From Rhodospirillaceae bacterium (GTDB lineage Bacteria > Pseudomonadota > Alphaproteobacteria > Rhodospirillales > JABHCV01): 64,000 bases of DNA. The stretch is from NCBI GenBank assembly GCA_018662005.1, contig JABJHA010000004.1, positions 248,001 to 312,000 on the forward strand. The letters run 5' to 3'. Position numbers and translations under genes: made by a program. Below the pieces are notes generated by a model that was not told the origin of the DNA, did no database searches, and saw only the letters and a program-made list of their open reading frames with translations. Positions 1-64,000 of this stretch are shown piece after piece; the stretch's first letter is position 1, and every line of letters begins with the position of its first letter.

Positions 1-2
1 TT

Positions 3-2922
<2,920 letters not shown>

Positions 2923-2936
2923 TCTTAGGACTCTGC

Positions 2937-3944
2937 ATGGAAACCGAAAACCCCGAAAACCCCGAAACGCCGGAGACGACGATCTCGTTCGAGAAAGCTT
3001 TCTTCGGAAAAGTCGAGGGTAGCTATTTCAAGCTTCTTGAGGATACCGGCGACGCGGTCATGATCATGCCCCTTGAAGGCGGTGATGTGTCGCTGAAGTT
3101 GGGCGGCATCAAACACGAACTTGAGCTGGGGCCTGACGATCACGACAGCAAAACCCTCGATACGATAGCCGAAGCGTTGAAATATGTGCGCGGCATCCGC
3201 ATCGGTGACCCGGTGCCCAGTGAATTGTTAAGCGGCGAGGCATCGTGGGAAGTCTCCGACAAGGACCGGGCGACCGCCCATAACAGGGTGACCATGCAAC
3301 TGGTGTCGTGGATGTCCGGCGACGAAACGCTGGTCACCGAACCCGATCAGCTGGCGCAAATTGTAGAAGATCCAAAAACCCGTGAGAAAATCAATGCGGC
3401 CTTTGTTGAAGCAGCTGAAAGTCTAGGGCTGGGCAAGGACCGAACCGAAGACGTGGTATCGCTGGTCGGTAATCTGGCCGAAGAGCTTTCCTATATCGAA
3501 ACCCTGCGCAGCAAACTTCACAAGGTTGAGGATATTCATAAAAACGTGCTTGAGCTTGAACAAAAATACAAAACCGAATTAAGCATTATGGAAACCATCG
3601 CGCCGGTCACACGGCTGTTCAAGATCGCCCTTGAAGGCCTGCAGGAAAGTTTTCAGGAGATTGACGCCCAGACAGGGGAAATCCTCGCCGTACTGAAAAA
3701 TATTGCGGCACAAACCAAGTTTATTCGCACCACCCGTGATGACCTGCACCGCAGGCTATGGGCCTGGGAAGGGTTGATTGAGGATTGGAGCATGGCGATT
3801 GTCAAACGCTCGCCACAGAATGAGCATCTTCTTGCCGAGCTGTACCGCTTTCTGGCTCAGCGTTTCCTGCCGACCCAGGAATGGGAACTGTTTACCAAGG
3901 CCCAGGACAAGACCGAAAAGCTCTCGACCCAGAAAATGTGGTGA
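2937..3944 (+). CDS. Uncharacterised coiled-coil protein downstream of gyrB
   Basis: I do not recognise this 335-residue protein. It starts with an acidic, proline-rich tail of repeated ENPE/ETPE-type units, followed by a probable beta-rich segment (about 20-80) and then long charged helices. The section from about 175 to 270 has heptad-like spacing suggesting a coiled coil. No signal peptide or membrane segment is visible, so it is probably cytoplasmic. Its ATG is 14 bases after gyrB. Its TGA overlaps the start of the penicillin-binding protein gene (bases TGATG), so the two are translationally coupled. That hints at a role near the envelope or cell division, but no function can be assigned. 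Confidence 0.85.
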   Translation: METENPENPETPETTISFEKAFFGKVEGSYFKLLEDTGDAVMIMPLEGGDVSLKLGGIKHELELGPDDHDSKTLDTIAEALKYVRGIRIGDPVPSELLSGEASWEVSDKDRATAHNRVTMQLVSWMSGDETLVTEPDQLAQIVEDPKTREKINAAFVEAAESLGLGKDRTEDVVSLVGNLAEELSYIETLRSKLHKVEDIHKNVLELEQKYKTELSIMETIAPVTRLFKIALEGLQESFQEIDAQTGEILAVLKNIAAQTKFIRTTRDDLHRRLWAWEGLIEDWSMAIVKRSPQNEHLLAELYRFLAQRFLPTQEWELFTKAQDKTEKLSTQKMW

Positions 3945-5860
3945 TGGCGAAAAGAAAGGTCATCCCCGAAAAAAGCCTGCTTCGCGGGCTTGTCATGAAA
4001 CTGGCGACCCTGGTGGTCTGGGGCGTTATTGCGGTTGGCGGGCTACTTGCCTTCTACGCCTACGATCTGCCCGATGTGGATAAGGCCCTGGCCGCAACGC
4101 GCCGCCCGACGATCACCATAAGGGCCGGGGACGACAGCCATCTTATGACCTTGGGCGATATTCACGGGCTGCCCGTTGGTCTCAATGAATTGCCACCGGC
4201 TCTTTCCCAGGCCGTGTTGGCGACGGAAGATCGGCGTTTTTATTCTCATTTCGGTATCGACTTGATTGGTTTGGCGCGGGCAACTTACGCAAATATCAAT
4301 GCCGGTCGTATTGTTCAGGGGGGCTCGACTCTGACCCAGCAGGTCGCCAAAAACCTGTTTTTGACACCGGAACGAACCTTGAAAAGAAAAGTTCAGGAAC
4401 TGCTGCTGGCCTTGTGGCTGGAGCAGAAGTTTTCCAAAGATCAAATTTTGACGGTTTATCTAAACCGGGTTTATCTGGGTGCCGGAACTTACGGGGTCGA
4501 GGCGGCGGCAAAGCGCTATTTCCGAAAATCAGCGCGCTCTTTAAACACCTATGAGGCGGCGATGCTGGCCGGATTGTTGAAAGCGCCTTCACGCTACAAC
4601 CCGGCGGCAAGCCGGAAACGAGCCCACGAGCGCACTGCTCAGGTTCTCGCCAACATGGTTGCCGCAGGCTACCTGACGGAGGGTGACAGGGCTTCTCTAA
4701 AAGCCGGGGCGGGTTCGGTCAAGCCTGTCAAAACATCACGTAAATCCCGATATTTCAGCGACTGGGTTTTGGCCCGGGTCTCTGATTTCGTGTCGCCGGG
4801 TGATACGGACATTATTGTCCGCACGACTCTCGACCGGGCTCTTCAGGCGGACGCAGAAAAGGCCATTGCCCGGGGCCTTAAAGGCGGGAAATCCCTGAAC
4901 GTCGGCCAAGCGGCGCTGATCGCCATGAGCACCGACGGGGCGGTTCGGGCTATGGTTGGCGGCGCCGATTATGGACTCTCACAATTTAACCGGGCGACAC
5001 AGGCACGGCGGCAGCCCGGCTCGGCCTTTAAACCGGTTGTTTTTCTTGCCGGTCTCGAAGATGGCCTGTCCCAGAACAGCCCCCTGATTGACGAGCCTTT
5101 GACGATTGAGGATTGGAGTCCAAGAAATTTTTCCCGAAAGTATCTGGGGCCCATCAGTATGGCCGAGGCACTGGCCAAGTCGGTCAATACAGTGGCCGTA
5201 AGAATTTCGGAAAAAGCCGGTCGCGAGACGGTCATTAACACTGCCCGCAGGCTTGGCATTACCTCTGACTTGCTGGCAGCACCCAGTCTCGCCCTCGGTG
5301 CCAGCAGCGTCTCTCTCATTGAAATGACCGCCGCTTACGGGGTTTTTGCCAGTGGTGGTTATGGGCTGTGGCCTTACGGTATTGAAGAAATTCTCGACGG
5401 CGAAGGACGTGTTCTTTACCGGCGGCAGGGATCGGGACCGGGTCGCGTGATCGATAAGGCATACGCCGGGGCGATGAACGAAATGCTCGCCGGGGTTTTG
5501 GAAACCGGTACCGGCAAAGCGGCAAACTTCAAGCGTCCCCTGGCCGGTAAAACCGGGACCAGCCAGAATTTTCGTGACGCTTGGTTTATCGGCTATAGCG
5601 CCGATCTGATCGCCGGTGTGTGGATGGGCAATGACAACCAGAGAGCCATGAAAAATGTTACTGGTGGCGGCATCCCTGCCCGAACATGGCGGCAGTTCAT
5701 GATCGCGGCACATGCCCGCACCCCTGTCCGGGCCCTACCCGGCATTGGCAAACAGCTTCCCGTCAAGGAAGCGGAGCAAGCGCCTTCCGTGCCACTTAAA
5801 GATAAAAAGAAAGGTTTCTGGGATACCGTGTTGGGCGTCTTTACCGGCACTGAAGATTAG
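3944..5860 (+). CDS. Class A penicillin-binding protein (PBP1A/1C-type transglycosylase-transpeptidase)
   Basis: A bifunctional peptidoglycan synthase of 638 residues anchored by one N-terminal membrane segment (about residues 16-40). The glycosyltransferase domain has EDRRFYSHFGID (catalytic Glu about 95) and GGSTLTQQVAKNLFL. The transpeptidase domain has the SxxK motif SAFK at about 360-363, SVN at about 413-415 and KTGTS at about 536. I chose the ATG at 3944 because it overlaps the previous stop and gives a short basic tail before the membrane segment; upstream in-frame codons lie inside the previous gene. It is shorter than typical PBP1A proteins (700-850), lacking a large OB insert. Convergent with hldE, with stops overlapping. 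Confidence 0.93.
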   Translation: MAKRKVIPEKSLLRGLVMKLATLVVWGVIAVGGLLAFYAYDLPDVDKALAATRRPTITIRAGDDSHLMTLGDIHGLPVGLNELPPALSQAVLATEDRRFYSHFGIDLIGLARATYANINAGRIVQGGSTLTQQVAKNLFLTPERTLKRKVQELLLALWLEQKFSKDQILTVYLNRVYLGAGTYGVEAAAKRYFRKSARSLNTYEAAMLAGLLKAPSRYNPAASRKRAHERTAQVLANMVAAGYLTEGDRASLKAGAGSVKPVKTSRKSRYFSDWVLARVSDFVSPGDTDIIVRTTLDRALQADAEKAIARGLKGGKSLNVGQAALIAMSTDGAVRAMVGGADYGLSQFNRATQARRQPGSAFKPVVFLAGLEDGLSQNSPLIDEPLTIEDWSPRNFSRKYLGPISMAEALAKSVNTVAVRISEKAGRETVINTARRLGITSDLLAAPSLALGASSVSLIEMTAAYGVFASGGYGLWPYGIEEILDGEGRVLYRRQGSGPGRVIDKAYAGAMNEMLAGVLETGTGKAANFKRPLAGKTGTSQNFRDAWFIGYSADLIAGVWMGNDNQRAMKNVTGGGIPARTWRQFMIAAHARTPVRALPGIGKQLPVKEAEQAPSVPLKDKKKGFWDTVLGVFTGTED

Positions 5861-7329
5861 GGCTTTTCACCAGCCAGCTTGGCAATTGTATCTGTTGTTG
5901 AATGTCCGGGGGCCAGTTCGGCCAGCACAACACGCCCGCCATAGGACTTGACGATGTCGGCGCCGACGACCTTGTCGACGGAATAATCCGCACCCTTGAT
6001 CAGAACATCGGGACGGAGTTCCTCAATCAGTTTAAGCGGCGTTTGTTCGGAGAAAATAATCACCAGATCGACCGATGCCAGTGATGCCAGCACGGCGGCG
6101 CGGGCGGCTTCGGTCTGGATCGGGCGGTCATCGCCTTTCAGCAATTTGACCGAGGTATCGCTGTTCAGTCCGACAACCAGTTTCCCTGAAGCCTCGCGGG
6201 CCTGATTTAAAAGCGAGATATGACCAGGGTGGAGCAGGTCAAAACAACCGTTGGTGAAGCCGACGGTTTGGCCACTGCGACGCCATCTGTCGATCTGGTC
6301 GAGTGCCGGTTTCAGGGCCATGACCTTGGCCTCGGCATTGTCGCGATCCTGATGGTGCAGGCCCGCTATGACGTCGGCTGCGAAAGCCACGGCGGTGCCG
6401 ACTTTACCAACGACGATACCGGCGGCAATGTTGGCAAGGGTGGCGGCGTCTTCAAGATCGCCACCAGCGCCCAGTGCCGCGCTGAGTGTGGCGACAACCG
6501 TGTCGCCCGCTCCGGAGACATCGAAAACATCCCGCGCCTCGGTTTTCAGGTGGGACAGGGAGCCATCCCGGTTGAGCAGGGTCATGCCGTCCTTCGAGCG
6601 GGTGGCCAACACTGTGCCAAAATCGAATTGGTCGATCAGTGATTGTGCGGCCAGAGTCGCTTCCTCATCACTGCCCGTTGCCATCGCCGTCGCCTCGCCC
6701 AATTCGTGCCGGTTGGGGGTGATCACGTCGGCACCCCGGTAGCGGCTGTAATCGGTTCCTTTTGGATCGACGATAACGGTCTTGGAGGCGTCCTTGGCCG
6801 CCTTGATAAGCTGCTGGGTAGCCTTTTCGGTGAGTACCCCCTTGGCGTAATCCGATAAAATAACGGCGTCACAATCGGCCAGCGCCTGGCTAGCGGCGGC
6901 AATCAGCTTGGCTTCCATATCGGCGCTTAAGGGAAACACGGTTTCCAGATCAGTGCGCAGCATTTGCTGGGCGCCTGCCAGGTAGCGTGATTTTGCCGAT
7001 GTTCGTCTGCCGCCGTCATCGACCAGGGGCAAGTCGGTGATGCCTTCCTCGGCGATCAGTCTTTCGATTTCGCCGCCGTTATTGTCTTTGCCGATAACGG
7101 TGACAAAACGCACAGCTGCGCCCAGTCCGACAAGATTGCGAACAACGTTTCCAGCGCCGCCGAGCATGGTCGCTTCGCGTTCCAGTTTTAAAACAGGGAT
7201 CGGCGCTTCGGGCGAAATCCGGCCAACGGACCCATAATGGAAATGATCAAGGATGACATCGCCGACGCAAAGGATCTTTGCGGAGCTAAAGGTTTCAACC
7301 AGGGAGATGAGACTGGCACGGGAACTCAT
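5857..7329 (-). CDS. hldE: Bifunctional D-beta-D-heptose 7-phosphate kinase / D-beta-D-heptose 1-phosphate adenylyltransferase
   Basis: Catalyses two steps of ADP-heptose synthesis for the LPS inner core. The N-terminal part is a PfkB/ribokinase domain with GGAGNVVRNL and the DVSGAGDTV motif (catalytic Asp about 276). The C-terminal part is a nucleotidyltransferase with TNGCFDLLHPGH (HxGH at 367-370). At 490 residues it is a full two-domain HldE. The ATG at 7329 overlaps the gmhA stop as ATGA, which fixes the start; the longer frame upstream is inside gmhA. gmhA supplies the preceding isomerase step, so the pair is a biosynthetic unit. Confidence 0.96.
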   Translation of the reverse strand: MSSRASLISLVETFSSAKILCVGDVILDHFHYGSVGRISPEAPIPVLKLEREATMLGGAGNVVRNLVGLGAAVRFVTVIGKDNNGGEIERLIAEEGITDLPLVDDGGRRTSAKSRYLAGAQQMLRTDLETVFPLSADMEAKLIAAASQALADCDAVILSDYAKGVLTEKATQQLIKAAKDASKTVIVDPKGTDYSRYRGADVITPNRHELGEATAMATGSDEEATLAAQSLIDQFDFGTVLATRSKDGMTLLNRDGSLSHLKTEARDVFDVSGAGDTVVATLSAALGAGGDLEDAATLANIAAGIVVGKVGTAVAFAADVIAGLHHQDRDNAEAKVMALKPALDQIDRWRRSGQTVGFTNGCFDLLHPGHISLLNQAREASGKLVVGLNSDTSVKLLKGDDRPIQTEAARAAVLASLASVDLVIIFSEQTPLKLIEELRPDVLIKGADYSVDKVVGADIVKSYGGRVVLAELAPGHSTTDTIAKLAGEKP

Positions 7330-7904
7330 AACAGGTCGAGTTCCTTCTCCAGTGCGCCACACAGCATGTGACCGATGAGAATATGCATTTCCTGAATACG
7401 GGCTGTTTCGGTGCAGGGGACAATGATAAGCGGTGTGGCGAGGCCCGTCATGCGGCCCCCGTCACGACCGGAAAAACCGGCAGCAACAGCGCCCTTGTCT
7501 TTTGCCATGCTCAGGGCCCGGATGACGTTTTCGCTGTTTCCCGATGTGGAAATGGCGATCACCACATCATCTTTCCCGACCAAAGCCTCGACCTGGCGGG
7601 CAAACAGATCATCAAAGCCGAAATCATTGCCGATGGCGGTCAAGGCGGATGTGTCGGTGGCAAGCGAGATGGCCGGGATAGGCAGCCGGTCCTTGATGTA
7701 GCGGACGCTCAGTTCGGTCGCCAGATGCTGGGCGTCTGCAGCGCTTCCGCCATTGCCAAAGAAGACAATCTTGCCGCCCTTGCCGTGCGCCGCCACGCAA
7801 GCTGCGAGCAATTGCGAGAATGGCTCCGCGATCATTTGTCGGGTCGCCGCAAAGGCTTCCGCGTGGGCATCCATCTCGGCATCCATGTAGGCAGTCAGGT
7901 CCAT
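7326..7904 (-). CDS. gmhA: Phosphoheptose isomerase
   Basis: Converts sedoheptulose 7-phosphate to D-glycero-D-manno-heptose 7-phosphate, the first step of ADP-heptose synthesis. The 192-residue protein is a SIS-domain enzyme with FGNGGSAADAQHLATEL, the metal/phosphate-binding stretch ISTSGNSENV, and a C-terminal ETARIQEMHILIGH helix carrying the conserved Glu and His residues. It lies upstream of hldE with a 4-base overlap. It follows the two-domain dehydrogenase gene after 12 bases, so all three are probably one transcript running leftward. Confidence 0.96.
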   Translation of the reverse strand: MDLTAYMDAEMDAHAEAFAATRQMIAEPFSQLLAACVAAHGKGGKIVFFGNGGSAADAQHLATELSVRYIKDRLPIPAISLATDTSALTAIGNDFGFDDLFARQVEALVGKDDVVIAISTSGNSENVIRALSMAKDKGAVAAGFSGRDGGRMTGLATPLIIVPCTETARIQEMHILIGHMLCGALEKELDLL

Positions 7905-7916
7905 GTTGCTTCCTTC

Positions 7917-10073
7917 TTAAGAAAGATCAATCCGGTGTCCATCGCGCAAAGATTCCATGATAGCGACGGTCGCCAGCGACGTTTCAATTAATTCAGCCTC
8001 GTCAATAGGGGCCGGGCCACCACTGGTGACGGCGCTGACAAAACTCGCCAGCGAAGATTTAAAGCCCTTGTCCTGGGCGCGCGCGCACGGCTTGTTGAGC
8101 TTGCCGTGCTCGGCAATGGTATAGGACTGGAAATTATCGATGGTGACAACACTGCCACCGGCGTACGCCTCGATCAATTCCTTGGAGTAGACGCTGTCAC
8201 CCAAACCCGTATAGGCGATGGTGGCAAGTGAGCCGTCGGCAAAGCGCAGGCCGACGTTGAGATCATCGCAAGCCCCACCTGTGACCTGGCCTGCATCGGC
8301 CTGAACCGAAACAATCGGCGAGCCGATGAAATAGCGGGCGAGGTCGACAAAATGGCAGACTTCGCCAAGAATGCGCCCACCCCCTTCGTCGGCGGCGTGA
8401 ACCCAGCTTTCAGGCGGAATGTGGCCGGCGTTGATTCTGAGCAACAAATACTTGGTGCCCTGATGACGCTCAAGCCTGCCGCGGACCATTTCGGCCATCG
8501 GCGCGAAACGGCGGTTAAAGCCGATCTGGAAAAACCCGGCACTGTTGTTTCGTGCTTCGATGACGGCATTGATGCCCTCACGGCTTAGGGCAAGCGGCTT
8601 TTCAACCAACACCGACTTGCCCGCTTGCAGGGCCCGGGCGGTAAGGTCGGCATGGCTGTCGTGGCGGGTGGCGATCAGGATGGCGTTAATATCGGGATTT
8701 TCAAGTACCGCCTCGCTATCGGCCGTGGCATTAAGGAAGCCAAAGGTATCACCGGTTTTTTCCGCCGATGCGCCGCGCTGGGTGGCCACGGTGTGCAAGG
8801 TGACGGCGGGCATCTTTTTTAATTCCGGTAGCAGTACCGATCTGGCAAAGCCACCCGCACCGATAACACCCAGAACGCATTTGTTTTCCGTGTTGGTCAG
8901 TTTGGGGGCGGGGAAAGTGGTTTGTTGCTGCGGTGCGTCGGTTCGGTAGGTCAGGACGACGCCAAGATGAGGGATCGCCCCACTGGTGACCAGATCGTAG
9001 GCTTTTTCCGCCTCCTCAAGCTTGAAGGTATGGCTGGTCAGGGCGTCGACGTTGAGGCGACGCTCAAGGGATGGTGACATCAGGCGCAGACACTCGCACA
9101 AGTTTTCAGTTTCCGTCCAGCGCACCCAGCCTTCCGGATACTTGACGCCGCGGCCCTCAAAATCAGGGTCATAGCGGCCCGGCCCGTAGGAGCGCGAAAC
9201 CACAAGATTCAATTCCTTTTGCATGAATTCCCGGTAGGGGAACTCGGTACCCGTCAGGCCGACCATGCAGACCCGGGCCCGGTCGCGGGCGATAACCCCG
9301 GCAACTTTGAACGGCTCGCTGGATTCGGTGGCTGCCGAGATGATGATGCCATCCATGCCGCGCCCTGCGGTCAGGTCACGAACAGTTGTCTCGACATCGT
9401 CGCCACCCAGATCATAAGTCGCTTCGGCACCCATGCGGCGGGCCAGGTCGAGGCGTGGCACATTGTAATCAAGGGCCAGAACCCGAACGCCCGAAAGGCA
9501 TAACAGGCGAATGACCAACTGGCCCAACAACCCCGCACCGATCACCGCGACGCTTTCGCCGAACGATGCACCAAGATTGCGCACCGCGTGCATGGCGATG
9601 GAGGACAAGGTGCCGAAACAGGCTTCTTCATAAGACACATCGTCGGGGATCGGGGCCGCCAGAGCTTCCGGAATGACGTTCAGTTCGGCGTGGTTGGCAA
9701 GCCCGGCGCCAGCGACGGCGACACGTTGACCGACCCGGAAACGTCCTTCAAGGCCCGCGCCAACAGCAACCACATCACCGGCGGCTGAATATCCCAGCGG
9801 CAGTGGCTCATCGAGGCGGGCGAGGACGGAGCGGATGGTTGCGGCGACACCGTCGCGTTTCGCTTTGGTCAGAACTATTTTGACCAGATCGGGTCGTTCG
9901 CGGGCCTTGCCGGCAAGACTTTTGCGGGCGAATTCGACAACCATACGTTCGGTACCGGCTGAAATAAGCGAGGCACGGGTGCTGACAAGGATATTGCCGG
10001 CCTTGACGGTCGGTTCGGGAACTTCTGTCAGGTTTAGCTTTCCGGTCCGGGTGCTTTGAATAACTTGTTTCAT
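7917..10073 (-). CDS. Two-domain oxidoreductase: zinc-type alcohol dehydrogenase fused to Gfo/Idh/MocA dehydrogenase
   Basis: A 718-residue fusion. Residues about 1-350 are a medium-chain dehydrogenase/reductase (GroES-like fold, then a Rossmann fold starting AVIGAGLLGQLVIRLL). Residues about 370-718 are a Gfo/Idh/MocA dehydrogenase with Rossmann motif VIGAGGFARSVLLPEL and the family's EKPLAL motif. The usual structural-zinc cysteines of alcohol dehydrogenases are not obvious. Fusions of this kind occur in exopolysaccharide and LPS gene clusters, where they probably oxidise or epimerise sugar intermediates. The substrate is unknown. The position upstream of gmhA-hldE and near a UDP-xylose synthase supports a cell-surface sugar role. 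Confidence 0.88.
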   Translation of the reverse strand: MKQVIQSTRTGKLNLTEVPEPTVKAGNILVSTRASLISAGTERMVVEFARKSLAGKARERPDLVKIVLTKAKRDGVAATIRSVLARLDEPLPLGYSAAGDVVAVGAGLEGRFRVGQRVAVAGAGLANHAELNVIPEALAAPIPDDVSYEEACFGTLSSIAMHAVRNLGASFGESVAVIGAGLLGQLVIRLLCLSGVRVLALDYNVPRLDLARRMGAEATYDLGGDDVETTVRDLTAGRGMDGIIISAATESSEPFKVAGVIARDRARVCMVGLTGTEFPYREFMQKELNLVVSRSYGPGRYDPDFEGRGVKYPEGWVRWTETENLCECLRLMSPSLERRLNVDALTSHTFKLEEAEKAYDLVTSGAIPHLGVVLTYRTDAPQQQTTFPAPKLTNTENKCVLGVIGAGGFARSVLLPELKKMPAVTLHTVATQRGASAEKTGDTFGFLNATADSEAVLENPDINAILIATRHDSHADLTARALQAGKSVLVEKPLALSREGINAVIEARNNSAGFFQIGFNRRFAPMAEMVRGRLERHQGTKYLLLRINAGHIPPESWVHAADEGGGRILGEVCHFVDLARYFIGSPIVSVQADAGQVTGGACDDLNVGLRFADGSLATIAYTGLGDSVYSKELIEAYAGGSVVTIDNFQSYTIAEHGKLNKPCARAQDKGFKSSLASFVSAVTSGGPAPIDEAELIETSLATVAIMESLRDGHRIDLS

Positions 10074-10247
10074 TGCAGTGTTTTACTCTGATTTCATGGG
10101 CAGATGCAAAGACAGCTTTATTGTTTCTGGCGCGGTTGGATAAAAAAAATTGCGAAATCGGACTTTGTCATGCCCGGTTTAGGAATCTAGACTGTCGGTT
10201 ACCAATGATTCGAATATGTAACCTGGTACAACCGGGGCAGATAAATA

Positions 10248-10652
10248 ATGAATATTTTATGGTTGCCATCTTTTGAAACGGGCATCGCTGATATCGACGA
10301 TGATCATCGGGAACTGGTTGAGTCGGTCCAGGAAATCGAAAAAAACCTGGCGGCCGGCGATATTAAAAAATGCTCAGACCTGTTTCATCAATTTATCGAA
10401 CAGGCGGCGCATCATTTTGAAAAGGAAGAAGCTTTTCTGGATTCGATTGATTTTCCCCGCCTTCAATTCCACAGCGCCGTCCATATGCGGCTTCTGGAGA
10501 TGGGCAAGGAAGCCCTGAAAATTATCGAGACCAATCTTGACCAAGAAGCCGCGAAAAAATGCCTTGAGGAAATGATTTATTTTCTGCTTGAAGATGTTAT
10601 CAAGGCTGACGCTGAATTTAAATCCTACGCCCAGAAAAAGGGCATTTTCTGA
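10248..10652 (+). CDS. Bacteriohemerythrin-like protein with an altered iron ligand
   Basis: A 134-residue single-domain hemerythrin, expected to be a cytoplasmic four-helix bundle binding O2 at a di-iron site. The ligands appear as H20 (DDDHREL), H56 and E60 (HHFEKEE), H75 and H79 (FHSAVH) and D121 (IKADAEF). The usual histidine five residues before the last Asp is D116 here, so one His ligand is replaced by Asp. The size and spacing otherwise fit the family. It stands between two divergent units and lies 12 bases before the asparagine synthase gene, possibly cotranscribed. The role may be O2 sensing, storage or delivery; the altered ligand makes ordinary O2 carriage uncertain. Confidence 0.88.
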   Translation: MNILWLPSFETGIADIDDDHRELVESVQEIEKNLAAGDIKKCSDLFHQFIEQAAHHFEKEEAFLDSIDFPRLQFHSAVHMRLLEMGKEALKIIETNLDQEAAKKCLEEMIYFLLEDVIKADAEFKSYAQKKGIF

Positions 10653-10664
10653 TAAGTCCGTCAT

Positions 10665-12452
10665 ATGTGTGGTATTGCTGCCCTTTATTCCTATGCCGCT
10701 GATGGTCCGCCCGTCCAGCAGGACGTGCTTGCGGCGATCAATCAGGCGATGGTCCGCCGTGGCCCCGATGGCGAGGGCTTGTGGATGTCGGATGACAGGC
10801 GAGCAGGGCTTGCACATAAAAGACTGGCGATCATCGATTTAAGCGCCGACGGGGCGCAGCCGATGATCATGGAAACCCCGCAAGGTCACCTGTGTATTTC
10901 CTTTAACGGCGAAATTTATAACTTCAGGGAATTACGCCGCCAGCTTGAAACCGACGGGGTGCGCTTTGTCAGCAACTCCGATACGGAAGTCCTGCTGCAC
11001 CTATACCAGCGTGATGGCCGGGCGATGACGAAACACTTGCGCGGCATGTTCGCCTTCGCCATCTGGGACGAGCAGCGTCGGGGAATGCTGTTGGCGCGCG
11101 ATGGTTTTGGCATCAAGCCGCTTTATTATATGGATGACGGCAAAACCATTGGCGCCGCCTCACAGGTCAAGGCGTTGCTGGCGGGTCAAAAGGCGGCGGG
11201 ACGATCCCGCCCGCAATTCGATGCCGCCGGGCATGTCGGGTTTTTCCTGTTTGGATCGATTCCCGAACCGCACACTTTATATAAAGACATTCGGGCCCTG
11301 CCGGCGGGCACGACAATGTGGATTGATGGAAATGGAGTAGGCCAACCTGAGGCGTTCTTCGATGTTTCGGACGCTTTGGCCAGCGCTGACGCCAATGCCG
11401 CCACCATCGATCTGGCGGAAGCCTTGCGGGACAGTGTCAGACATCATTTTGTCGCCGATGTTCCGGTCGGGGTGTTTTTGTCCTCGGGGCTGGATTCCAC
11501 GACCCTGGTTGGCTTGTCTTCGGAATTACAAGGGGCCGGGCTGGATACCCTGACCCTGGGTTTTGAGGAATTCAGCGGTACGGAAAATGACGAAGTGCCA
11601 CTTGCAGAAGCCGTCGCCGCAAGCTACGCCACGCGTCAACATACGGTGCGCGTTTCCGGCAGGAATTTTGCTAATGACCTGAGCGATGTTCTTGAAGCCA
11701 TGGACCAGCCGAGCATCGACGGGGTCAATACCTACTTCGTCGCCAAAGCGGCGGCGGGCGAAGGATTAAAAGTGGCGATTTCCGGTCTTGGCGGTGATGA
11801 ATTGTTTGCCGGATATAACAGTTTTTCACAAATCCCGGCCCTTGTTGGCGGCCTTGGCGCGATCCCTGGCATCGGTGGTGTAGGCCGAATCCTGCGAAGC
11901 CTGACGGCCCCCTTGGGGGGCACGATCATGGGTCCGAAAGTGCCCGGGCTGTTTGAATATTGTAGCGGTTATGGTGATGCGTATTTGCTGCGTCGCGGCC
12001 TTTTCATGCCCTGGGAACTGCCTACGGTGATGGATGGTGATATGGCCCGCGAAGGGCTTGCGACATTAAACGCCCGTCAACGCCTGAAGAATTGTCAGGC
12101 ACAGGTTAGCGCCCCCAAGGCCAAGGTAGCGGCCCTCGAGATGGCCTGGTACATGCGCAACCAATTGCTGCGGGATGCGGACTGGGCGGGCATGGCCCAC
12201 GGTTTGGAAATCAGGGTGCCCTTGGTGGATGTGCAACTGTTCTCGCAGCTTGCCGGTGCGATCGCTCGAGGTCAGGGGCCGGATAAACAGGCGATGGCGG
12301 CAACCCCGAAAAAGCCCTTGCCAGGTCAGGTGTTAAGAAGGCCGAAAAGTGGATTTTTTGTCCCCGTACGTGACTGGCTAGGAGGCGACGGTGTTCAGGA
12401 AAGGGGTCTGCGCGGTTGGGCCAAAAAAGTCTATCAAGCGCAAATTCTATAA
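10665..12452 (+). CDS. asnB: Glutamine-hydrolysing asparagine synthase family amidotransferase
   Basis: A 595-residue AsnB-type enzyme. Cys2 of MCGIAALYS is the glutaminase nucleophile (class II, Ntn), followed by [13 protein letters not shown] and [12 protein letters not shown]. The synthase domain has an ATP-binding PP-loop [11 protein letters not shown] at about 273-277, and [13 protein letters not shown]. Such proteins make asparagine, but paralogues in polysaccharide clusters amidate uronic acids or other carboxylates. The neighbouring UDP-glucuronate decarboxylase and heptose genes make a surface-sugar role possible. Its 3' end overlaps the convergent uxs-like gene by 6 bases. Confidence 0.92.
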
Positions 12453-13388
12453 AATATCCCTGAAATAGGCGATGGTCCGCTCAAGGCCTTCTTCAAGTTC
12501 GATGGTTGGTTGCCAGTCCAGAGTCTCTTTAGCCATGGAAATATCGGGGCAGCGCTGTGTCGGGTCATCCTCAGGTAGCGGCTTTTCGATCAAGTTTGAT
12601 GATGAGCCGGTTAACTTCAACACTGTTTCGGCCAGTTGGCGAATGGTGAACTCATTGGGGTTGCCAAGGTTCATCGGCCCGGTTAAGGGGTCATCGGCGG
12701 CCATCAGGCGCACGAAGCCTTCAATCAAATCATCCACATAACAGAACGAACGAGTCTGCTGGCCTTCCCCGTAAATGGTAATCGGCGCGCCTTTCAGGGC
12801 CTGGACGATAAAGTTGGAAACCACACGCCCGTCATCGGGCAGCATCCGTGGGCCGTAAGTGTTAAAGATGCGGGCGACCCGGATACTTAAGTCATGCTGG
12901 CGCAAATAATCGAAAAACAGGGTTTCGGCGCAGCGCTTGCCTTCGTCGTAGCAGGCCCTGGGACCAGTGGTTGAAACCGAACCCCGGTAGCTTTCGCCTT
13001 GCGGATGAACTTCCGGATCGCCGTAGATTTCACTTGTCGAGGCCTGAAAAATTCTGGCTCCGGTCCTGTTGGCGAGATCAAGCATGTTGATGGCGCCGTG
13101 GACCGATGTTTTTGTCGTTTGCACCGGGTTGGTCTGGTAGTGGATGGGCGAGGCGGGGCAGGCCAGGTTGTAAATTTCATCGACTTCGATGTACAGCGGA
13201 AAGGTGACGTCGTGGCGCTGGATTTCAAAATACGGATTGTCCATGAGGGCGAGAATATTATCGCGGGTTCCGGTATAGAAGTTATCAATGCACAGGACAT
13301 CGTGGCCATCCGACAGCAATCGCTGGCACAGATGAGAGCCTAAAAATCCTGCGCCCCCGGTCACTAAAACCCTTTTTCTATTGCTCAC
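12447..13388 (-). CDS. UDP-glucuronate decarboxylase (UDP-xylose synthase) family SDR
   Basis: A 313-residue extended short-chain dehydrogenase. NAD-binding [15 protein letters not shown] is at the N-terminus, the catalytic serine stretch is [15 protein letters not shown], and the YDEGKR sequence holding Tyr-x3-Lys is the hallmark of UDP-xylose synthases. It also has FNTYGPRM and NLGNPNEFT, conserved in that family. The reaction would be UDP-glucuronate to UDP-xylose plus CO2, feeding a pentose into LPS or capsule. The start is well placed at ATG 13388. It is convergent with the asnB-like gene. Confidence 0.92.
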
Positions 13389-13478
13389 GCTGATCTCTCT
13401 TGAACGTTAAAGGCGGTTTGAAACTTCGAGAACCTATCACCGCAGTGGCTTAAGTCCAAGCCGCCTTGAAAATACCGG

Positions 13479-14240
13479 TCATGTAGAAAGAAACCACCGC
13501 TCCTGGCCTTCAAGAACAAGGCATGTCAGCACATCGGTTCGCCAGGCACCGGTATCGATACCAATTCGGTTGGCTCTGATCGAAGGCAGACTGGCGACGG
13601 AATGACCGTGGATGATCACTTTGCCGAAATCGGCGTCGGATTTCAGGAACTCATCCCTGATCCAGATCAGATCGGGTTCTTTTTGCGCCTCCAGGCTGAC
13701 GCCGGGCTTGATTCCAGCGTGGGCGAACGCATAGTCCCCTTCCAGGTAGATTAAATCCAGAGACGCCAAAAATTCTATATGCGACCCTGGCATGGCGGCG
13801 CGCATTTCAGTACGGGCTTTCTCCACGACTGCGTCGGTAACCCTGGACATGGCAAGATTCTTCACGTTCAGACCGTAACTTTTCAGGGTTTCCCGGCCAC
13901 CGTTTTTCAGCCACGAGATCATTGCCCCCTCGCCATCAAGAAACTGCAACAGCATGTCTTCGTGATTGCCCTTCAGGCAAATCATCTGAAATCCCGCAGG
14001 CGGCGGCATACTCAAGAGATCCAGCACGCGCTTTGAATCCGGCCCCCGGTCAACATAATCACCCAAAAATATCAGAATTTTGTCATCTTCCGTGGGTGCG
14101 TCTTCGGCGTCGACCCCGATCATTTCCAGCAATTGCTCGAGCAGATCAAAGCGCCCATGGATATCCCCGATGGCGTAAAGGCGTTTTCCCGGCGGCAGGG
14201 CGGGATTCGCGGGTGTGATGCCCTGTTGTATCATGATCAT
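13479..14240 (-). CDS. PPP-family serine/threonine-type phosphoprotein phosphatase
   Basis: A 253-residue metallophosphoesterase with the three signature motifs in order: GDIHGR near residue 24, GDYVDRGPDS near 60 and GNHE near 90. Later metal-binding histidines fall in HAGIKPG and HGHSVA. The arrangement resembles bacterial PrpA/ApaH-type phosphatases, which act on phosphoproteins or dinucleotide polyphosphates. Two ATGs (14240 and 14234) are possible and neither has a strong ribosome-binding site. It is divergent from the EAL-like gene pair across a 141-base gap that must hold both promoters; no clear operator is visible there. Confidence 0.9.
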   Translation of the reverse strand: MIMIQQGITPANPALPPGKRLYAIGDIHGRFDLLEQLLEMIGVDAEDAPTEDDKILIFLGDYVDRGPDSKRVLDLLSMPPPAGFQMICLKGNHEDMLLQFLDGEGAMISWLKNGGRETLKSYGLNVKNLAMSRVTDAVVEKARTEMRAAMPGSHIEFLASLDLIYLEGDYAFAHAGIKPGVSLEAQKEPDLIWIRDEFLKSDADFGKVIIHGHSVASLPSIRANRIGIDTGAWRTDVLTCLVLEGQERWFLST

Positions 14241-14381
14241 TGGGGAATATATGATGGCATGGGGTTAAAATCGCAATATTTAGCTAAAAGGTAAACAAAG
14301 CCTTTTGATAAGTGACTATTAACGCTTTTCCCGTAACGTCATTTGTTTATATGTGCGGCTTTCAAGGACTTTAGAAGAAAG

Positions 14382-15629
14382 ATGGTTCAAACGGGCACCG
14401 TCATGACCTTTCCCGGCTCGGAAACGACGAGCGAGGAAACACAGCTTATTACCCGGTTACGGTTTATCGAGGATGACCGTTCGGGGCACTACGTCGTGCA
14501 TATTCATCTTTCGGGCCTACGTGCCTCTAACCGAAAGCCGCACTTTATAAATATTGCCGCCAAAACGTTCGATGATTTGCTGAGCAATTTTGATGTTACC
14601 CTTTTCAAGCTGAGCAATGCCGATCTGGTGTTGTTGTGCAAGGACGTACCGGTTGAGGAAATTGACCCGCCCATGCACAAGGCGCGTCAGCTATTTAGTG
14701 AAGATCCGTTGACTGATAGCGAAGACGGTTCAATCGATGATCGTTTTTCGACCTGGTATGATCTTGTTCAGCAGGGTGACTTTGCCTCGTTTGTTGAAAA
14801 CATCGAGCTGCTTTCCGAACAGGCTGCTGAACGGTTGCGCAAGGCCAGTGAAATGCTTTCCTCGAATTCCCTGCCAGGGGAGGATATGCGTCCTGCCGAT
14901 ATCACAGAGATTACGCTGCGTCTGCAAACGGTCGAGATCGAAGATATCATTCATTCCCAAACCGCCGTCGTTATCGAACCGGAGGGAAAAGGAAAAATTT
15001 TGTTTCGCGAACAGTTTGTCACCATGGTGGAGTTGCAAAAACGCGTTGCACCCAATATCAACCTGTTTGCTTCCAGCTGGTTGTTTCAATACCTGACTGA
15101 AACCATTGATCGACGCTTGCTTGGCGTTATCGGTCAGCGTGATTTTGAATTTTTAACCGATTCGATCAGTTTGAATCTTAATATTTCGACGGTTTTGGGG
15201 CGGGAATTTCAACGTTTTCATCAAACGGTCGGGGCTCATTCCTCCAGCATCGTTGTTGAGTTACAACTGATTGACGTTTTTTCTGAGATGGGTGCCTTTG
15301 CGGACGCCCGCGATATGCTTCAGGAAAATGGCTACCGGGTTCTTATTGACGGCCTTAATCCTCTATCTTTGCAATTTTTAGACCCGGCCCTGCTGGAAGC
15401 TGACATGATCAAAGTGAACTGGGGACCGGAGTTCATCAATGAAGATTCTGCCGATCGGGTCGGGGACATGACCCAGGTGGTGAAAAATGTCGGAAAGGAC
15501 AATGTCATTCTGGGGCGTGTCGATTCTGAGGAGGCGGTAGTCTGGGCCTTGGGCCTTGGGATCAACCGTTTTCAGGGTTTCTACGTTGATACCCTTGTCG
15601 ATGCGATGATGGTCAAGGGGATCCTCTGA
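14382..15629 (+). CDS. Degenerate EAL-like domain protein, first of a tandem pair
   Basis: A 415-residue soluble protein. Its C-terminal third follows the layout of cyclic-di-GMP phosphodiesterase EAL domains but lacks the catalytic set: IVVELQLIDVF in place of the LEITE strand, VLIDGLNPLSL instead of the DDFGTG loop, DMIKVNW for the KID strand, and GRVDSEEA instead of AEGVET. The terminal INRFQGFYV corresponds to the conserved QGY strand. The N-terminal half (HLSGLRASNRKPHF to ARQLFSEDPL) may be a remnant GGDEF-like fold. It is therefore probably not an active phosphodiesterase. I chose ATG 14382 because AGAAGAAAG precedes it. The next gene is a paralogue 2 bases downstream. Confidence 0.8.
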   Translation: MVQTGTVMTFPGSETTSEETQLITRLRFIEDDRSGHYVVHIHLSGLRASNRKPHFINIAAKTFDDLLSNFDVTLFKLSNADLVLLCKDVPVEEIDPPMHKARQLFSEDPLTDSEDGSIDDRFSTWYDLVQQGDFASFVENIELLSEQAAERLRKASEMLSSNSLPGEDMRPADITEITLRLQTVEIEDIIHSQTAVVIEPEGKGKILFREQFVTMVELQKRVAPNINLFASSWLFQYLTETIDRRLLGVIGQRDFEFLTDSISLNLNISTVLGREFQRFHQTVGAHSSSIVVELQLIDVFSEMGAFADARDMLQENGYRVLIDGLNPLSLQFLDPALLEADMIKVNWGPEFINEDSADRVGDMTQVVKNVGKDNVILGRVDSEEAVVWALGLGINRFQGFYVDTLVDAMMVKGIL

Positions 15630-15631
15630 AG

Positions 15632-16933
15632 ATGGCTGAGGCTGAAAACAAGCATCTGGCAAGTCAGGAAAAGCTGTTACTCGATTATATGCAGCGGCTT
15701 GAGGACCAAAAGGACGAGCATTTGGCCGTCCATCTGCATCTGTCGGCCTTAAAGCCCTACAATCGCCGCGACCATCATATACGGGCCGCTGAAAGCAGTT
15801 TTGAAAACCTGATCAAATCGCTTCATGGACAACTGTTCATGACCAAAAATTCTGACATGTTCTTCTTCTTTAAAGCCACAGCCCAGGCGCAAGCCGAAAC
15901 CGTGGTCCAGAAAGTGCGTTTCCTTTTTAGTGATGATCCACTTCTTGAAAATGAAGCGGCCGACGAGAACAGGTTTTCCACCTGGTACAACATCGCTCAT
16001 CAGTATGAAGAACTTCTTCATCTGATTGAAGGCATACTCGAGTCCGAGGACAAGCGTAAGAAAGAAACCCGCGCTCGCATGGACACGCGCACCTCCCTGA
16101 AAGTTCGTCAAAAGGAAGGTGAACCGATAACGCCGGAAATTTTGGCGCGGGTCGAAAGCGCTCTGGAGCGAACTGATCTTTCCAATCTGGTGCGCCGTCA
16201 GTTTATTTGTTCGATTGATGGTCAAATGATCCCCGAGCAGGCATTTTCTGAAATGTTCATTTCCATCGCAGATCTGCGCGAGACGATGGTGCCCGGTATT
16301 AACCTGCTGTCCAATCGCTGGCTGTTTCAGCATTTAACTGAAAGTCTGGATAAAAGGATGCTGTCGTTGTTATCAAAAAACGATGCTCTGACGATTTCCG
16401 GCGATATCAGTTTTAACGCCAATGTAACGACGCTTCTGTCAGACGGGTTTCAGGAATTCGACGAAAATATTATGGCTTCACGCCGGGGCTCGATGATCAT
16501 TGAATTGCAGAAGGTCGATATTTTCGCCGACCTGGGGGCTTACCTGTTCGCCCGTGAATTTGTTCAGGATAAGGGTTACCGGGTTTGTCTGGATGGTCTC
16601 ACCCACAACACGATGGCCATGGTTGACCGGGAAAGGCTGGGGGCTGATCTGGTTAAGCTGGTGTGGCATTCGGATATGGTAGACGGGGGCCCTGACATGC
16701 ACGAAAAAGTGCGCTCCGTGGTCAAGCGGGCCAATCCGTCAAAAGTTATTCTGTGCCGTGTCGATACCCGCGAGGCGATCGACTTTGGCCACTCGGTCGG
16801 CATCAAGATGTTCCAGGGGCACTTTGTTGAAAACCTGATTGCCGAAGATGGCCGCAGACGCGAGTTGTTGCGCCTGAAACGACGTATGGAACGCGCCGAA
16901 GAAGGCCCCGAATTCAGCGAAGACGACAACTAA
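15632..16933 (+). CDS. Degenerate EAL-like domain protein, second of a tandem pair
   Basis: A 433-residue paralogue of the preceding gene. Shared landmarks include HLHLSALKPYNRRDHHI at the N-terminus, VRFLFSDDPLLENE, NRFSTWYNIAHQ, GINLLSNRWLFQHLTESLDKR, SMIIELQKVDIFADLGAY and MFQGHFVENL. EAL-type catalytic acidic residues are again missing, with CRVDTREA in place of AEGVET. The C-terminus adds a charged helix (RRRELLRLKRRMERAEE) absent from the first copy. No signal peptide or membrane segment is seen. The two genes form a compact operon. They may act as a pair, for example as non-catalytic nucleotide sensors or protein-interaction partners. The stop overlaps that of cobT on the other strand. 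Confidence 0.8.
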   Translation: MAEAENKHLASQEKLLLDYMQRLEDQKDEHLAVHLHLSALKPYNRRDHHIRAAESSFENLIKSLHGQLFMTKNSDMFFFFKATAQAQAETVVQKVRFLFSDDPLLENEAADENRFSTWYNIAHQYEELLHLIEGILESEDKRKKETRARMDTRTSLKVRQKEGEPITPEILARVESALERTDLSNLVRRQFICSIDGQMIPEQAFSEMFISIADLRETMVPGINLLSNRWLFQHLTESLDKRMLSLLSKNDALTISGDISFNANVTTLLSDGFQEFDENIMASRRGSMIIELQKVDIFADLGAYLFAREFVQDKGYRVCLDGLTHNTMAMVDRERLGADLVKLVWHSDMVDGGPDMHEKVRSVVKRANPSKVILCRVDTREAIDFGHSVGIKMFQGHFVENLIAEDGRRRELLRLKRRMERAEEGPEFSEDDN

Positions 16934-17949
16934 TCCTTGTCACTGACCCCGGCTTCGGCAAATGTTGCCATGCCGCTGTGACAGGCGACGGCAGCCTTAA
17001 GCAAACCAACGGCCAGGGCCGCACCGGATGCTTCTCCAAGACGCATCTCAAAATTAATCAGCGCCGTTTTGTCGAGTTTTTGCAGCAGGCGAAGGTGGCC
17101 GGGCTCACTTGATACATGGCCGACCTGACAATGATCGAGCGCCCCCGCCATGGTTGCTTCCAGAACACTGGCCGCGGCGCTGCAAACATAGCCGTCAAGC
17201 AGCACCGGCACTCGTTTCATGCGCGCCGCAATGATCGCCCCGGCAATGGCCGCCAGTTCCCGACCGCCCAATCTCATCAGTGTATCCAGTCCGTCACCGC
17301 CGGTGTGGCGTTTGACGGCGTCTTCGACGCAGCCAATTTTCAGGGTCATTGCCTCGCCTTCGACACCGGTTCCCGGTCCGGTCCAGTCGGCAGCCTGTCC
17401 ACCGTAGAGGGCGTGGCAAATGGCGGCGGCTGATGTCGTGTTGCCAATACCCATTTCGCCAAGGCACAAAACATCACAATCGTCCTCGACCACTGCCATG
17501 CCGCGGGTAATGGCCTGGATGGTTTCGGCCTCGCTCATGGCCGGGCCTTGCGTGAAGTCAGCAGTCGGATTGTCAAGTTCCAGGGCGTCAACGTTCAGGG
17601 TAATGTCGAAGGTCTTGCACAACTGGTTGATGGCCGCCCCGCCTGCCTTGAAGTTGCCGACCATCTGTTCGGTAACGGCGGCAGGATAAGCCGAAACGCC
17701 CCTGTCGGTGACGCCGTGATTACCGGCAAAAACATGGGTCCGCGGGTTTTCCATACGCGGCGGGTGACGACCCTGCCAGGCGGCCAGCCAATGAGACAAT
17801 GCCTCAAGTCTTCCCAAAGACCCCGGTGGTTTGGTTAATTGCGGTTCGCGCTGTGCGGCCTGGGCCATGGACGCCGCGTCAGCTTCGGGAAGGGTCGATA
17901 ATAAAGCCCGGACATCGTCCAGGGTGTTGATAGCGGGAAGGGATGTCAC
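16930..17949 (-). CDS. cobT: Nicotinate-nucleotide--dimethylbenzimidazole phosphoribosyltransferase
   Basis: Makes alpha-ribazole 5'-phosphate from the lower-ligand base and nicotinate mononucleotide in nucleotide-loop assembly. The 339-residue protein has GSLGRLEALSHWLA near the N-terminus, the FAGNHGVTDRGVSAYP stretch, GEMGIGNTTSAAAI in the middle and the C-terminal Glu in TFAEAGV (about residue 332) expected to be the general base. It is divergent from cobS across 105 bases with no recognisable cobalamin riboswitch. This is the phosphoribosyltransferase CobT, not the chelatase subunit of the same name. Confidence 0.95.
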   Translation of the reverse strand: MTSLPAINTLDDVRALLSTLPEADAASMAQAAQREPQLTKPPGSLGRLEALSHWLAAWQGRHPPRMENPRTHVFAGNHGVTDRGVSAYPAAVTEQMVGNFKAGGAAINQLCKTFDITLNVDALELDNPTADFTQGPAMSEAETIQAITRGMAVVEDDCDVLCLGEMGIGNTTSAAAICHALYGGQAADWTGPGTGVEGEAMTLKIGCVEDAVKRHTGGDGLDTLMRLGGRELAAIAGAIIAARMKRVPVLLDGYVCSAAASVLEATMAGALDHCQVGHVSSEPGHLRLLQKLDKTALINFEMRLGEASGAALAVGLLKAAVACHSGMATFAEAGVSDKD

Positions 17950-18054
17950 GTGGGATTGACCTTTCAGAGTGCGAGATGGATTTCTTTTTGTCGGCCATTA
18001 ACCTATAACCGAATTTGAATTTCCGACACCGCTAATTTTGTAAAAGGACAGCCT

Positions 18055-18834
18055 GTGGCGAATGGCCAAAACAATCTGAATATTCTGGGCCGCTGGCTAC
18101 AGGATATTTTGCAGACAGCTGCCTTTTTGACCCGTCTGCCGGTGCCTTTGAGTGCAGATTCCAAAGCCCGCCCGCTGGCTAACGTGGCCTGGGCCTTTCC
18201 GGTTGTCGGGTTGCTTGTTGGCGGTTTGGCCGGTTTGGCCTTGCTGCTTGGCTTTCAGTTTGGCCTGCATCCCCTGGTCTGCGGATTGTTCGCCATTGGC
18301 CTGCAGGTCCTGATCACAGGCGCATTACATGAAGACGGTCTGGCCGATGTCGCCGATGGTTTTGGCGGTGGTGCCCGGGTGTCCGATAAATTGCGCATCA
18401 TGCGAGATTCATCGATAGGCAGTTATGGCGCGCTGGCGCTGATTTTTTCAATCACCGTGCGGGCTGGCGCCCTGGCCAGCATGATGACCCCGACAACCGC
18501 GGTTCTTGCCCTGATCACCGCAGCAGCGGTTTCCCGGGCAATGATGGTCGCCCTGATGAGCCAAATGGAGATGGCCAGAACGGACGGGCTAGCCGCCGCG
18601 GCGGGAAAGCCGGCCCATGATAAAATGCTGGTCGCCCTGGGGCTTGCCGCTGTTTCGGCGTTCCTGCTTCTGGGTGCCGCCGGGTGGAGCGTTCTCGCCG
18701 TTGCCGCTATCGCCGCCTTGGCTGTCGGCTGGTTGGCGAAACGTCAAATCGGCGGCCTGACCGGCGACGTTCTGGGAACCACACAACAAGTGACAGAAGC
18801 GGCAGCGCTGCTTTGCGTCGCCGTGGTGATTTAG
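18055..18834 (+). CDS. cobS: Adenosylcobinamide-GDP ribazoletransferase
   Basis: An integral membrane enzyme that joins adenosylcobinamide-GDP with alpha-ribazole (phosphate) to form cobalamin (phosphate). The 259-residue protein has several hydrophobic helices and the family motif ALHEDGLADVADGFGGG (about residues 95-111), whose acidic residues bind the metal. It also has the conserved early TRLPVP segment. A GTG start at 18055 preceded by AAAGGA fits best. The histidine phosphatase gene follows after 2 bases, so these loop-assembly genes are cotranscribed. Confidence 0.93.
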   Translation: MANGQNNLNILGRWLQDILQTAAFLTRLPVPLSADSKARPLANVAWAFPVVGLLVGGLAGLALLLGFQFGLHPLVCGLFAIGLQVLITGALHEDGLADVADGFGGGARVSDKLRIMRDSSIGSYGALALIFSITVRAGALASMMTPTTAVLALITAAAVSRAMMVALMSQMEMARTDGLAAAAGKPAHDKMLVALGLAAVSAFLLLGAAGWSVLAVAAIAALAVGWLAKRQIGGLTGDVLGTTQQVTEAAALLCVAVVI

Positions 18835-18836
18835 TT

Positions 18837-19484
18837 ATGTCATCAGTCCAGGTCACACGCTGGTGGTGGGTCCGCCACGCCCCGGTTCGGGATCATGTCG
18901 GCGTCCTTTACGGCCAGCGCGATGTCCCCTGCGATACCTCTGACAGGCGCTCTTTTGAAGGGCTGGCCGGGAAAGTGCCCGAAGGGGCGGTGTGGGTGAC
19001 GTCCCATTTGAGTCGCGCCATCGATACGGCGGCGGCGATCCTTGATGCCGGCAGCCCGGTTCCGGTTGACCCGGGCGATCCGATCGCCGAACCGGATTTT
19101 GCCGAGCAAAGCTTTGGCGACTGGCAGCACAACAGCTGGGATGATCTGCACGCCGCAGACAGCCCGGAATTTAAAACCTTTTGGGAAAACCCCGGCTGCA
19201 ACGCACCGCCCGGTGGTGAAAGTTTCGCCGATCAAATGGCCCGCACAGCCAAAACAATTGACCGCATTAACGGTGAGTTTCAGGGTCGGGATATCGTCGC
19301 TGTGACCCACGGCGGCACCATCCGCGCCGCCGTTGCCCACGCCATGCAGACCGAGCCGGTGATGGCGCTGGCGGTCACCGTTGATAATCTGACCCTGACC
19401 CGTCTTGATCATTTCTCGACGGGTCTGTTCAAGGGCCAGGGCGGGGATTGGCGCATCCTTGGCGTCAACCTGCCGCCGGTTTGA
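18837..19484 (+). CDS. Histidine phosphatase family protein, probable alpha-ribazole phosphatase (CobC-like)
   Basis: A 215-residue phosphoglycerate-mutase-like phosphatase. Catalytic-core features are WWVRHAPV with the phospho-accepting His, SHLSRAIDTAAA with the second Arg, the acidic EQSFGDWQ stretch and VTHGGTIRA with the second His. The usual RHG reads RHA here. In cobalamin loci this family removes phosphate from alpha-ribazole phosphate or cobalamin phosphate. The location between cobS and cobU supports that role, though sequence alone does not prove the substrate. ATG 18837 is chosen; the longer frame lies inside cobS. Confidence 0.85.
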   Translation: MSSVQVTRWWWVRHAPVRDHVGVLYGQRDVPCDTSDRRSFEGLAGKVPEGAVWVTSHLSRAIDTAAAILDAGSPVPVDPGDPIAEPDFAEQSFGDWQHNSWDDLHAADSPEFKTFWENPGCNAPPGGESFADQMARTAKTIDRINGEFQGRDIVAVTHGGTIRAAVAHAMQTEPVMALAVTVDNLTLTRLDHFSTGLFKGQGGDWRILGVNLPPV

Positions 19485-19500
19485 TAAAGGAATGTGATTT

Positions 19501-20025
19501 TTGAACAACAAAACCACAACCGCCCTGCCGCCACTGACCTTGATTCTGGGCGGCCAGCGTTCGGGCAAAAGCGCCTACGCCGAAAGCCTGATCGGCGAGG
19601 GCTGCAAGGCTGTCTATCTGGCTACAGGGCAAGCTCTTGACGATGAAATGAACGCCCGCATCGCCCTTCATCGCGCCCGTCGCGGCGATCACTGGTCGAC
19701 CCTTGAAGAACCGCTCGATCTGGCAGCTGCGCTAAAGGGGGCCCGTCAGCCGCTACTGATCGACAGCTTGGCCATGTGGGTCGCTAATCTTTTGCAAGCA
19801 GGTCGGGATGTCGAGGCGGAAACTTTAGCCCTTGTTCAGGCGCTGGAAAGTATTAAATCTGCTGTTGTTATTGTTTCGGATGAAGTTGGTCTCGGCGTCA
19901 TTCCGGAAAATGCCCTGGCTCGTGAATTTATTGACGCCTTGGGTTTGGCTAATCAACAAATTGCCGCCAGGGCTGAGCGGGTGATTCTGATCACCGCCGG
20001 GCTGGCGCAGGTATTAAAAGGATAA
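19501..20025 (+). CDS. cobU: Adenosylcobinamide kinase / adenosylcobinamide-phosphate guanylyltransferase
   Basis: A bifunctional enzyme (also named CobP) that phosphorylates adenosylcobinamide and transfers GMP to it. The 174-residue protein opens with LILGGQRSGKSAYAESL, a P-loop, and ends with VSDEVGLGVIPENALAREF, typical of the family. It starts with TTG at 19501, with AAAGG about 10 bases upstream. The nearby ATG at 19492 is followed at once by a stop, so it cannot be the start. Functional partners cobS and the phosphatase precede it, cobW follows. Confidence 0.94.
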   Translation: MNNKTTTALPPLTLILGGQRSGKSAYAESLIGEGCKAVYLATGQALDDEMNARIALHRARRGDHWSTLEEPLDLAAALKGARQPLLIDSLAMWVANLLQAGRDVEAETLALVQALESIKSAVVIVSDEVGLGVIPENALAREFIDALGLANQQIAARAERVILITAGLAQVLKG

Positions 20026-20035
20026 CTTCAGGCAC

Positions 20036-21040
20036 ATGAAAACTCCCGCCACCGTCATCACAGGCTTTCTCGGGGCCGGCAAAACAACCATGATTCGCCA
20101 CTTGCTGGAAAACGCAGGCGGCAGGCGTATCGCCCTGATCATCAATGAGTTCGGCGATATGGGCTTTGATCGCGAACTTCTGAACAGTTGCGGCATCGAA
20201 GGCTGTGCGGAGGGCGACATTGTTGAATTGGCCAATGGCTGCATCTGTTGCACCGTCGCCGATGATTTCCTGCCAACGATGGAAAAACTGCTCGATCGCG
20301 ACCTGCCACCCGATCACATTATTATCGAAACTTCGGGTCTGGCCCTGCCCAAACCATTGGTCAAGGCCTTCAACTGGCCTGAAATTCGGGCGCGCCTGAC
20401 CGTCGATGGGGTTATCGCGGTGATCGACGCACCGGCTGTTGCCGAAGGCCGCTTTGCCGACGATGAACAAGCGCTTGAGCCCGCTCCGGATCATGACAAT
20501 CCGCTGGAAGAAGTTTTTGAAGACCAGTTGTTGTGCGCCGACCTGGTGGTCCTCAACAAAGCCGACGTGGTTGACGCCGAAGCCATCAAAGACATTGCCG
20601 AAGGCCTGTGCTCCCACATGCGGGCCGGGGTCAAGGCGATCCCGGCGGTTAAGGGTGCCCTCGACATCAATGTGCTGCTCGGTCTGTCGGCTGCCGCTGA
20701 AGATGGTATCGAGGCGCGCAAGTCTCACCACGACAGTGAGGATGATCACGATCACGACGACTTTGAAAGTTTCACCGTCACTTTAAGCGACGTTACTGAC
20801 CTTGGCGGTTTTGAGGAACGTCTCGCTCAATTGACCGAGGCTCATGATATTTTACGCCTGAAAGGGTTCATCCATGTGCCGGGCAAGGACATGCGTCATG
20901 TGGTTCAGGGTGTCGGCCCGCGCATCCAGCGTTATTTCGACCGCCCTTGGGGCGAGGGCGAGGAGCGCCTTGGCCATTTGGTTGTCATAGGCCAGCGTGG
21001 TCTGGATCGGGACGCCATCGAAGCGGTATTACTGAGCTAA
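20036..21040 (+). CDS. cobW: CobW-family metal chaperone GTPase
   Basis: A 334-residue COG0523/CobW G3E GTPase, thought to deliver cobalt for corrin synthesis. It has the P-loop GFLGAGKTTMIRHLL near residue 10, the metal-binding NGCICC motif, the switch/Walker B region IIIETSGLALP and the guanine motif VLNKAD. A histidine/aspartate-rich patch (SHHDSEDDHDHDD, about 233-245) separates the GTPase and C-terminal domains and is a likely metal buffer. It lies directly before cobN (3 bases between), consistent with supplying metal to that chelatase subunit. Confidence 0.94.
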   Translation: MKTPATVITGFLGAGKTTMIRHLLENAGGRRIALIINEFGDMGFDRELLNSCGIEGCAEGDIVELANGCICCTVADDFLPTMEKLLDRDLPPDHIIIETSGLALPKPLVKAFNWPEIRARLTVDGVIAVIDAPAVAEGRFADDEQALEPAPDHDNPLEEVFEDQLLCADLVVLNKADVVDAEAIKDIAEGLCSHMRAGVKAIPAVKGALDINVLLGLSAAAEDGIEARKSHHDSEDDHDHDDFESFTVTLSDVTDLGGFEERLAQLTEAHDILRLKGFIHVPGKDMRHVVQGVGPRIQRYFDRPWGEGEERLGHLVVIGQRGLDRDAIEAVLLS

Positions 21041-21043
21041 CCC

Positions 21044-24000
21044 ATGCATCTGTTGGCAGCCACACCGGGAGGCGTTTCGGACGGATCGGAAGCCGTTGAT
21101 CTGGGCCAGAACGCTGGCGACATTGTTGTCTTGAGCGCCGCCGATAGCGAACTTTCGGGCCTTGCCGACGCCTACGCAGAGATGGACGCCAGCGCGCCGT
21201 CCTTACGTCTGGCCAATCTGCTCAACCTTGGCCACAACATGTCGGTCGACCTTTATGTGGAAAGCGTCATGTCGGGGGCCAAGCTGGTCATCGTGCGGCT
21301 GCTTGGCGGGCGCGGTTACTGGCCTTATGGGGTCGAGCAAGTCGCCGCAGAATGTTTCAGAAAGGGAACGCCGCTGGCCTTGCTTCCCGGTGACGATCAG
21401 CCCGACGCGGAATTGGTTACTTTATCAACGCTAGAGTCCGCCGCCTGTCACCGGTTGTGGCAATACTGCGTTCACGGCGGCCCCGCCAACGCGAGGCAGT
21501 TTCTTCACTATGCTGCTTCATTGCTTGATCAAAATTCTGACTGGCTGGAGCCGCAGCCGCTGCTCAGGGCGGGTCTTTATATGGCCGGTGGCGACAGTGT
21601 CGATCTGGATGACATCCGCACGAGCTGGGTTGCAGACCAACCGACGGCGGCGCTGGTGTTCTACCGGGCGCTGGTCCAGGGCGGAAACCTGAAAGCGGTC
21701 GAGGCGATGATTTCAGGTCTTGCGAAGGCCGGTCTCAACCCGCTGCCGGTCTTTGTCGCCAGCCTGAAGGACCCGGTCGCGGCGGCGACGCTGGAACAAT
21801 TGCTGGGTGACGCCACGCCAGCAGTGATTTTGAATGCCACCGGCTTCGCTGTTTCAAGCCCGGGGGCCCGGCGCACCCCGACGCCGTTTGACGGCTCGGG
21901 TGCGCCTGTCTTGCAGGTGGTCTTTTCAAGTTCAAGCCTTAAGTCCTGGCAGGATGGCTTGCATGGCCTGAGCGCTCGCGACATCGCCATGAACGTGGCC
22001 CTGCCGGAAGTCGATGGCCATGTTCTTAGCCGCGCCGTCTCGTTCAAGGGTTCAACCCGCCGGGACGAAAAAACCCAGACCGATATCATTACCTATGAGC
22101 CAGTTTCCGACCGTGTTGATTTTGTCTGCGCGCTGGCCGCCCGCTGGGCCCGCCTCGCCGCAACGCCGTGCGAAGAACGTCACGTCGCCATCATCCTTGC
22201 CAACTATCCCAACAAGGATGGGCGCATCGGTAATGGTGTCGGCCTTGACACACCGGCCGGGATCGTCACCGCGCTGGGCGCCATGAAGGCCGCCGGTTAC
22301 AGCATCGACGACATGCCGGAGGATGGGCAAGAACTGATCGCCCGACTGCTTCAAGGCCCAACCAATCAGGGGCCAGTTGGCGAGATTTGCGAAACCCTGT
22401 CCATGGCCGATTACCAGCAATTCTTCGCCGGGCTTCCCGCAGCAGTTCAAAAGACGGTTAGCGAACGCTGGGGGGCGCCCGAGAACGATTTGATGTATAT
22501 GCCCGGCGACGTCGATTGCGGGCGCTTCGCCATCCCGGCTTATCGCCTGGGCAAGATCGCCATCGGTCTGCAACCGGCGCGCGGTTACAACATTGATCCG
22601 CAATCCAGCTACCACGATCCGGACCTTGTGCCGCCGCATGGCTATCTGGCGTTCTATGCCTGGCTGCGCGGCGAATTTGACGCCGACGCGGTTATTCATT
22701 TTGGCAAGCACGGCAATCTGGAATGGTTGCCGGGCAAGTCGCTGGCTTTGTCGGAAGGTTGTTTCCCGGAAGCCGCCCTGGGTCCCCTGCCGCACCTGTA
22801 TCCGTTCATCGTCAACGATCCCGGCGAAGGCACGCAAGCCAAGCGCCGGGCCTCTGCCGTTATTATTGATCACCTGACGCCGCCGCTGACCCGGGCCGAA
22901 AGCTACGGACCATTGGCCGATCTTGAAGGTCTGGTTGATGAATTTTACGAGGCTTCCGGGGTTGACCCCAGGCGTCTGAAAGTTCTGCAAAAGGAAATCC
23001 TGACCCTGTGCGCGGCCATCGGTCTGGACGCGGATTGCGGCATGGACACGGCGGAAAGCGACGAAGAGGCATTGGGCCAACTGGATAATTATCTTTGCGA
23101 ACTGAAGGAAATGCAGATCCGTGATGGCTTGCACATCTTTGGTCAAATTCCAGAAGGTCGATTGCTCACCGATCTTCTGGTTGCCCTGTTGCGGGTGCCA
23201 AGAGCGGCGGGTGAAGGTGGAGACGCTTCGATCCTGCGCGCCCTGGCCGCTGATCTGGGGCTTGCTTTCGATCCCCTTGATTGCGACATGGGCGTCACCT
23301 GGGATGGCCCGAAACCGGAAATCCTGACAGGGGCGGGCAGTTGGCGTAGCCACGGCGACACCATTGAGCGGCTCGAAGAACTGGCGGCCCGGCTGGTCGC
23401 CGGTGAGCAAAAAGCCGATACCAACTGGTCCGGTACGTTGTCGGTTTTGGGGGCTCTGGAAGACAGGATCAAACCCGCTGTCGAAGCCTGTGGTGCTTCT
23501 GAGTTGGCCGGGCTTCTGCGCGGTCTCGATGGTCGTTTTGTCGAGCCGGGGCCTTCGGGCGCACCGACCCGTGGCCGCCCCGACGTGCTGCCCAGTGGTC
23601 GTAATTTCTATTCCGTCGATACCCGCACCGTGCCGACCCCGGCGGCCTGGACACTGGGCTGGAAGTCGGCTTCACTTTTGATTGAGCACCACCGCCAGGA
23701 ACATGGCGCGTGGCCAAAGACCATGGCGCTCAGCGCCTGGGGCACGTCGAACATGCGCACCGGCGGTGATGATATCGCGCAAGGTCTGGCCCTGATGGGT
23801 GTCAAGCCGACATGGGACGCGGCCTCGCGGCGGGTCACCGGTTTTGAGGTGCTGCCGCTGTCCATTCTTGATCGGCCCCGCGTCGATGTTACCTTGCGCG
23901 TGTCGGGCTTTTTCCGCGATGCCTTCCCCGGCCTGATCGATTTGTTTTCCTCTGCCGCCAGCGCCGTCGCCGCTTTGCAAGAAAGCCCCGCCGAAAACCC

Positions 24001-24775
24001 GCTGGCTGCAAAGGTTGGCGAGGATCGGGCCGACCTTGTGAAAAAGGGCATGGACGCCGAACAGGCCGAAAAGCGCGCTGCTTACCGGGTTTTCGGCTCC
24101 ATGCCGGGTGCCTACGGTGCCGGTTTGCAGGCCCTGATTGACGAGAAGGGCTGGCAGACAGAAGCCGATCTTGCCCGCGCCTACGTCGCCTGGGGTGGCT
24201 ACGCCTACGGTGAAGGGGCGGCGGGTGAAGCGGCGCACGGACTTTTTGAAACCCGACTGAAAAATGTTGAAGCGGTGATCCACAATCAGGATAACCGGGA
24301 ACATGATCTTCTCGACAGCGATGACTACTATCAGTTTGAAGGGGGCATGACGGCGGCGGTGCGGGACCTGTCGGGCAGCCAGCCAAAGGTCTATCATAAC
24401 GATCACTCGCGCCCCGAAACTCCACGCATCCGCACCCTTGAGGACGAGATCGCCCGTGTCGTGCGGGCCCGCGTCGTCAACCCCAAGTGGATTGAAGGGG
24501 TCATGCGTCACGGCTACAAGGGGGCGTTTGAAATGGCCGCCACCGTCGATTACCTGTTCGCCTTCGCCGCCACCGCCCACTGTGTACGCGACCACCATTT
24601 CGACGCCGTCTTCGAGGCTTATCTTGCGGACGAGACTGTCAGGGACTTTATTCAAGCCCACAATCCGGACGCCCTGAAGGATATGATCGAACGCCTGCTT
24701 GAAGCCCAGGCCCGCGAAATCTGGACTCCGCGCTTGAACAGCACCCACGCCGCCTTAACTGATATGTTAGCTTAA
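21044..24775 (+). CDS. cobN: Cobaltochelatase large subunit CobN
   Basis: A 1243-residue protein of the CobN/BchH/ChlH family, the large subunit that inserts cobalt into hydrogenobyrinic acid a,c-diamide with help from the CobS-CobT AAA motor. Family stretches include LGGRGYWPYGVEQ, ANYPNKDGRIGNGVGLD, HFGKHGNLEWLPGKS, FIVNDPGEGTQAKRR, MALSAWGTSNMRTGGDD and RVFGSMPGAYGAGLQ. The length is normal and the frame intact. No cobS/cobT chelatase partner genes are in the window, while cbiX, an early chelatase, is. CobN might partner with Mg-chelatase-type AAA proteins encoded elsewhere. Confidence 0.95.
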   Translation: MHLLAATPGGVSDGSEAVDLGQNAGDIVVLSAADSELSGLADAYAEMDASAPSLRLANLLNLGHNMSVDLYVESVMSGAKLVIVRLLGGRGYWPYGVEQVAAECFRKGTPLALLPGDDQPDAELVTLSTLESAACHRLWQYCVHGGPANARQFLHYAASLLDQNSDWLEPQPLLRAGLYMAGGDSVDLDDIRTSWVADQPTAALVFYRALVQGGNLKAVEAMISGLAKAGLNPLPVFVASLKDPVAAATLEQLLGDATPAVILNATGFAVSSPGARRTPTPFDGSGAPVLQVVFSSSSLKSWQDGLHGLSARDIAMNVALPEVDGHVLSRAVSFKGSTRRDEKTQTDIITYEPVSDRVDFVCALAARWARLAATPCEERHVAIILANYPNKDGRIGNGVGLDTPAGIVTALGAMKAAGYSIDDMPEDGQELIARLLQGPTNQGPVGEICETLSMADYQQFFAGLPAAVQKTVSERWGAPENDLMYMPGDVDCGRFAIPAYRLGKIAIGLQPARGYNIDPQSSYHDPDLVPPHGYLAFYAWLRGEFDADAVIHFGKHGNLEWLPGKSLALSEGCFPEAALGPLPHLYPFIVNDPGEGTQAKRRASAVIIDHLTPPLTRAESYGPLADLEGLVDEFYEASGVDPRRLKVLQKEILTLCAAIGLDADCGMDTAESDEEALGQLDNYLCELKEMQIRDGLHIFGQIPEGRLLTDLLVALLRVPRAAGEGGDASILRALAADLGLAFDPLDCDMGVTWDGPKPEILTGAGSWRSHGDTIERLEELAARLVAGEQKADTNWSGTLSVLGALEDRIKPAVEACGASELAGLLRGLDGRFVEPGPSGAPTRGRPDVLPSGRNFYSVDTRTVPTPAAWTLGWKSASLLIEHHRQEHGAWPKTMALSAWGTSNMRTGGDDIAQGLALMGVKPTWDAASRRVTGFEVLPLSILDRPRVDVTLRVSGFFRDAFPGLIDLFSSAASAVAALQESPAENPLAAKVGEDRADLVKKGMDAEQAEKRAAYRVFGSMPGAYGAGLQALIDEKGWQTEADLARAYVAWGGYAYGEGAAGEAAHGLFETRLKNVEAVIHNQDNREHDLLDSDDYYQFEGGMTAAVRDLSGSQPKVYHNDHSRPETPRIRTLEDEIARVVRARVVNPKWIEGVMRHGYKGAFEMAATVDYLFAFAATAHCVRDHHFDAVFEAYLADETVRDFIQAHNPDALKDMIERLLEAQAREIWTPRLNSTHAALTDMLA

Positions 24776-24797
24776 CCATAACAAACAGGAACATCCC

Positions 24798-25403
24798 ATG
24801 GTCAACACCGACAACGCCCGCCACAGCGAAAAGATGGCCAAGAAAAAAGCTGCCCGTGACAAGATTCTGGCAACCAAGACCGAAGAGAAAGGTCTGCTGA
24901 TTGTCCACACCGGCAAGGGCAAGGGCAAATCGACAGCGGCCTGGGGCATGGCCATGCGGATGATCGGCCACGGTAAAAAGGTTGGCATCGTGCAGTTTGT
25001 CAAAGGCGCCTGGGAAACCGGCGAGCGCGATGTTTTCGAGGCCTTCCCCGAACAGGTGACGATCAAGGCCATGGGCGAAGGCTTCACTTGGGAAACCCAA
25101 GATAGGGAGCGCGACGTTGCGGCGGCGGAAGCGGCCTGGGCGGCGGCTAAGGAAATGATCGCTGATGAGGGTTTTTCCATGGTCATTCTGGACGAAATCA
25201 ACATCGCCCTGCGCTACGAATATCTGGACATCAAAGACGTGGTCGAAGGCCTGGGTGCCCGCCCGCCCATGCTGCACGTTATCGCAACAGGCCGAAACGC
25301 CCACGACGACCTGATCGAAGCCGCCGACCTTGTCACCGACATGACCCTCGTCAAACACCCCTTCCGCTCCGGCATCAAGGCCCAGCAGGGGGTTGAGTTT
25401 TAG
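24798..25403 (+). CDS. cobO: Cob(I)yrinic acid a,c-diamide adenosyltransferase
   Basis: A 201-residue ATP:corrinoid adenosyltransferase of the CobO/BtuR/CobA type that adds the 5'-deoxyadenosyl upper ligand. It has the P-loop HTGKGKGKSTAAWG (from about residue 36), FVKGAWETGER, and the Walker B segment VILDEINIALRYEYLD followed by VIATGRNAHDDLIEAADLVTD. The N-terminal 30 residues are lysine-rich. It sits 22 bases after cobN and ends the unbroken part of this operon before a 71-base gap. Confidence 0.95.
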   Translation: MVNTDNARHSEKMAKKKAARDKILATKTEEKGLLIVHTGKGKGKSTAAWGMAMRMIGHGKKVGIVQFVKGAWETGERDVFEAFPEQVTIKAMGEGFTWETQDRERDVAAAEAAWAAAKEMIADEGFSMVILDEINIALRYEYLDIKDVVEGLGARPPMLHVIATGRNAHDDLIEAADLVTDMTLVKHPFRSGIKAQQGVEF

Positions 25404-25474
25404 GGGATTACTTCACGGTATTTCCGCTACAATGCCAGGGTTCGGCGATTCGCCGTGTGCTCAGGGGATATCAG

Positions 25475-26161
25475 ATGAAAAAGCCGTTATTTTTAGCCGT
25501 CCTGTTAACATTTGTTGTCAGCCTTGCCGGTTGTGCCGAGATGCGCCGTGATGAGCGCTCGACGGCTGTTGATCTGGTTAATCAGGCGACCGAGACGGTG
25601 TTACGCTTCAAGGGTATGCCGGACCTGCAAAGGTTTGCCGAATACATGCCAACGGCGCGCGGCATCATTGTCCTGCCCAGCGTCATCAAGGGCGGTTTCA
25701 TGCTTGGCGGCGAGGGTGGTAACGGGGTGATGATGGTGAAAATGGATGATGGCTCGTGGAGCCACCCGGCCTTCTACATTCTTGGTGCCGCCAGCTTTGG
25801 CATTCAAATGGGCTTGCAGGATACGGAAATCGTGCTGGTCCTGCGCAGCAACAATGCGGTCGCCGCCGTCCTTGATCATCAGGGTAAGCTGGGCGCCGAT
25901 GCCGGGATTACCATCGGCACCGTCGGCCAGGGCGCTGAAATTTCGACGACCACCAACATCGGCGTTGATGTTCTGGCTTTCGCCAATTCAAAAATCGGCC
26001 TGTTTGGCGGTGCAGCCCTTGAGGGGGCGGTGCTGGCCCGCCGCGTTGATTTGAACGAAGCCTACTATGGTCAGGGCGTGACACCCAAGGGCATCCTCTA
26101 TCAGGGTCAGGGACAAAACCCCCAGGCCGACGGGTTGCGGGCCGCGCTGACAGGCCCCTGA
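25475..26161 (+). CDS. SYLF (Ysc84/DUF500)-domain lipoprotein
   Basis: A 228-residue exported protein. The first 23 residues form a lipoprotein signal ending LAGC, so Cys is expected to be lipidated at about position 19. The rest matches the SYLF lipid-binding domain: [33 protein letters not shown] and the hydrophobic [11 protein letters not shown] block, then [15 protein letters not shown] with an NEAYYG motif. ATG 25475 follows a weak purine stretch and directly begins the signal peptide, so I prefer it to the upstream frame extension. It interrupts the cobalamin genes without a known role in them. It is probably attached to the inner leaflet of the outer membrane. Confidence 0.87.
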
Positions 26162-26168
26162 CGTTCTG

Positions 26169-27680
26169 ATGACCAAAAAACCGGCAAAGCCTGTTCCGGC
26201 AGCCCGTGCCCTGATGTTTCAGGGTACCGGATCGGATGTCGGCAAGTCATTGCTGGTGGCGGGGCTGTGCCGGGCTTATGCCAAACGCGGTCTCAAGGTG
26301 CGGCCCTTCAAACCCCAGAACATGTCCAACAATGCCGCCGTCACCATTGAAGGCGGCGAGATCGGTCGCGCCCAGGCCCTGCAGGCAAAGGCCGCCGGGG
26401 TCGCCCCTTCCATTCATATGAATCCGGTTTTGTTGAAGCCGGAAACCGAGACCGGGGCCCAGGTCATCGTTCAGGGCAAACGCGAGGGGACCATGAAGGC
26501 CGCCGACTATCACGCCCTCAAACCAAAGCTGATGAAACGGGTGCTTGAAAGTTTCCGGCAAACAGCAATAGAGGCGGACCTGGTCTTGATCGAAGGGGCG
26601 GGCAGTGCGGCGGAGGTCAATTTGCGCGACGCCGATATCGCCAACATGGGCTTTGCCCTGGCCGCCGATGTGCCGGTTGTTCTGATCGCCGATATTGACC
26701 GGGGCGGCGTCATCGCCTCCATCGTCGGCACCGATCTGCTGCTTGAGCCGGAAGAGCGAAAACTGCTGGCCGGTTACATCATCAACAAGTTCAGGGGCGA
26801 TGCGTCGCTGTTCAGCAGCGGCAACGACATCATCACCAAAAAAACCGGCCTGCGTTCTTTTGGTCTGGTTCCTTTTTTCAATGACGCCCGGCTGCTTCCC
26901 AAAGAAGACGCCATGGCCCTTGACGGGCGCGACGAGGAGCAAGGCCGGAAGGAGCCGCAAGATATTCTGATTGTCGTACCGAGGCTTTCCCGGATCGCCA
27001 ATTTTGATGATCTTGATCCGCTGATGGCTGAACCGGATGTGGTGGTCAACATCATCGAGCCCGGCGTTGTTCTGCCAGCTGATGCTGATGTCATTTTGAT
27101 TCCTGGCTCCAAGGCGACCATCGCCGATCTGGATTTTATAAAACGTCAGGGCTGGGATGTTGATATCGCCGCTCACGTGCGCCGCGGCGGTATCGTCATC
27201 GGCCTGTGTGGCGGCTATCAGATGTTGGGCAATAGGCTCTCTGATCCGGACGGTATCGAAGGGGTGGCAGGCGAGGTTGACGGCCTCGGCCTGCTCGATG
27301 TGGAAACGGTTCTTTCCGACGACAAGGCTCTTGAGACCGTTTCGGGTGTCGATATCGCCAGCGGCGAGAAAGTTCATGGCTATGAAATGCACTTAGGCTT
27401 AAGTGAAGGGCCAGACCGGGCCAATCCCTGGATCATGCTGGATGATGGTCGCAGCGAAGGCGCGCGCAGTTCGGACGGCCGGGTGCTGGGGTCATACCTG
27501 CACGGGATTTTCGCCGCCGATTCCTTCCGTCACGCTTTTTTAGCGAGCCTTCGCTCCGGTCGGGTTCATGAAACCGCCCACGACCTGCGGGTTGAGAAAA
27601 CCCTCGACGCGCTGTCCGATCATCTGGAAAAGCACCTGGACCTGAACCATCTTTATGATTGTGCGCGGCCAGTCAGTTAA
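26169..27680 (+). CDS. cobQ: Cobyric acid synthase
   Basis: Amidates adenosylcobyrinic acid a,c-diamide at four side chains with glutamine and ATP. The 503-residue protein starts with a dethiobiotin synthetase-like ATPase domain ([58 protein letters not shown]). It ends in a type 1 glutamine amidotransferase domain with catalytic Cys in [11 protein letters not shown] and His in the HGYEMHLG region. Seven bases separate it from the SYLF gene. Its end overlaps the convergent AEC transporter by 8 bases. Confidence 0.96.
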
Positions 27681-28608
27681 CCAGATACGCCGCCAGCGCC
27701 GAAAGTGTCAGCACCGCCATGGCTGTTGATATCAGGATCGCGCTTGAGGCGCGCAGCACGTAAACACCGAAACTCTGGGCGACGATATAGACGTTTCCGG
27801 CAACCGGAGCCGCCGCCGTTAGAATGGCCGCGGTTGCCCAAAGCGGCTCGATATCAAAAATCATGGTCATGGAAATCCACATGGCGGCCGGATGGATGAA
27901 TAATTTGAAGATACTCATGGTGGCGGCCTCGCCAAGCCCTTCGGACAATGGCCGACTGGCCAGGGTGGCGCCCAGGGCGAACAATGCGCACGGCCCTGCC
28001 GCCTTGCCCAAAAGTCCGGTGAAAGAAGCCAGCGGGGCGGGAAGGTCAAAACCGCTGGCGGCATAAACAACGCCGGCCATAATCGACAACACAAACGGAT
28101 TGAGCACGACGCCCCTGACAACATTGCGCGTGAAATCCAGCCAGACGCCGGTGGCGTGGCGATCAATTTCCAGAAGCGCAATGGATAGCGGCACCAGGAC
28201 AATCAGGTCGACAAGCCATCCCAGCACCACCGGCAAGGCGGCATCGATTCCCAACAGGGCGGTGATCAGCGGCAACGCCAGATAGCCCACGTTACCAACA
28301 CTGGCGGCCTGTCCTTGCAAGGCCGCCATGCCAAGGGTGGTTTTGAACAGGAGGCGACTCAAAAAAGCGGCGGCGACGAACACGGCGATGCTGGCGCTTA
28401 AGTAAGCGCCCATAAAACCGGGGTTGACGATGTCAGCCAGCGGCTTTTCGGCAAGGGAGGAGAAAATCAGGCAGGGCAGGGCGAAGTAGAAGACAAAGGC
28501 GTTCAGGCCCTTGATGCCTTCATCGCCAAGCAAGCCTTTGCGACCGGCCAGATATCCGCAGCCGATCAGGGCGAAAAACGGCAGCGTGATGGTAATGATG
28601 TTTTGCAT
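27673..28608 (-). CDS. AEC-family (auxin efflux carrier-like) transporter
   Basis: A 311-residue integral membrane protein with about ten hydrophobic helices. Family-like features are the N-terminal [14 protein letters not shown], the [19 protein letters not shown] stretch, the middle NVGYLALPL and the C-terminal [23 protein letters not shown] proteins move carboxylates or other small anions. The start overlaps the end of cobD by one base (TAATG), so the two are translationally coupled. That placement invites a link with corrinoid or cobinamide-side-chain metabolism, but the substrate cannot be told from sequence. Confidence 0.88.
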
Positions 28609-29609
28609 TAGCCACTCATGCGAACAATAACCAGCGCCGCTACCCAGGCCCCGTTGATCAGGGAGGCTGTGACATAAAGATAGAGCATCCGGGAAATGTC
28701 CTTAGCCGTGGCGCGGGCTGTGCCGTCGCCGATCCACGGATCATCGATGACGTTCTCAAGGTAGCGCCGGGGGCCGGCCAGGGCCAACCCAAGCGCCCCC
28801 GCGGCGGCTCCTTCAGGCCAGCCAGCGTTCATGGAGCGGTGCTTGCCGGAATCCCGAAGCATAATTTTCAAGGCCTTCAACGGACTGGCCCCAGGGGTGA
28901 AGATGGCGGCCAGGGACAGGAACAAGCCGGACAGTCGGGCCGGGATCAAATTGAGCACATCATCAAGCCTGGCTGCGGTCATTCCGAAAGCCCGGTACTT
29001 GGGGGTCATGTGGCCGATCATTGAATCCATGGTGTTGACCGCCTTGTACACCATCAGCCCCGGCAACCCGAACAGCACGTACCAAAAGACAGGGGCAATC
29101 AGGCCGTCGGAGAAATTTTCGGCGCAGGATTCGGTGGCGGCGCGGGCGACGCCGTGCTCATCAAGATACTTGGGGGCGCGACCGACGATATGGGAAACTG
29201 CCTCACGTCCTTGCTCCAACCCTTGATTCAGACCAAGAGCAACGGCCCGGACACTGTCATAAAGACCACGTCCGGCAAGCAGGGCGGTCAGCAGGAACAG
29301 CTCGGGCACCCAGCCGAAATCATGATGTTGGGTCAGCCAGGAAGCACACCAGCCAATAAACCCGGCGAGACCGCAAATAAAGACCACGACCAGCGCCCCG
29401 CGCATGGCCCGGTCAATGGCGGAACGGTTATCGCGGTTGAGTTTGCGGTCGCACCAGTCGATCAGCGCCCCGATCATTTCCACGGGATGGCGAAATAACT
29501 TGAACGGCATTCTGGCATCACCCAGATAGGCGTCCAGCAACAGGGCAATTAACAGCAGGGAGAGCGGGTCGAAACCATGCTCTGTGCTTGCGAATCCAAA
29601 GGTAAACAT
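28608..29609 (-). CDS. cobD: Adenosylcobinamide-phosphate synthase (CobD/CbiB)
   Basis: A membrane enzyme that attaches aminopropanol (phosphate) to adenosylcobyric acid. The recognisable segments are LLLDAYLGDARMPFKLFRHPVEMIGAL near the N-terminus (given here only as a landmark), GRAPKYLDEHGVARAATES and SCAENFSDGLIAPVFWY, with NTMDSMIGHMTPKYR further on. About 333 residues result if ATG 29609 is used; an alternative start at 29666 adds 19 residues that do not look like family sequence. It runs opposite to cbiX, sharing a 180-base divergent region, and precedes the AEC gene. Confidence 0.93.
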   Translation of the reverse strand: MFTFGFASTEHGFDPLSLLLIALLLDAYLGDARMPFKLFRHPVEMIGALIDWCDRKLNRDNRSAIDRAMRGALVVVFICGLAGFIGWCASWLTQHHDFGWVPELFLLTALLAGRGLYDSVRAVALGLNQGLEQGREAVSHIVGRAPKYLDEHGVARAATESCAENFSDGLIAPVFWYVLFGLPGLMVYKAVNTMDSMIGHMTPKYRAFGMTAARLDDVLNLIPARLSGLFLSLAAIFTPGASPLKALKIMLRDSGKHRSMNAGWPEGAAAGALGLALAGPRRYLENVIDDPWIGDGTARATAKDISRMLYLYVTASLINGAWVAALVIVRMSG

Positions 29610-29789
29610 GGGCGACAGTTTGGGAGTCCCAAAACATTGCGTCAAATGAAATACGGATGCTGACAAAGATGAGCTTCGGGCCTATAGTCGCCAGCTCGAA
29701 ACTGCGCCCAACTTTTTCGACCGGAGGCAATGACCAGTCGACGTCCGGCGCAGCAATTTTATTAACGCACGAAGGCTAGGACCAGGCGT

Positions 29790-30749
29790 ATGGACGATTT
29801 CCCCCAAGACCCTAAAACGGGTGTGATGATATGTGGCCACGGCAGTCGCGACGAAGGCGCTGTCAGTCAATTCAATACATTGGCCGGGCACCTGAAAGAA
29901 AAGCTGCCCCAGTACGATATTGAAAGCGGCTTCCTTGAGTTTGCCTCCCCTGTGTTGCGCACCGGCCTTGACGCCCTGAAAGAACGCGGGGCTGAAAGAA
30001 TTCTCTGCTTGCCGGGCATGTTATTCGCCGCCGGTCACGTCAAGAACGACTTGCCCAGCGAGGTCAATGAATTTGCCGCCGAAAATCCCGATATCGACGT
30101 CCGCTACGGTCGCGAACTGGCCATCGACCGGCGCTTGCTGAAAGCCGCGGCAGAGCGCATCGAAGAAGCCGAAGCCTTGGCAGATACCAAAGTCCGTCGC
30201 GCCGACACCTTGCTGATGGTGGTCGGTCGCGGCACCAACGATTCGGACGCCAATTCCAATGTCTGCAAGATCGCCCGCATGTTGTGGGAAGGCATGGGCT
30301 TTGGTTGGGCAGAGGTCAGTTATTCAGGTGTCACCACGCCGCTCGTCAACGCCGGTCTCGCCCACGCCGTGAAGCTTGGTTACAAGCGGATTATCGTCTT
30401 CCCGTACTTTTTGTTCACCGGCATTCTTGTTCAAAGAATATACGACTGGGCCGATGAAGCCCAGGCCGCCCATCCGGAAGTGGAAATCCTCAAAGCCGGA
30501 TACCTGAACGACCATCCGCTGCTGATCGACACCTTCATCGACCGGGTCGGCGAAATGTTGAGCGGCGAGAACGTCATGAACTGTCAGCTTTGCAAGTACC
30601 GGGAACAGATCATCGGTTTCGAGGCTGACGTTGGTCAGCCACAGGTTGGCCATCATCATCATGTGCGGGGCATCGGCACCGATCATGATCATGATCATGC
30701 TCACGATCACCATCATCATCATCACGCAGATGGCGACAAGGGGAGCTGA
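29790..30749 (+). CDS. cbiX: Sirohydrochlorin cobaltochelatase CbiX, long form
   Basis: Inserts cobalt into sirohydrochlorin at the start of the early-cobalt (anaerobic) route. The 319-residue protein holds two CbiX-type halves. The first has CGHGSRDEGAVSQF with the active-site His and LPGMLFAAGHVKNDLP with the second metal-binding His. The second begins LMVVGRGTNDSDANSN. After about residue 262 come MNCQLC, which fits the MxCxxC iron-sulfur motif known in long CbiX proteins, and a tail containing about 20 histidines mixed with Asp. It heads a tight operon with cobH-cobL-cobI-cobJ-cobM. Confidence 0.95.
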   Translation: MDDFPQDPKTGVMICGHGSRDEGAVSQFNTLAGHLKEKLPQYDIESGFLEFASPVLRTGLDALKERGAERILCLPGMLFAAGHVKNDLPSEVNEFAAENPDIDVRYGRELAIDRRLLKAAAERIEEAEALADTKVRRADTLLMVVGRGTNDSDANSNVCKIARMLWEGMGFGWAEVSYSGVTTPLVNAGLAHAVKLGYKRIIVFPYFLFTGILVQRIYDWADEAQAAHPEVEILKAGYLNDHPLLIDTFIDRVGEMLSGENVMNCQLCKYREQIIGFEADVGQPQVGHHHHVRGIGTDHDHDHAHDHHHHHHADGDKGS

Positions 30750-30752
30750 CCC

Positions 30753-31403
30753 GTGGCCGCAACTCCTGTCCGTTTTGATTACCTGAAAGACCCGATCGCG
30801 ATTTACAAACAATCGTTCGCGATGATCGATAAGGTTATCGAGGCGGAGATCCCTAACCATATTTATGCCGTCGCGGCGCGTCTGGTTCATGCCTCTGGGA
30901 TGGCGGATATTGTCGATGATCTTGCTTTTTCTGAAAACGCCGGAAGCGTTGGTGTGCAAGCGTTGGCGGCTGGGGCGACGGTTTTGTGTGACGCGGAAAT
31001 GGTCTCCGCCGGCATTATCCGAAAGCGCTTGCCCGCGAATAATCAGGTGATCTGCACCCTGAATGATCCTTCCACCGCGACAAGCGCCAAGGACCTTGCA
31101 ACCACCCGTTCAGCCGCCGCCCTCGATTTGTGGACGCCCTATCTGGAAGGTTCCGTTGTCGCTATCGGCAACGCGCCAACGGCCTTGTTTCGCTTGCTTG
31201 AGCTGATTGGAGAGGGGGCTCTGCGCCCGGCGCTCATTCTGGGTTTCGCCGTCGGCTTTGTCGGGGCCGCCGAATCCAAGCAGGCGCTGATTAATCAGGC
31301 GGAGGCACTGGGGGTTCCCTTTATCACCCTTAAGGGCCAGCGTGGCGGCAGCGCCATGGCTTCGGCGGCGGTGAATGCCCTTGCTGGAGGTAATGAGACA
31401 TGA
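30753..31403 (+). CDS. cobH: Precorrin-8X methylmutase
   Basis: Moves the C-11 methyl group to C-12 to form (cobalt-)hydrogenobyrinic/cobyrinic acid; the homologue in the anaerobic route is CbiC. The 216-residue protein has the catalytic-His region RLVHASGMADI, the conserved DAEMVSAGI and the GNAPTALFRLLEL stretch with VGFVGAAESK near the end. A GTG start at 30753, with GGGAG upstream, gives the expected N-terminus. It overlaps cobL by 4 bases. CobH and CbiC cannot be told apart by eye. Confidence 0.94.
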   Translation: MAATPVRFDYLKDPIAIYKQSFAMIDKVIEAEIPNHIYAVAARLVHASGMADIVDDLAFSENAGSVGVQALAAGATVLCDAEMVSAGIIRKRLPANNQVICTLNDPSTATSAKDLATTRSAAALDLWTPYLEGSVVAIGNAPTALFRLLELIGEGALRPALILGFAVGFVGAAESKQALINQAEALGVPFITLKGQRGGSAMASAAVNALAGGNET

Positions 31404-32611
31404 GCCCCTGGATTACCGTTATTGGCATCGGCGAGGACGGCCTTGAAGGGTTAAGCGCCGCCCGTCTGGATCAGATCAATGCCGCAGATGTGCTCATCGG
31501 CGGTGCCCGTCATCATGGAAAAGTCGATAACCCTGAGGCCGAACTTCTCGACTGGGGCAAGGGTTTCGATACGGCGCTCAAGGAAATCGAAAAACGAAAA
31601 GGTAAAAACATCGTCGTGCTGGGTTCTGGCGATCCCATGAACTACGGGATCGGCGCTGTACTGGTGCGCCATTTCGGCACCGACGCTGTGATCATCCATC
31701 CGGCGCCCGGCGCGTTTTCACTTGCCGCCGCTCGTATGGGCTGGTCGATTCCTGATACTGAAACTCTGACCATTCATGGCCGTCCGCTTGAAACCCTAAA
31801 CCGTTATGTCATGCCCGGGGCTCGTTTGCTGGTGTTGACCCAGGACGGCGATACCCCGGCAAAAGTGGCGAGACTGTTAACCGAAAAGGGATACGGCGAA
31901 AGTCGGATAACGGTTCTGGAACATCTTGGCGGGAGCAAGGAAAACAAACTCGAGGGCACGGCTGCGACCTGGAATTTTGAACGCGCCGCAGACCTTAATA
32001 CGTTGGCCATCGATTGTATTGCCGGGATTGATGCGCCCGCCTTATCACGGACACCGGGTTTGCCTGACGAGGTTTTCGAGAACGATGGCCAGCTGACCAA
32101 GCGGGAAGTGCGGGCCGCCACACTGGCGCAATTGCAACCGTTGCCGGGGCAGGTGTTGTGGGATATCGGTGCGGGTTCAGGCTCCATTTCCATCGAATGG
32201 CTAAGGCTTGGCGGCCATCGGCGCGCCATCGCCATCGAGAGAAACCCTGAGCGCGTCGCCGCTATCAAACGCAACGCCGATACTTTGGGGACACCCGACC
32301 TGATTGTCGTCGAGGGTGATTTCGATGTCGTTAAAGGTGATTTGAAATATCAGCCCGACGCCATTTTCGTGGGTGGCGGGGCATCAAGCCCGCAACTGTT
32401 AAAGGCGGCCTGGACGGCGCTTAATCGTGGTGGGCGCTTTGTCGTCAATGCGGTCAGCATAGAAGCCGAACAAGCGCTGCTTGCTTTTAGGGCAGAATTT
32501 GGCGGGGATTTAAGTCGCCTTTCCATCGAGCGTGCCGGGCCCATCGGGTCTTTAAGTGTTTTCAGGCCGCTTATAACAGTGACCCAGCTCGTTCACAGGA
32601 AATCAACATGA
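31400..32611 (+). CDS. cobL: Precorrin-6Y C5,15-methyltransferase (decarboxylating), CbiE-CbiT fusion
   Basis: A 403-residue two-domain enzyme that methylates C-5 and C-15 and removes the acetate of ring C. Residues 1 to about 205 are the CbiE domain (TVIGIGEDGLEGLS, VLGSGDPMNYGIG). The C-terminal part is the CbiT SAM methyltransferase with the classical WDIGAGSGSISIEWLRLG and VEGDFD motifs. The start overlaps cobH and the stop overlaps cobI, both as ATGA. The fusion order is the usual one for CobL. Confidence 0.95.
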   Translation: MSPWITVIGIGEDGLEGLSAARLDQINAADVLIGGARHHGKVDNPEAELLDWGKGFDTALKEIEKRKGKNIVVLGSGDPMNYGIGAVLVRHFGTDAVIIHPAPGAFSLAAARMGWSIPDTETLTIHGRPLETLNRYVMPGARLLVLTQDGDTPAKVARLLTEKGYGESRITVLEHLGGSKENKLEGTAATWNFERAADLNTLAIDCIAGIDAPALSRTPGLPDEVFENDGQLTKREVRAATLAQLQPLPGQVLWDIGAGSGSISIEWLRLGGHRRAIAIERNPERVAAIKRNADTLGTPDLIVVEGDFDVVKGDLKYQPDAIFVGGGASSPQLLKAAWTALNRGGRFVVNAVSIEAEQALLAFRAEFGGDLSRLSIERAGPIGSLSVFRPLITVTQLVHRKST

Positions 32612-33306
32612 CCGGCCTGCTTTATGGTCTTGGCCTTGGCCCCGGTGATCCTGATCTTGTCACCATCAAGGCGGCGGCGATTCTGGCCGAAGTTGCGGTG
32701 ATTGCCTATGTCACGCCTTTAAAAAATGGTGCGCCCGGCGATTCTTTTGCCCGTGCTATTGCCGACCCGCACCTTGCAACAGAGAAAACCGAAATCACCA
32801 TTTCCATTGCAATGAGCGAAGACCCGGCCCCGGGCCAACTGGCATACGATCAGGCATCAAGGGAAATCGCCGGACACCTTGATGCGGGCCGGGACGTCGC
32901 GGTTTTGTGCGAGGGTGATCCGTTGCTTTACGGCTCGTTCATGTATGTGCTGGAGCGCCTGAAGGAAACTTACGAAGTTGTCACCGTGCCGGGGGTCAGT
33001 TCCTTAAGCGCGGCTGCTGCTGCGGCCAGTCAGCCGCTGGTCTCACGCCATCAAAGCCTTGCCTTGATCCCGGCGACCTTGCCCGCCGATCAGATCAGAA
33101 TGCGTCTTGAGGCGGCGGACGCGGCGGCCATCTTCAAGGTTGGCCGCAACATGGCCAAAGTCAAACAGGTGCTTGACGCCCTTGGACGCATGGACGGGGC
33201 GATTTATGTAGAGCGCGCTTCGCTGCCCGATGCCAGGGTTTTGCCACTTGCCGATGCACCCGATGACGCCCTTTATTTTTCAATGATACTGACGACGGAA
33301 ACCTGA
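32608..33306 (+). CDS. cobI: Precorrin-2 C20-methyltransferase (CobI/CbiL)
   Basis: A SAM-dependent tetrapyrrole methylase of 232 residues adding the C-20 methyl group. It carries the family opening GLGLGPGDPDLVTIKA, the VLCEGDPLLYGSFMYV stretch typical of C-20 enzymes and the VPGVSSLSAAAA helix. Whether it acts on precorrin-2 or cobalt-factor II cannot be decided from sequence. With CbiX upstream, a cobalt-containing substrate is plausible. It is coupled to cobL by a 4-base overlap and lies 4 bases before the cbiG-cobJ fusion. Confidence 0.94.
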   Translation: MTGLLYGLGLGPGDPDLVTIKAAAILAEVAVIAYVTPLKNGAPGDSFARAIADPHLATEKTEITISIAMSEDPAPGQLAYDQASREIAGHLDAGRDVAVLCEGDPLLYGSFMYVLERLKETYEVVTVPGVSSLSAAAAAASQPLVSRHQSLALIPATLPADQIRMRLEAADAAAIFKVGRNMAKVKQVLDALGRMDGAIYVERASLPDARVLPLADAPDDALYFSMILTTET

Positions 33307-33310
33307 ATTC

Positions 33311-35107
33311 ATGACGGTAGTACTGGTGCTCGATCAGGGCGCGCTTGAGCTGGCAAAGACTCTTAAACAAACCCTGCAAGGGGCGCGCATTCACGGGCTC
33401 GCCCACAGGGTCGAGGGTACCGATGAAACCTTCACCGACACCGCGCCCCACTTGCGTAAACTCTTTCAGTCCGGCGAGGCGATCATCGGCATTTGTGCAA
33501 CCGGCATTCTGGTTCGCGCGCTGGCCCCGGTTCTTGTCGATAAACAAAATGAGCCGCCGGTCATAGCGATGGCGGCGGATAGCTCGGTGGTGGTGCCGCT
33601 GCTGGGTGGGCACAACGGCGGCAATCGTCTGGCCGCTGAAATCGCTGAAATGACCGGTTCAATAAATGCCATGACCACGGCGGGTGATGTAAGACTGGGT
33701 GTCGCCCTTGATGATCCGCCGAAGGGTTGGCGCGTCGCGGGCCGCGCCAACGCCAAAGAGATCGCGGCGCGCCTGCTGGCGGGAACGCCGGTGCGGCTGG
33801 ATGTGGACTGTGGCGATGCCGATTGGCTCATCCGTTCGCAGGCGTCTTTTGATCAAAATGTACCGGGTCCACGTCTACGGGTTACCGCCGAAGATATTTC
33901 GGATGAGACCGAAGATCTTGTCCTGCACCCGCCGGTGCTGGCCCTTGGTGTTGGATGCGAGCGTGATTGCGAACCGGCAGAACTTATGACTCTGGTCGAA
34001 GAAACATTGGCGGAGGCCGGTTTATCGGCAGGGGCGGCGGCGTGCGTTGTCTCGCTTGATGTAAAAATGGACGAGCCCGCCGTTCACGCTGTTGCTGCAG
34101 GCTTTGGTGTTCCGGCACGTTTTTTCACAGCCGAAGAACTGCTGGTTGAAACGCCGCGCCTTGCCAATCCGTCAGACGTTGTCTTTAACGAAGTTGGCTG
34201 TCATGGGGTTAGCGAAGGGGCTGCACTGGCAGCCGCTGGCGCGAATGGGACCTTGCGGGCCGAGAAGAAACGCTCGAAACGGGCAACCTGCGCCATCGCC
34301 TACAATGAAGTTGGCATTGACGCAGACGCGGTTGGCCGGGCGCGTGGACGCTTGAGCATTGTCGGCATTGGTCCCGGTTCGGACGCCTGGCGCACACCCG
34401 AAGCCTCCGCCCAATTGGCGGCGGCGAGCGATGTTGTTGGTTACGGGCTTTATCTTGACCTGGTCGCCGATTTAATCGCCGGTAAGGAGCGTCATGTTTC
34501 TGAACTGGCGCAGGAAGAAGACCGGGTTCGTCGGGCCCTTGATCTGGCCGGTGAAGGACGTAACGTCGCCCTTGTTTGTTCCGGCGACGCCGGAATTTAC
34601 GCGCTGGCAACGCTGGCGTTCGAGTTGATGGACAGGGAAGACCGGGCCGACTGGAACCGCACGGAAGTTTCCGTAACCCCCGGCGTATCGGCCTTGCAGG
34701 CCGCAGCCGCCCGCATTGGCGCGCCTATCGGTCATGATTTCTGCACCATCTCCCTGTCGGACCTGTTGACACCGTTTGATGAAATCGAGCGCCGCCTGCA
34801 CGCCGCTGCCGATGGGGATTTTGTCGTCGCTTTTTATAATCCGGTGTCAAAGCGCAGGCGCACCCAGCTGGCCCGGGCCCAGCAGATTCTTGTTGCCAAG
34901 CGCGGGCCCGATGCGCCGGTGGTGCTGGCCCGTAATCTTGGACGCGAAGGCGAAGACATTAATGTGATCAGACTAGGCGAGCTGACCCCGGACCATGCCG
35001 ACATGTTGACAATGGTGCTGGTCGGAAACTCTCAGTCGCGCCACATAACACGTGGCGGGCGGCAATGGGTTTACACGCCGCGCGGGTACGCTGCTAAAAT
35101 GACATGA
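33311..35107 (+). CDS. cobJ: CbiG-CobJ fusion: cobalt-precorrin-5A hydrolase domain plus precorrin-3B C17-methyltransferase domain
   Basis: A 598-residue fusion. The N-terminal 340 or so residues match CbiG: a start domain with GICATGILVRALAPVL and PLLGGHNGGNRLAAEIA, followed by the CbiG C-terminal domain (ALGVGCERDCEPAELM, FFTAEELLVE, VGCHGVSEGAALAA). From about residue 345 a tetrapyrrole methylase of CobJ/CbiH type begins (LSIVGIGPGSDAWRTPEA, VCSGDAGIYALA, TPGVSALQAAAARIGAP, VAFYNPVSKRR). CbiG opens the lactone made during ring contraction in the early-cobalt route, so both domains serve consecutive steps. No CobG is seen. Confidence 0.95.
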   Translation: MTVVLVLDQGALELAKTLKQTLQGARIHGLAHRVEGTDETFTDTAPHLRKLFQSGEAIIGICATGILVRALAPVLVDKQNEPPVIAMAADSSVVVPLLGGHNGGNRLAAEIAEMTGSINAMTTAGDVRLGVALDDPPKGWRVAGRANAKEIAARLLAGTPVRLDVDCGDADWLIRSQASFDQNVPGPRLRVTAEDISDETEDLVLHPPVLALGVGCERDCEPAELMTLVEETLAEAGLSAGAAACVVSLDVKMDEPAVHAVAAGFGVPARFFTAEELLVETPRLANPSDVVFNEVGCHGVSEGAALAAAGANGTLRAEKKRSKRATCAIAYNEVGIDADAVGRARGRLSIVGIGPGSDAWRTPEASAQLAAASDVVGYGLYLDLVADLIAGKERHVSELAQEEDRVRRALDLAGEGRNVALVCSGDAGIYALATLAFELMDREDRADWNRTEVSVTPGVSALQAAAARIGAPIGHDFCTISLSDLLTPFDEIERRLHAAADGDFVVAFYNPVSKRRRTQLARAQQILVAKRGPDAPVVLARNLGREGEDINVIRLGELTPDHADMLTMVLVGNSQSRHITRGGRQWVYTPRGYAAKMT

Positions 35108-35130
35108 CGTTTTTAAATAGGAGATTTTCC

Positions 35131-35604
35131 ATGAAGATGATTATCAGCCTTCTTGTTTTTCTTTTCACCGCGCTGCCGGTGGCGGCGCAGACAGCCAGTG
35201 GCAGGATTCCCGATACGGTCTTTGGCGCGGAAGAGAAGAAAATTATTTCTGATTATCTGAAAAACAAACTGGGATTGCCCGACACCGCTAAATCTGAAGA
35301 GGACGCGGAAGACGAATCCGGGAAAAAAGATAAATCAAAGAAGAACAAAAATAAGAACAAGGGCAAGAATAAGAAAAAACAGATGCCCCCTGGTCTTGCT
35401 AAACGCAATGAACTGCCGCCGGGGTTGGCCAAGCGCCATACCTTGCCCCCGGGCTTACAGGTCAGGGAATTGCCCGATGATCTTGTCGACCAGTTGCCGC
35501 CGACCGAAAAGGGGCTGGAGAGGATCATCGCCGATGGAAGCGTGGTGTTGCTCGAAAAGGCGACAGGCCGGATTCTCGATATCATTTTGGGCGATAAAAA
35601 ATGA
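35131..35604 (+). CDS. CigR/RcnB-like secreted basic protein
   Basis: A 157-residue exported protein with a signal peptide of about 20 residues (MKMIISLLVFLFTALPVAA). A highly charged region follows, first Glu/Asp-rich and then Lys/Asn-rich (residues about 60-85). Then come three PPGL units (PPGLAKRNEL, PPGLAKRHTL, PPGLQVREL) and a C-terminal domain with VVLLEKATGRILDIILGD. PPGLAKR repeats and this C-terminus recall CigR-family proteins, which were named from Salmonella; RcnB-like proteins are similar. ATG 35131 has TAGGAG just upstream. The gene is wedged between cobJ and cobM with no gap, so it is cotranscribed with cobalamin genes, for unknown reasons. Confidence 0.8.
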   Translation: MKMIISLLVFLFTALPVAAQTASGRIPDTVFGAEEKKIISDYLKNKLGLPDTAKSEEDAEDESGKKDKSKKNKNKNKGKNKKKQMPPGLAKRNELPPGLAKRHTLPPGLQVRELPDDLVDQLPPTEKGLERIIADGSVVLLEKATGRILDIILGDKK

Positions 35605-36362
35605 TCGTTCATTTTATCGGCGCCGGGCCCGGTGCGGCTGATCTGATTACGGTTCGCGGTTTGAACCTGATCAAGGCTGCCGGGGTTGTTCTTTATGCCG
35701 GATCCCTTGTGCCGGAGGCTGTCGTGGCCGAAGCCTCCGAAAGCGCCCGCGTTGTTGATACCGCTCCCCTGCATCTTGATGAAATTGTCGATGAAATAAA
35801 GACCGCCCATGAGAACGGCCTGGATGTGGCGCGGGTTCATTCAGGCGATCCATCCCTATACGGGGCCGTCGCCGAACAAATGCGGCGTCTAGACGAACTT
35901 GGCATCGATTACGATGTGACCCCCGGGGTTTCGGCTTACGCCGCGGCTGCGGCGGCCATGAAAACAGAACTGACGCTTCCCGGCGTCAGTCAAAGCGTCA
36001 TTCTGACCCGTACGGCGGTGCGTTCTTCGGACATGCCGGAGCGCGAAGATCTGGCAACGTTGGGGCAAAGTGGCGCGACCCTGGCCATCCATCTGTCGGT
36101 CAATAATATGGCTAAGGTGGTCCGTGATCTGGTTCCCCATTACGGCGAGGATTGCCCCGTCGCCGTTGTTTACCGGGCCAGCTGGCCCGATGAAATGATC
36201 CTTCGCGGCACCCTGGATGACATTCGAGTCAAGGTTAAGGCGGCAGGCATCACCCGCACAGCATTGATCATTGTCGGAAGGGTGTTGGGTGAAAATGCGT
36301 TTGAAGATTCAAGATTGTACGCCGCCGATCACCATCATGTGCTGAGGCCGAAAGAAGCCTAA
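35601..36362 (+). CDS. cobM: Precorrin-4 C11-methyltransferase (CobM/CbiF)
   Basis: Adds the C-11 methyl group in corrin synthesis. The 253-residue protein has VHFIGAGPGAADLITVRG at the N-terminus, YAGSLVPEAVV, VHSGDPSLYGAVAEQM and the TPGVSAYAAAAAAM and LTLPGVSQSVILTR stretches typical of this enzyme. The ATG overlaps the CigR-like stop by 4 bases, coupling the two. It ends the rightward operon and converges on cobK with a 4-base overlap of ends. Confidence 0.95.
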   Translation: MIVHFIGAGPGAADLITVRGLNLIKAAGVVLYAGSLVPEAVVAEASESARVVDTAPLHLDEIVDEIKTAHENGLDVARVHSGDPSLYGAVAEQMRRLDELGIDYDVTPGVSAYAAAAAAMKTELTLPGVSQSVILTRTAVRSSDMPEREDLATLGQSGATLAIHLSVNNMAKVVRDLVPHYGEDCPVAVVYRASWPDEMILRGTLDDIRVKVKAAGITRTALIIVGRVLGENAFEDSRLYAADHHHVLRPKEA

Positions 36363-37114
36363 ACTCGACTTTCCAGCCACAATAGGGCCTCGCTTTCGGT
36401 ATCGACAGCTTCTCCCGGCTCAGGCAGCGGGCGACGTAGCAGGACGATGGGAATGCGATTGCGGATGGCGGCGGTGATTTTTGCCACCGTTCCCTCGCCG
36501 CCGCTTTGTTTGGCAAGCAGGCTGTCGATTTTGTGCTCTTCCATCAGGGCCAGTTCATCATCAAGCCGGTAGGGCGGGCGACCGGTGATCAGGGTGATAT
36601 TGTCTCCTGCTAGCGGCTCCGCAGGTTTTTCAATAACGCGGACGACAAAGTGGATGTCCGGGAAATCAGCCAAAACGTCGAGGCTGCTTTGGCCGGTTGT
36701 CACCAGTACCCGTTTGGCAAAGTCTGACAACAACTGCACGGCCTCGTTCATATCGTCTGCCTCAAGCAATTTCGCCCCCGGCGGTAAATTCCATGCTGGA
36801 CGAGCCAGTGTCAGGCGTGGTGTTTCAGTTGCTTGGGCAGCATCGTAGGCGTTTGCCGAAATGGTGGCGGCAAAAGGATGAGTGGCGTCGATCAAAAAAT
36901 CGACGCTCTCGTTTTTGATAAAGTCGGCCAGCCCCGGGCCACCGCCAAAACCACCAATGCGAACGTTTGCTTTCAAGTCGCGCACCGGCTTGACCCGCCC
37001 GGCAAGTGAATAAATGACCTCAAGACGTCCGGCAAACTGGTCGACAGCCAGATCTGCCAGTTTGGCGGCCTCGCCTGTGCCACCCAAAATCAACAAGCGT
37101 TTGATTTTAGCCAT
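36359..37114 (-). CDS. cobK: Precorrin-6A reductase
   Basis: Reduces the C18-C19 double bond of (cobalt-)precorrin-6A with NADPH; the anaerobic homologue is CbiJ. The 251-residue protein opens LLILGGTGEAAKLAD, has IGGFGGGPGLADF and DATHPFAATISANAYDA, then VLVTTGQSSLDV and the C-terminal LLAKQSGGEGT. I chose ATG 37114, which overlaps the cbiD end by 8 bases; longer frames start inside cbiD. It forms a leftward pair with cbiD. Confidence 0.94.
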   Translation of the reverse strand: MAKIKRLLILGGTGEAAKLADLAVDQFAGRLEVIYSLAGRVKPVRDLKANVRIGGFGGGPGLADFIKNESVDFLIDATHPFAATISANAYDAAQATETPRLTLARPAWNLPPGAKLLEADDMNEAVQLLSDFAKRVLVTTGQSSLDVLADFPDIHFVVRVIEKPAEPLAGDNITLITGRPPYRLDDELALMEEHKIDSLLAKQSGGEGTVAKITAAIRNRIPIVLLRRPLPEPGEAVDTESEALLWLESRV

Positions 37115-38219
37115 CGGAATCTCCTTGTGCGCGACCGACCAGCCCGCCGTCTCTGTCAAAAACGCAAATCTCGACAGACAGACCTCCATCAACCGCCGAC
37201 AGTGCCACATCGTGGGCGCGCCGGGCAATCAGGTCGGCGAGGGGGAGGTTTTGTGACCTGGCAATCTCGAGCACAGCCATGGCTGTGGTTGCCTTTTTGG
37301 TATCGGCAAGGCTTTTGTCGTCGCCACCCAGTTCATTCAGGCAGTCGGCAAGTTTGTTAAAATCGAGTTGTGAGCGGGCCGAATGCAGGTCCATGTTTCC
37401 CTGCGCCAGTTTGGTCAACTTGCCAAAACCGCCGGCCAGGGTCAGTTTCTTGACGGGATGATGACGCAGGTATTTCAAAAGCCCCCCGGCGAAGTCTCCC
37501 ATATCGATCAGGGCGCTATCGGTAAGGTTATAAAGCGCCTTGATTGCGGCTTCGGATGTGCTGCCGGTAGTTGCTGCAATGTGGGTAAGGCCGGTTGCCC
37601 TGGCCACATCAATACCGCTGTGAATGGAATGAATCCATGCCGAACAGGAATACGGCCTGACAATGCCGGTGGTGCCAAGGATCGACAGTCCGCCGATGAT
37701 GCCAAGGCGGCCGTTCATGGTCTTTTGCGCCAGTTTTTCGCCGCCGGGGATGGCGATGGTGATGTTAAAATCCGCCGGTATATTAAAATTTGATGCAATA
37801 GCCTCTGTAACCTCGGTGATCATTTTGCGTGGCGCAGGGTTGATGGCGGGCTCACCCGCGGGAACGGGCAGACCGGGCAGGGTGACGGTTCCAACGCCCT
37901 GGCCTGCTTCAAATGTGACGCCGCTTCCGGCTTTGCCCGGACAGACGGTGACAATGATTTCGGCCCCGTGAGTGACATCCGGGTCATCCCCGGCATCTTT
38001 GATGATGCCAGCGCTGGCTTGGTCCCTTTCCAGGGAATGCTGCGAGAGGGTAAAGGTCGGTTTCTTGCCGCCGGGAAGGCTGATTGTCACGTCATTGTCA
38101 AAATGACCTTGCAACAGGGCCTGAAGCGCCGCCTTGGTGGCGGCCGTGGCGCAGGCACCGGTTGTCCATCCATAGCGAAGTTTCCCCGCTGGCTTAAACT
38201 GATCGTCATTCATAGGCAA
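37107..38219 (-). CDS. cbiD: Cobalt-precorrin-5B (C1)-methyltransferase
   Basis: Methylates C-1 during ring contraction in the early-cobalt pathway and replaces CobF. The 370-residue protein has the diagnostic opening KLRYGWTTGACATAATKAAL, then GVGTVTLPGLPVPAGEPAINPAPR, the GGLSILGTTGIVRPYS stretch and the conserved ATTGSTSE. The presence of CbiD together with CbiG argues that this organism uses the cobalt-containing set of intermediates at this stage. The start is divergent from the Sco gene across 133 bases without a recognisable riboswitch. Confidence 0.95.
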   Translation of the reverse strand: MPMNDDQFKPAGKLRYGWTTGACATAATKAALQALLQGHFDNDVTISLPGGKKPTFTLSQHSLERDQASAGIIKDAGDDPDVTHGAEIIVTVCPGKAGSGVTFEAGQGVGTVTLPGLPVPAGEPAINPAPRKMITEVTEAIASNFNIPADFNITIAIPGGEKLAQKTMNGRLGIIGGLSILGTTGIVRPYSCSAWIHSIHSGIDVARATGLTHIAATTGSTSEAAIKALYNLTDSALIDMGDFAGGLLKYLRHHPVKKLTLAGGFGKLTKLAQGNMDLHSARSQLDFNKLADCLNELGGDDKSLADTKKATTAMAVLEIARSQNLPLADLIARRAHDVALSAVDGGLSVEICVFDRDGGLVGRAQGDSDG

Positions 38220-38352
38220 TATAGTACAGCTTTCCCGGAATCCCGATCATGGTTTTTTAAGCAGAAATTCAAAATAAGTGTGGTTTGCCCTTGATGGTGG
38301 GGCCGGGGCGACTATCATGTGTGGCTGACAGTAATTAGAAATTTGAAAAACC

Positions 38353-39084
38353 ATGGCTGACAATAAACCAGGCGAATCCAAACAAGAAACAACCAAGGGC
38401 GAGGAATCCAAAAAAACCGTGGATTCCAAAAAAACCGCGGAGTCCAAAAAGGCTTCCAAAATGCCATCTCGTCTCATGACCTATATTGCCCTGATGGTCC
38501 TGATCAGTATCTTTATTCTGGTCTGGCGGCACTATATCGAGCCTACCTATTTTGCCGAATTCAGAGCGCCCGCCGGGGCGCAGGTTCAGACTGTCGGAAC
38601 CCCAAAAATTGGCGGTCCTTTCAATCTTGTCAATCAGGATGGAGTCAACGTCAGCGAGACCGATTTCATGGGCCGTTATATGCTGATCTATTTCGGCTAC
38701 ACCTATTGCCCGGATGTCTGCCCGACATCGCTCTCAGAGATGGCCGACGCATTGGATATGCTGGGTCCGAAGGGCGACAAAATCACCCCGGTCTTTATCA
38801 CCATCGATCCGGAACGGGATGACGCGAATGCGATGAAAACCTACGTCGGTTATTTTCATCCCCGACTGGTCGGCTTGACGGGAACTGTCGAGCAAGTCAA
38901 GGCTGCGGCAAAGGCTTACAAGGCTTATTTCGCCAAAGCGGGCGATGGTTACAACGATGACGACTACACAATGGATCATTCCTCGATCACCTATCTGATG
39001 GGCCCGGATGGTGAATTTATCACTCATTTTGGCCATGGGGTTGACGCTGAACAAATAGCCGAGAAACTATCGGACCTCCTTTAA
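38353..39084 (+). CDS. SCO1/SenC-family copper chaperone
   Basis: A 243-residue membrane-anchored thioredoxin-like protein for assembling the copper centre of cytochrome oxidase or for redox defence. It begins with a cytoplasmic basic tail containing repeated ESKK/DSKK units (residues 8-36). One membrane helix (about 42-58) follows, then the Sco domain with IYFGYTYCPDVCPTSL (CxxxC copper ligands) and the copper-binding His in MDHSSITYL. The repeat-rich cytoplasmic tail is unusual. It is divergent from cbiD and overlaps the start of cobB by one base, so cobB translation depends partly on it. Confidence 0.92.
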   Translation: MADNKPGESKQETTKGEESKKTVDSKKTAESKKASKMPSRLMTYIALMVLISIFILVWRHYIEPTYFAEFRAPAGAQVQTVGTPKIGGPFNLVNQDGVNVSETDFMGRYMLIYFGYTYCPDVCPTSLSEMADALDMLGPKGDKITPVFITIDPERDDANAMKTYVGYFHPRLVGLTGTVEQVKAAAKAYKAYFAKAGDGYNDDDYTMDHSSITYLMGPDGEFITHFGHGVDAEQIAEKLSDLL

Positions 39085-40451
39085 TGAATAAAACGCCAGG
39101 CCTCCCAAATGGGCTGATTATCGCCGCACCCTCATCGGGAAGCGGCAAAACCGTGCTGACCCTGGGGCTGCTTAGGCATTTGTCGCGTGTTGGCGTTCCG
39201 GTGGCATCGCTTAAGGCCGGTCCCGATTATATCGATCCGGCCTTTCACACAGCGGCAACCGGCCAGCCGTGTTACAACCTTGACCCGTGGGCTATGCGAC
39301 CGGCGTTGCTAAGCCATACTGCGGCCCTTGGGGCCCGTGAAGGGGGGGCCGCGACAGTCATTTGTGAAGGAGTCATGGGACTTTTCGACGGCGCTATTAT
39401 GGAACAAGGCTCGACCGCCGATTTGGCTGAAATTACCGGCTGGCCGGTAATTTTGATTATCGATGCGGCGGCGCAGGGCGCTTCGGCCGGGGCCGTGTTA
39501 CGTGGCTTTGCCACCCACCGCCCACAATTTTCTCCTGCAGGGGTGGTCTTCAACCGGATCGGTGGGGATCGTCACCGCGATGTGTTGAGCAAGGCGGCAC
39601 AAGCCGCAGCCCCCGATATAAAAGTACTTGGCTTCGTCCCCCGTAAGGGCGACTTGCAGTTACCTGACCGTCACTTGGGGCTGGTGCAGGCGCGCGAGCA
39701 TCATGACCTGGAAAATTTTCTCGATACGGCAGCAAATCTTGTCGCTGAAAATATCGATGTCGACGCCTTGCTGGCTCTCGCCCAACCCCTGAAGCCATCC
39801 GTTGGTGAGGAGCCCGGATTTATCAAGCCGCTGGGACAACGCATCGCCATCGCCGATGATGAAGCCTTTTCATTCCGTTATCCGTTAATTCTGGAAGGCT
39901 GGAGGGCTGCGGGGGCAGAGCTTTCGTTTTTCTCGCCCCTTGATGATGAAGCGCCAGCCAAGGATGCCGACGCCGTCTACCTGCCTGGCGGCTATCCTGA
40001 ATTGCATGGTTATCGTTTAGGCACAGCCAACGTCTTCATGGGCGGTCTTAAAGAAGCCGCCGACAGGGGGGCGGTGATATTTGGTGAATGCGGTGGATAC
40101 ATGGTTTTGGGCAAGGGGCTCATTGACGCCGATGGCGAGCGCCATGTGATGGCGGGATTGTTGCCGCTTGAGACCTCGTTTGCGAAAAGAAAGCTGCATC
40201 TGGGCTATCGTCAGGTTGAACTGGACGCAGGCGCATCTCTTGGTTCGGGTGGCGTGTTGGGGGATCCGGGACAGCGTTTTCGCGGTCACGAATTCCATTA
40301 TGCGTCAGTGATTAATGAAAGCCCCGGGGCGCCGTTGTTTAAATCGAAGAACGCCGCCGGAGATGATCTGGGACTTGCCGGTCTTGCCGATGGCCGGGTC
40401 ATGGGGTCGTTTATTCATCTGATCGACCGGGCGGATAGTGATGACACTTAA
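39084..40451 (+). CDS. cobB: Cobyrinate / hydrogenobyrinate a,c-diamide synthase
   Basis: Amidates the a and c side chains with glutamine and ATP (anaerobic homologue: CbiA). The 455-residue protein has the P-loop APSSGSGKTVLTLGLLRHL, SLKAGPDYIDPAFH, EGVMGLFDG and a glutamine amidotransferase C-terminal domain with catalytic Cys in GECGGYMVLGKG and His in GHEFHYASV. It begins inside the Sco stop (TAATG). The a,c-diamide is the product CobN would act on in the aerobic route. CbiA acts on cobyrinate, so the same gene serves either. Confidence 0.95.
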   Translation: MNKTPGLPNGLIIAAPSSGSGKTVLTLGLLRHLSRVGVPVASLKAGPDYIDPAFHTAATGQPCYNLDPWAMRPALLSHTAALGAREGGAATVICEGVMGLFDGAIMEQGSTADLAEITGWPVILIIDAAAQGASAGAVLRGFATHRPQFSPAGVVFNRIGGDRHRDVLSKAAQAAAPDIKVLGFVPRKGDLQLPDRHLGLVQAREHHDLENFLDTAANLVAENIDVDALLALAQPLKPSVGEEPGFIKPLGQRIAIADDEAFSFRYPLILEGWRAAGAELSFFSPLDDEAPAKDADAVYLPGGYPELHGYRLGTANVFMGGLKEAADRGAVIFGECGGYMVLGKGLIDADGERHVMAGLLPLETSFAKRKLHLGYRQVELDAGASLGSGGVLGDPGQRFRGHEFHYASVINESPGAPLFKSKNAAGDDLGLAGLADGRVMGSFIHLIDRADSDDT

Positions 40452-40899
40452 ACCTGTCATCCAGAATGAACCACCATTCTGGCATCAAAAAACACTGGTC
40501 CAGATGAACCCGCAAGAATGGGAATCACTGTGCGACGGGTGCGCCCGCTGCTGCCTGGAAAAGCTGGAAGATTCCGATAGCGGCGAAGTCAGCTATACCA
40601 ACATCGGCTGCGGCTTGCTTGATGTGCAGGCGTGTCGCTGCACCAATTACCCTGAACGCAAACGATATATGCCCGATTGTGAACAATTGACGCCCGGCAA
40701 CATCGCCTTTTTGAAATGGATGCCCTCAACATGCGCCTACAAGTTGCTGTCTGAAGGGAAGGATTTGCCTGACTGGCACCCATTGGTAACAGGTGACCCG
40801 AATTCGGTTCACAAGGCGGGAATATCCATTCGCGGTCGCGCCGTCGCCCATGAAGATGCCGGTGATTTTGAAGACCATATTGTGATCTGGCCTAAATAG
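40441..40899 (+). CDS. YcgN-family (UPF0260) cysteine-cluster protein
   Basis: A 152-residue cytoplasmic protein of the YkgJ/YcgN group. It has a conserved cysteine cluster: CDGCARCCLEKLED, then IGCGLLDVQACRCTNYPER, MPDCEQLT and MPSTCAYKLL, which would bind Fe-S or zinc. The C-terminus (ISIRGRAVAHEDAGDFEDH) is also typical. GTG 40438 and ATG 40441 are adjacent in-frame starts; I use ATG. It overlaps the end of cobB by 11 bases. No defined biochemical role is known for the family. Confidence 0.9.
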   Translation: MTLKPVIQNEPPFWHQKTLVQMNPQEWESLCDGCARCCLEKLEDSDSGEVSYTNIGCGLLDVQACRCTNYPERKRYMPDCEQLTPGNIAFLKWMPSTCAYKLLSEGKDLPDWHPLVTGDPNSVHKAGISIRGRAVAHEDAGDFEDHIVIWPK

Positions 40900-40915
40900 T
40901 GAGAAAGATTTTTAA

Positions 40916-41833
40916 ATGACAGATACCCTAAAAGGCGTTTTCGCCGCTGCCCTGACGCCCTTGAACAGCGATTTGAGTGTTGATCATGAAAGGCTTGTCA
41001 GCCACTGCCGCTGGTTACTTGAAAATGGTTGTGACGGGCTGGCCGTATTGGGCACGACCGGCGAAGCGAACTCGTTTAATCTGTCTGAGAGAATCGGCAT
41101 TCTAGAGACTCTTTCCGATGCCGGAATTCCGGGCTCCGCCCTGATGCCCGGCACCGGTAGCTGTTCGATCCCCGAAACCGTTGAAATGACCAGGCGGGCC
41201 GTTGATCTGGGGGCTGCAGGGGTGCTGATGCTGCCGCCATTTTATTATAAAAACGTCAGCGACGAGGGTCTGTTCGCCGCCTATAGCGAAGTGATCGAGC
41301 GGGTTAGCGACGCCCGGCTTAAAGTTTATCTATATCATTTTCCGCAGATGTCGGCGGTACCCCTTAGTTACGATTTAATCGAACGTTTGCTTAAGCGTTA
41401 TCCGGATACCATCGCCGGTATGAAAGACAGTTCCGGGGTGTTTGACAATATGGCTGGCGCCGCTGAAAAGTTTCCAGGCTTCGGCGTCTTTAGTGGCGGC
41501 GACGACTTCCTGTTGCCGCTTCTGAAAAAAGGCGGCGTCGGGTGCATAACGGCGGTCTGCAATATTGCCTGTAATCTGTCGGCAGAGCTTTACCAGGCAT
41601 GGCGAAACGATGACCCGGCTGCGGAAGATTTACAAAAGAAATTAATCACGGTCAGGGAAGCGGCCCAAACCTATCCATACAGTGCGGGTTTGAAATCCCT
41701 GCTCGCTCATTACAGTGGTGATCAGGGCTGGACCACGGTGCGCCCGCCGCTGGTCGCCCTGGATGAGACACAAACCGCGGATCTGGTTGGTCTTGTTGCG
41801 GCTACGGGACACACCCTGCCGCCTTTAGGTTGA
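40916..41833 (+). CDS. Dihydrodipicolinate synthase family (class I aldolase) protein
   Basis: A 305-residue (beta/alpha)8 aldolase of the DapA/NanA family. It has the GTTGEANSFNLSER substrate motif, the conserved Tyr region KVYLYHFPQ and the Schiff-base lysine in AGMKDSSG (about residue 167). The motif around the lysine (KDSSG) resembles sugar-acid or pyruvate aldolases more than true DapA, where KEA is common, so lysine biosynthesis is not certain. The actual substrate could be a 2-keto-3-deoxy sugar acid. It lies 16 bases after the YcgN-like gene. Confidence 0.88.
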   Translation: MTDTLKGVFAAALTPLNSDLSVDHERLVSHCRWLLENGCDGLAVLGTTGEANSFNLSERIGILETLSDAGIPGSALMPGTGSCSIPETVEMTRRAVDLGAAGVLMLPPFYYKNVSDEGLFAAYSEVIERVSDARLKVYLYHFPQMSAVPLSYDLIERLLKRYPDTIAGMKDSSGVFDNMAGAAEKFPGFGVFSGGDDFLLPLLKKGGVGCITAVCNIACNLSAELYQAWRNDDPAAEDLQKKLITVREAAQTYPYSAGLKSLLAHYSGDQGWTTVRPPLVALDETQTADLVGLVAATGHTLPPLG

Positions 41834-41836
41834 CCG

Positions 41837-42556
41837 GTGGGGAATGCCCGAAAAAAGGTGTGCGAAGATCATCACAGCATCGATATTGATGGTCGTGAGA
41901 TACCACTGATCGTGCGGCGTCACCCACGCGCCCGACGGATCATCCTGCGCGTCAATACGGCGGGCGAAGGGGCGGTGGTGACGATCCCCGCCCACGCGGA
42001 CCCGGCAGATGGCATTGAGATGGCGCGCCGCCAGTCGGCGTGGTTGGGTCAGCGTCTAGATGACATGGGCGCACGCACCGAATTTAACGATGGCGTCCGG
42101 GTCCCCTATCGGGGCCAGGACTATACCTTGCGTCATGATCCGGCAGCCCGTGGCACGGTCTGGGTCGAAGGTGATGAAATCCACGTTACCGGCGACGCCC
42201 GCCACATGACCCGGCGTTTGAGCGACTGGATGAAGAAGCAGGCGCGAGCCGAAATCGCGCCGCTTGCCCATACCAAGGCGGCCAGCATCGGTCACACCCC
42301 GTCGCGCATTACCATCCGTGATACCCGCACCCGTTGGGGTTCGTGTTCCCATAAAGGCGGCCTGTCTTTCAGTTGGCGTCTGGTGATGGCGCCCAACGAT
42401 GTTCTTGATTACGTCGTCGCCCATGAAGTCGCCCATCTGGAACACATGAACCACAGTCCTGCATTTTGGCAAACCGTCGATACGCTGACCGCCAACGCCA
42501 GCCATGGACGGAACTGGTTGAGCGACAACGGCAGCGCCCTGCACCGGATTGGTTAA
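41837..42556 (+). CDS. YgjP-like M48-type metallopeptidase (DUF45)
   Basis: A 239-residue protein with a C-terminal zinc peptidase-like domain. Features are TRWGSCSHKGGLSFSW, then DYVVAHEVAHLEHMNHS with the HExxH motif (about residues 196-200) and the third ligand region a short way on. The N-terminal half has the usual VRRHPRARRIILRV opening. YgjP homologues occur in bacteria with little functional data; roles in protein or DNA-crosslink turnover have been proposed for the broader SprT/M48-like group. It uses a GTG start at 41837. Confidence 0.88.
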   Translation: MGNARKKVCEDHHSIDIDGREIPLIVRRHPRARRIILRVNTAGEGAVVTIPAHADPADGIEMARRQSAWLGQRLDDMGARTEFNDGVRVPYRGQDYTLRHDPAARGTVWVEGDEIHVTGDARHMTRRLSDWMKKQARAEIAPLAHTKAASIGHTPSRITIRDTRTRWGSCSHKGGLSFSWRLVMAPNDVLDYVVAHEVAHLEHMNHSPAFWQTVDTLTANASHGRNWLSDNGSALHRIG

Positions 42557-42559
42557 GTG

Positions 42560-42979
42560 ATGAAACAGGCTCAACACAAAATCGTTATGGCGACTGAAGG
42601 ACAGGGACTGTATGAATTTACCGATCAGGTGGTGAACTGGGTATCCGGACAGGGAATTGCAGAGGGACTGTTGACGGTTTTTTGCACCCACACATCGGCC
42701 AGCCTGACCATCCAGGAAAATGCCGACAGTGACGTGCAGCGCGATCTGCTGACTTTCTTTGCCAACCTTGCGCCAGAAGACCCGTCCCTGTATCGCCATA
42801 CCATGGAAGGGTCCGACGACATGCCGGCACACATCAAAAGCGCCCTTAGTGATGTGTCGTTGTCGATCCCCGTTCAGGGTGGCCGCCCGACACTTGGCAC
42901 CTGGCAAGGGATTTATTTATTTGAACATCGAACCCGCCCTCACAGCCGCACTGTGATTCTTCAACTAATGGGAAACTGA
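42560..42979 (+). CDS. YjbQ-family (UPF0047) protein
   Basis: A 139-residue protein of the YjbQ/UPF0047 family, small homotrimeric enzymes reported to have weak thiamine-phosphate synthase activity. Conserved landmarks are FCTHTSASLTIQENAD, the DDMPAHIKSAL segment and LGTWQGIYLFEHR with histidines and Glu that would form a metal site. GTG 42557 precedes ATG 42560; both give the same frame. It starts directly after the YgjP-like stop, so cotranscription is likely. Confidence 0.9.
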   Translation: MKQAQHKIVMATEGQGLYEFTDQVVNWVSGQGIAEGLLTVFCTHTSASLTIQENADSDVQRDLLTFFANLAPEDPSLYRHTMEGSDDMPAHIKSALSDVSLSIPVQGGRPTLGTWQGIYLFEHRTRPHSRTVILQLMGN

Positions 42980-42983
42980 AATT

Positions 42984-43688
42984 TTGACCCTTTCCGCCTT
43001 GATTTTCGACGTCGATGGCACCTTGGCCGATACCGAAGAAGCCCATCGCCAGGCCTTCAATCTGGCTTTTGCCGCCGCTGGTCTTGATTGGCACTGGGAC
43101 CAAAATTTGTATACCCGCTTGTTGTCGGTGACCGGCGGTCAGGCGCGGATAGGTTTTTTTCTGGAGCAAAGCCAAAGGCCCGCCCTTGCCGATCCGCACA
43201 TTGCCGAATTACATAAAAGCAAGACGGCGTTTTATGTGGAAGCCATGCAGGCTGGGCGGGTCCCTTTGCGACCCGGTGTTGAGCGCCTGTTATGCGAGGC
43301 CAGGGATCAAGGCTTGACGCTGGCCATCGCAACGACGACGACGCCGGTTAACTTTCAATCTCTTATAGAAAGCACATTGGGGAGGGCGGCACTGGACTGG
43401 TTCGCGGTTATTGGAGCCGGTGATTGTGTCGAAAACCTGAAACCCGCCCCGGATGTTTATCTTTGGACGCTGGACCGCCTTGGGCTGGAGCCATCCCGGT
43501 GTCTGGCCTTTGAGGACAGCGCCAACGGATTGAAGGCGGCGACGGCAGCCGGGCTTGCGACCATCGTGACACCCTGTCCCTACACCAAAGATCACGACTT
43601 TACCGGCGCGCTGAGTGTTCATGATAATTTGGATGAACCTGAGCGTGTTGACGTTGCATTTTTGCGGCAACTGCATGGCCGCCTTTAA
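42984..43688 (+). CDS. HAD-family phosphatase of the CbbY/Gph type
   Basis: A 234-residue haloacid dehalogenase-superfamily phosphatase. The nucleophile motif is LIFDVDGTLADTEEAHRQAFN, with a cap domain after it, then AIATTTTPVNF (motif II), an E/K-rich motif III region and CLAFEDSANGLKAA (motif IV). The end YTKDHDFTGA resembles CbbY proteins, which dephosphorylate sugar bisphosphates such as xylulose 1,5-bisphosphate. No rubisco genes are near, so the substrate is open. The start is a TTG at 42984 with only a weak ribosome-binding site. Confidence 0.88.
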   Translation: MTLSALIFDVDGTLADTEEAHRQAFNLAFAAAGLDWHWDQNLYTRLLSVTGGQARIGFFLEQSQRPALADPHIAELHKSKTAFYVEAMQAGRVPLRPGVERLLCEARDQGLTLAIATTTTPVNFQSLIESTLGRAALDWFAVIGAGDCVENLKPAPDVYLWTLDRLGLEPSRCLAFEDSANGLKAATAAGLATIVTPCPYTKDHDFTGALSVHDNLDEPERVDVAFLRQLHGRL

Positions 43689-43739
43689 AATTTCAGGATG
43701 AACTGTTACAGTCTCCCTTGCCCATTAAAGGAGAATTCA

Positions 43740-44039
43740 ATGCGCTTTTTTATCATTGTCGGTTTGCTTTTGTCGCTGATGTCGTTTGAAGACGCCCGCT
43801 CCGAGACGCTACTGCAGTGCATGGAAAAATGTATTAGTTACGAAGGCGGCAATTCCGACACCAACAAGGCGACCTGTAAAACCCGCTGCGGTTCTGCGAT
43901 GATCAAACAAAAGCCCGCCGGAATGCGTGATTGCAAGGGCGAGGTAAAAGCCTGTCGGTCTAAATGCGGCAAGGAAAAAATCGGCCAGCCGAGCGCTTGT
44001 CACAAGGAGTGCAAGGCGCTGCAAATGTCGTGTATTTAG
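43740..44039 (+). CDS. Small secreted protein with tandem CX3C helical-hairpin cysteine pattern
   Basis: A 99-residue protein with a signal peptide of about 20 residues (MRFFIIVGLLLSLMSF then ARSE). I do not recognise it as a named family. The mature part has ten cysteines in a regular layout. First comes CX3C-X14-CX3C (CMEKC and CKTRC). Then comes CX6CX3C-X10-CX3CX6C (CRSKC and CHKEC), which is symmetrical about its centre. These patterns suggest two disulfide-locked helical hairpins, recalling the twin CX3C design of small Tim proteins and alpha-hairpinins. ATG 43740 has AAAGGAGA upstream. It sits convergent with serB. It is likely periplasmic. Confidence 0.78.
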   Translation: MRFFIIVGLLLSLMSFEDARSETLLQCMEKCISYEGGNSDTNKATCKTRCGSAMIKQKPAGMRDCKGEVKACRSKCGKEKIGQPSACHKECKALQMSCI

Positions 44040-44932
44040 CTCGTGACAAATTGCGACTTGTGAAACCCCTGAATATATAAAAGCGCGCTCAAGTCGCCGT
44101 GATCGATGAAGGCATCGGCGACTTCTTTTAGGCTCTCCGAGGCGTGAATGGCGACGCCAAGACCTGCCGCCTGTATCATCATGATGTCGTTGGCCCCGTC
44201 ACCAACGGCCAGCACCTCGGCCAGTTGCAGGCCCTTTTGATCACATAATTCGTTTAGGATCGTCAGCTTTGCGATTCGGCCCAGCACCGGTTCTTCAACG
44301 GCGCCGGTTAATATGCCATCTTCAAAGATCAATTCGTTTCCCTTGTCATCATCAAAGCCGAGCCGTTCCGAAATACGGCTGGTGAAGAAACTGAACCCCC
44401 CTGACACCAGAATGCAGTATGCCCCGTGATGGGACATGGTTTGAACCAGTGTGCGCGCCCCTGCCTTAATGGTAAGACGATCCCGGTAGACGCTTTCAAG
44501 CAGATGCTGATCCATTCCCTTCATCAGCAACATTCGTTTGCGCAGGGCTTCTGAAAAATTGATCTCGCCTTTGATCACGGCGGTGGTGATTTCCCTGATT
44601 TGTGGGCCGACACCGAATGCGTCGCCCAGTTCGTCAATACATTCCTGATCTATGACCGTTGAGTCCATGTCGGAAATAAGAAGTTTTTTTCGACGGCCCC
44701 GAGTGGCGGTACAGGCAGCATCAATGGCTGTTCCTGACAAAGACTCACGAACCTGTTGGGTAACCTCAAGCGAGGTCAGGGGGGAATCCATGAAAAGATC
44801 ACAAGCCTCGTCCTCGGCCAGCCAATGGGGATCGACAGGGATTTCCAGACGCTGGCAAACACGCTCGATATGCGCGGTCTTAAGCGGATTGGTTTCGGCA
44901 TTGCCGATCAGGGTGAGGGCGTGGGAAGTCAT
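44036..44932 (-). CDS. serB: Phosphoserine phosphatase
   Basis: Final step of serine biosynthesis, dephosphorylating O-phosphoserine. The 298-residue protein has an N-terminal ACT-like regulatory region, then the HAD motif DMDSTVIDQECIDEL, the substrate-binding EALRKRMLLMKG region, VSGGFSFFTSRI and AVGDGANDIMMIQAAGLGVA. The length fits the SerB form with an N-terminal extension. The 3' end overlaps that of the cysteine-rich secreted protein by 4 bases. No local serine-pathway partner is visible. Confidence 0.95.
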   Translation of the reverse strand: MTSHALTLIGNAETNPLKTAHIERVCQRLEIPVDPHWLAEDEACDLFMDSPLTSLEVTQQVRESLSGTAIDAACTATRGRRKKLLISDMDSTVIDQECIDELGDAFGVGPQIREITTAVIKGEINFSEALRKRMLLMKGMDQHLLESVYRDRLTIKAGARTLVQTMSHHGAYCILVSGGFSFFTSRISERLGFDDDKGNELIFEDGILTGAVEEPVLGRIAKLTILNELCDQKGLQLAEVLAVGDGANDIMMIQAAGLGVAIHASESLKEVADAFIDHGDLSALLYIQGFHKSQFVTS

Positions 44933-45058
44933 CAGAATGGTTCGGATTATATCACATCCACTTAAAATACAAGGGTGGTATTTCGTATTCCTGTGGCCGT
45001 GATTGCAGTAGATTGGCTGGTATTACGGATCGAAAAATCAAGATGAACAGGGGCGGGA

Positions 45059-45247
45059 ATGACTCCACGCAATGAATGGCGATATAATTTTACAGGCTGG
45101 CTTCTGTTTACCGTGTCGGCGTTGTTTTTTATCTGGTCTGCACTCGAGGCGGGTGACCGGGTTTACATCATCGCCAGTTTGTTTTTTTTAATTGCCTGTC
45201 TGGTGTTTCTGGTGCCTGTCTGGCGGCTGCGGCCACCGCGGGATTAG
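45059..45247 (+). CDS. Small two-helix membrane protein
   Basis: A 62-residue protein predicted to have two membrane helices (about 14-29 and 36-53) with a short loop GDRVY between, basic residues at both ends and a proline-rich basic tail (RLRPPRD). I do not recognise it; YrhK-like proteins are of similar size and layout, but that is only a guess. A GGGGCGGGA stretch lies about 4 to 12 bases before the ATG. The small size makes the call less sure than its neighbours. Confidence 0.55.
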   Translation: MTPRNEWRYNFTGWLLFTVSALFFIWSALEAGDRVYIIASLFFLIACLVFLVPVWRLRPPRD

Positions 45248-45365
45248 CGAATAAGATCAAAGCTATCGACCCTGCTTTTCAGCATATTGTCGAGCCAGTC
45301 CGGGTCCATTTGGGGAGCCGAAGATAACTGTAATTTCGTGTAATCGTGGTGCGGGGACTTCAAAT

Positions 45366-46136
45366 TTAACTTTCCAGGGAACCGGCATTGACGATGTGGC
45401 CATCGACGGGAATGGCCTGTCCTGACACCCGGGCGCCCTCCGGCGAGGCCAGGAAAAATGCCATGTTGGCGATGTCCTCAATGGATATGAACGTCCTGAG
45501 GGACGAGTCCGCCGTATAGCGGTCGCGGATGATCTGGGCATCAATACCCTTTTGTTCGGACTCCGCAGCAATCACCGCGTCCATACGGGGACCATCGACA
45601 CTGCCCGGGCAAATGGCGTTGACGCGAATGCCGTATGGGCCAAGCTCCATGGCCAGTGTTTTTGTGAAACCGATCAGCGCCCACTTTGAAGATGCGTAAG
45701 GCGCGCGCAATGGATAACCCATCATCCCCGCCGTCGATGAAATATTGATGACCGAACCGGCTCCTGCCTTTTTCAAATGAGGCACCGCCTGTTTGCAGCA
45801 CAAAAAAGCGCCATCCAGATTGACACCAAGACAGGCCTGCCACGCTGCAAGCTCAATGTGTTCCACCGCCGCTGTTGGCCCGGCGATACCGGCGCAATTG
45901 ACCAGTCCCGTCAAGCCGCCCATGCCATCGACGGCGGCATCAAACAGGTCGATGACGTTTTGCTCATTTGAAACATCGCAAAGGCTGGATGTCAGGCCGG
46001 GACGTTGGGCAAGGGTCTCCAATGCGCTTTTGTCGACATCGGCTATGTGGACGAGCGCCCCTTCGGACAAGAACTTCTCAACAATGCCGGCGCCGATGCC
46101 GGAAGCACCGGCGGTGACGATAATTTTCTGTGTCAT
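45366..46136 (-). CDS. Short-chain dehydrogenase/reductase, second SDR of the ligase operon
   Basis: A 256-residue classical SDR. NAD(P)-binding TAGASGIGAGIVEKFL begins the protein, with VNCAGIAGP for the NNAG motif and ISSTAGMMGYPLRAPYASSK for the Ser-Tyr-x3-Lys active site. The substrate is unknown. It follows the other SDR after 11 bases in a leftward operon with an acyl-CoA ligase, suggesting stepwise oxidation of a ring or hydroxyacyl intermediate. Start ATG at 46136. About 120 bases on its downstream side are non-coding. Confidence 0.92.
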   Translation of the reverse strand: MTQKIIVTAGASGIGAGIVEKFLSEGALVHIADVDKSALETLAQRPGLTSSLCDVSNEQNVIDLFDAAVDGMGGLTGLVNCAGIAGPTAAVEHIELAAWQACLGVNLDGAFLCCKQAVPHLKKAGAGSVINISSTAGMMGYPLRAPYASSKWALIGFTKTLAMELGPYGIRVNAICPGSVDGPRMDAVIAAESEQKGIDAQIIRDRYTADSSLRTFISIEDIANMAFFLASPEGARVSGQAIPVDGHIVNAGSLES

Positions 46137-46147
46137 GGGGATGTTTC

Positions 46148-46978
46148 CTACAGAGCCAGTCCGCCACTGGCGATAAGAACCTGACCGGTAATAAAATCTG
46201 ATTCAGGAATACACAACAGATAAACGGCGTTAGCGGCATCTTCTGTCGTTCCGGCCCGCCCAAGCGGTGTCAGGCTTTTGATGGTGTCGATCATTTCAGG
46301 CTGTATGCCAGCCTTAATCTCACGCCCACCGACGTCGACCAGATCATCCACGCCGTCGCTTAAAGCCTTCGTCATGCGGGTTTCAATAAGACCGAAGGCG
46401 ACACAATTAACGGTCACGTTATAGCGTCCCCATTCCTTGCCCAATGATTTGGTCATGCCGACCAGGGCGGATTTTGCGGCGGCGTAATTGAGCTGACCGG
46501 CATTGCCAAAAAGACCTGAAATGGACGAGATATTGACGACTTTTCGACACTGGGCCTGACCATCTTCTGCCTCACGTTTGGCGGCCTCGCGAATGAAATC
46601 AGCAGCCGCGCGAATGATCCTGAAAGGCGCTTTGGTGTGGACATCCATCATCGCGTCCCATTGCTCGTCAGACATTTTCTGGACCACATTGTCCCAGGTA
46701 TAACCGGCATTGTTGACGATGATGTCGATACCACCAAAGCTGTCGATGGCGGTGTTGATAAAGCGTTCGGCGAAATCATCAGCGGTGACATCGCCTGTGC
46801 AGATGGCGGCCTTGGCCCCCAGTGCCCGCACCGCCTCTGCGGTTTCAGCGGCGGCCTCGTCTTCAAGGTCATTGATGACCACGCTTGCGCCTTCGGATGC
46901 CAGTTTAAGGGCGATGGCGCGGCCGATGCCACGTCCTGACCCTGTGACCAGCGCCGACTTTCCTTTAAGTTTGCTCAC
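46148..46978 (-). CDS. Short-chain dehydrogenase/reductase, FabG-like, first SDR of the ligase operon
   Basis: A 276-residue SDR with TGSGRGIGRAIALKL, IVNNAGYTWDN and ISSISGLFGNAGQLNYAAAK, in which Tyr-x3-Lys is complete. It resembles FabG-like 3-oxoacyl reductases and 3-hydroxyacyl-CoA dehydrogenases. The GTG at 46978 overlaps the ligase stop (GTGA) and has GGAGG upstream, so I use it in place of the longer frame. It works beside the ligase and the second SDR, probably in degradation of a CoA-bound carboxylic acid. Confidence 0.9.
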   Translation of the reverse strand: MSKLKGKSALVTGSGRGIGRAIALKLASEGASVVINDLEDEAAAETAEAVRALGAKAAICTGDVTADDFAERFINTAIDSFGGIDIIVNNAGYTWDNVVQKMSDEQWDAMMDVHTKAPFRIIRAAADFIREAAKREAEDGQAQCRKVVNISSISGLFGNAGQLNYAAAKSALVGMTKSLGKEWGRYNVTVNCVAFGLIETRMTKALSDGVDDLVDVGGREIKAGIQPEMIDTIKSLTPLGRAGTTEDAANAVYLLCIPESDFITGQVLIASGGLAL

Positions 46979-48507
46979 AGTGCCTCCACATAACACTTGC
47001 GTATTTCTCGTTTCAGGGTTTTACCGGCCATATTCCTTGGAAACTCATCAAGTATCAGAAGATCAGCCAGACGCTGGAACTTTGCCCCAACGCGATCGTT
47101 GGTCCATTTGATTATTGCCTGTGCATCCCCGGAGCTGCCTTCTTTCAGACGTACGGCGGCGACCGGTTTCTCTCCCCATTTTTCATCCGGGACGCCGAAG
47201 ACGGCGGCTTCGATGATGTCATCATGGCCGCCCAGGACTTCTTCGATATCCTTTGGATAGACGTTCACGCCGCCTGAAATAATCATATCCTTGATGCGGT
47301 CGACAAGAAAAAGAAAACCATCATCGTCGACATAACCGACGTCCCCGGTCAGCAACCAGCCATCAACAATGGCGCTTTCGGTCAAGGCCGGACGTTTGTA
47401 ATAGCCGGGCATCATCATTGGTGAGCGGCCACAAATCTCGCCGATTTCGCCGGCTGGCAATTCAATACCCTGGGGGTCGATAATTTTGACTTCAAACAGT
47501 GGCGGTGGCACCCCGACGGAGCCGGTCTTGGTCATGGAATCCTTGCAATCCAGTACGGTGCACATGCCTTCGGTCAGGCCGTACAGTTCGTAAAAACACC
47601 CCGGCAATGCTTTGTTCAAGACTTCTTTATAGGTCAGGGGCAGGGGTGCGCCGACAGACAGGATCATCTCAAGGGAAGACAGCCGGGCCGGATCAAATGC
47701 AGGGTGATTGACGATCTCGATAATTTGCGCGGGCACCAGGACAATATGGGTGACTTTCTCCGCCTCAATGCCGTCCAAAACCGCTTTTGCATCGAAGGCG
47801 CGGTGTAAAATGTAGGTGCAGCCCACGTACATCCACGGCATCAGGTCGAGCATGGCACCGTTAAAGGCGATGGAACCGGCATGTAGGACAGTGCTTTCGG
47901 GGTGCATTCGGAAACTTGAGGCGAATGTCGTGCAATAGTGGCCACGCACATAGTGAGTATGGATGATCCCCTTGGGATCGCCGGTGGTGCCGCTGGTGTA
48001 CATGATGTTGTAGGTATCGTCGTCGCACAGGCCCGCCTCCGGGGGCTCGTTATCTGCTGCGCCTGCGATCAATTCGCCGTAGGTGCAAAAACCGTCAGGG
48101 GCCGACGCGTCGCCGCCGACCAGGATGTATCCATCGTCGCGCACGTTACCCAGGTTGCCGCGAATGTCATTTAAAGTCTCTGCGAAACGGGCATCGGCGA
48201 AAACCATGGCGGCGTCTGAATTGGCGATCAGGGATTGCAGGCCAGCCGCTTGCAGCAATGTGCTGGCAGGGACAATGACGATACCGGTTTTGGCGGCCAT
48301 CCAGTAAAGCGTCATCAACTCGAAGCTGTTGGAGAGTACGGCAAACACATGGTCGCCCTTTTTGAGACCATGCGTCAGCAGGGCATTGCTCAGGCAATTA
48401 ACGTGTTTGTTGAAGTCGCGAAAACTCAGGCGCTGGTCATCGATGACAAAGCCTAAATGATCGGGCCGGTATCTGGCGTGGCGGGGCAGCAGCGTGCCAA
48501 TATTCAT
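46975..48507 (-). CDS. AMP-dependent acyl-CoA synthetase/ligase
   Basis: A 510-residue ANL-superfamily enzyme activating a carboxylic acid to its CoA thioester through an acyl-adenylate. Motifs: YTSGTTGDPKGIIHTH (P-loop A3), ELYGLTEGM (A5), DGWLLTGDVGYVDDDG (A7), DRIKDMIISGGVNVYP (A8) and a C-terminal LPRNMAGKTLKREI-like end (A10, here DEFPRNMAGKTLKRE). The substrate is unknown; the N-terminal half resembles long-chain or aromatic acid ligases. Coupled to two SDR genes downstream. The transporter gene upstream is 88 bases away, perhaps in the same transcript. Confidence 0.92.
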   Translation of the reverse strand: MNIGTLLPRHARYRPDHLGFVIDDQRLSFRDFNKHVNCLSNALLTHGLKKGDHVFAVLSNSFELMTLYWMAAKTGIVIVPASTLLQAAGLQSLIANSDAAMVFADARFAETLNDIRGNLGNVRDDGYILVGGDASAPDGFCTYGELIAGAADNEPPEAGLCDDDTYNIMYTSGTTGDPKGIIHTHYVRGHYCTTFASSFRMHPESTVLHAGSIAFNGAMLDLMPWMYVGCTYILHRAFDAKAVLDGIEAEKVTHIVLVPAQIIEIVNHPAFDPARLSSLEMILSVGAPLPLTYKEVLNKALPGCFYELYGLTEGMCTVLDCKDSMTKTGSVGVPPPLFEVKIIDPQGIELPAGEIGEICGRSPMMMPGYYKRPALTESAIVDGWLLTGDVGYVDDDGFLFLVDRIKDMIISGGVNVYPKDIEEVLGGHDDIIEAAVFGVPDEKWGEKPVAAVRLKEGSSGDAQAIIKWTNDRVGAKFQRLADLLILDEFPRNMAGKTLKREIRKCYVEAL

Positions 48508-48595
48508 AAGCTCAAAAACTTTTCATGTGTGTGTAAATGAGGTTATGGAATTTAACAAAGTCAGGCAAGAGACTCTGATGCCTGTGAAGCCGGGT

Positions 48596-49468
48596 TCATT
48601 TTGCCGTCCGGGTCGCCCGCTGTGCCAGCACGATGGCGACGCCACCCAGAGTCGCGGCGGAAGCCAGAACCAGACGCAACGTCAAATCTTCCGACAACAG
48701 GGCAACCCCGCCAAAGGAGGCGATGGCGGGAACCGAAAGCTGCACAGTGGCGGCACGGGTGGCGCTTAAAGCGGGCAGCACCGCGTACCAGATAACATAT
48801 CCGCAGCCCGACGCCAGCGCCCCGGAGGCGACTGCCAAAACCAACCCTGCAGAAGTGCTGCTGAAATCCTGCCAAAACACCAGACTGACGACCAGCACCA
48901 GGGGAACACAGTAGGTGAAGTTTCTAGCCGTTGCTTCCAGCGGATCGGTCGCCCCCCTGCCCAACAATGAATAAACGCCCCATGCGACACCGGCGATGGT
49001 CATTAGCACCGCACCTAACGGGTCGGGCGCTGTGACTCCCGGGGAAACCAGATAGACCAGCCCGAAAACCGCCAGGGCAAGACCGCCCCATGACAGTTTC
49101 GCAAAATGCTCACCGCCGCGCAGGGCGACGACAAACATGGTCAATTGAACAGCGCCAAATAAAATAAGAGCGCCCGTGCCGGCGCCAAGGGAAAGATAGG
49201 CGAATGAAAAAAACACCATGTAGGTAAACAACATCGCCGCCGATCGCCAGTTGGCGGTGCTGGGCTGGCGCGGTTTTCGCCTGACCACGACAATCAGGAT
49301 CAAGGTCGCCGCACCGGCGATCACCCTGAGCGATGCAAAGGAAGCAGCGTCAATCAGTCCCTGCCCCAATGCCTGTCTGCACAGCAATGAGTTGGCGGCA
49401 AAGGCCAGCATGGCAACGGCCGTCAACAACACCGTGCGCGACGTGCTGTGGGTGGACTGAGTGGACAT
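48596..49468 (-). CDS. EamA-family (DMT superfamily) transporter
   Basis: A 290-residue membrane protein with about ten hydrophobic helices in two EamA repeats. FAANSLLCRQALGQGLIDAASFASLR (opening) and the second-half stretch GALASGCGYVIWYAVLP are typical. Members export amino acids, purines or other small metabolites. ATG 49468, with AAGGTGAC upstream, is preferred to an ATG 45 bases earlier. It lies before the ligase-SDR genes on the same strand and could handle their substrate or product. Confidence 0.87.
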   Translation of the reverse strand: MSTQSTHSTSRTVLLTAVAMLAFAANSLLCRQALGQGLIDAASFASLRVIAGAATLILIVVVRRKPRQPSTANWRSAAMLFTYMVFFSFAYLSLGAGTGALILFGAVQLTMFVVALRGGEHFAKLSWGGLALAVFGLVYLVSPGVTAPDPLGAVLMTIAGVAWGVYSLLGRGATDPLEATARNFTYCVPLVLVVSLVFWQDFSSTSAGLVLAVASGALASGCGYVIWYAVLPALSATRAATVQLSVPAIASFGGVALLSEDLTLRLVLASAATLGGVAIVLAQRATRTAK

Positions 49469-49557
49469 GGGTGCTGTCACCTTAAAATAAGTAATAAACA
49501 CACACGCCATCACTCGACATCAAAAGAAGGCACCGGTCAACTGGTTCTTGGTGCCGT

Positions 49558-50802
49558 TCAGCCGCGGATTTTCATGACACCGGCCTGTATTTGTTTTTGC
49601 AAGTCAGCGCCTGTCATGGTCAGGGGATTGCCAAACGCGATGGCGGTCTTTTCAGATTCGGTCAGGAATACAGAGAGCTCCTGTCGAAACAGCCCAGCGA
49701 TAGCGGCGTCTTTGGCTTCAATATTGTTCACCGCCTTTTCCAATATGGATTGATCGCGGGTCACCCAGCCAAGTTTTACTGCTTCGATCAACGCCACGGC
49801 TTTATCACAAGGCGCGCCTATATCACCGGTAACTGGATGATAGGTTCGGTCAAGACTGTCTTTCAGGCTATGGGTACAACAACTAACACTGGCCGGATAG
49901 CGGGACCAAAGGGCTGGCATGTATCTGCCAGGGTCTTGCAGGCACAGGGTGAAATAGATCAATTCACCGGCCAGGAATTCGGCATAAAACCGGTAAGCGC
50001 TGGTGGCTTGAAAAAGCTCACTGTCGGATCCGGGGCCAGCGGTCATTTCCTTGAGGGTGTCAGCGATTGTCGGGCCCAAACCATCTGGCCACCCTTGAGC
50101 ATCGTTGTTGCGGGCCGAACCGACACGGTTGAGTTCAGTCAGGATTTTGACGAGATCATAGGAAACCGGTTCAGGCGCTGTTAACCCTAAAGATTTGTAA
50201 AAATTTCCGATAACCTCAAAAAACAAAATCCTTTGGGCAGCCGCCTTGTAATAAATCGGATACCCTGCCCCTTCCAGTGCCCCACGATATCCGCACTGGG
50301 AAATGTTCAGTGTTTGCCCGGCCTCGGCAGCCAGTAACACCAGCATGTCTTCGCCCGTACGACCGGTGCCGTCTTCGGCGATATGCATCAGTTGCAAAAG
50401 GAAATTAACGATCACCAAAAAATCAAGATCAATGTCATCACGCAACCGTCGCGCCCGGCCATCATCAATTGCAGAAAACAAGGCGTCGCTTATCCCCTGA
50501 AGATATCTGGGATGAAGGGTTTCAAACCCTGAGATCATACAGCGGCGTTTTCGGGGTTTGGCCAAATCGTCCATGGTCGGATGATGATGTTCGACCTCTT
50601 CGTTTAAATCATGGACACTGAGTCGTTGGCCGACACTGACATTTGCCTCGAAATAGGCGGCGGTCATGTCAAAGAAAACCTGACCAGCCGGTGTTGCGTT
50701 TGACAAAGCTGACGGGATCAGGCGGTCTCGAATATGGTCCGAACTGCATCTTAATTGACGATACACGCGAGCCCGGCCTTGCAAGTTTTTTTGGTCGTTC
50801 AT
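49558..50802 (-). CDS. Unrecognised protein with a Fic-like motif, divergent from tauR
   Basis: A 414-residue soluble, probably all-helical protein I cannot assign to a family. Residues 140-148 read HIAEDGTGR in the context QLMHIAEDGTGRTGEDML. This lines up with the Fic-domain signature HPFxDGNGR, with Phe to Ala and Asn to Thr changes, and with the helix that follows in Fic proteins (GRTxxxL). Fic enzymes AMPylate or otherwise modify proteins, and the catalytic His is kept. The altered N of GNGR may affect activity. The neighbours are tauR (divergent) and EamA. No signal peptide is seen. The match is visual only; it could be chance. Confidence 0.72.
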   Translation of the reverse strand: MNDQKNLQGRARVYRQLRCSSDHIRDRLIPSALSNATPAGQVFFDMTAAYFEANVSVGQRLSVHDLNEEVEHHHPTMDDLAKPRKRRCMISGFETLHPRYLQGISDALFSAIDDGRARRLRDDIDLDFLVIVNFLLQLMHIAEDGTGRTGEDMLVLLAAEAGQTLNISQCGYRGALEGAGYPIYYKAAAQRILFFEVIGNFYKSLGLTAPEPVSYDLVKILTELNRVGSARNNDAQGWPDGLGPTIADTLKEMTAGPGSDSELFQATSAYRFYAEFLAGELIYFTLCLQDPGRYMPALWSRYPASVSCCTHSLKDSLDRTYHPVTGDIGAPCDKAVALIEAVKLGWVTRDQSILEKAVNNIEAKDAAIAGLFRQELSVFLTESEKTAIAFGNPLTMTGADLQKQIQAGVMKIRG

Positions 50803-50947
50803 GGATCATATTTAAGGCACGACCGCCATGATTTGTCACGCAAGGGGAAACATATTTGCGGGTGTACGGTAAAACTGACATTATCAGGCGGTGGCTGAAA
50901 ATCGACGGCGGCCACATCAAACTGGGGCCTGTTTTAAGGATCGTTTC

Positions 50948-52429
50948 GTGAGAGATTCACTGTTCCATATCCGCAGGAATGATTCTCTTAGTATCCATTC
51001 CCAAATCCGCACGATGCTGGTTTCGGCCATACTTGATGGTCATCTGGCCCCCGGCATGGCGCTGCCTTCGTGCCGCAAGATGTCAACGACCCTTGGTGTA
51101 TCGCGTAACACCGTCGCCCTGGCTTATCAAAGCCTTGTTGATGACGGCTATCTTTTATCACGCGAACGCAGTGGTTATTATATCAGCGGTGAAAACCTAA
51201 CTGGCAGAAGCAAAGCCCCTGAGCAGGCCCCCCGTCATAAAGACACGCCGGACTGGGAAGGACGTTTCGGGGTTGAACCTTCAAGCCAGCGAAATATCGA
51301 CCTGCCGCGTGACTGGCGCTCATATCCCTATCCTTTCACTTACGGGCAGGTTGATCAGGACCTGTTCCCCTTGACCGAATGGCGGGAGTGTTCGCGTCAG
51401 GCGCTCAGCAAGTCAGCCATGGAGGAGGATTCCTGCGACATCTTCTGTGATGACGACGCCTTGCTGGTGGAGCAGATCTGTTTGCGTCTGCTGCCGCGCC
51501 GCGGCATCCGCGTTAATGCGGATCAGATACTGGTCACCCTGGGTGGCCAGAATGCCATTTACCTGCTCGCTAATTTACTGATGACAGAGAAAACGACGGT
51601 CGCATTTGAAGAACCGGGATATCCCGATGTCCGCAATATTTTTTCTCTTAGGACGCCTAATCTGGTTCCCATTCCCGTTGACGACGAGGGCTTGCCCGTC
51701 GATCAGCGACTTGATGATTGCGATTATGTTTTTGTCACCCCCAGCCACCAGTCGCCAACCACCGTGACCATGCCGCTTGCCCGGCGCGAGGCGCTGCTTA
51801 AGAAGGCTCGTGAAAAACGCTTTCTGATTATCGAGGATGATTACGAACCCGAAGCCAATTATGTCAACGAACCGACACCGGCGATCAAGTCCCTGGATGT
51901 CGACGACCGGGTTATCTATGTCGGCAGTTTGTCAAAAACCGTCTTTCCCGGATTGCGTATCGGCTATCTGGTCGGCCATCCCAGATTGATAGCAGAAGCA
52001 CGCGCCCTGCGACGGTTGATGTTCAGGCATCCCCCCAACAATAACCAGCGGACCGTATCGCTGTTTTTGTCACTGGGTCATTACGACACGCTGGTGCATC
52101 GGCTCCACCGATCTTACCGGGCCCGCTGGCAGTGTATGGGCGAGGCGCTCGCAAAGCACTTACCTGACTCGTTTCGAGTGCCGACTTTCGGCGGCAGCAG
52201 TTTCTGGATCAGGGGTCCCGAAGGTCTTGACGCCGACGCCTTGGCAAAGGAAGCCTTGCAAAAGGGCCTGATCATTCAGCCCGGTCGGGTGTTCTTTTCA
52301 TCGCGTAGCGCACCGGCGAATTACTTCCGCCTGGGATTTTCAGCCATTCCCATAGAGCGGATCGAGCCGGGCATTGCTATTCTTACCAGCCTAATCAAGG
52401 AATTTACCACTTCTTCATCTGACGTATAA
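50948..52429 (+). CDS. tauR: MocR/TauR-type GntR-family regulator with aminotransferase domain
   Basis: A 493-residue regulator made of an N-terminal GntR winged helix and a C-terminal fold-type I aminotransferase domain. The winged helix includes LPSCRKMSTTLGVSRNTVALAYQSL. The aminotransferase part has the PLP lysine in YVGSLSKTVFPGLRIGYL and other PLP-binding positions (VTPSHQSPT, IIEDDYEPE). TauR is the member that controls taurine genes using taurine as effector; xsc lies next to it, which supports that name. GTG 50948 has AAGGA seven bases upstream and is preferred over a GTG at 50891. The Fic-like gene is divergent. Confidence 0.88.
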   Translation: MRDSLFHIRRNDSLSIHSQIRTMLVSAILDGHLAPGMALPSCRKMSTTLGVSRNTVALAYQSLVDDGYLLSRERSGYYISGENLTGRSKAPEQAPRHKDTPDWEGRFGVEPSSQRNIDLPRDWRSYPYPFTYGQVDQDLFPLTEWRECSRQALSKSAMEEDSCDIFCDDDALLVEQICLRLLPRRGIRVNADQILVTLGGQNAIYLLANLLMTEKTTVAFEEPGYPDVRNIFSLRTPNLVPIPVDDEGLPVDQRLDDCDYVFVTPSHQSPTTVTMPLARREALLKKAREKRFLIIEDDYEPEANYVNEPTPAIKSLDVDDRVIYVGSLSKTVFPGLRIGYLVGHPRLIAEARALRRLMFRHPPNNNQRTVSLFLSLGHYDTLVHRLHRSYRARWQCMGEALAKHLPDSFRVPTFGGSSFWIRGPEGLDADALAKEALQKGLIIQPGRVFFSSRSAPANYFRLGFSAIPIERIEPGIAILTSLIKEFTTSSSDV

Positions 52430-52435
52430 GATCGC

Positions 52436-52455
52436 CAGCATCTGGCCCTATGCTG
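52436..52455. promoter_or_regulatory. Inverted repeat between tauR and xsc
   Basis: A perfect 6-base inverted repeat, CAGCAT and ATGCTG, separated by 8 bases, lies 6 bases after the tauR stop and about 60 before the xsc start. It could be an operator for TauR or another regulator, or part of a weak transcription pause for tauR. There is no T-run, so a factor-independent terminator is unlikely. Short repeats of this size arise by chance. Confidence 0.25.
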
Positions 52456-52513
52456 CCGGGCACAGGCTGTCTATCAATCATTTAGAATTCAGTTTGGATA
52501 AGGAATATTGATC

Positions 52514-54289
52514 ATGACAAAAATGACCACGGAAGAAGCCTTCGTAAAAGTCTTGCAGATGCATGGCATCGAACATGCGTTCGGGATCATTGGTTCGGCC
52601 TTCATGCCGATTTCAGATCTGTTCCCGAAAGCCGGCATTCATTTTTGGGATGTCGCCCATGAAACCAACGGCGGCCTGATTTGTGACGGCTATACGCGCA
52701 CAACCGGCAAGATGGCGATGGCGATAGCCCAGAACGGACCGGGCATCACCGGCTTTGTGACGGCGGTCAAAACGGCATACTGGAACCACACCCCGATGTT
52801 GCTGGTCACCCCGCAAGCGGCCAACAAGACCATTGGTCAGGGCGGCTTTCAGGAAGTCGAACAAATGGCCCTGTTCAAGGACATGGTCTGCTATCAGGAA
52901 GAAGTTCGCCATGCGACCCGGGTCGGTGAAGTTCTCAACCGTGTTATTGAAAAAGCGATCCGTGGTTCGGCCCCGGCCCAGATCAATGTTCCGCGGGATT
53001 TCTGGACCCAGGTGATCGATATTGAGCTGCCGCAGATCGTCAGGCTGGAACGCCCTGCCGGTGGTGCTGTGGCCATAGCCGATGCGGCAAAACTTTTATC
53101 GGAAGCCAAGTTCCCGGTGATCCTTTCAGGTGCCGGTGTTGTTATTGGCGGGGCCATTCCCGAATGTCAGGCTTTGGCTGAACGTCTTGATGCGCCGGTT
53201 GCCAGTGGTTATCAGCACAACGACAGTTTCCCCGGCAGTCACCCGCTGGCCGCAGGGCCGCTCGGCTACAACGGCTCGAAGGCAGCCATGGAACTTATCG
53301 CCCAGGCCGACGTGGTGCTGGCTTTGGGAACCCGGCTCAATCCGTTTTCAACCTTGCCCGGTTATGGCATTGATTACTGGCCCACGAACGCCAGTATCAT
53401 TCAGGTCGATATCAATTCCGACCGTATTGGTCTGGCCAAGAAGGTCTCGGTCGGTATTTGCGGCGACGCCAAACTGGTTGCCAGGCAAATTCTTGATCAG
53501 CTTTCGGCGAACGCCGGTGACGCAGGGCGCGAAGAGCGTAAAGCGACAATCCATCAGGCCAAGTCATCGTGGCTGCAGGCGCTTTCCAGTATGGATCATG
53601 AAGACGATGATCCGGGCACCGACTGGAATGCAGAGTCCCGCAAGCGCGACGCCGACCTGATGTCACCGCGTCAGGCATGGCGCGCTATCCAAGCTGGACT
53701 TCCAGAGGACGCAATCATATCAAGTGACATTGGCAACAACTGTGCCATCGGCAATGCCTACCCGACTTTCGAGGAAGGCCGTAAGTATCTCGCCCCCGGC
53801 CTGTTCGGCCCGTGCGGATATGGCTTCCCGTCGATACTTGGGGCCAAGATCGGCAATCCCGATACCCCGGTTGTCGGTTTTGCCGGTGACGGCGCTTTTG
53901 GGATCTCCATGAATGAAATGATTTCTTGCGGCCGCGAAGAATGGCCCGCCATCACCATGGTGATTTTCCGTAACTATCAGTGGGGTGCGGAAAAGCGGAA
54001 CTCGATCCTGTGGTACGACAACAACTTCGTCGGCACCGAACTGAACCCCGACCTGAGCTTTGCCAAAGTCGCCGAAGGCTGTGGCCTGAAAGGGGTTTCG
54101 GTCAAAACGCCGGAAGCTCTGACCGAAGCCCTGAAAGTTGCCTGCAAGGCGCAGGACGACGGGGTGACGACGTTTGTCGAAATCGTCCTCAATCAGGAAC
54201 TGGGTGAGCCGTTCCGCAGGGACGCGATGACGGCACCGGTTGAAGTTGCTGGTATTGACGCCAGTGATATGAGACCGCAAAAGACTTAA
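52514..54289 (+). CDS. xsc: Sulfoacetaldehyde acetyltransferase
   Basis: A thiamine-diphosphate enzyme that cleaves sulfoacetaldehyde with phosphate to acetyl phosphate and sulfite, the key C-S bond-breaking step of taurine and related sulfonate catabolism. The 591-residue protein has EHAFGIIGSAFMPISDLFP, AHETNGGLICDGY with the cofactor Glu, AQNGPGITGFVTAVKTAYW and IGQGGFQEVEQMALF, all Xsc-like. The TPP motif is GDGAFGISMNEMI followed by FRNYQWGAEKRN. ATG 52514 is preferred (AAGGA about 10 bases upstream) over a TTG six bases earlier. Confidence 0.95.
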   Translation: MTKMTTEEAFVKVLQMHGIEHAFGIIGSAFMPISDLFPKAGIHFWDVAHETNGGLICDGYTRTTGKMAMAIAQNGPGITGFVTAVKTAYWNHTPMLLVTPQAANKTIGQGGFQEVEQMALFKDMVCYQEEVRHATRVGEVLNRVIEKAIRGSAPAQINVPRDFWTQVIDIELPQIVRLERPAGGAVAIADAAKLLSEAKFPVILSGAGVVIGGAIPECQALAERLDAPVASGYQHNDSFPGSHPLAAGPLGYNGSKAAMELIAQADVVLALGTRLNPFSTLPGYGIDYWPTNASIIQVDINSDRIGLAKKVSVGICGDAKLVARQILDQLSANAGDAGREERKATIHQAKSSWLQALSSMDHEDDDPGTDWNAESRKRDADLMSPRQAWRAIQAGLPEDAIISSDIGNNCAIGNAYPTFEEGRKYLAPGLFGPCGYGFPSILGAKIGNPDTPVVGFAGDGAFGISMNEMISCGREEWPAITMVIFRNYQWGAEKRNSILWYDNNFVGTELNPDLSFAKVAEGCGLKGVSVKTPEALTEALKVACKAQDDGVTTFVEIVLNQELGEPFRRDAMTAPVEVAGIDASDMRPQKT

Positions 54290-54361
54290 AAAGCCGGTGG
54301 AGATGCTTGTTTTGTAGATGGTGCTTTCGGGTATCGGCTTGATGCGGGTAGTCTCTGACTT

Positions 54362-55543
54362 ATGAAAACAACAAGTAACAACATTCTTGTCGTTAACGCC
54401 GGTTCTTCGAGCGTCAAATTTGCGCTTTTTTCACTGGCTTCAGACCAGCCCTCGGCCATCTTGAAGGGCCAGGTCTCGGGAATTGGCGCCACTCCTGTTA
54501 TTGATGCCCGGGACGGGCAAGGGAACATCATTTCCTTTGCCCGTCCATCGGGCGGCATCAACACCCATGAGGATGCGTTTGAAGCCCTGATTGACTGGCT
54601 TGAGGCGCGTGGTGAATCGGTGGCTGGCGCCGGTCACAGAGTCGTCCACGGGGGCGTTGATTTTACCTCCCCGGTTCGGATTGATGAGAAAACTCTTGTC
54701 GCCCTTGAAACCCTGATACCGCTTGCCCCTCATCACCAACCATTTAATCTTGCGGCGATCAGGGCGCTTGCGGCGCGGCTTCCTGACGTGCCACAGGCAG
54801 CCTGCTTCGATACAGCATTCCATGCCAGCCAGCCCGCCGAGGCGCGCGAGCTTGGCTTGCCCGCTGTGTACGCCGAAAGAGGGGTCAGGCGCTACGGCTT
54901 TCACGGCCTGTCCTACCAATCTGTGGCCGCAGCGTTTCCTGCCATTACCGGCGCGGCATTGCCGTCGCGGCTGGTTATCGCCCATTTGGGCAACGGCGCC
55001 AGTATGTGCGCCCTCAAAGACGGCGAGTGCGTCGCTACGACGATGGGCTTTTCGACACTCGATGGCATTCCCATGGGAACCCGCAGCGGTTCTGTTGATC
55101 CCGGTGTGCTGTTGCATTTAATGCGCGAAGACGGGGCGTCCTTAACCGAACTTGAAGACCTGCTCTATAACCGCAGCGGCCTGTTGGGGATTTCAGGGAC
55201 CAGTCAGGATATGCGGACATTACTCGAAAGTGACGACCCCCGCGCTGAAGCAGCGGTTGCATTTTTCTGTTACCGGATTTCCCGTGAGTTGGGTTCACTG
55301 GCAGCAGCCCTTGGCGGTTTGGACGCGCTGGTGTTTACGGGCGGCATTGGTGAGAACGCGGCCCCTGTGCGCGCCCGGGTGCTCAGGCAAGCGGCCTGGT
55401 TGGGCCTCGCCATTGATGAAGAAGCCAATAACAACGCGGGACCATGCATATCTACAGGCGGTAGCACGGCTCAGGCATGGGTCATTGCGACACAGGAGGA
55501 GTTGACAATCGCCAACCACACGAAGGTGGTATTGGAACTGTAA
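54362..55543 (+). CDS. ackA: Acetate kinase
   Basis: Converts acetyl phosphate and ADP into acetate and ATP. The 393-residue protein shows VVNAGSSSVKFALF at the start, AGHRVVHGGVDF, FDTAFHASQP, RRYGFHGLSYQSV, IAHLGNGASMCAL and FTGGIGENAAPVRARV, the typical ASKHA set. Here it stands directly after xsc where phosphotransacetylase (pta) is usually found. It would therefore drain the acetyl phosphate made by Xsc as acetate with ATP gain. The gap to xsc is 72 bases without a clear terminator. Confidence 0.95.
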   Translation: MKTTSNNILVVNAGSSSVKFALFSLASDQPSAILKGQVSGIGATPVIDARDGQGNIISFARPSGGINTHEDAFEALIDWLEARGESVAGAGHRVVHGGVDFTSPVRIDEKTLVALETLIPLAPHHQPFNLAAIRALAARLPDVPQAACFDTAFHASQPAEARELGLPAVYAERGVRRYGFHGLSYQSVAAAFPAITGAALPSRLVIAHLGNGASMCALKDGECVATTMGFSTLDGIPMGTRSGSVDPGVLLHLMREDGASLTELEDLLYNRSGLLGISGTSQDMRTLLESDDPRAEAAVAFFCYRISRELGSLAAALGGLDALVFTGGIGENAAPVRARVLRQAAWLGLAIDEEANNNAGPCISTGGSTAQAWVIATQEELTIANHTKVVLEL

Positions 55544-55769
55544 AGTCTTAAATTTAAAGGATTTTTCTCTAACTGTCCCACATGCTTGCGGATAATTGGC
55601 CCTTGTCATCGAGGGTGCTGTACGGGACCGTCTCTGTGCCTGGAGTAGAGCTCAGCATTCTTGAGTGGTTGACGAATGAAATCCATTGGCACAGACTAAA
55701 CTTAAGTAAGAAAAGAATCATAAGTCGAAATAGACAAATCAATAACAAACACAACAGGGAGTTAACAGA

Positions 55770-56942
55770 ATGAGTAAGAAGACGAAATCCCAATTGTCGA
55801 CCGAGGCGACTTTGCTGGCTGCCAGCAAAGTGACTCGCCGTTCGGTGGTCAAGGGCGTTGCCGTGGTTGGCGCCGGTGCGGTCGCCGCGCCGATGTTTAT
55901 CAAGGACGCGCTGGCCGCCAAGGAAATCAATATCCTAATGTGGTCCGACTATCTGCCCGAAAAATTCATGGGCGATTTTACGTCAGCCACCGGCATTAAA
56001 ATCAATTACACCGGCATCGGCTCGAACGAAGAAATCATCAACAAGATGAAGGCCAATAAAGGCCAGGGCTTCGACATCGTTTCCCCGACCAATAACCAGG
56101 GCCTGGAATGGGGTCCGCTGGAACTGTTGCAGCCGTTTGATATGGGTAAGGTTCCGCTCGACAAGGTCAACCCGGCTATGTCGAAAATCGGTGATGTTGA
56201 CTGGAGCTTCAATGGCAAAGGCTCTCACTGGTTGCCGCACATTTGGGGCACCGAAGGCATTGCCTGGCGTACCGATAAGTGGACACCATCAGGCGGCGCA
56301 CCCAGCTACGGCGACGTCTGGGCCGATGAAAATGCCGGCAAGACCATGGGTCGTCCGCACTCAATGATGCTGGGCGCCGGACTTTACATGGAAACCATCG
56401 GCGAGCTTTCCCATGGCGACATGTGGAAGGCGTATCAGTCTGAAACCAACATGCGCCCGATCTGGGACAAGGTCACCTCGTGGGTCATCGCCCGCAAGAA
56501 GAACCTGAAACTTCTGTGGAACGATGCTGACACCCAGAAAAACGGCCTGCTCAATGAAGGTGTTATCGTTGGTCAAACATGGGATGGCCCGCCTTTGGCG
56601 CTGAAAAGTGCTGGTGAGCCGGTTATGTATCAGGCTCCTAAAGAAGGCTCTATGGCCTGGGTTGACGGCATGGCAATGCCTATTGGTGCGAAGAACACCG
56701 ATGAAATCTATGAATTCATCAAGTTCTCCTACAACGCCAAGGATGCTGGTGTGGCCATCGATTCACATGGTTACAATTCCCCGGTTCTGGGCGCTGACAA
56801 GTTTGCTGGCGCGGCCTACAAGAAGAATTTTTCGGATGCTTATCCCGGCGATTCTCTGGCCAACCTCAACCCGTGGCCGCCACAGGCCCCTTGGTATGCT
56901 GAAATTCGTACCGAGTATGTAAACAAGTTCAAGAGCGCTTAA
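55770..56942 (+). CDS. Periplasmic solute-binding protein, PotD/PotF type, with twin-arginine-like signal
   Basis: A 390-residue binding protein. The N-terminal stretch has RRSVVKGVAVVGAGAV, a twin-arginine-type pattern, ending in ALAA near residue 50, followed by EINILMWSDYLPEKFMGDF, the usual PotD-like opening. It should capture the substrate for the downstream transporter genes. A good GGGAG ribosome-binding site precedes ATG 55770. The transporter class usually handles polyamines, but similar systems handle other cations, amines or sulfonates, so the substrate is unknown. The 226-base upstream gap likely holds its promoter; no operator is evident. Confidence 0.92.
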   Translation: MSKKTKSQLSTEATLLAASKVTRRSVVKGVAVVGAGAVAAPMFIKDALAAKEINILMWSDYLPEKFMGDFTSATGIKINYTGIGSNEEIINKMKANKGQGFDIVSPTNNQGLEWGPLELLQPFDMGKVPLDKVNPAMSKIGDVDWSFNGKGSHWLPHIWGTEGIAWRTDKWTPSGGAPSYGDVWADENAGKTMGRPHSMMLGAGLYMETIGELSHGDMWKAYQSETNMRPIWDKVTSWVIARKKNLKLLWNDADTQKNGLLNEGVIVGQTWDGPPLALKSAGEPVMYQAPKEGSMAWVDGMAMPIGAKNTDEIYEFIKFSYNAKDAGVAIDSHGYNSPVLGADKFAGAAYKKNFSDAYPGDSLANLNPWPPQAPWYAEIRTEYVNKFKSA

Positions 56943-56966
56943 GCGTCGAACCTGTTGAAAATTACC

Positions 56967-56992
56967 CCCCGGGCGCTCTCAAGCGTCCGGGG
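56967..56992 (+). other. Strong stem-loop between binding-protein and ATPase genes
   Basis: An 11-base-pair stem (CCCCGGGCGCT and AGCGTCCGGGG, one G-U pair in RNA) with a 4-base loop (CTCA) lies 25 bases after the binding-protein stop and 27 before the ATPase start. No T-run follows. Hairpins at this spot in ABC operons commonly stabilise the upstream binding-protein message or attenuate downstream transcription, so expression of the binding protein is probably higher than that of the membrane components. Confidence 0.6.
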
Positions 56993-57018
56993 ACACGTTT
57001 CGGTCGGGGGAGTATCAA

Positions 57019-58131
57019 ATGAGTGAAGGCGTAGGCGTCAATCTGCAGGACGTGTGGATCCGTTTCGGGGACTTTGTCGCCGTTCGTGAAGCCAACGTTG
57101 ATATTGAAGGCGGCAGTTTCTTCTCGTTCCTTGGCCCTTCGGGTTGCGGGAAAACGACGATCCTGCGGGCTGTTTCCGGCTTTCTTGAACCCAGCGATGG
57201 CAAGGTTCTGATCGGTGGAAAGGACATGGCCGGGATCGGCCCCAATAAAAGACCGACGGCACTTATTTTCCAAAACCTGGCACTTTTCCCGCTGATGAAA
57301 GTCTGGGAAAACATTACCTTTTCACTTGAAGTTCAAGGCGTTGGCGCCGCTGACCGGCGTAAACGCGCTGACGAGTTGCTCGAGATGATTGCGCTGACCG
57401 GTCAGGGTGACAAACTTCCTTCAGAATTATCCGGTGGCCAGAAACAGCGCGTTGCCATTGCCCGCGCCTTGTGCGCTTCGCCAGATGTTCTTTTGCTTGA
57501 TGAGCCGCTTTCGGCCCTTGATTTGAAGTTGCGCCAGCACATGCGCACCGAGCTCAGGCAAATCCAGCAGCGCGTCGGCATTACCTTTATTTACATCACC
57601 CACGATCAGGGCGAAGCCCTGACCATGTCAGATAGCGTTGCCGTCATGCGTCATGGCATCATTGATCAAATCGCCGACGGACAATCCATTTATGACGACC
57701 CGGCAACCCCGTTTGTCGCCTCGTTTGTTGGCGAGAACAATGTCTTCAGAGGCAAAATCAAATCCATCGATAACGGCATGGCGGTGATCACCACCAATCG
57801 AACCGGTGACCTGCGCTCGCGTGTCGGCACATCGGTCAAGGCGACCATGAAAGTGGGCGACGAGGCGATGATCTTTATCAGGCCAGAGGCCCTGAGCATT
57901 GCCGAAAACAGCGAAGCTTCAGATCATCGGATCAAGGCCCTGGTCACCAATGAAGAATTTGAAGGCCAGGCCTATAACGTTTTCCTTGAAGGCGGTGAGG
58001 GCAAGGAAATCAAGATGTCGCTGGTCAATCAGGGCAAGGTCCGCCAGTCATCCATGGGCAAGGACATGTTTATGGAATACGACCCCGAACAGTCGATCGT
58101 CCTGCCCGACGGCGAACTGGCGAACGAATAG
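57019..58131 (+). CDS. ABC transporter ATP-binding protein, PotA type
   Basis: A 370-residue ATPase energising the import system. It has Walker A GPSGCGKTTILRAVSGF, Q-loop QNLALFPLMKVWENI, signature LSGGQKQRVAIARAL, Walker B VLLLDEPLSALD and the H-loop THDQGEAL. From about residue 240 it carries a TOBE-like C-terminal regulatory domain (NNVFRGKIKSIDNG, IRPEALSIAEN). It is 10 bases before the first permease gene, typical for PotA-like subunits. Confidence 0.96.
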   Translation: MSEGVGVNLQDVWIRFGDFVAVREANVDIEGGSFFSFLGPSGCGKTTILRAVSGFLEPSDGKVLIGGKDMAGIGPNKRPTALIFQNLALFPLMKVWENITFSLEVQGVGAADRRKRADELLEMIALTGQGDKLPSELSGGQKQRVAIARALCASPDVLLLDEPLSALDLKLRQHMRTELRQIQQRVGITFIYITHDQGEALTMSDSVAVMRHGIIDQIADGQSIYDDPATPFVASFVGENNVFRGKIKSIDNGMAVITTNRTGDLRSRVGTSVKATMKVGDEAMIFIRPEALSIAENSEASDHRIKALVTNEEFEGQAYNVFLEGGEGKEIKMSLVNQGKVRQSSMGKDMFMEYDPEQSIVLPDGELANE

Positions 58132-58140
58132 GCCGGCCTC

Positions 58141-59070
58141 ATGAAAAAATCAGGCTTCATGTCAGAATTTTTTGAACGCAACGGTCTTGCGCTCGGCCTC
58201 TATCTATTGCTGGCGGTTGGCTTTTGGGTGTTCATCCTGATTTTGCTGCCACAACTCTCAATGCTCGATTTTTCGTTCCGCCATCACCTTCCGCCGCCGG
58301 AAATGGGTGGGCCGAAAGATGTCTACACGCTTGAACATTACAAGTTCCTGGTACTTGGCGCCCAGGGCGCGGATTCATCGTACAACGCCGTTGATCTGGG
58401 CGTTTTTGTGCGTACCCTGCTGGCGGCGTTGTTTGTAACCTTGCTTGACCTGGCGCTTTGTTATCCGCTGGCCTACTACCTGGGCCAGTCAAACGGCGGC
58501 GGCTTTATCCGGGTGTTGGTGCTGCTGTTGATTATCCCCTACTGGGTCAATGAAATCCTGCGGGCTTTCGCCTTCCGGATTATTTTTGGCGACAGCGGGG
58601 TTATAAACGAGCTGTTGATTTCTATGGGTATGATCGGCAGCCCCATTGATTTTATTCGCGAGAACGTGGCGCTCTATTCGGGGCTGGGTTACGCCTACAT
58701 TTTGCTGATGATCTTCCCCATCTACAACGTCATTGAAAGCCTTGACCGAAATCAGATTGAAGCCGCCCGCGATATGGGCGCTCCGTGGTGGCGCATTCAC
58801 TGGCGGGTTGTTATTCCGTATGCCAAGCCGGGCATTTCCTCGGGCTGCACAATGGTCTTTATGTTGACGGCCGGGGCGCTTGCGGCGCCGCAAATTCTCG
58901 GTGGGCCTTCCAGTTTGTGGTTTACGCAAATTATTTATCAGTGGTTCAACCAGGGCGGCAACTGGCCCCGCGGGGCGGCCTACGCCATTGTTCTGCTCAG
59001 CGTCTGTATCTTTATCGTTCTGTCGATGATGCGGCTGTTCAAGGTTAAAATGGGGGACATCGGCAAGTGA
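58141..59070 (+). CDS. ABC transporter permease, PotB/PotH type
   Basis: A 309-residue inner-membrane permease with six probable helices. A long periplasmic segment (about 45-85, rich in Pro and Gly) follows the first helix. The EAA loop that contacts the ATPase is EAARDMGAPWWRIHWRVVIP (about 203-222). It overlaps the second permease by 4 bases (ATGA-type: GTGA). It forms the heterodimeric channel with the next gene. Confidence 0.94.
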   Translation: MKKSGFMSEFFERNGLALGLYLLLAVGFWVFILILLPQLSMLDFSFRHHLPPPEMGGPKDVYTLEHYKFLVLGAQGADSSYNAVDLGVFVRTLLAALFVTLLDLALCYPLAYYLGQSNGGGFIRVLVLLLIIPYWVNEILRAFAFRIIFGDSGVINELLISMGMIGSPIDFIRENVALYSGLGYAYILLMIFPIYNVIESLDRNQIEAARDMGAPWWRIHWRVVIPYAKPGISSGCTMVFMLTAGALAAPQILGGPSSLWFTQIIYQWFNQGGNWPRGAAYAIVLLSVCIFIVLSMMRLFKVKMGDIGK

Positions 59071-60353
59071 AATCCGAAAATGTCCTGATGAAAGTATTCT
59101 TAGGGTTATACCTGGTGGTCTTCTTCGGCTACCTTTTGGGGCCGCTGGTTATCATGAGCATTACCGGTTTCAATTCGCCGGGCTTTCCACGGGCAGCACC
59201 TTGGGAGTGCCTGACTTTTGAATGGTTCGATGTGCTGGCAAACGACAAGCGCATTATCAACGGTATTCAGAACAGTTTTATGGTCGGGGCCGGTACTGTC
59301 TTCCTGTCCGTGGTTTTGGGGATGGCCGGATCGCTGGTTTTGACCCAGGTCTGGCCGAAGCTTAGGGCTACCTATTACACCATCGTTATCGCGCCGATCC
59401 TGATCCCCGGCGTGGTGCTGGGTATTTCGACGCTGGTCTTTTGGGACCGGATCAACGTCATGTTGGGCTTTAGTAGCGAAAGTTTCCTGCATAACGGTAT
59501 TCTTCTGACGATCCTTGGGCAGTCGACCTTCATCGCTTCCTACTGCATGTTGGTGTTCGTCGCCCGCCTGCAGCGCTTCGATGTCGGCCTGACCGAAGCG
59601 GCGCTTGACCTGGGCGCCACCAACGTTCAGGCGTTTCGCAAAATTCTTCTGCCTTTCCTGAAACCGGCCATCGCCTCTTCGGCCGTTCTGGCGTTCCTGG
59701 CCTCGTTTGAAAACTACAACACAACCACTTTCACCTTTGGCAAGTACCCAACCCTGACCATCGAACTTGCCCAGAAAGTGCGTTACGGTATCAACCCGTC
59801 GATTTCGGTGCTGGCATTCCTGATTGTCGTGTTGACCATCGTTGGTGCGCTCAGTCATGAAATATATCAGCGGCGCAAGCAATTGGCGCTGGCTAACGGG
59901 GCCCCGGTCGGGGCTGTCACGGGCGGCTTCCAGTTGCCGAAATTCTTGCGCGGCAATCCGGCATCTATTGTCTTGCTGTTGGTGGCCCTGGGTGGCTTTT
60001 CGACCATCTGGTTCGCCAATGTCTACAACCCCCAATCCTGCAAAACCGAAGTGCGCGAAATAAAACGCACCCTTCAACAGCAACGCATTGATGAAATCCG
60101 GCGTCAGAAAATTGAGCGTGAGCAGCAAAAACTCCTGCAGGGACCGGATATCTTTGGCACCGGAAGCCGTCCTGGGGATGCACCGCAGAGCCCGGGCAAG
60201 GGTGCCTTTGGCAGCGTCTTTGATCCGCAGAATCTCGACAAGACCGGTCCTGAGGGCAGCGAGGCACCGGCAGCAACAAATCCCGGTGCTGGTGCTTTTG
60301 GTAGTGTCTTCGACACCCAGAACCTGAAAAAACAATCCGAGTCCGGAAATTAG
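59067..60353 (+). CDS. ABC transporter permease, PotC/PotI type, with repeat-bearing C-terminal extension
   Basis: A 428-residue permease, well beyond the usual 260-280 residues. Residues about 1-280 are a standard six-helix PotC-like core with the EAA loop EAALDLGATNVQAFRKILLP. It then gains a probable seventh helix (SIVLLLVALGGFSTIWFA, about 298-315). A hydrophilic tail follows with an Arg/Gln-rich helix (RTLQQQRIDEIRRQKIERE) and two copies of GAFGSVFDxQNL spaced exactly 30 residues apart (379-390 and 409-420). With seven helices, the tail would lie in the periplasm. GTG start at 59067. Confidence 0.9.
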   Translation: MKSENVLMKVFLGLYLVVFFGYLLGPLVIMSITGFNSPGFPRAAPWECLTFEWFDVLANDKRIINGIQNSFMVGAGTVFLSVVLGMAGSLVLTQVWPKLRATYYTIVIAPILIPGVVLGISTLVFWDRINVMLGFSSESFLHNGILLTILGQSTFIASYCMLVFVARLQRFDVGLTEAALDLGATNVQAFRKILLPFLKPAIASSAVLAFLASFENYNTTTFTFGKYPTLTIELAQKVRYGINPSISVLAFLIVVLTIVGALSHEIYQRRKQLALANGAPVGAVTGGFQLPKFLRGNPASIVLLLVALGGFSTIWFANVYNPQSCKTEVREIKRTLQQQRIDEIRRQKIEREQQKLLQGPDIFGTGSRPGDAPQSPGKGAFGSVFDPQNLDKTGPEGSEAPAATNPGAGAFGSVFDTQNLKKQSESGN

Positions 60354-60362
60354 AGGCGCTCA

Positions 60363-61418
60363 ATGGCTTTACTGACGACGACAATCGGCGCCTTCCCAAA
60401 ACCCGACTACGTGCCCGTTGTTGACTGGTTCAAGGCAGAGGACAGCACAGTCGACGAAGACCCGACAAGCCGCTACGAGGACGAACTGGCGCGGATGGGG
60501 GAGGAGGCCGAGGGTATCTTCACCCGCGCCGCCCGTGATGTGATTAACGATCAGGTCAGCTGCGGGATCGATATCCCGACCGATGGCGAGGTCCGGCGTG
60601 AAAATTATATTCACTATCATTGCCGGCATCTCAACGGTATTGATTTTACCACCTTGACCGATACAGTGCTGCGCGAGGGCGCCTATAAAGCGCGGCTGCC
60701 AACCATTACCGGTCCTGTTTCGGCAATGGATCATTTTCTGCCCCATGATTACCGGGTCGCCCAGGCGACAACGGACAAGCCGCTGAAGGTGACCATCCCG
60801 GGCCCGATGACGATTGGCGATACGGTCGCAGACAGTTATTACGGTGATGAGAAAAAGCGTGGCCAGGAGCTTGCGACAGCACTTAATGCGGAAGTTCTGG
60901 CTCTGGCCGAAGCCGGTTGTCAGCATATTCAGGTGGACGAACCGCTGTTCGCCCGCAAGGCCGAAGCGGCGCTCGATTTTGGTATTGATAACCTTGAGCG
61001 GGTTTTCCATGGCTGCCCCGAAAGCGTCACCCGTACCATGCACATGTGTTGCGGCTATCCCGATTGTCTGGATGATACGGACTACCCCAAGGCCCCCAAG
61101 GAATCATATCTTTCGCTGGCCAAGGCCATTGATGCCTCTTCCATCGCCGCGGTGTCGCTGGAAGATGCCCATCGCCATAACGATCTTTCATTGCTCGAAA
61201 TGTTCGAGAGGACCACGGTCATCTTCGGTGTCGTCGCCATTGCCTCGAGCCGCATCGAAACAGTGGAAGAAATCCGCCAGCGTCTGGAAGCGGCGCTTGG
61301 GCATATTGACGCTCACCGGTTGATCGCGGCACCGGATTGCGGCCTGGGCATGTTGTCACGCGACATGGTGATGGCTAAACTCAGCAATCTTAGCGAAGCC
61401 GCCCACGGTTTGGGTTAA
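60363..61418 (+). CDS. MetE-like (cobalamin-independent methionine synthase C-terminal) methyltransferase
   Basis: A 351-residue single-domain enzyme of the MetE C-terminal (core-MetE) group. It has the opening TTTIGAFPKP, SCGIDIPTDGEVRRENY, HIQVDEPLFARK and zinc-binding positions in MHMCCGYPDC and PDCGLGM. The N-terminal half of full MetE is missing by design in this group. These proteins transfer methyl groups to homocysteine or similar thiols from folate or other donors. Ten bases separate it from the transporter, so it probably uses or demethylates the imported compound or serves methionine synthesis. Function beyond the family is not certain. Confidence 0.87.
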   Translation: MALLTTTIGAFPKPDYVPVVDWFKAEDSTVDEDPTSRYEDELARMGEEAEGIFTRAARDVINDQVSCGIDIPTDGEVRRENYIHYHCRHLNGIDFTTLTDTVLREGAYKARLPTITGPVSAMDHFLPHDYRVAQATTDKPLKVTIPGPMTIGDTVADSYYGDEKKRGQELATALNAEVLALAEAGCQHIQVDEPLFARKAEAALDFGIDNLERVFHGCPESVTRTMHMCCGYPDCLDDTDYPKAPKESYLSLAKAIDASSIAAVSLEDAHRHNDLSLLEMFERTTVIFGVVAIASSRIETVEEIRQRLEAALGHIDAHRLIAAPDCGLGMLSRDMVMAKLSNLSEAAHGLG

Positions 61419-61457
61419 GCAGAAAACCTAAAAAAACGTCTCCCGACAGGATTATTT

Positions 61458-62579
61458 ATGCCAAGCCAACTTTTCACGCCTATTAAGCTGCGTGCCCTGA
61501 CGCTCGCAAATCGCATCATCGTCTCCCCCATGTGTCAGTACAGTGCTAACGGGGGGAGCCTGACTGACTGGCATCTTATGCATCTGGGACAATTTGCGGT
61601 TTCCGGCTCCGCCCTGGTCATCGTCGAAGCAACCGGGGTTGAGGCAGCGGGCAGGATATCACCGGGTTGCCCCAGTCTGTGCTCTGACGACAACGAAGCC
61701 GCCATGAAGCGCGTTGTCGATTTCTATCGTGATTACGACAACGCCCGTATCGGCATCCAGCTTGCCCATGCGGGTCGAAAGGCATCGACAGACATGCCAT
61801 GGCGTGGCGGGGCGCCGCTCGCCAAAGATACGCCGCAAGGATGGGAAACTTTCGCTCCTTCGGCCATTCCCTATAACGACGGCTGGCCAACGCCAACGGC
61901 ACTGGACGGCGAAGGCCTTGAGCGCATTAAACATGCATTCGTTGATGCCGCAAAAAGGGCGGTACGTGTTGGTTTTGACCTGATTGAACTGCACGCTGCT
62001 CATGGCTACCTGATGCATCAGTTTTTGTCGCCCCTCAGCAATCAGCGAGATGACGCTTATGGCGGCAGTCTCGACAATCGCATGCGCTTCCCGCTTGAGG
62101 TCTTCGCGGCGGTTCGGTCTGTATGCCCTGAAGATTACCCGGTTGGCATCAGGGTTTCTGCTACGGATTGGGTAGAGGGCGGCTGGGATCTGGAAAGTAC
62201 GATAACTTTTGCGCAGGTACTTTGCGATCTTGGATGTGACTTCATTGACGTTTCCAGCGGCGGTAACTCTCCGGCTCAAAAGATTATTGCCGGCCCCGGA
62301 TATCAGACCGGTTTTGCTTCGGCTATCCGTCAGGCTGCCAAAATGACAACCATTGCCGTTGGCCAGATTACCGACCCGCGTCAGGCAGAAACCATCGTCG
62401 CATCGGGACAGGCTGATATCGTAGCCCTTGCAAGGGGTATGCTCTACGACCCGCGCTGGCCTTGGCATGCTGCCGAGGTGTTGGGTGCTGATACAGCCTT
62501 TCCACCCCAGTACATGCGCGCCCATCCAACGCTTCAAGGAGAGCCGGTTCCCGGCAACCCACCGCCGCCTAAAAAGTGA
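61458..62579 (+). CDS. Old Yellow Enzyme family NADH:flavin oxidoreductase (YqjM-like)
   Basis: A 373-residue FMN-dependent ene-reductase-fold enzyme. It has SPMCQYSANGG with the Cys found in YqjM-type proteins, QLAHAGRKAS, LHAAHGYLMHQFLSPLSNQR and YGGSLDNRMRFPLEV, then ARGMLYDPRWPWHAA. Members reduce activated double bonds or oxidise amines such as trimethylamine in larger relatives. Its position after the MetE-like gene (39 bases) suggests it works on the same imported substrate. The element-like region starts shortly after its stop. Confidence 0.93.
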   Translation: MPSQLFTPIKLRALTLANRIIVSPMCQYSANGGSLTDWHLMHLGQFAVSGSALVIVEATGVEAAGRISPGCPSLCSDDNEAAMKRVVDFYRDYDNARIGIQLAHAGRKASTDMPWRGGAPLAKDTPQGWETFAPSAIPYNDGWPTPTALDGEGLERIKHAFVDAAKRAVRVGFDLIELHAAHGYLMHQFLSPLSNQRDDAYGGSLDNRMRFPLEVFAAVRSVCPEDYPVGIRVSATDWVEGGWDLESTITFAQVLCDLGCDFIDVSSGGNSPAQKIIAGPGYQTGFASAIRQAAKMTTIAVGQITDPRQAETIVASGQADIVALARGMLYDPRWPWHAAEVLGADTAFPPQYMRAHPTLQGEPVPGNPPPPKK

Positions 62580-62620
62580 TTGCACCCCGGTTCAAGGCGG
62601 CTGTTAAATAGTGAAAAAAT

Positions 62621-62668
62621 TGGCGCACCCGACAGAATTCGAACCTGTGACCTCTGCCTTCGGAGGGC
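62621..62668 (-). tRNA. Truncated, decayed 3' fragment of tRNA-Arg(CCG), probable attachment-site remnant
   Basis: Read on the minus strand, this segment gives the anticodon loop CTCCGAA (anticodon CCG), the 3' half of the anticodon stem, a variable loop, a T-arm with TTCGAAT and an acceptor end CGGGTGC plus GCCA. The 5' half is absent: upstream bases do not form a D-arm, and only about three pairs of the anticodon stem can form. Position 61, almost invariantly C, is T (GGTTCGAATTC). So it is a non-functional fragment of the kind left when an integrase uses a tRNA gene as its target. The intact copy should lie beyond the window on the higher-coordinate side. Confidence 0.75.
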
Positions 62669-62722
62669 TTAAAAAGCCTCTTGCAGGGCATCAAATTTGC
62701 CACTAACCAATTGATATCATTA

Positions 62723-62792
62723 TGCAGTGCAGTGCAGCATAATTTGGGACAATGCAGCAAAATTCAACCTGAGTGTCCCAAATTTGTCCCAA
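62723..62792. repeat. Cluster of short direct and inverted repeats beside the tRNA remnant
   Basis: This stretch holds three tandem TGCAG units (62723-62737), a perfect 10-base inverted repeat AATTTGGGAC (62741-62750) with GTCCCAAATT (62775-62784), and a second GTCCCAA direct copy starting at 62786, 11 bases after the first. It is in the 345-base non-coding gap between the oxidoreductase and the HigA-like gene. Such repeats could be integrase arm-type or excisionase sites of the element. There is no protein-coding signal in the gap. Confidence 0.45.
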
Positions 62793-62924
62793 GATTTTGA
62801 GTCATTCTAAATTACTTGCGCCACATCGGTAGCGTAATATTTTATTTAACGCGGCCATTGACGTCTCTACCTTTGACATCGAAACTCAGGAGTTCGCCGT
62901 CAATCAATTTGAGGATTATCACTA

Positions 62925-63242
62925 ATGGCCATGACACATAATCGCAAACCCACCCATCCCGGAATTTTGGTTAAAAGCGGGGTGATTGACGCCCGCGCCG
63001 TTGAGATAAATGAATTAGCGCAAGACATCAACATGACCCGAACCAACCTGTCGCGTATTTTGAACGGCCACGGACGCATGACCGCAAAAACCGCCTGTAA
63101 GCTGGCTCGGGTTCTCGACATTAGCCCCGAGCCACTTATCAAGGGCCAAGCCGTCTATGACCAGTGGGAAGCTCTCCAGGAATTAAAAGATTGGACTCCT
63201 GCAAAAATATACACCGAAACAAAATCCGCCGCCCTGGCTTGA
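62925..63242 (+). CDS. HigA-like antitoxin / XRE-family regulator, apparently without its toxin
   Basis: A 105-residue XRE helix-turn-helix protein of HigA type. PTHPGILVKSGVID is the characteristic start, and the DNA-binding helices fall in INELAQDINMTRTNLSRILNG (about residues 30-50). ATG 62925 has GAGG ten bases upstream. HigA is normally encoded directly after the toxin HigB, but the upstream 345 bases hold no intact toxin reading frame. It may be an orphan regulator, or the toxin was lost. Location in the AT-richer end of the window fits an accessory element. Confidence 0.85.
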   Translation: MAMTHNRKPTHPGILVKSGVIDARAVEINELAQDINMTRTNLSRILNGHGRMTAKTACKLARVLDISPEPLIKGQAVYDQWEALQELKDWTPAKIYTETKSAALA

Positions 63243-63308
63243 TGCAGTTTCATGAAAGCATCCTTCCCATGCTTGAGTTGGATGGAGGAAACATAAAGGA
63301 ATTTTAGT

Positions 63309-63896
63309 ATGAGCAAGCAAGCTCAGGGTTACCAAATAATCGTGGACGAATTGCCAGAAAATTTTCCCACACATCGCCATGACTCCGAATTTTGGGAGCA
63401 CCTTGGTCGAACAATAGCCACATTTGGCTTTCTTGAGGAAATGTTGGGTAAGGCTATTTTCATACTCACGGGAACCAAAGAGTTTGAGGATGAAGCAGCG
63501 GCTGAGGCAGCATTTGAAAACTGGCAACCGGTTCTTGAAGCGGCCTTAACTGATGTGCTTTCGAAATTAATTTCGTCGTACGAGAAAGCTGTTCGCGATC
63601 ATCAAAGCACCTCGACTGAAGGTCTGGAAGAATTGCTTGATAGGCTTAAAAAGGCGAACGACATCAGAAACGTGTTGTGCCATGGTTCCTGGAAAGCACC
63701 GAATGAAGCGGGAAAATCGGTTCCTCGTTTTGTCAATCGGCGTAAGGAAGTGTTTGATACGCCCGTTGACATCTCGTTTTTGAAACAAACTCGCCAGCAT
63801 GTCGGAGAGCTTGCCTGCGACGTAATGAATACGGTAACGCAAATGGGGTATCAGTTCCCCGGCTCGAAATCCCCAGGGAAATCATTAACGGAGTAA
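63309..63896 (+). CDS. Uncharacterised HEPN-motif protein
   Basis: A 195-residue, probably all-helical cytoplasmic protein not recognisable by name. Residues 120-125 read RNVLCH within DIRNVLCHGSW, matching the R-polar-x3-H motif of HEPN domains, which often act as RNases in toxin-antitoxin, abortive-infection and CRISPR-linked systems. The helix before it (LDRLKKANDIR) and the Trp after the motif fit HEPN-like proteins of the AbiU2 kind. The base composition is lower in GC than the upstream 60 kb. It lies 66 bases downstream of the HigA-like gene. A partner or antitoxin is not visible in the window. Confidence 0.7.
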   Translation: MSKQAQGYQIIVDELPENFPTHRHDSEFWEHLGRTIATFGFLEEMLGKAIFILTGTKEFEDEAAAEAAFENWQPVLEAALTDVLSKLISSYEKAVRDHQSTSTEGLEELLDRLKKANDIRNVLCHGSWKAPNEAGKSVPRFVNRRKEVFDTPVDISFLKQTRQHVGELACDVMNTVTQMGYQFPGSKSPGKSLTE

Positions 63897-63929
63897 CAGG
63901 CAAGAGCCAGAACGGGAAAACATCAATTC

Positions 63930-63959
63930 TTGATTTTTTCTCGTAACTAATACTATAAT
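63930..63959 (+). promoter_or_regulatory. Possible sigma-70 promoter at the window end
   Basis: TTGATT (63930-63935) and TATAAT (63954-63959) are spaced 18 bases apart in an AT-rich stretch after the HEPN-motif gene. They could drive a rightward gene beyond the window. A second TATAAT follows at 63974. AT-rich DNA yields such matches easily. Confidence 0.3.
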
Positions 63960-64000
63960 ATTACCTTATTGGGTATAATGCGAAATTATAACATAATGGT

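Follow-up and report, generated by a model that had tools for sequence, protein, structure and literature searches.

The plant alpha-hairpinins are helix-loop-helix peptides held by two disulfides, and the portion of PMC11591084 used here defines for them a 4C motif (CX3C-X4-20-CX3C) and a 6C motif (CX3CX3C-X4-20-CX3CX3C), with peptides of the 4C type inhibiting trypsin or killing microbes. The small Tim proteins of mitochondria carry twin CX3C motifs 11-16 residues apart, according to the section of PMC5584982 consulted. Their compartment, the intermembrane space, is treated as equivalent to the periplasm in the cited part of PMC3097184, where the periplasmic chaperone Skp is described as phylogenetically unrelated to the small Tims. 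In Csp3, the CXXXC of one helix gives Cu(I) thiolates, and exported Csps carry Tat signals (PMC5171941, in part).

Here, we describe a small bacterial gene whose product recalls each of these systems. It lies in a window of 64,000 nucleotides from a Rhodospirillaceae bacterium (contig JABJHA010000004.1), "window" meaning the whole stretch of DNA that was analysed. Searches of open-access literature listed no paper on a bacterial twin-CX3C or hairpinin family, or on this cysteine plan.

The gene and its product

The open reading frame encodes 99 amino acids followed by a TAG stop (Table 1). Its translation carries ten cysteines, at residues 27, 31, 46, 50, 65, 72, 76, 87, 91, and 98, and matches exactly the pattern CX3C-X14-CX3C-X14-CX6CX3C-X10-CX3CX6C after a Sec-type signal; the last two cysteine stretches, CX6CX3C and CX3CX6C, mirror each other. 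Signal cleavage, placed by eye, would follow ARS. When the ten-cysteine pattern was relaxed and looked for in all six reading frames, the window gave one occurrence and 60 shuffled windows gave none; these were plain base shuffles and thus a weak control. The part of the chain that starts at the first core cysteine has a net charge (K+R-D-E) of +8, and inspection of the protein revealed no catalytic-looking set of residues.

Table 1. Coordinates of the gene, its parts, and its neighbours in the window
Feature	Position	Strand	Basis or remark
YgjP-like metallopeptidase and UPF0047 genes	41837..42979		Pfam; next to the HAD hydrolase ORF, on its upstream side
HAD-type hydrolase ORF	end 43688		upstream of the family gene
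Shine-Dalgarno-like AAGGAG	43728..43733	+	read from sequence; ATG 6 nt further on
Family ORF	43740..44039	+	translation
Sec-type signal peptide, residues 1-21	43740..43802	+	hydrophobic stretch; fast divergence
Hairpin 1, C27X3C31-X14-C46X3C50	43818..43889	+	predicted helices 24-35, 40-55; profile matches
Linker, variable, 14 residues here (family: 10-22)	43890..43931	+	homologue comparison
Hairpin 2, C65X6C72X3C76-X10-C87X3C91X6C98	43932..44033	+	predicted helices 65-75, 86-97
TAG stop	44037..44039	+	4-base overlap with the convergent HAD-type ORF
HAD-type phosphatase ORF, presumably SerB-like	44036..44932	opposite	convergent with the family gene

Extent of the family

With the single protein as query, 21 of 199 relatives gave a match at E≤0.01, its own genome included; the three weakest of the 22 loci so obtained (L019-L021) were unrelated frames and were dropped. 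A profile built from 18 members (A1) matched 50/317 genomes of the order, and a wider one built from 49 members (A5) matched 51/314. Outside the order the picture is sparse. Profile A1 matched one of 384 other genomes of a class sample and none of 397 other genomes of a phylum sample, and A5 matched three of 269 other class-sample genomes at E≤0.01, all weakly, with one holding up; these class and phylum samples also include a few genomes of the order. The A1 class-sample match (G376, E 0.006, one stop) was rejected as it lacks the cysteine plan, and two of the weak A5 matches (L115, L116), in which the plan was not seen, were likewise set aside.

The family is patchy but lasting within one order. 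Among 51 carriers, 49 have a single match; the exceptions are G001, which has two copies, and a genome in which a broken gene gives two pieces. A peptide-pattern scan for close relatives returned 17 loci, all in metagenome-assembled genomes labelled Rhodospirillaceae, Rhodospirillales, Alphaproteobacteria, or Proteobacteria.

Against a near relative from Rhodospirillaceae bacterium NIOZ-UU42 (L053, 93% identical), residues 22-99 show a dN of 0.005 and a dS of 0.34, so that the mature part is strongly constrained in this one pair; residues 1-21, with a dN of 0.17 and a dS of 0.65 in the same pair, show that the signal part drifts.

The cysteine frame

Deduplication of profile matches on 108 loci left 52, of which 49 are intact, distinct homologues. 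The three rows set aside were two pieces of the frame-broken L013 and the broken L087, which contains unread bases; both loci are family genes with broken frames, through decay or assembly error. One genome matched by A5 (G602) is outside the set of 49.

The preliminary description had reported the ten-cysteine pattern, and had named homologues with other spacing as grounds for refutation. The observation stands: the pattern is exact in the translated gene, and 48 of the 49 homologues fit C3C-(11-18)-C3C-(10-22)-C6C3C-(5-10)-C3C6C. Those 48 do not differ in their X3 and X6 spacings; all variation falls in the two loops and the linker. Loop 1 has 11 residues in 32 of them, 14 in 11, 13 in 4, and 18 in 1, while loop 2 has 5 residues in 31, 6 in 12, 10 in 4, and 9 in 1; the length of 10 is seen only in the window protein, L002, L022, and L003, all of the window's genus. 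The 49th homologue (L004) has a shorter loop and no counterparts of C76 and C87, the seventh and eighth cysteines. This joint loss, one event in one sequence, fits a putative innermost disulfide between the two.

The same description had called the protein secreted, and a hydrophobic stretch does precede the core, within 70 open-frame residues, in all 49 intact members. A Tat-like motif was found in one of the 49 (L049), where it is located before the likely start. The charge is also widely shared, with a net value of at least +4 over the same part of the chain in 46/48; the two homologues that are not basic are L047 (+1) and L017 (-2). In the eight members of genus g58 (8/49) the signal is followed by an arm bearing HFHG. 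The arm reads HxxGxxHFHGEQL in L018, L070-L075, and L079, the last with a related or repeated form, and may be a metal-binding arm.

Predicted structure

AlphaFold2 placed helices at residues 24-35, 40-55, 65-75, and 86-97 of the whole window protein (mean pLDDT 67, pTM 0.30), and at residues 2-15, 17-28, 40-50, and 56-67 of the mature form of a homologue, L059 (mean pLDDT 75, pTM 0.40, with pLDDT about 85 over the second hairpin). Four helices, one on either side of each loop, are thus predicted with moderate confidence, in line with the helix-turn-helix likeness suggested earlier. Judging from their spacing, the cysteines would be placed i,i+4 or i,i+7,i+11 within or next to the helices, roughly on one face of each.

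Fold searches gave little to add to this. Foldseek returned no significant match for either model; for the mature model, Csp3 was the sole match with E≤10 (5fig, E 9.7, TM-score 0.25, not significant). A second fold search listed three chains, none at Z≥2. For the vicilin leader 7uv1 the figures were a Foldseek E of 7.7, a Z of 3.4, and an rmsd of 8.7, which we do not count as proof.

Likeness to named families

Searched against a PDB set, the family profiles matched the vicilin hairpins 7uv2 (E 8.6e-5 with A1, 6.7e-5 with A5) and 7uv4 (6.2e-4 and 1.8e-4); these matches cover hairpin 1 alone. Tim10 was marginal with A1 over the same hairpin (E 0.17 and 0.2), and A5 found no Tim in the set at E≤10. 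When the targets were shuffled with their cysteines fixed (1000 shuffles in each of six tests), none or one equalled or beat the real vicilin and Tim10 segments; the Tim10 segment outscored 1000 of 1000 shuffles with A1 and 999 of 1000 with A5. The real segments therefore share more than spacing with the family. Because such shuffles do not keep helical periodicity, the likeness may nonetheless have arisen by convergence, with a small amphipathic hairpin as the common outcome.

Nine Pfam families were matched by the 49 members at E≤1, all weakly. Vicilin_N matched three members (best E 0.0027) and zf-Tim10_DDP one (E 0.0037; an earlier scan of 18 members also gave one, at 0.0011). None of the other seven was better than 0.02, and they include CMIP6 (0.021), Thionin (0.07, two members), Hefutoxin (0.075), and Vanabin-2 (0.83). 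NCBIfam gave one chance-level match to the 49 (YPYG_dom, 0.092), and PHROGs gave none at E≤0.1 to 18 members. These scans leave the family without a name in Pfam, NCBIfam, or PHROGs. Two further points of the preliminary description, the absence of a matching bacterial family name and the resemblance to alpha-hairpinins and small Tims, agree with the scans, the profile matches, and the shuffle tests; its interpretation as a whole is partly supported, and the roles it suggested (small chaperone, inhibitor, or metal binder) are taken up below among the less likely readings.

Genomic neighbourhood

Neighbouring genes were taken from a home-made, greedy choice of ORFs (those with cross-locus matches or longer than 250 aa) at loci of differing length, and most were named by eye. 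On this basis no operon partner recurs family-wide; the neighbours vary by lineage. In the window, the gene sits between the two HAD-type ORFs of Table 1, and the YgjP-like and UPF0047 genes lie beyond the upstream one. In 16 of 51 places an unnamed secreted protein adjoins the family gene on the opposite strand; 13 of these arrangements, all from genera g58 and g29, are convergent, and three are divergent. One example is L072:4357-5415, with 15 further loci alongside it; a Pfam scan of one example gave no match, and the copies in L058 and L059 have long middles rich in Ala, Ser, and Thr. A HisKA-type kinase gene lies just upstream in four loci (L061, L065, L067, L100), and five other loci (L036, L062, L063, L064, L094) have a response-regulator gene just downstream. 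These recurring neighbours seem to reflect common ancestry of the loci and not a pathway.

A stand-alone six-cysteine hairpin

One ORF from another order of the same class deserves a separate mention. L114:1450-1656 (genome G413) encodes 68 residues, matches A5 at E 3.9e-4, and has a signal-like start followed by CX6CX3C-X5-CX3CX6C, with no first hairpin. In Pfam it has an AtDEF-like match below threshold (E 0.0032). A search of 25 further genomes for relatives gave one weak match (G202, E 0.099), which is not a convincing gene. This lone hairpin, known from one sequence, hints that the six-cysteine unit is a reusable module.

What the protein may do

Our favoured reading, held tentatively and at a little under an even chance, is that of a periplasmic, DsbA-oxidised, non-enzymatic basic scaffold whose disulfide hairpins bind an acidic partner at the envelope. 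The protein would be exported by Sec to the periplasm and its signal cleaved, whereupon DsbA and DsbB would oxidise the ten cysteines to give two antiparallel helical hairpins joined by the variable linker. Disulfides are the likely state because the N-termini are of the export type and the genome itself (G000) has DsbA and DsbB matches above cut-off. The pairing would be 27-50 and 31-46 in hairpin 1, and 65-98, 72-91, and 76-87 in hairpin 2, an arrangement that we consider very probable. The outcome would be a very stable small scaffold without catalysis, whose mostly basic body could hold that partner. We favour a binding scaffold because 46 of 48 members are basic, no catalytic-looking residues are apparent, and no partner gene recurs; this last point fits a stand-alone protein. 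The binding role itself, read from charge and stability alone, is a doubtful proposition, and any ligand (lipid head groups, a periplasmic protein, or an acidic polymer) is a guess.

It is unlikely that the protein is instead a periplasmic carrier or store of metal, with Cu(I) or Zn bound by cysteines on helices that face each other and with further sites added by histidine arms. The HFHG-bearing arm of all eight g58 members, repeated in L079, keeps this idea alive. Also on its side are the non-significant Csp3 match, sole of its kind for the mature model, and the Cu(I) thiolates that CXXXC of one helix gives in Csp3 (PMC5171941, in part). Yet the arm is confined to 8/49, the loss of two cysteines together fits a pair, and passage by Sec past DsbA would favour disulfides. 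Exported Csps use Tat signals, in the portion of PMC5171941 cited, whereas the one Tat-like motif in 49 members precedes the likely start. No metal gene was recognised among the recurring neighbours, which were mostly named by eye. The Csp-type Pfam family, which we take to be DUF326, is absent from the nine families matched by the 49 members at E≤1.

Less likely again is a small periplasmic chaperone acting like the small Tims to escort hydrophobic or outer-membrane proteins. The twin CX3C spacing of hairpin 1 (11-14 in 47/48) falls inside the small-Tim range (PMC5584982, in part), the compartments are held to be equivalent (PMC3097184, in part), and the Tim10 segment, marginal with A1, beats all or all but one of its cysteine-fixed shuffles. 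In a scan of 45 genomes, 28 of them carriers, zf-Tim10_DDP had its best match in a family gene (G176, E 0.029). None of the 45 had a match over the Pfam cut-off, however, and matches below the cut-off turned up in 7 of 14 control genomes as well. The single member matched by zf-Tim10_DDP among 49, and the silence of the wider profile on Tims, also count against this role. Replacement of Skp by the family was rejected: OmpH/Skp was found in 44/44 genomes (23 carriers, 21 non-carriers), so nothing has been replaced. A core chaperone is also hard to reconcile with a gene found in 51 of 314 genomes.

A defence or inhibitor peptide, in the sense of a basic protein of hairpinin-like build that is exported to inhibit proteases or harm competitors, is improbable. 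The precedent is there in the 4C-motif plant peptides (PMC11591084, in part), and 46/48 members are clearly basic, but the mature part is strongly conserved in the one pair measured, 49 of 51 carriers have a single match, and no recurring immunity-like partner gene was noticed among the neighbours. Plasmids searched with the window protein, and PHROGs searched with 18 members, gave no match. Finally, an alphaproteobacterial periplasmic chaperone related by descent to the mitochondrial small Tims through its first hairpin is very improbable; if this were true, the chaperones of the intermembrane space would have begun as Dsb-oxidised periplasmic hairpins.

Comparison with described systems

Set against the alpha-hairpinins and the vicilin leaders (7uv1, 7uv2, 7uv4; Vicilin_N), hairpin 1 follows the 4C motif in all 48 members, with a loop of 11-18, and with the vicilin hairpins residues other than cysteine align too (L.QCM..C...EG...K..C..RC). 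Hairpin 2, in contrast, departs from the alpha-hairpinin 6C motif, being CX6CX3C-X5-10-CX3CX6C in 48/48, and unlike the vicilins the family is bacterial, has this second hairpin, and is without the vicilin domain. With the small Tims it shares an equivalent compartment and, in 47 of 48 members, a twin CX3C whose spacing lies within 11-16; it differs in having two different hairpins per chain and a Sec-type signal, and in missing the Pfam cut-off. Like Csp1 and Csp3 its members are bacterial, small, and, by prediction, helical, with cysteines at i,i+4 along the helices, but here the cysteines form mirror-image, even-numbered sets, the signal is Sec-like rather than Tat, and there is no sequence match.

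What results is a well-bounded, unnamed bacterial family in whose cysteine plan a 4C hairpin precedes a 6C hairpin of mirror-image layout. Its members form a clean set of small proteins that are candidate substrates of the Dsb system, and they allow the twin-CX3C hairpin of mitochondria and plants to be compared with a bacterial one.
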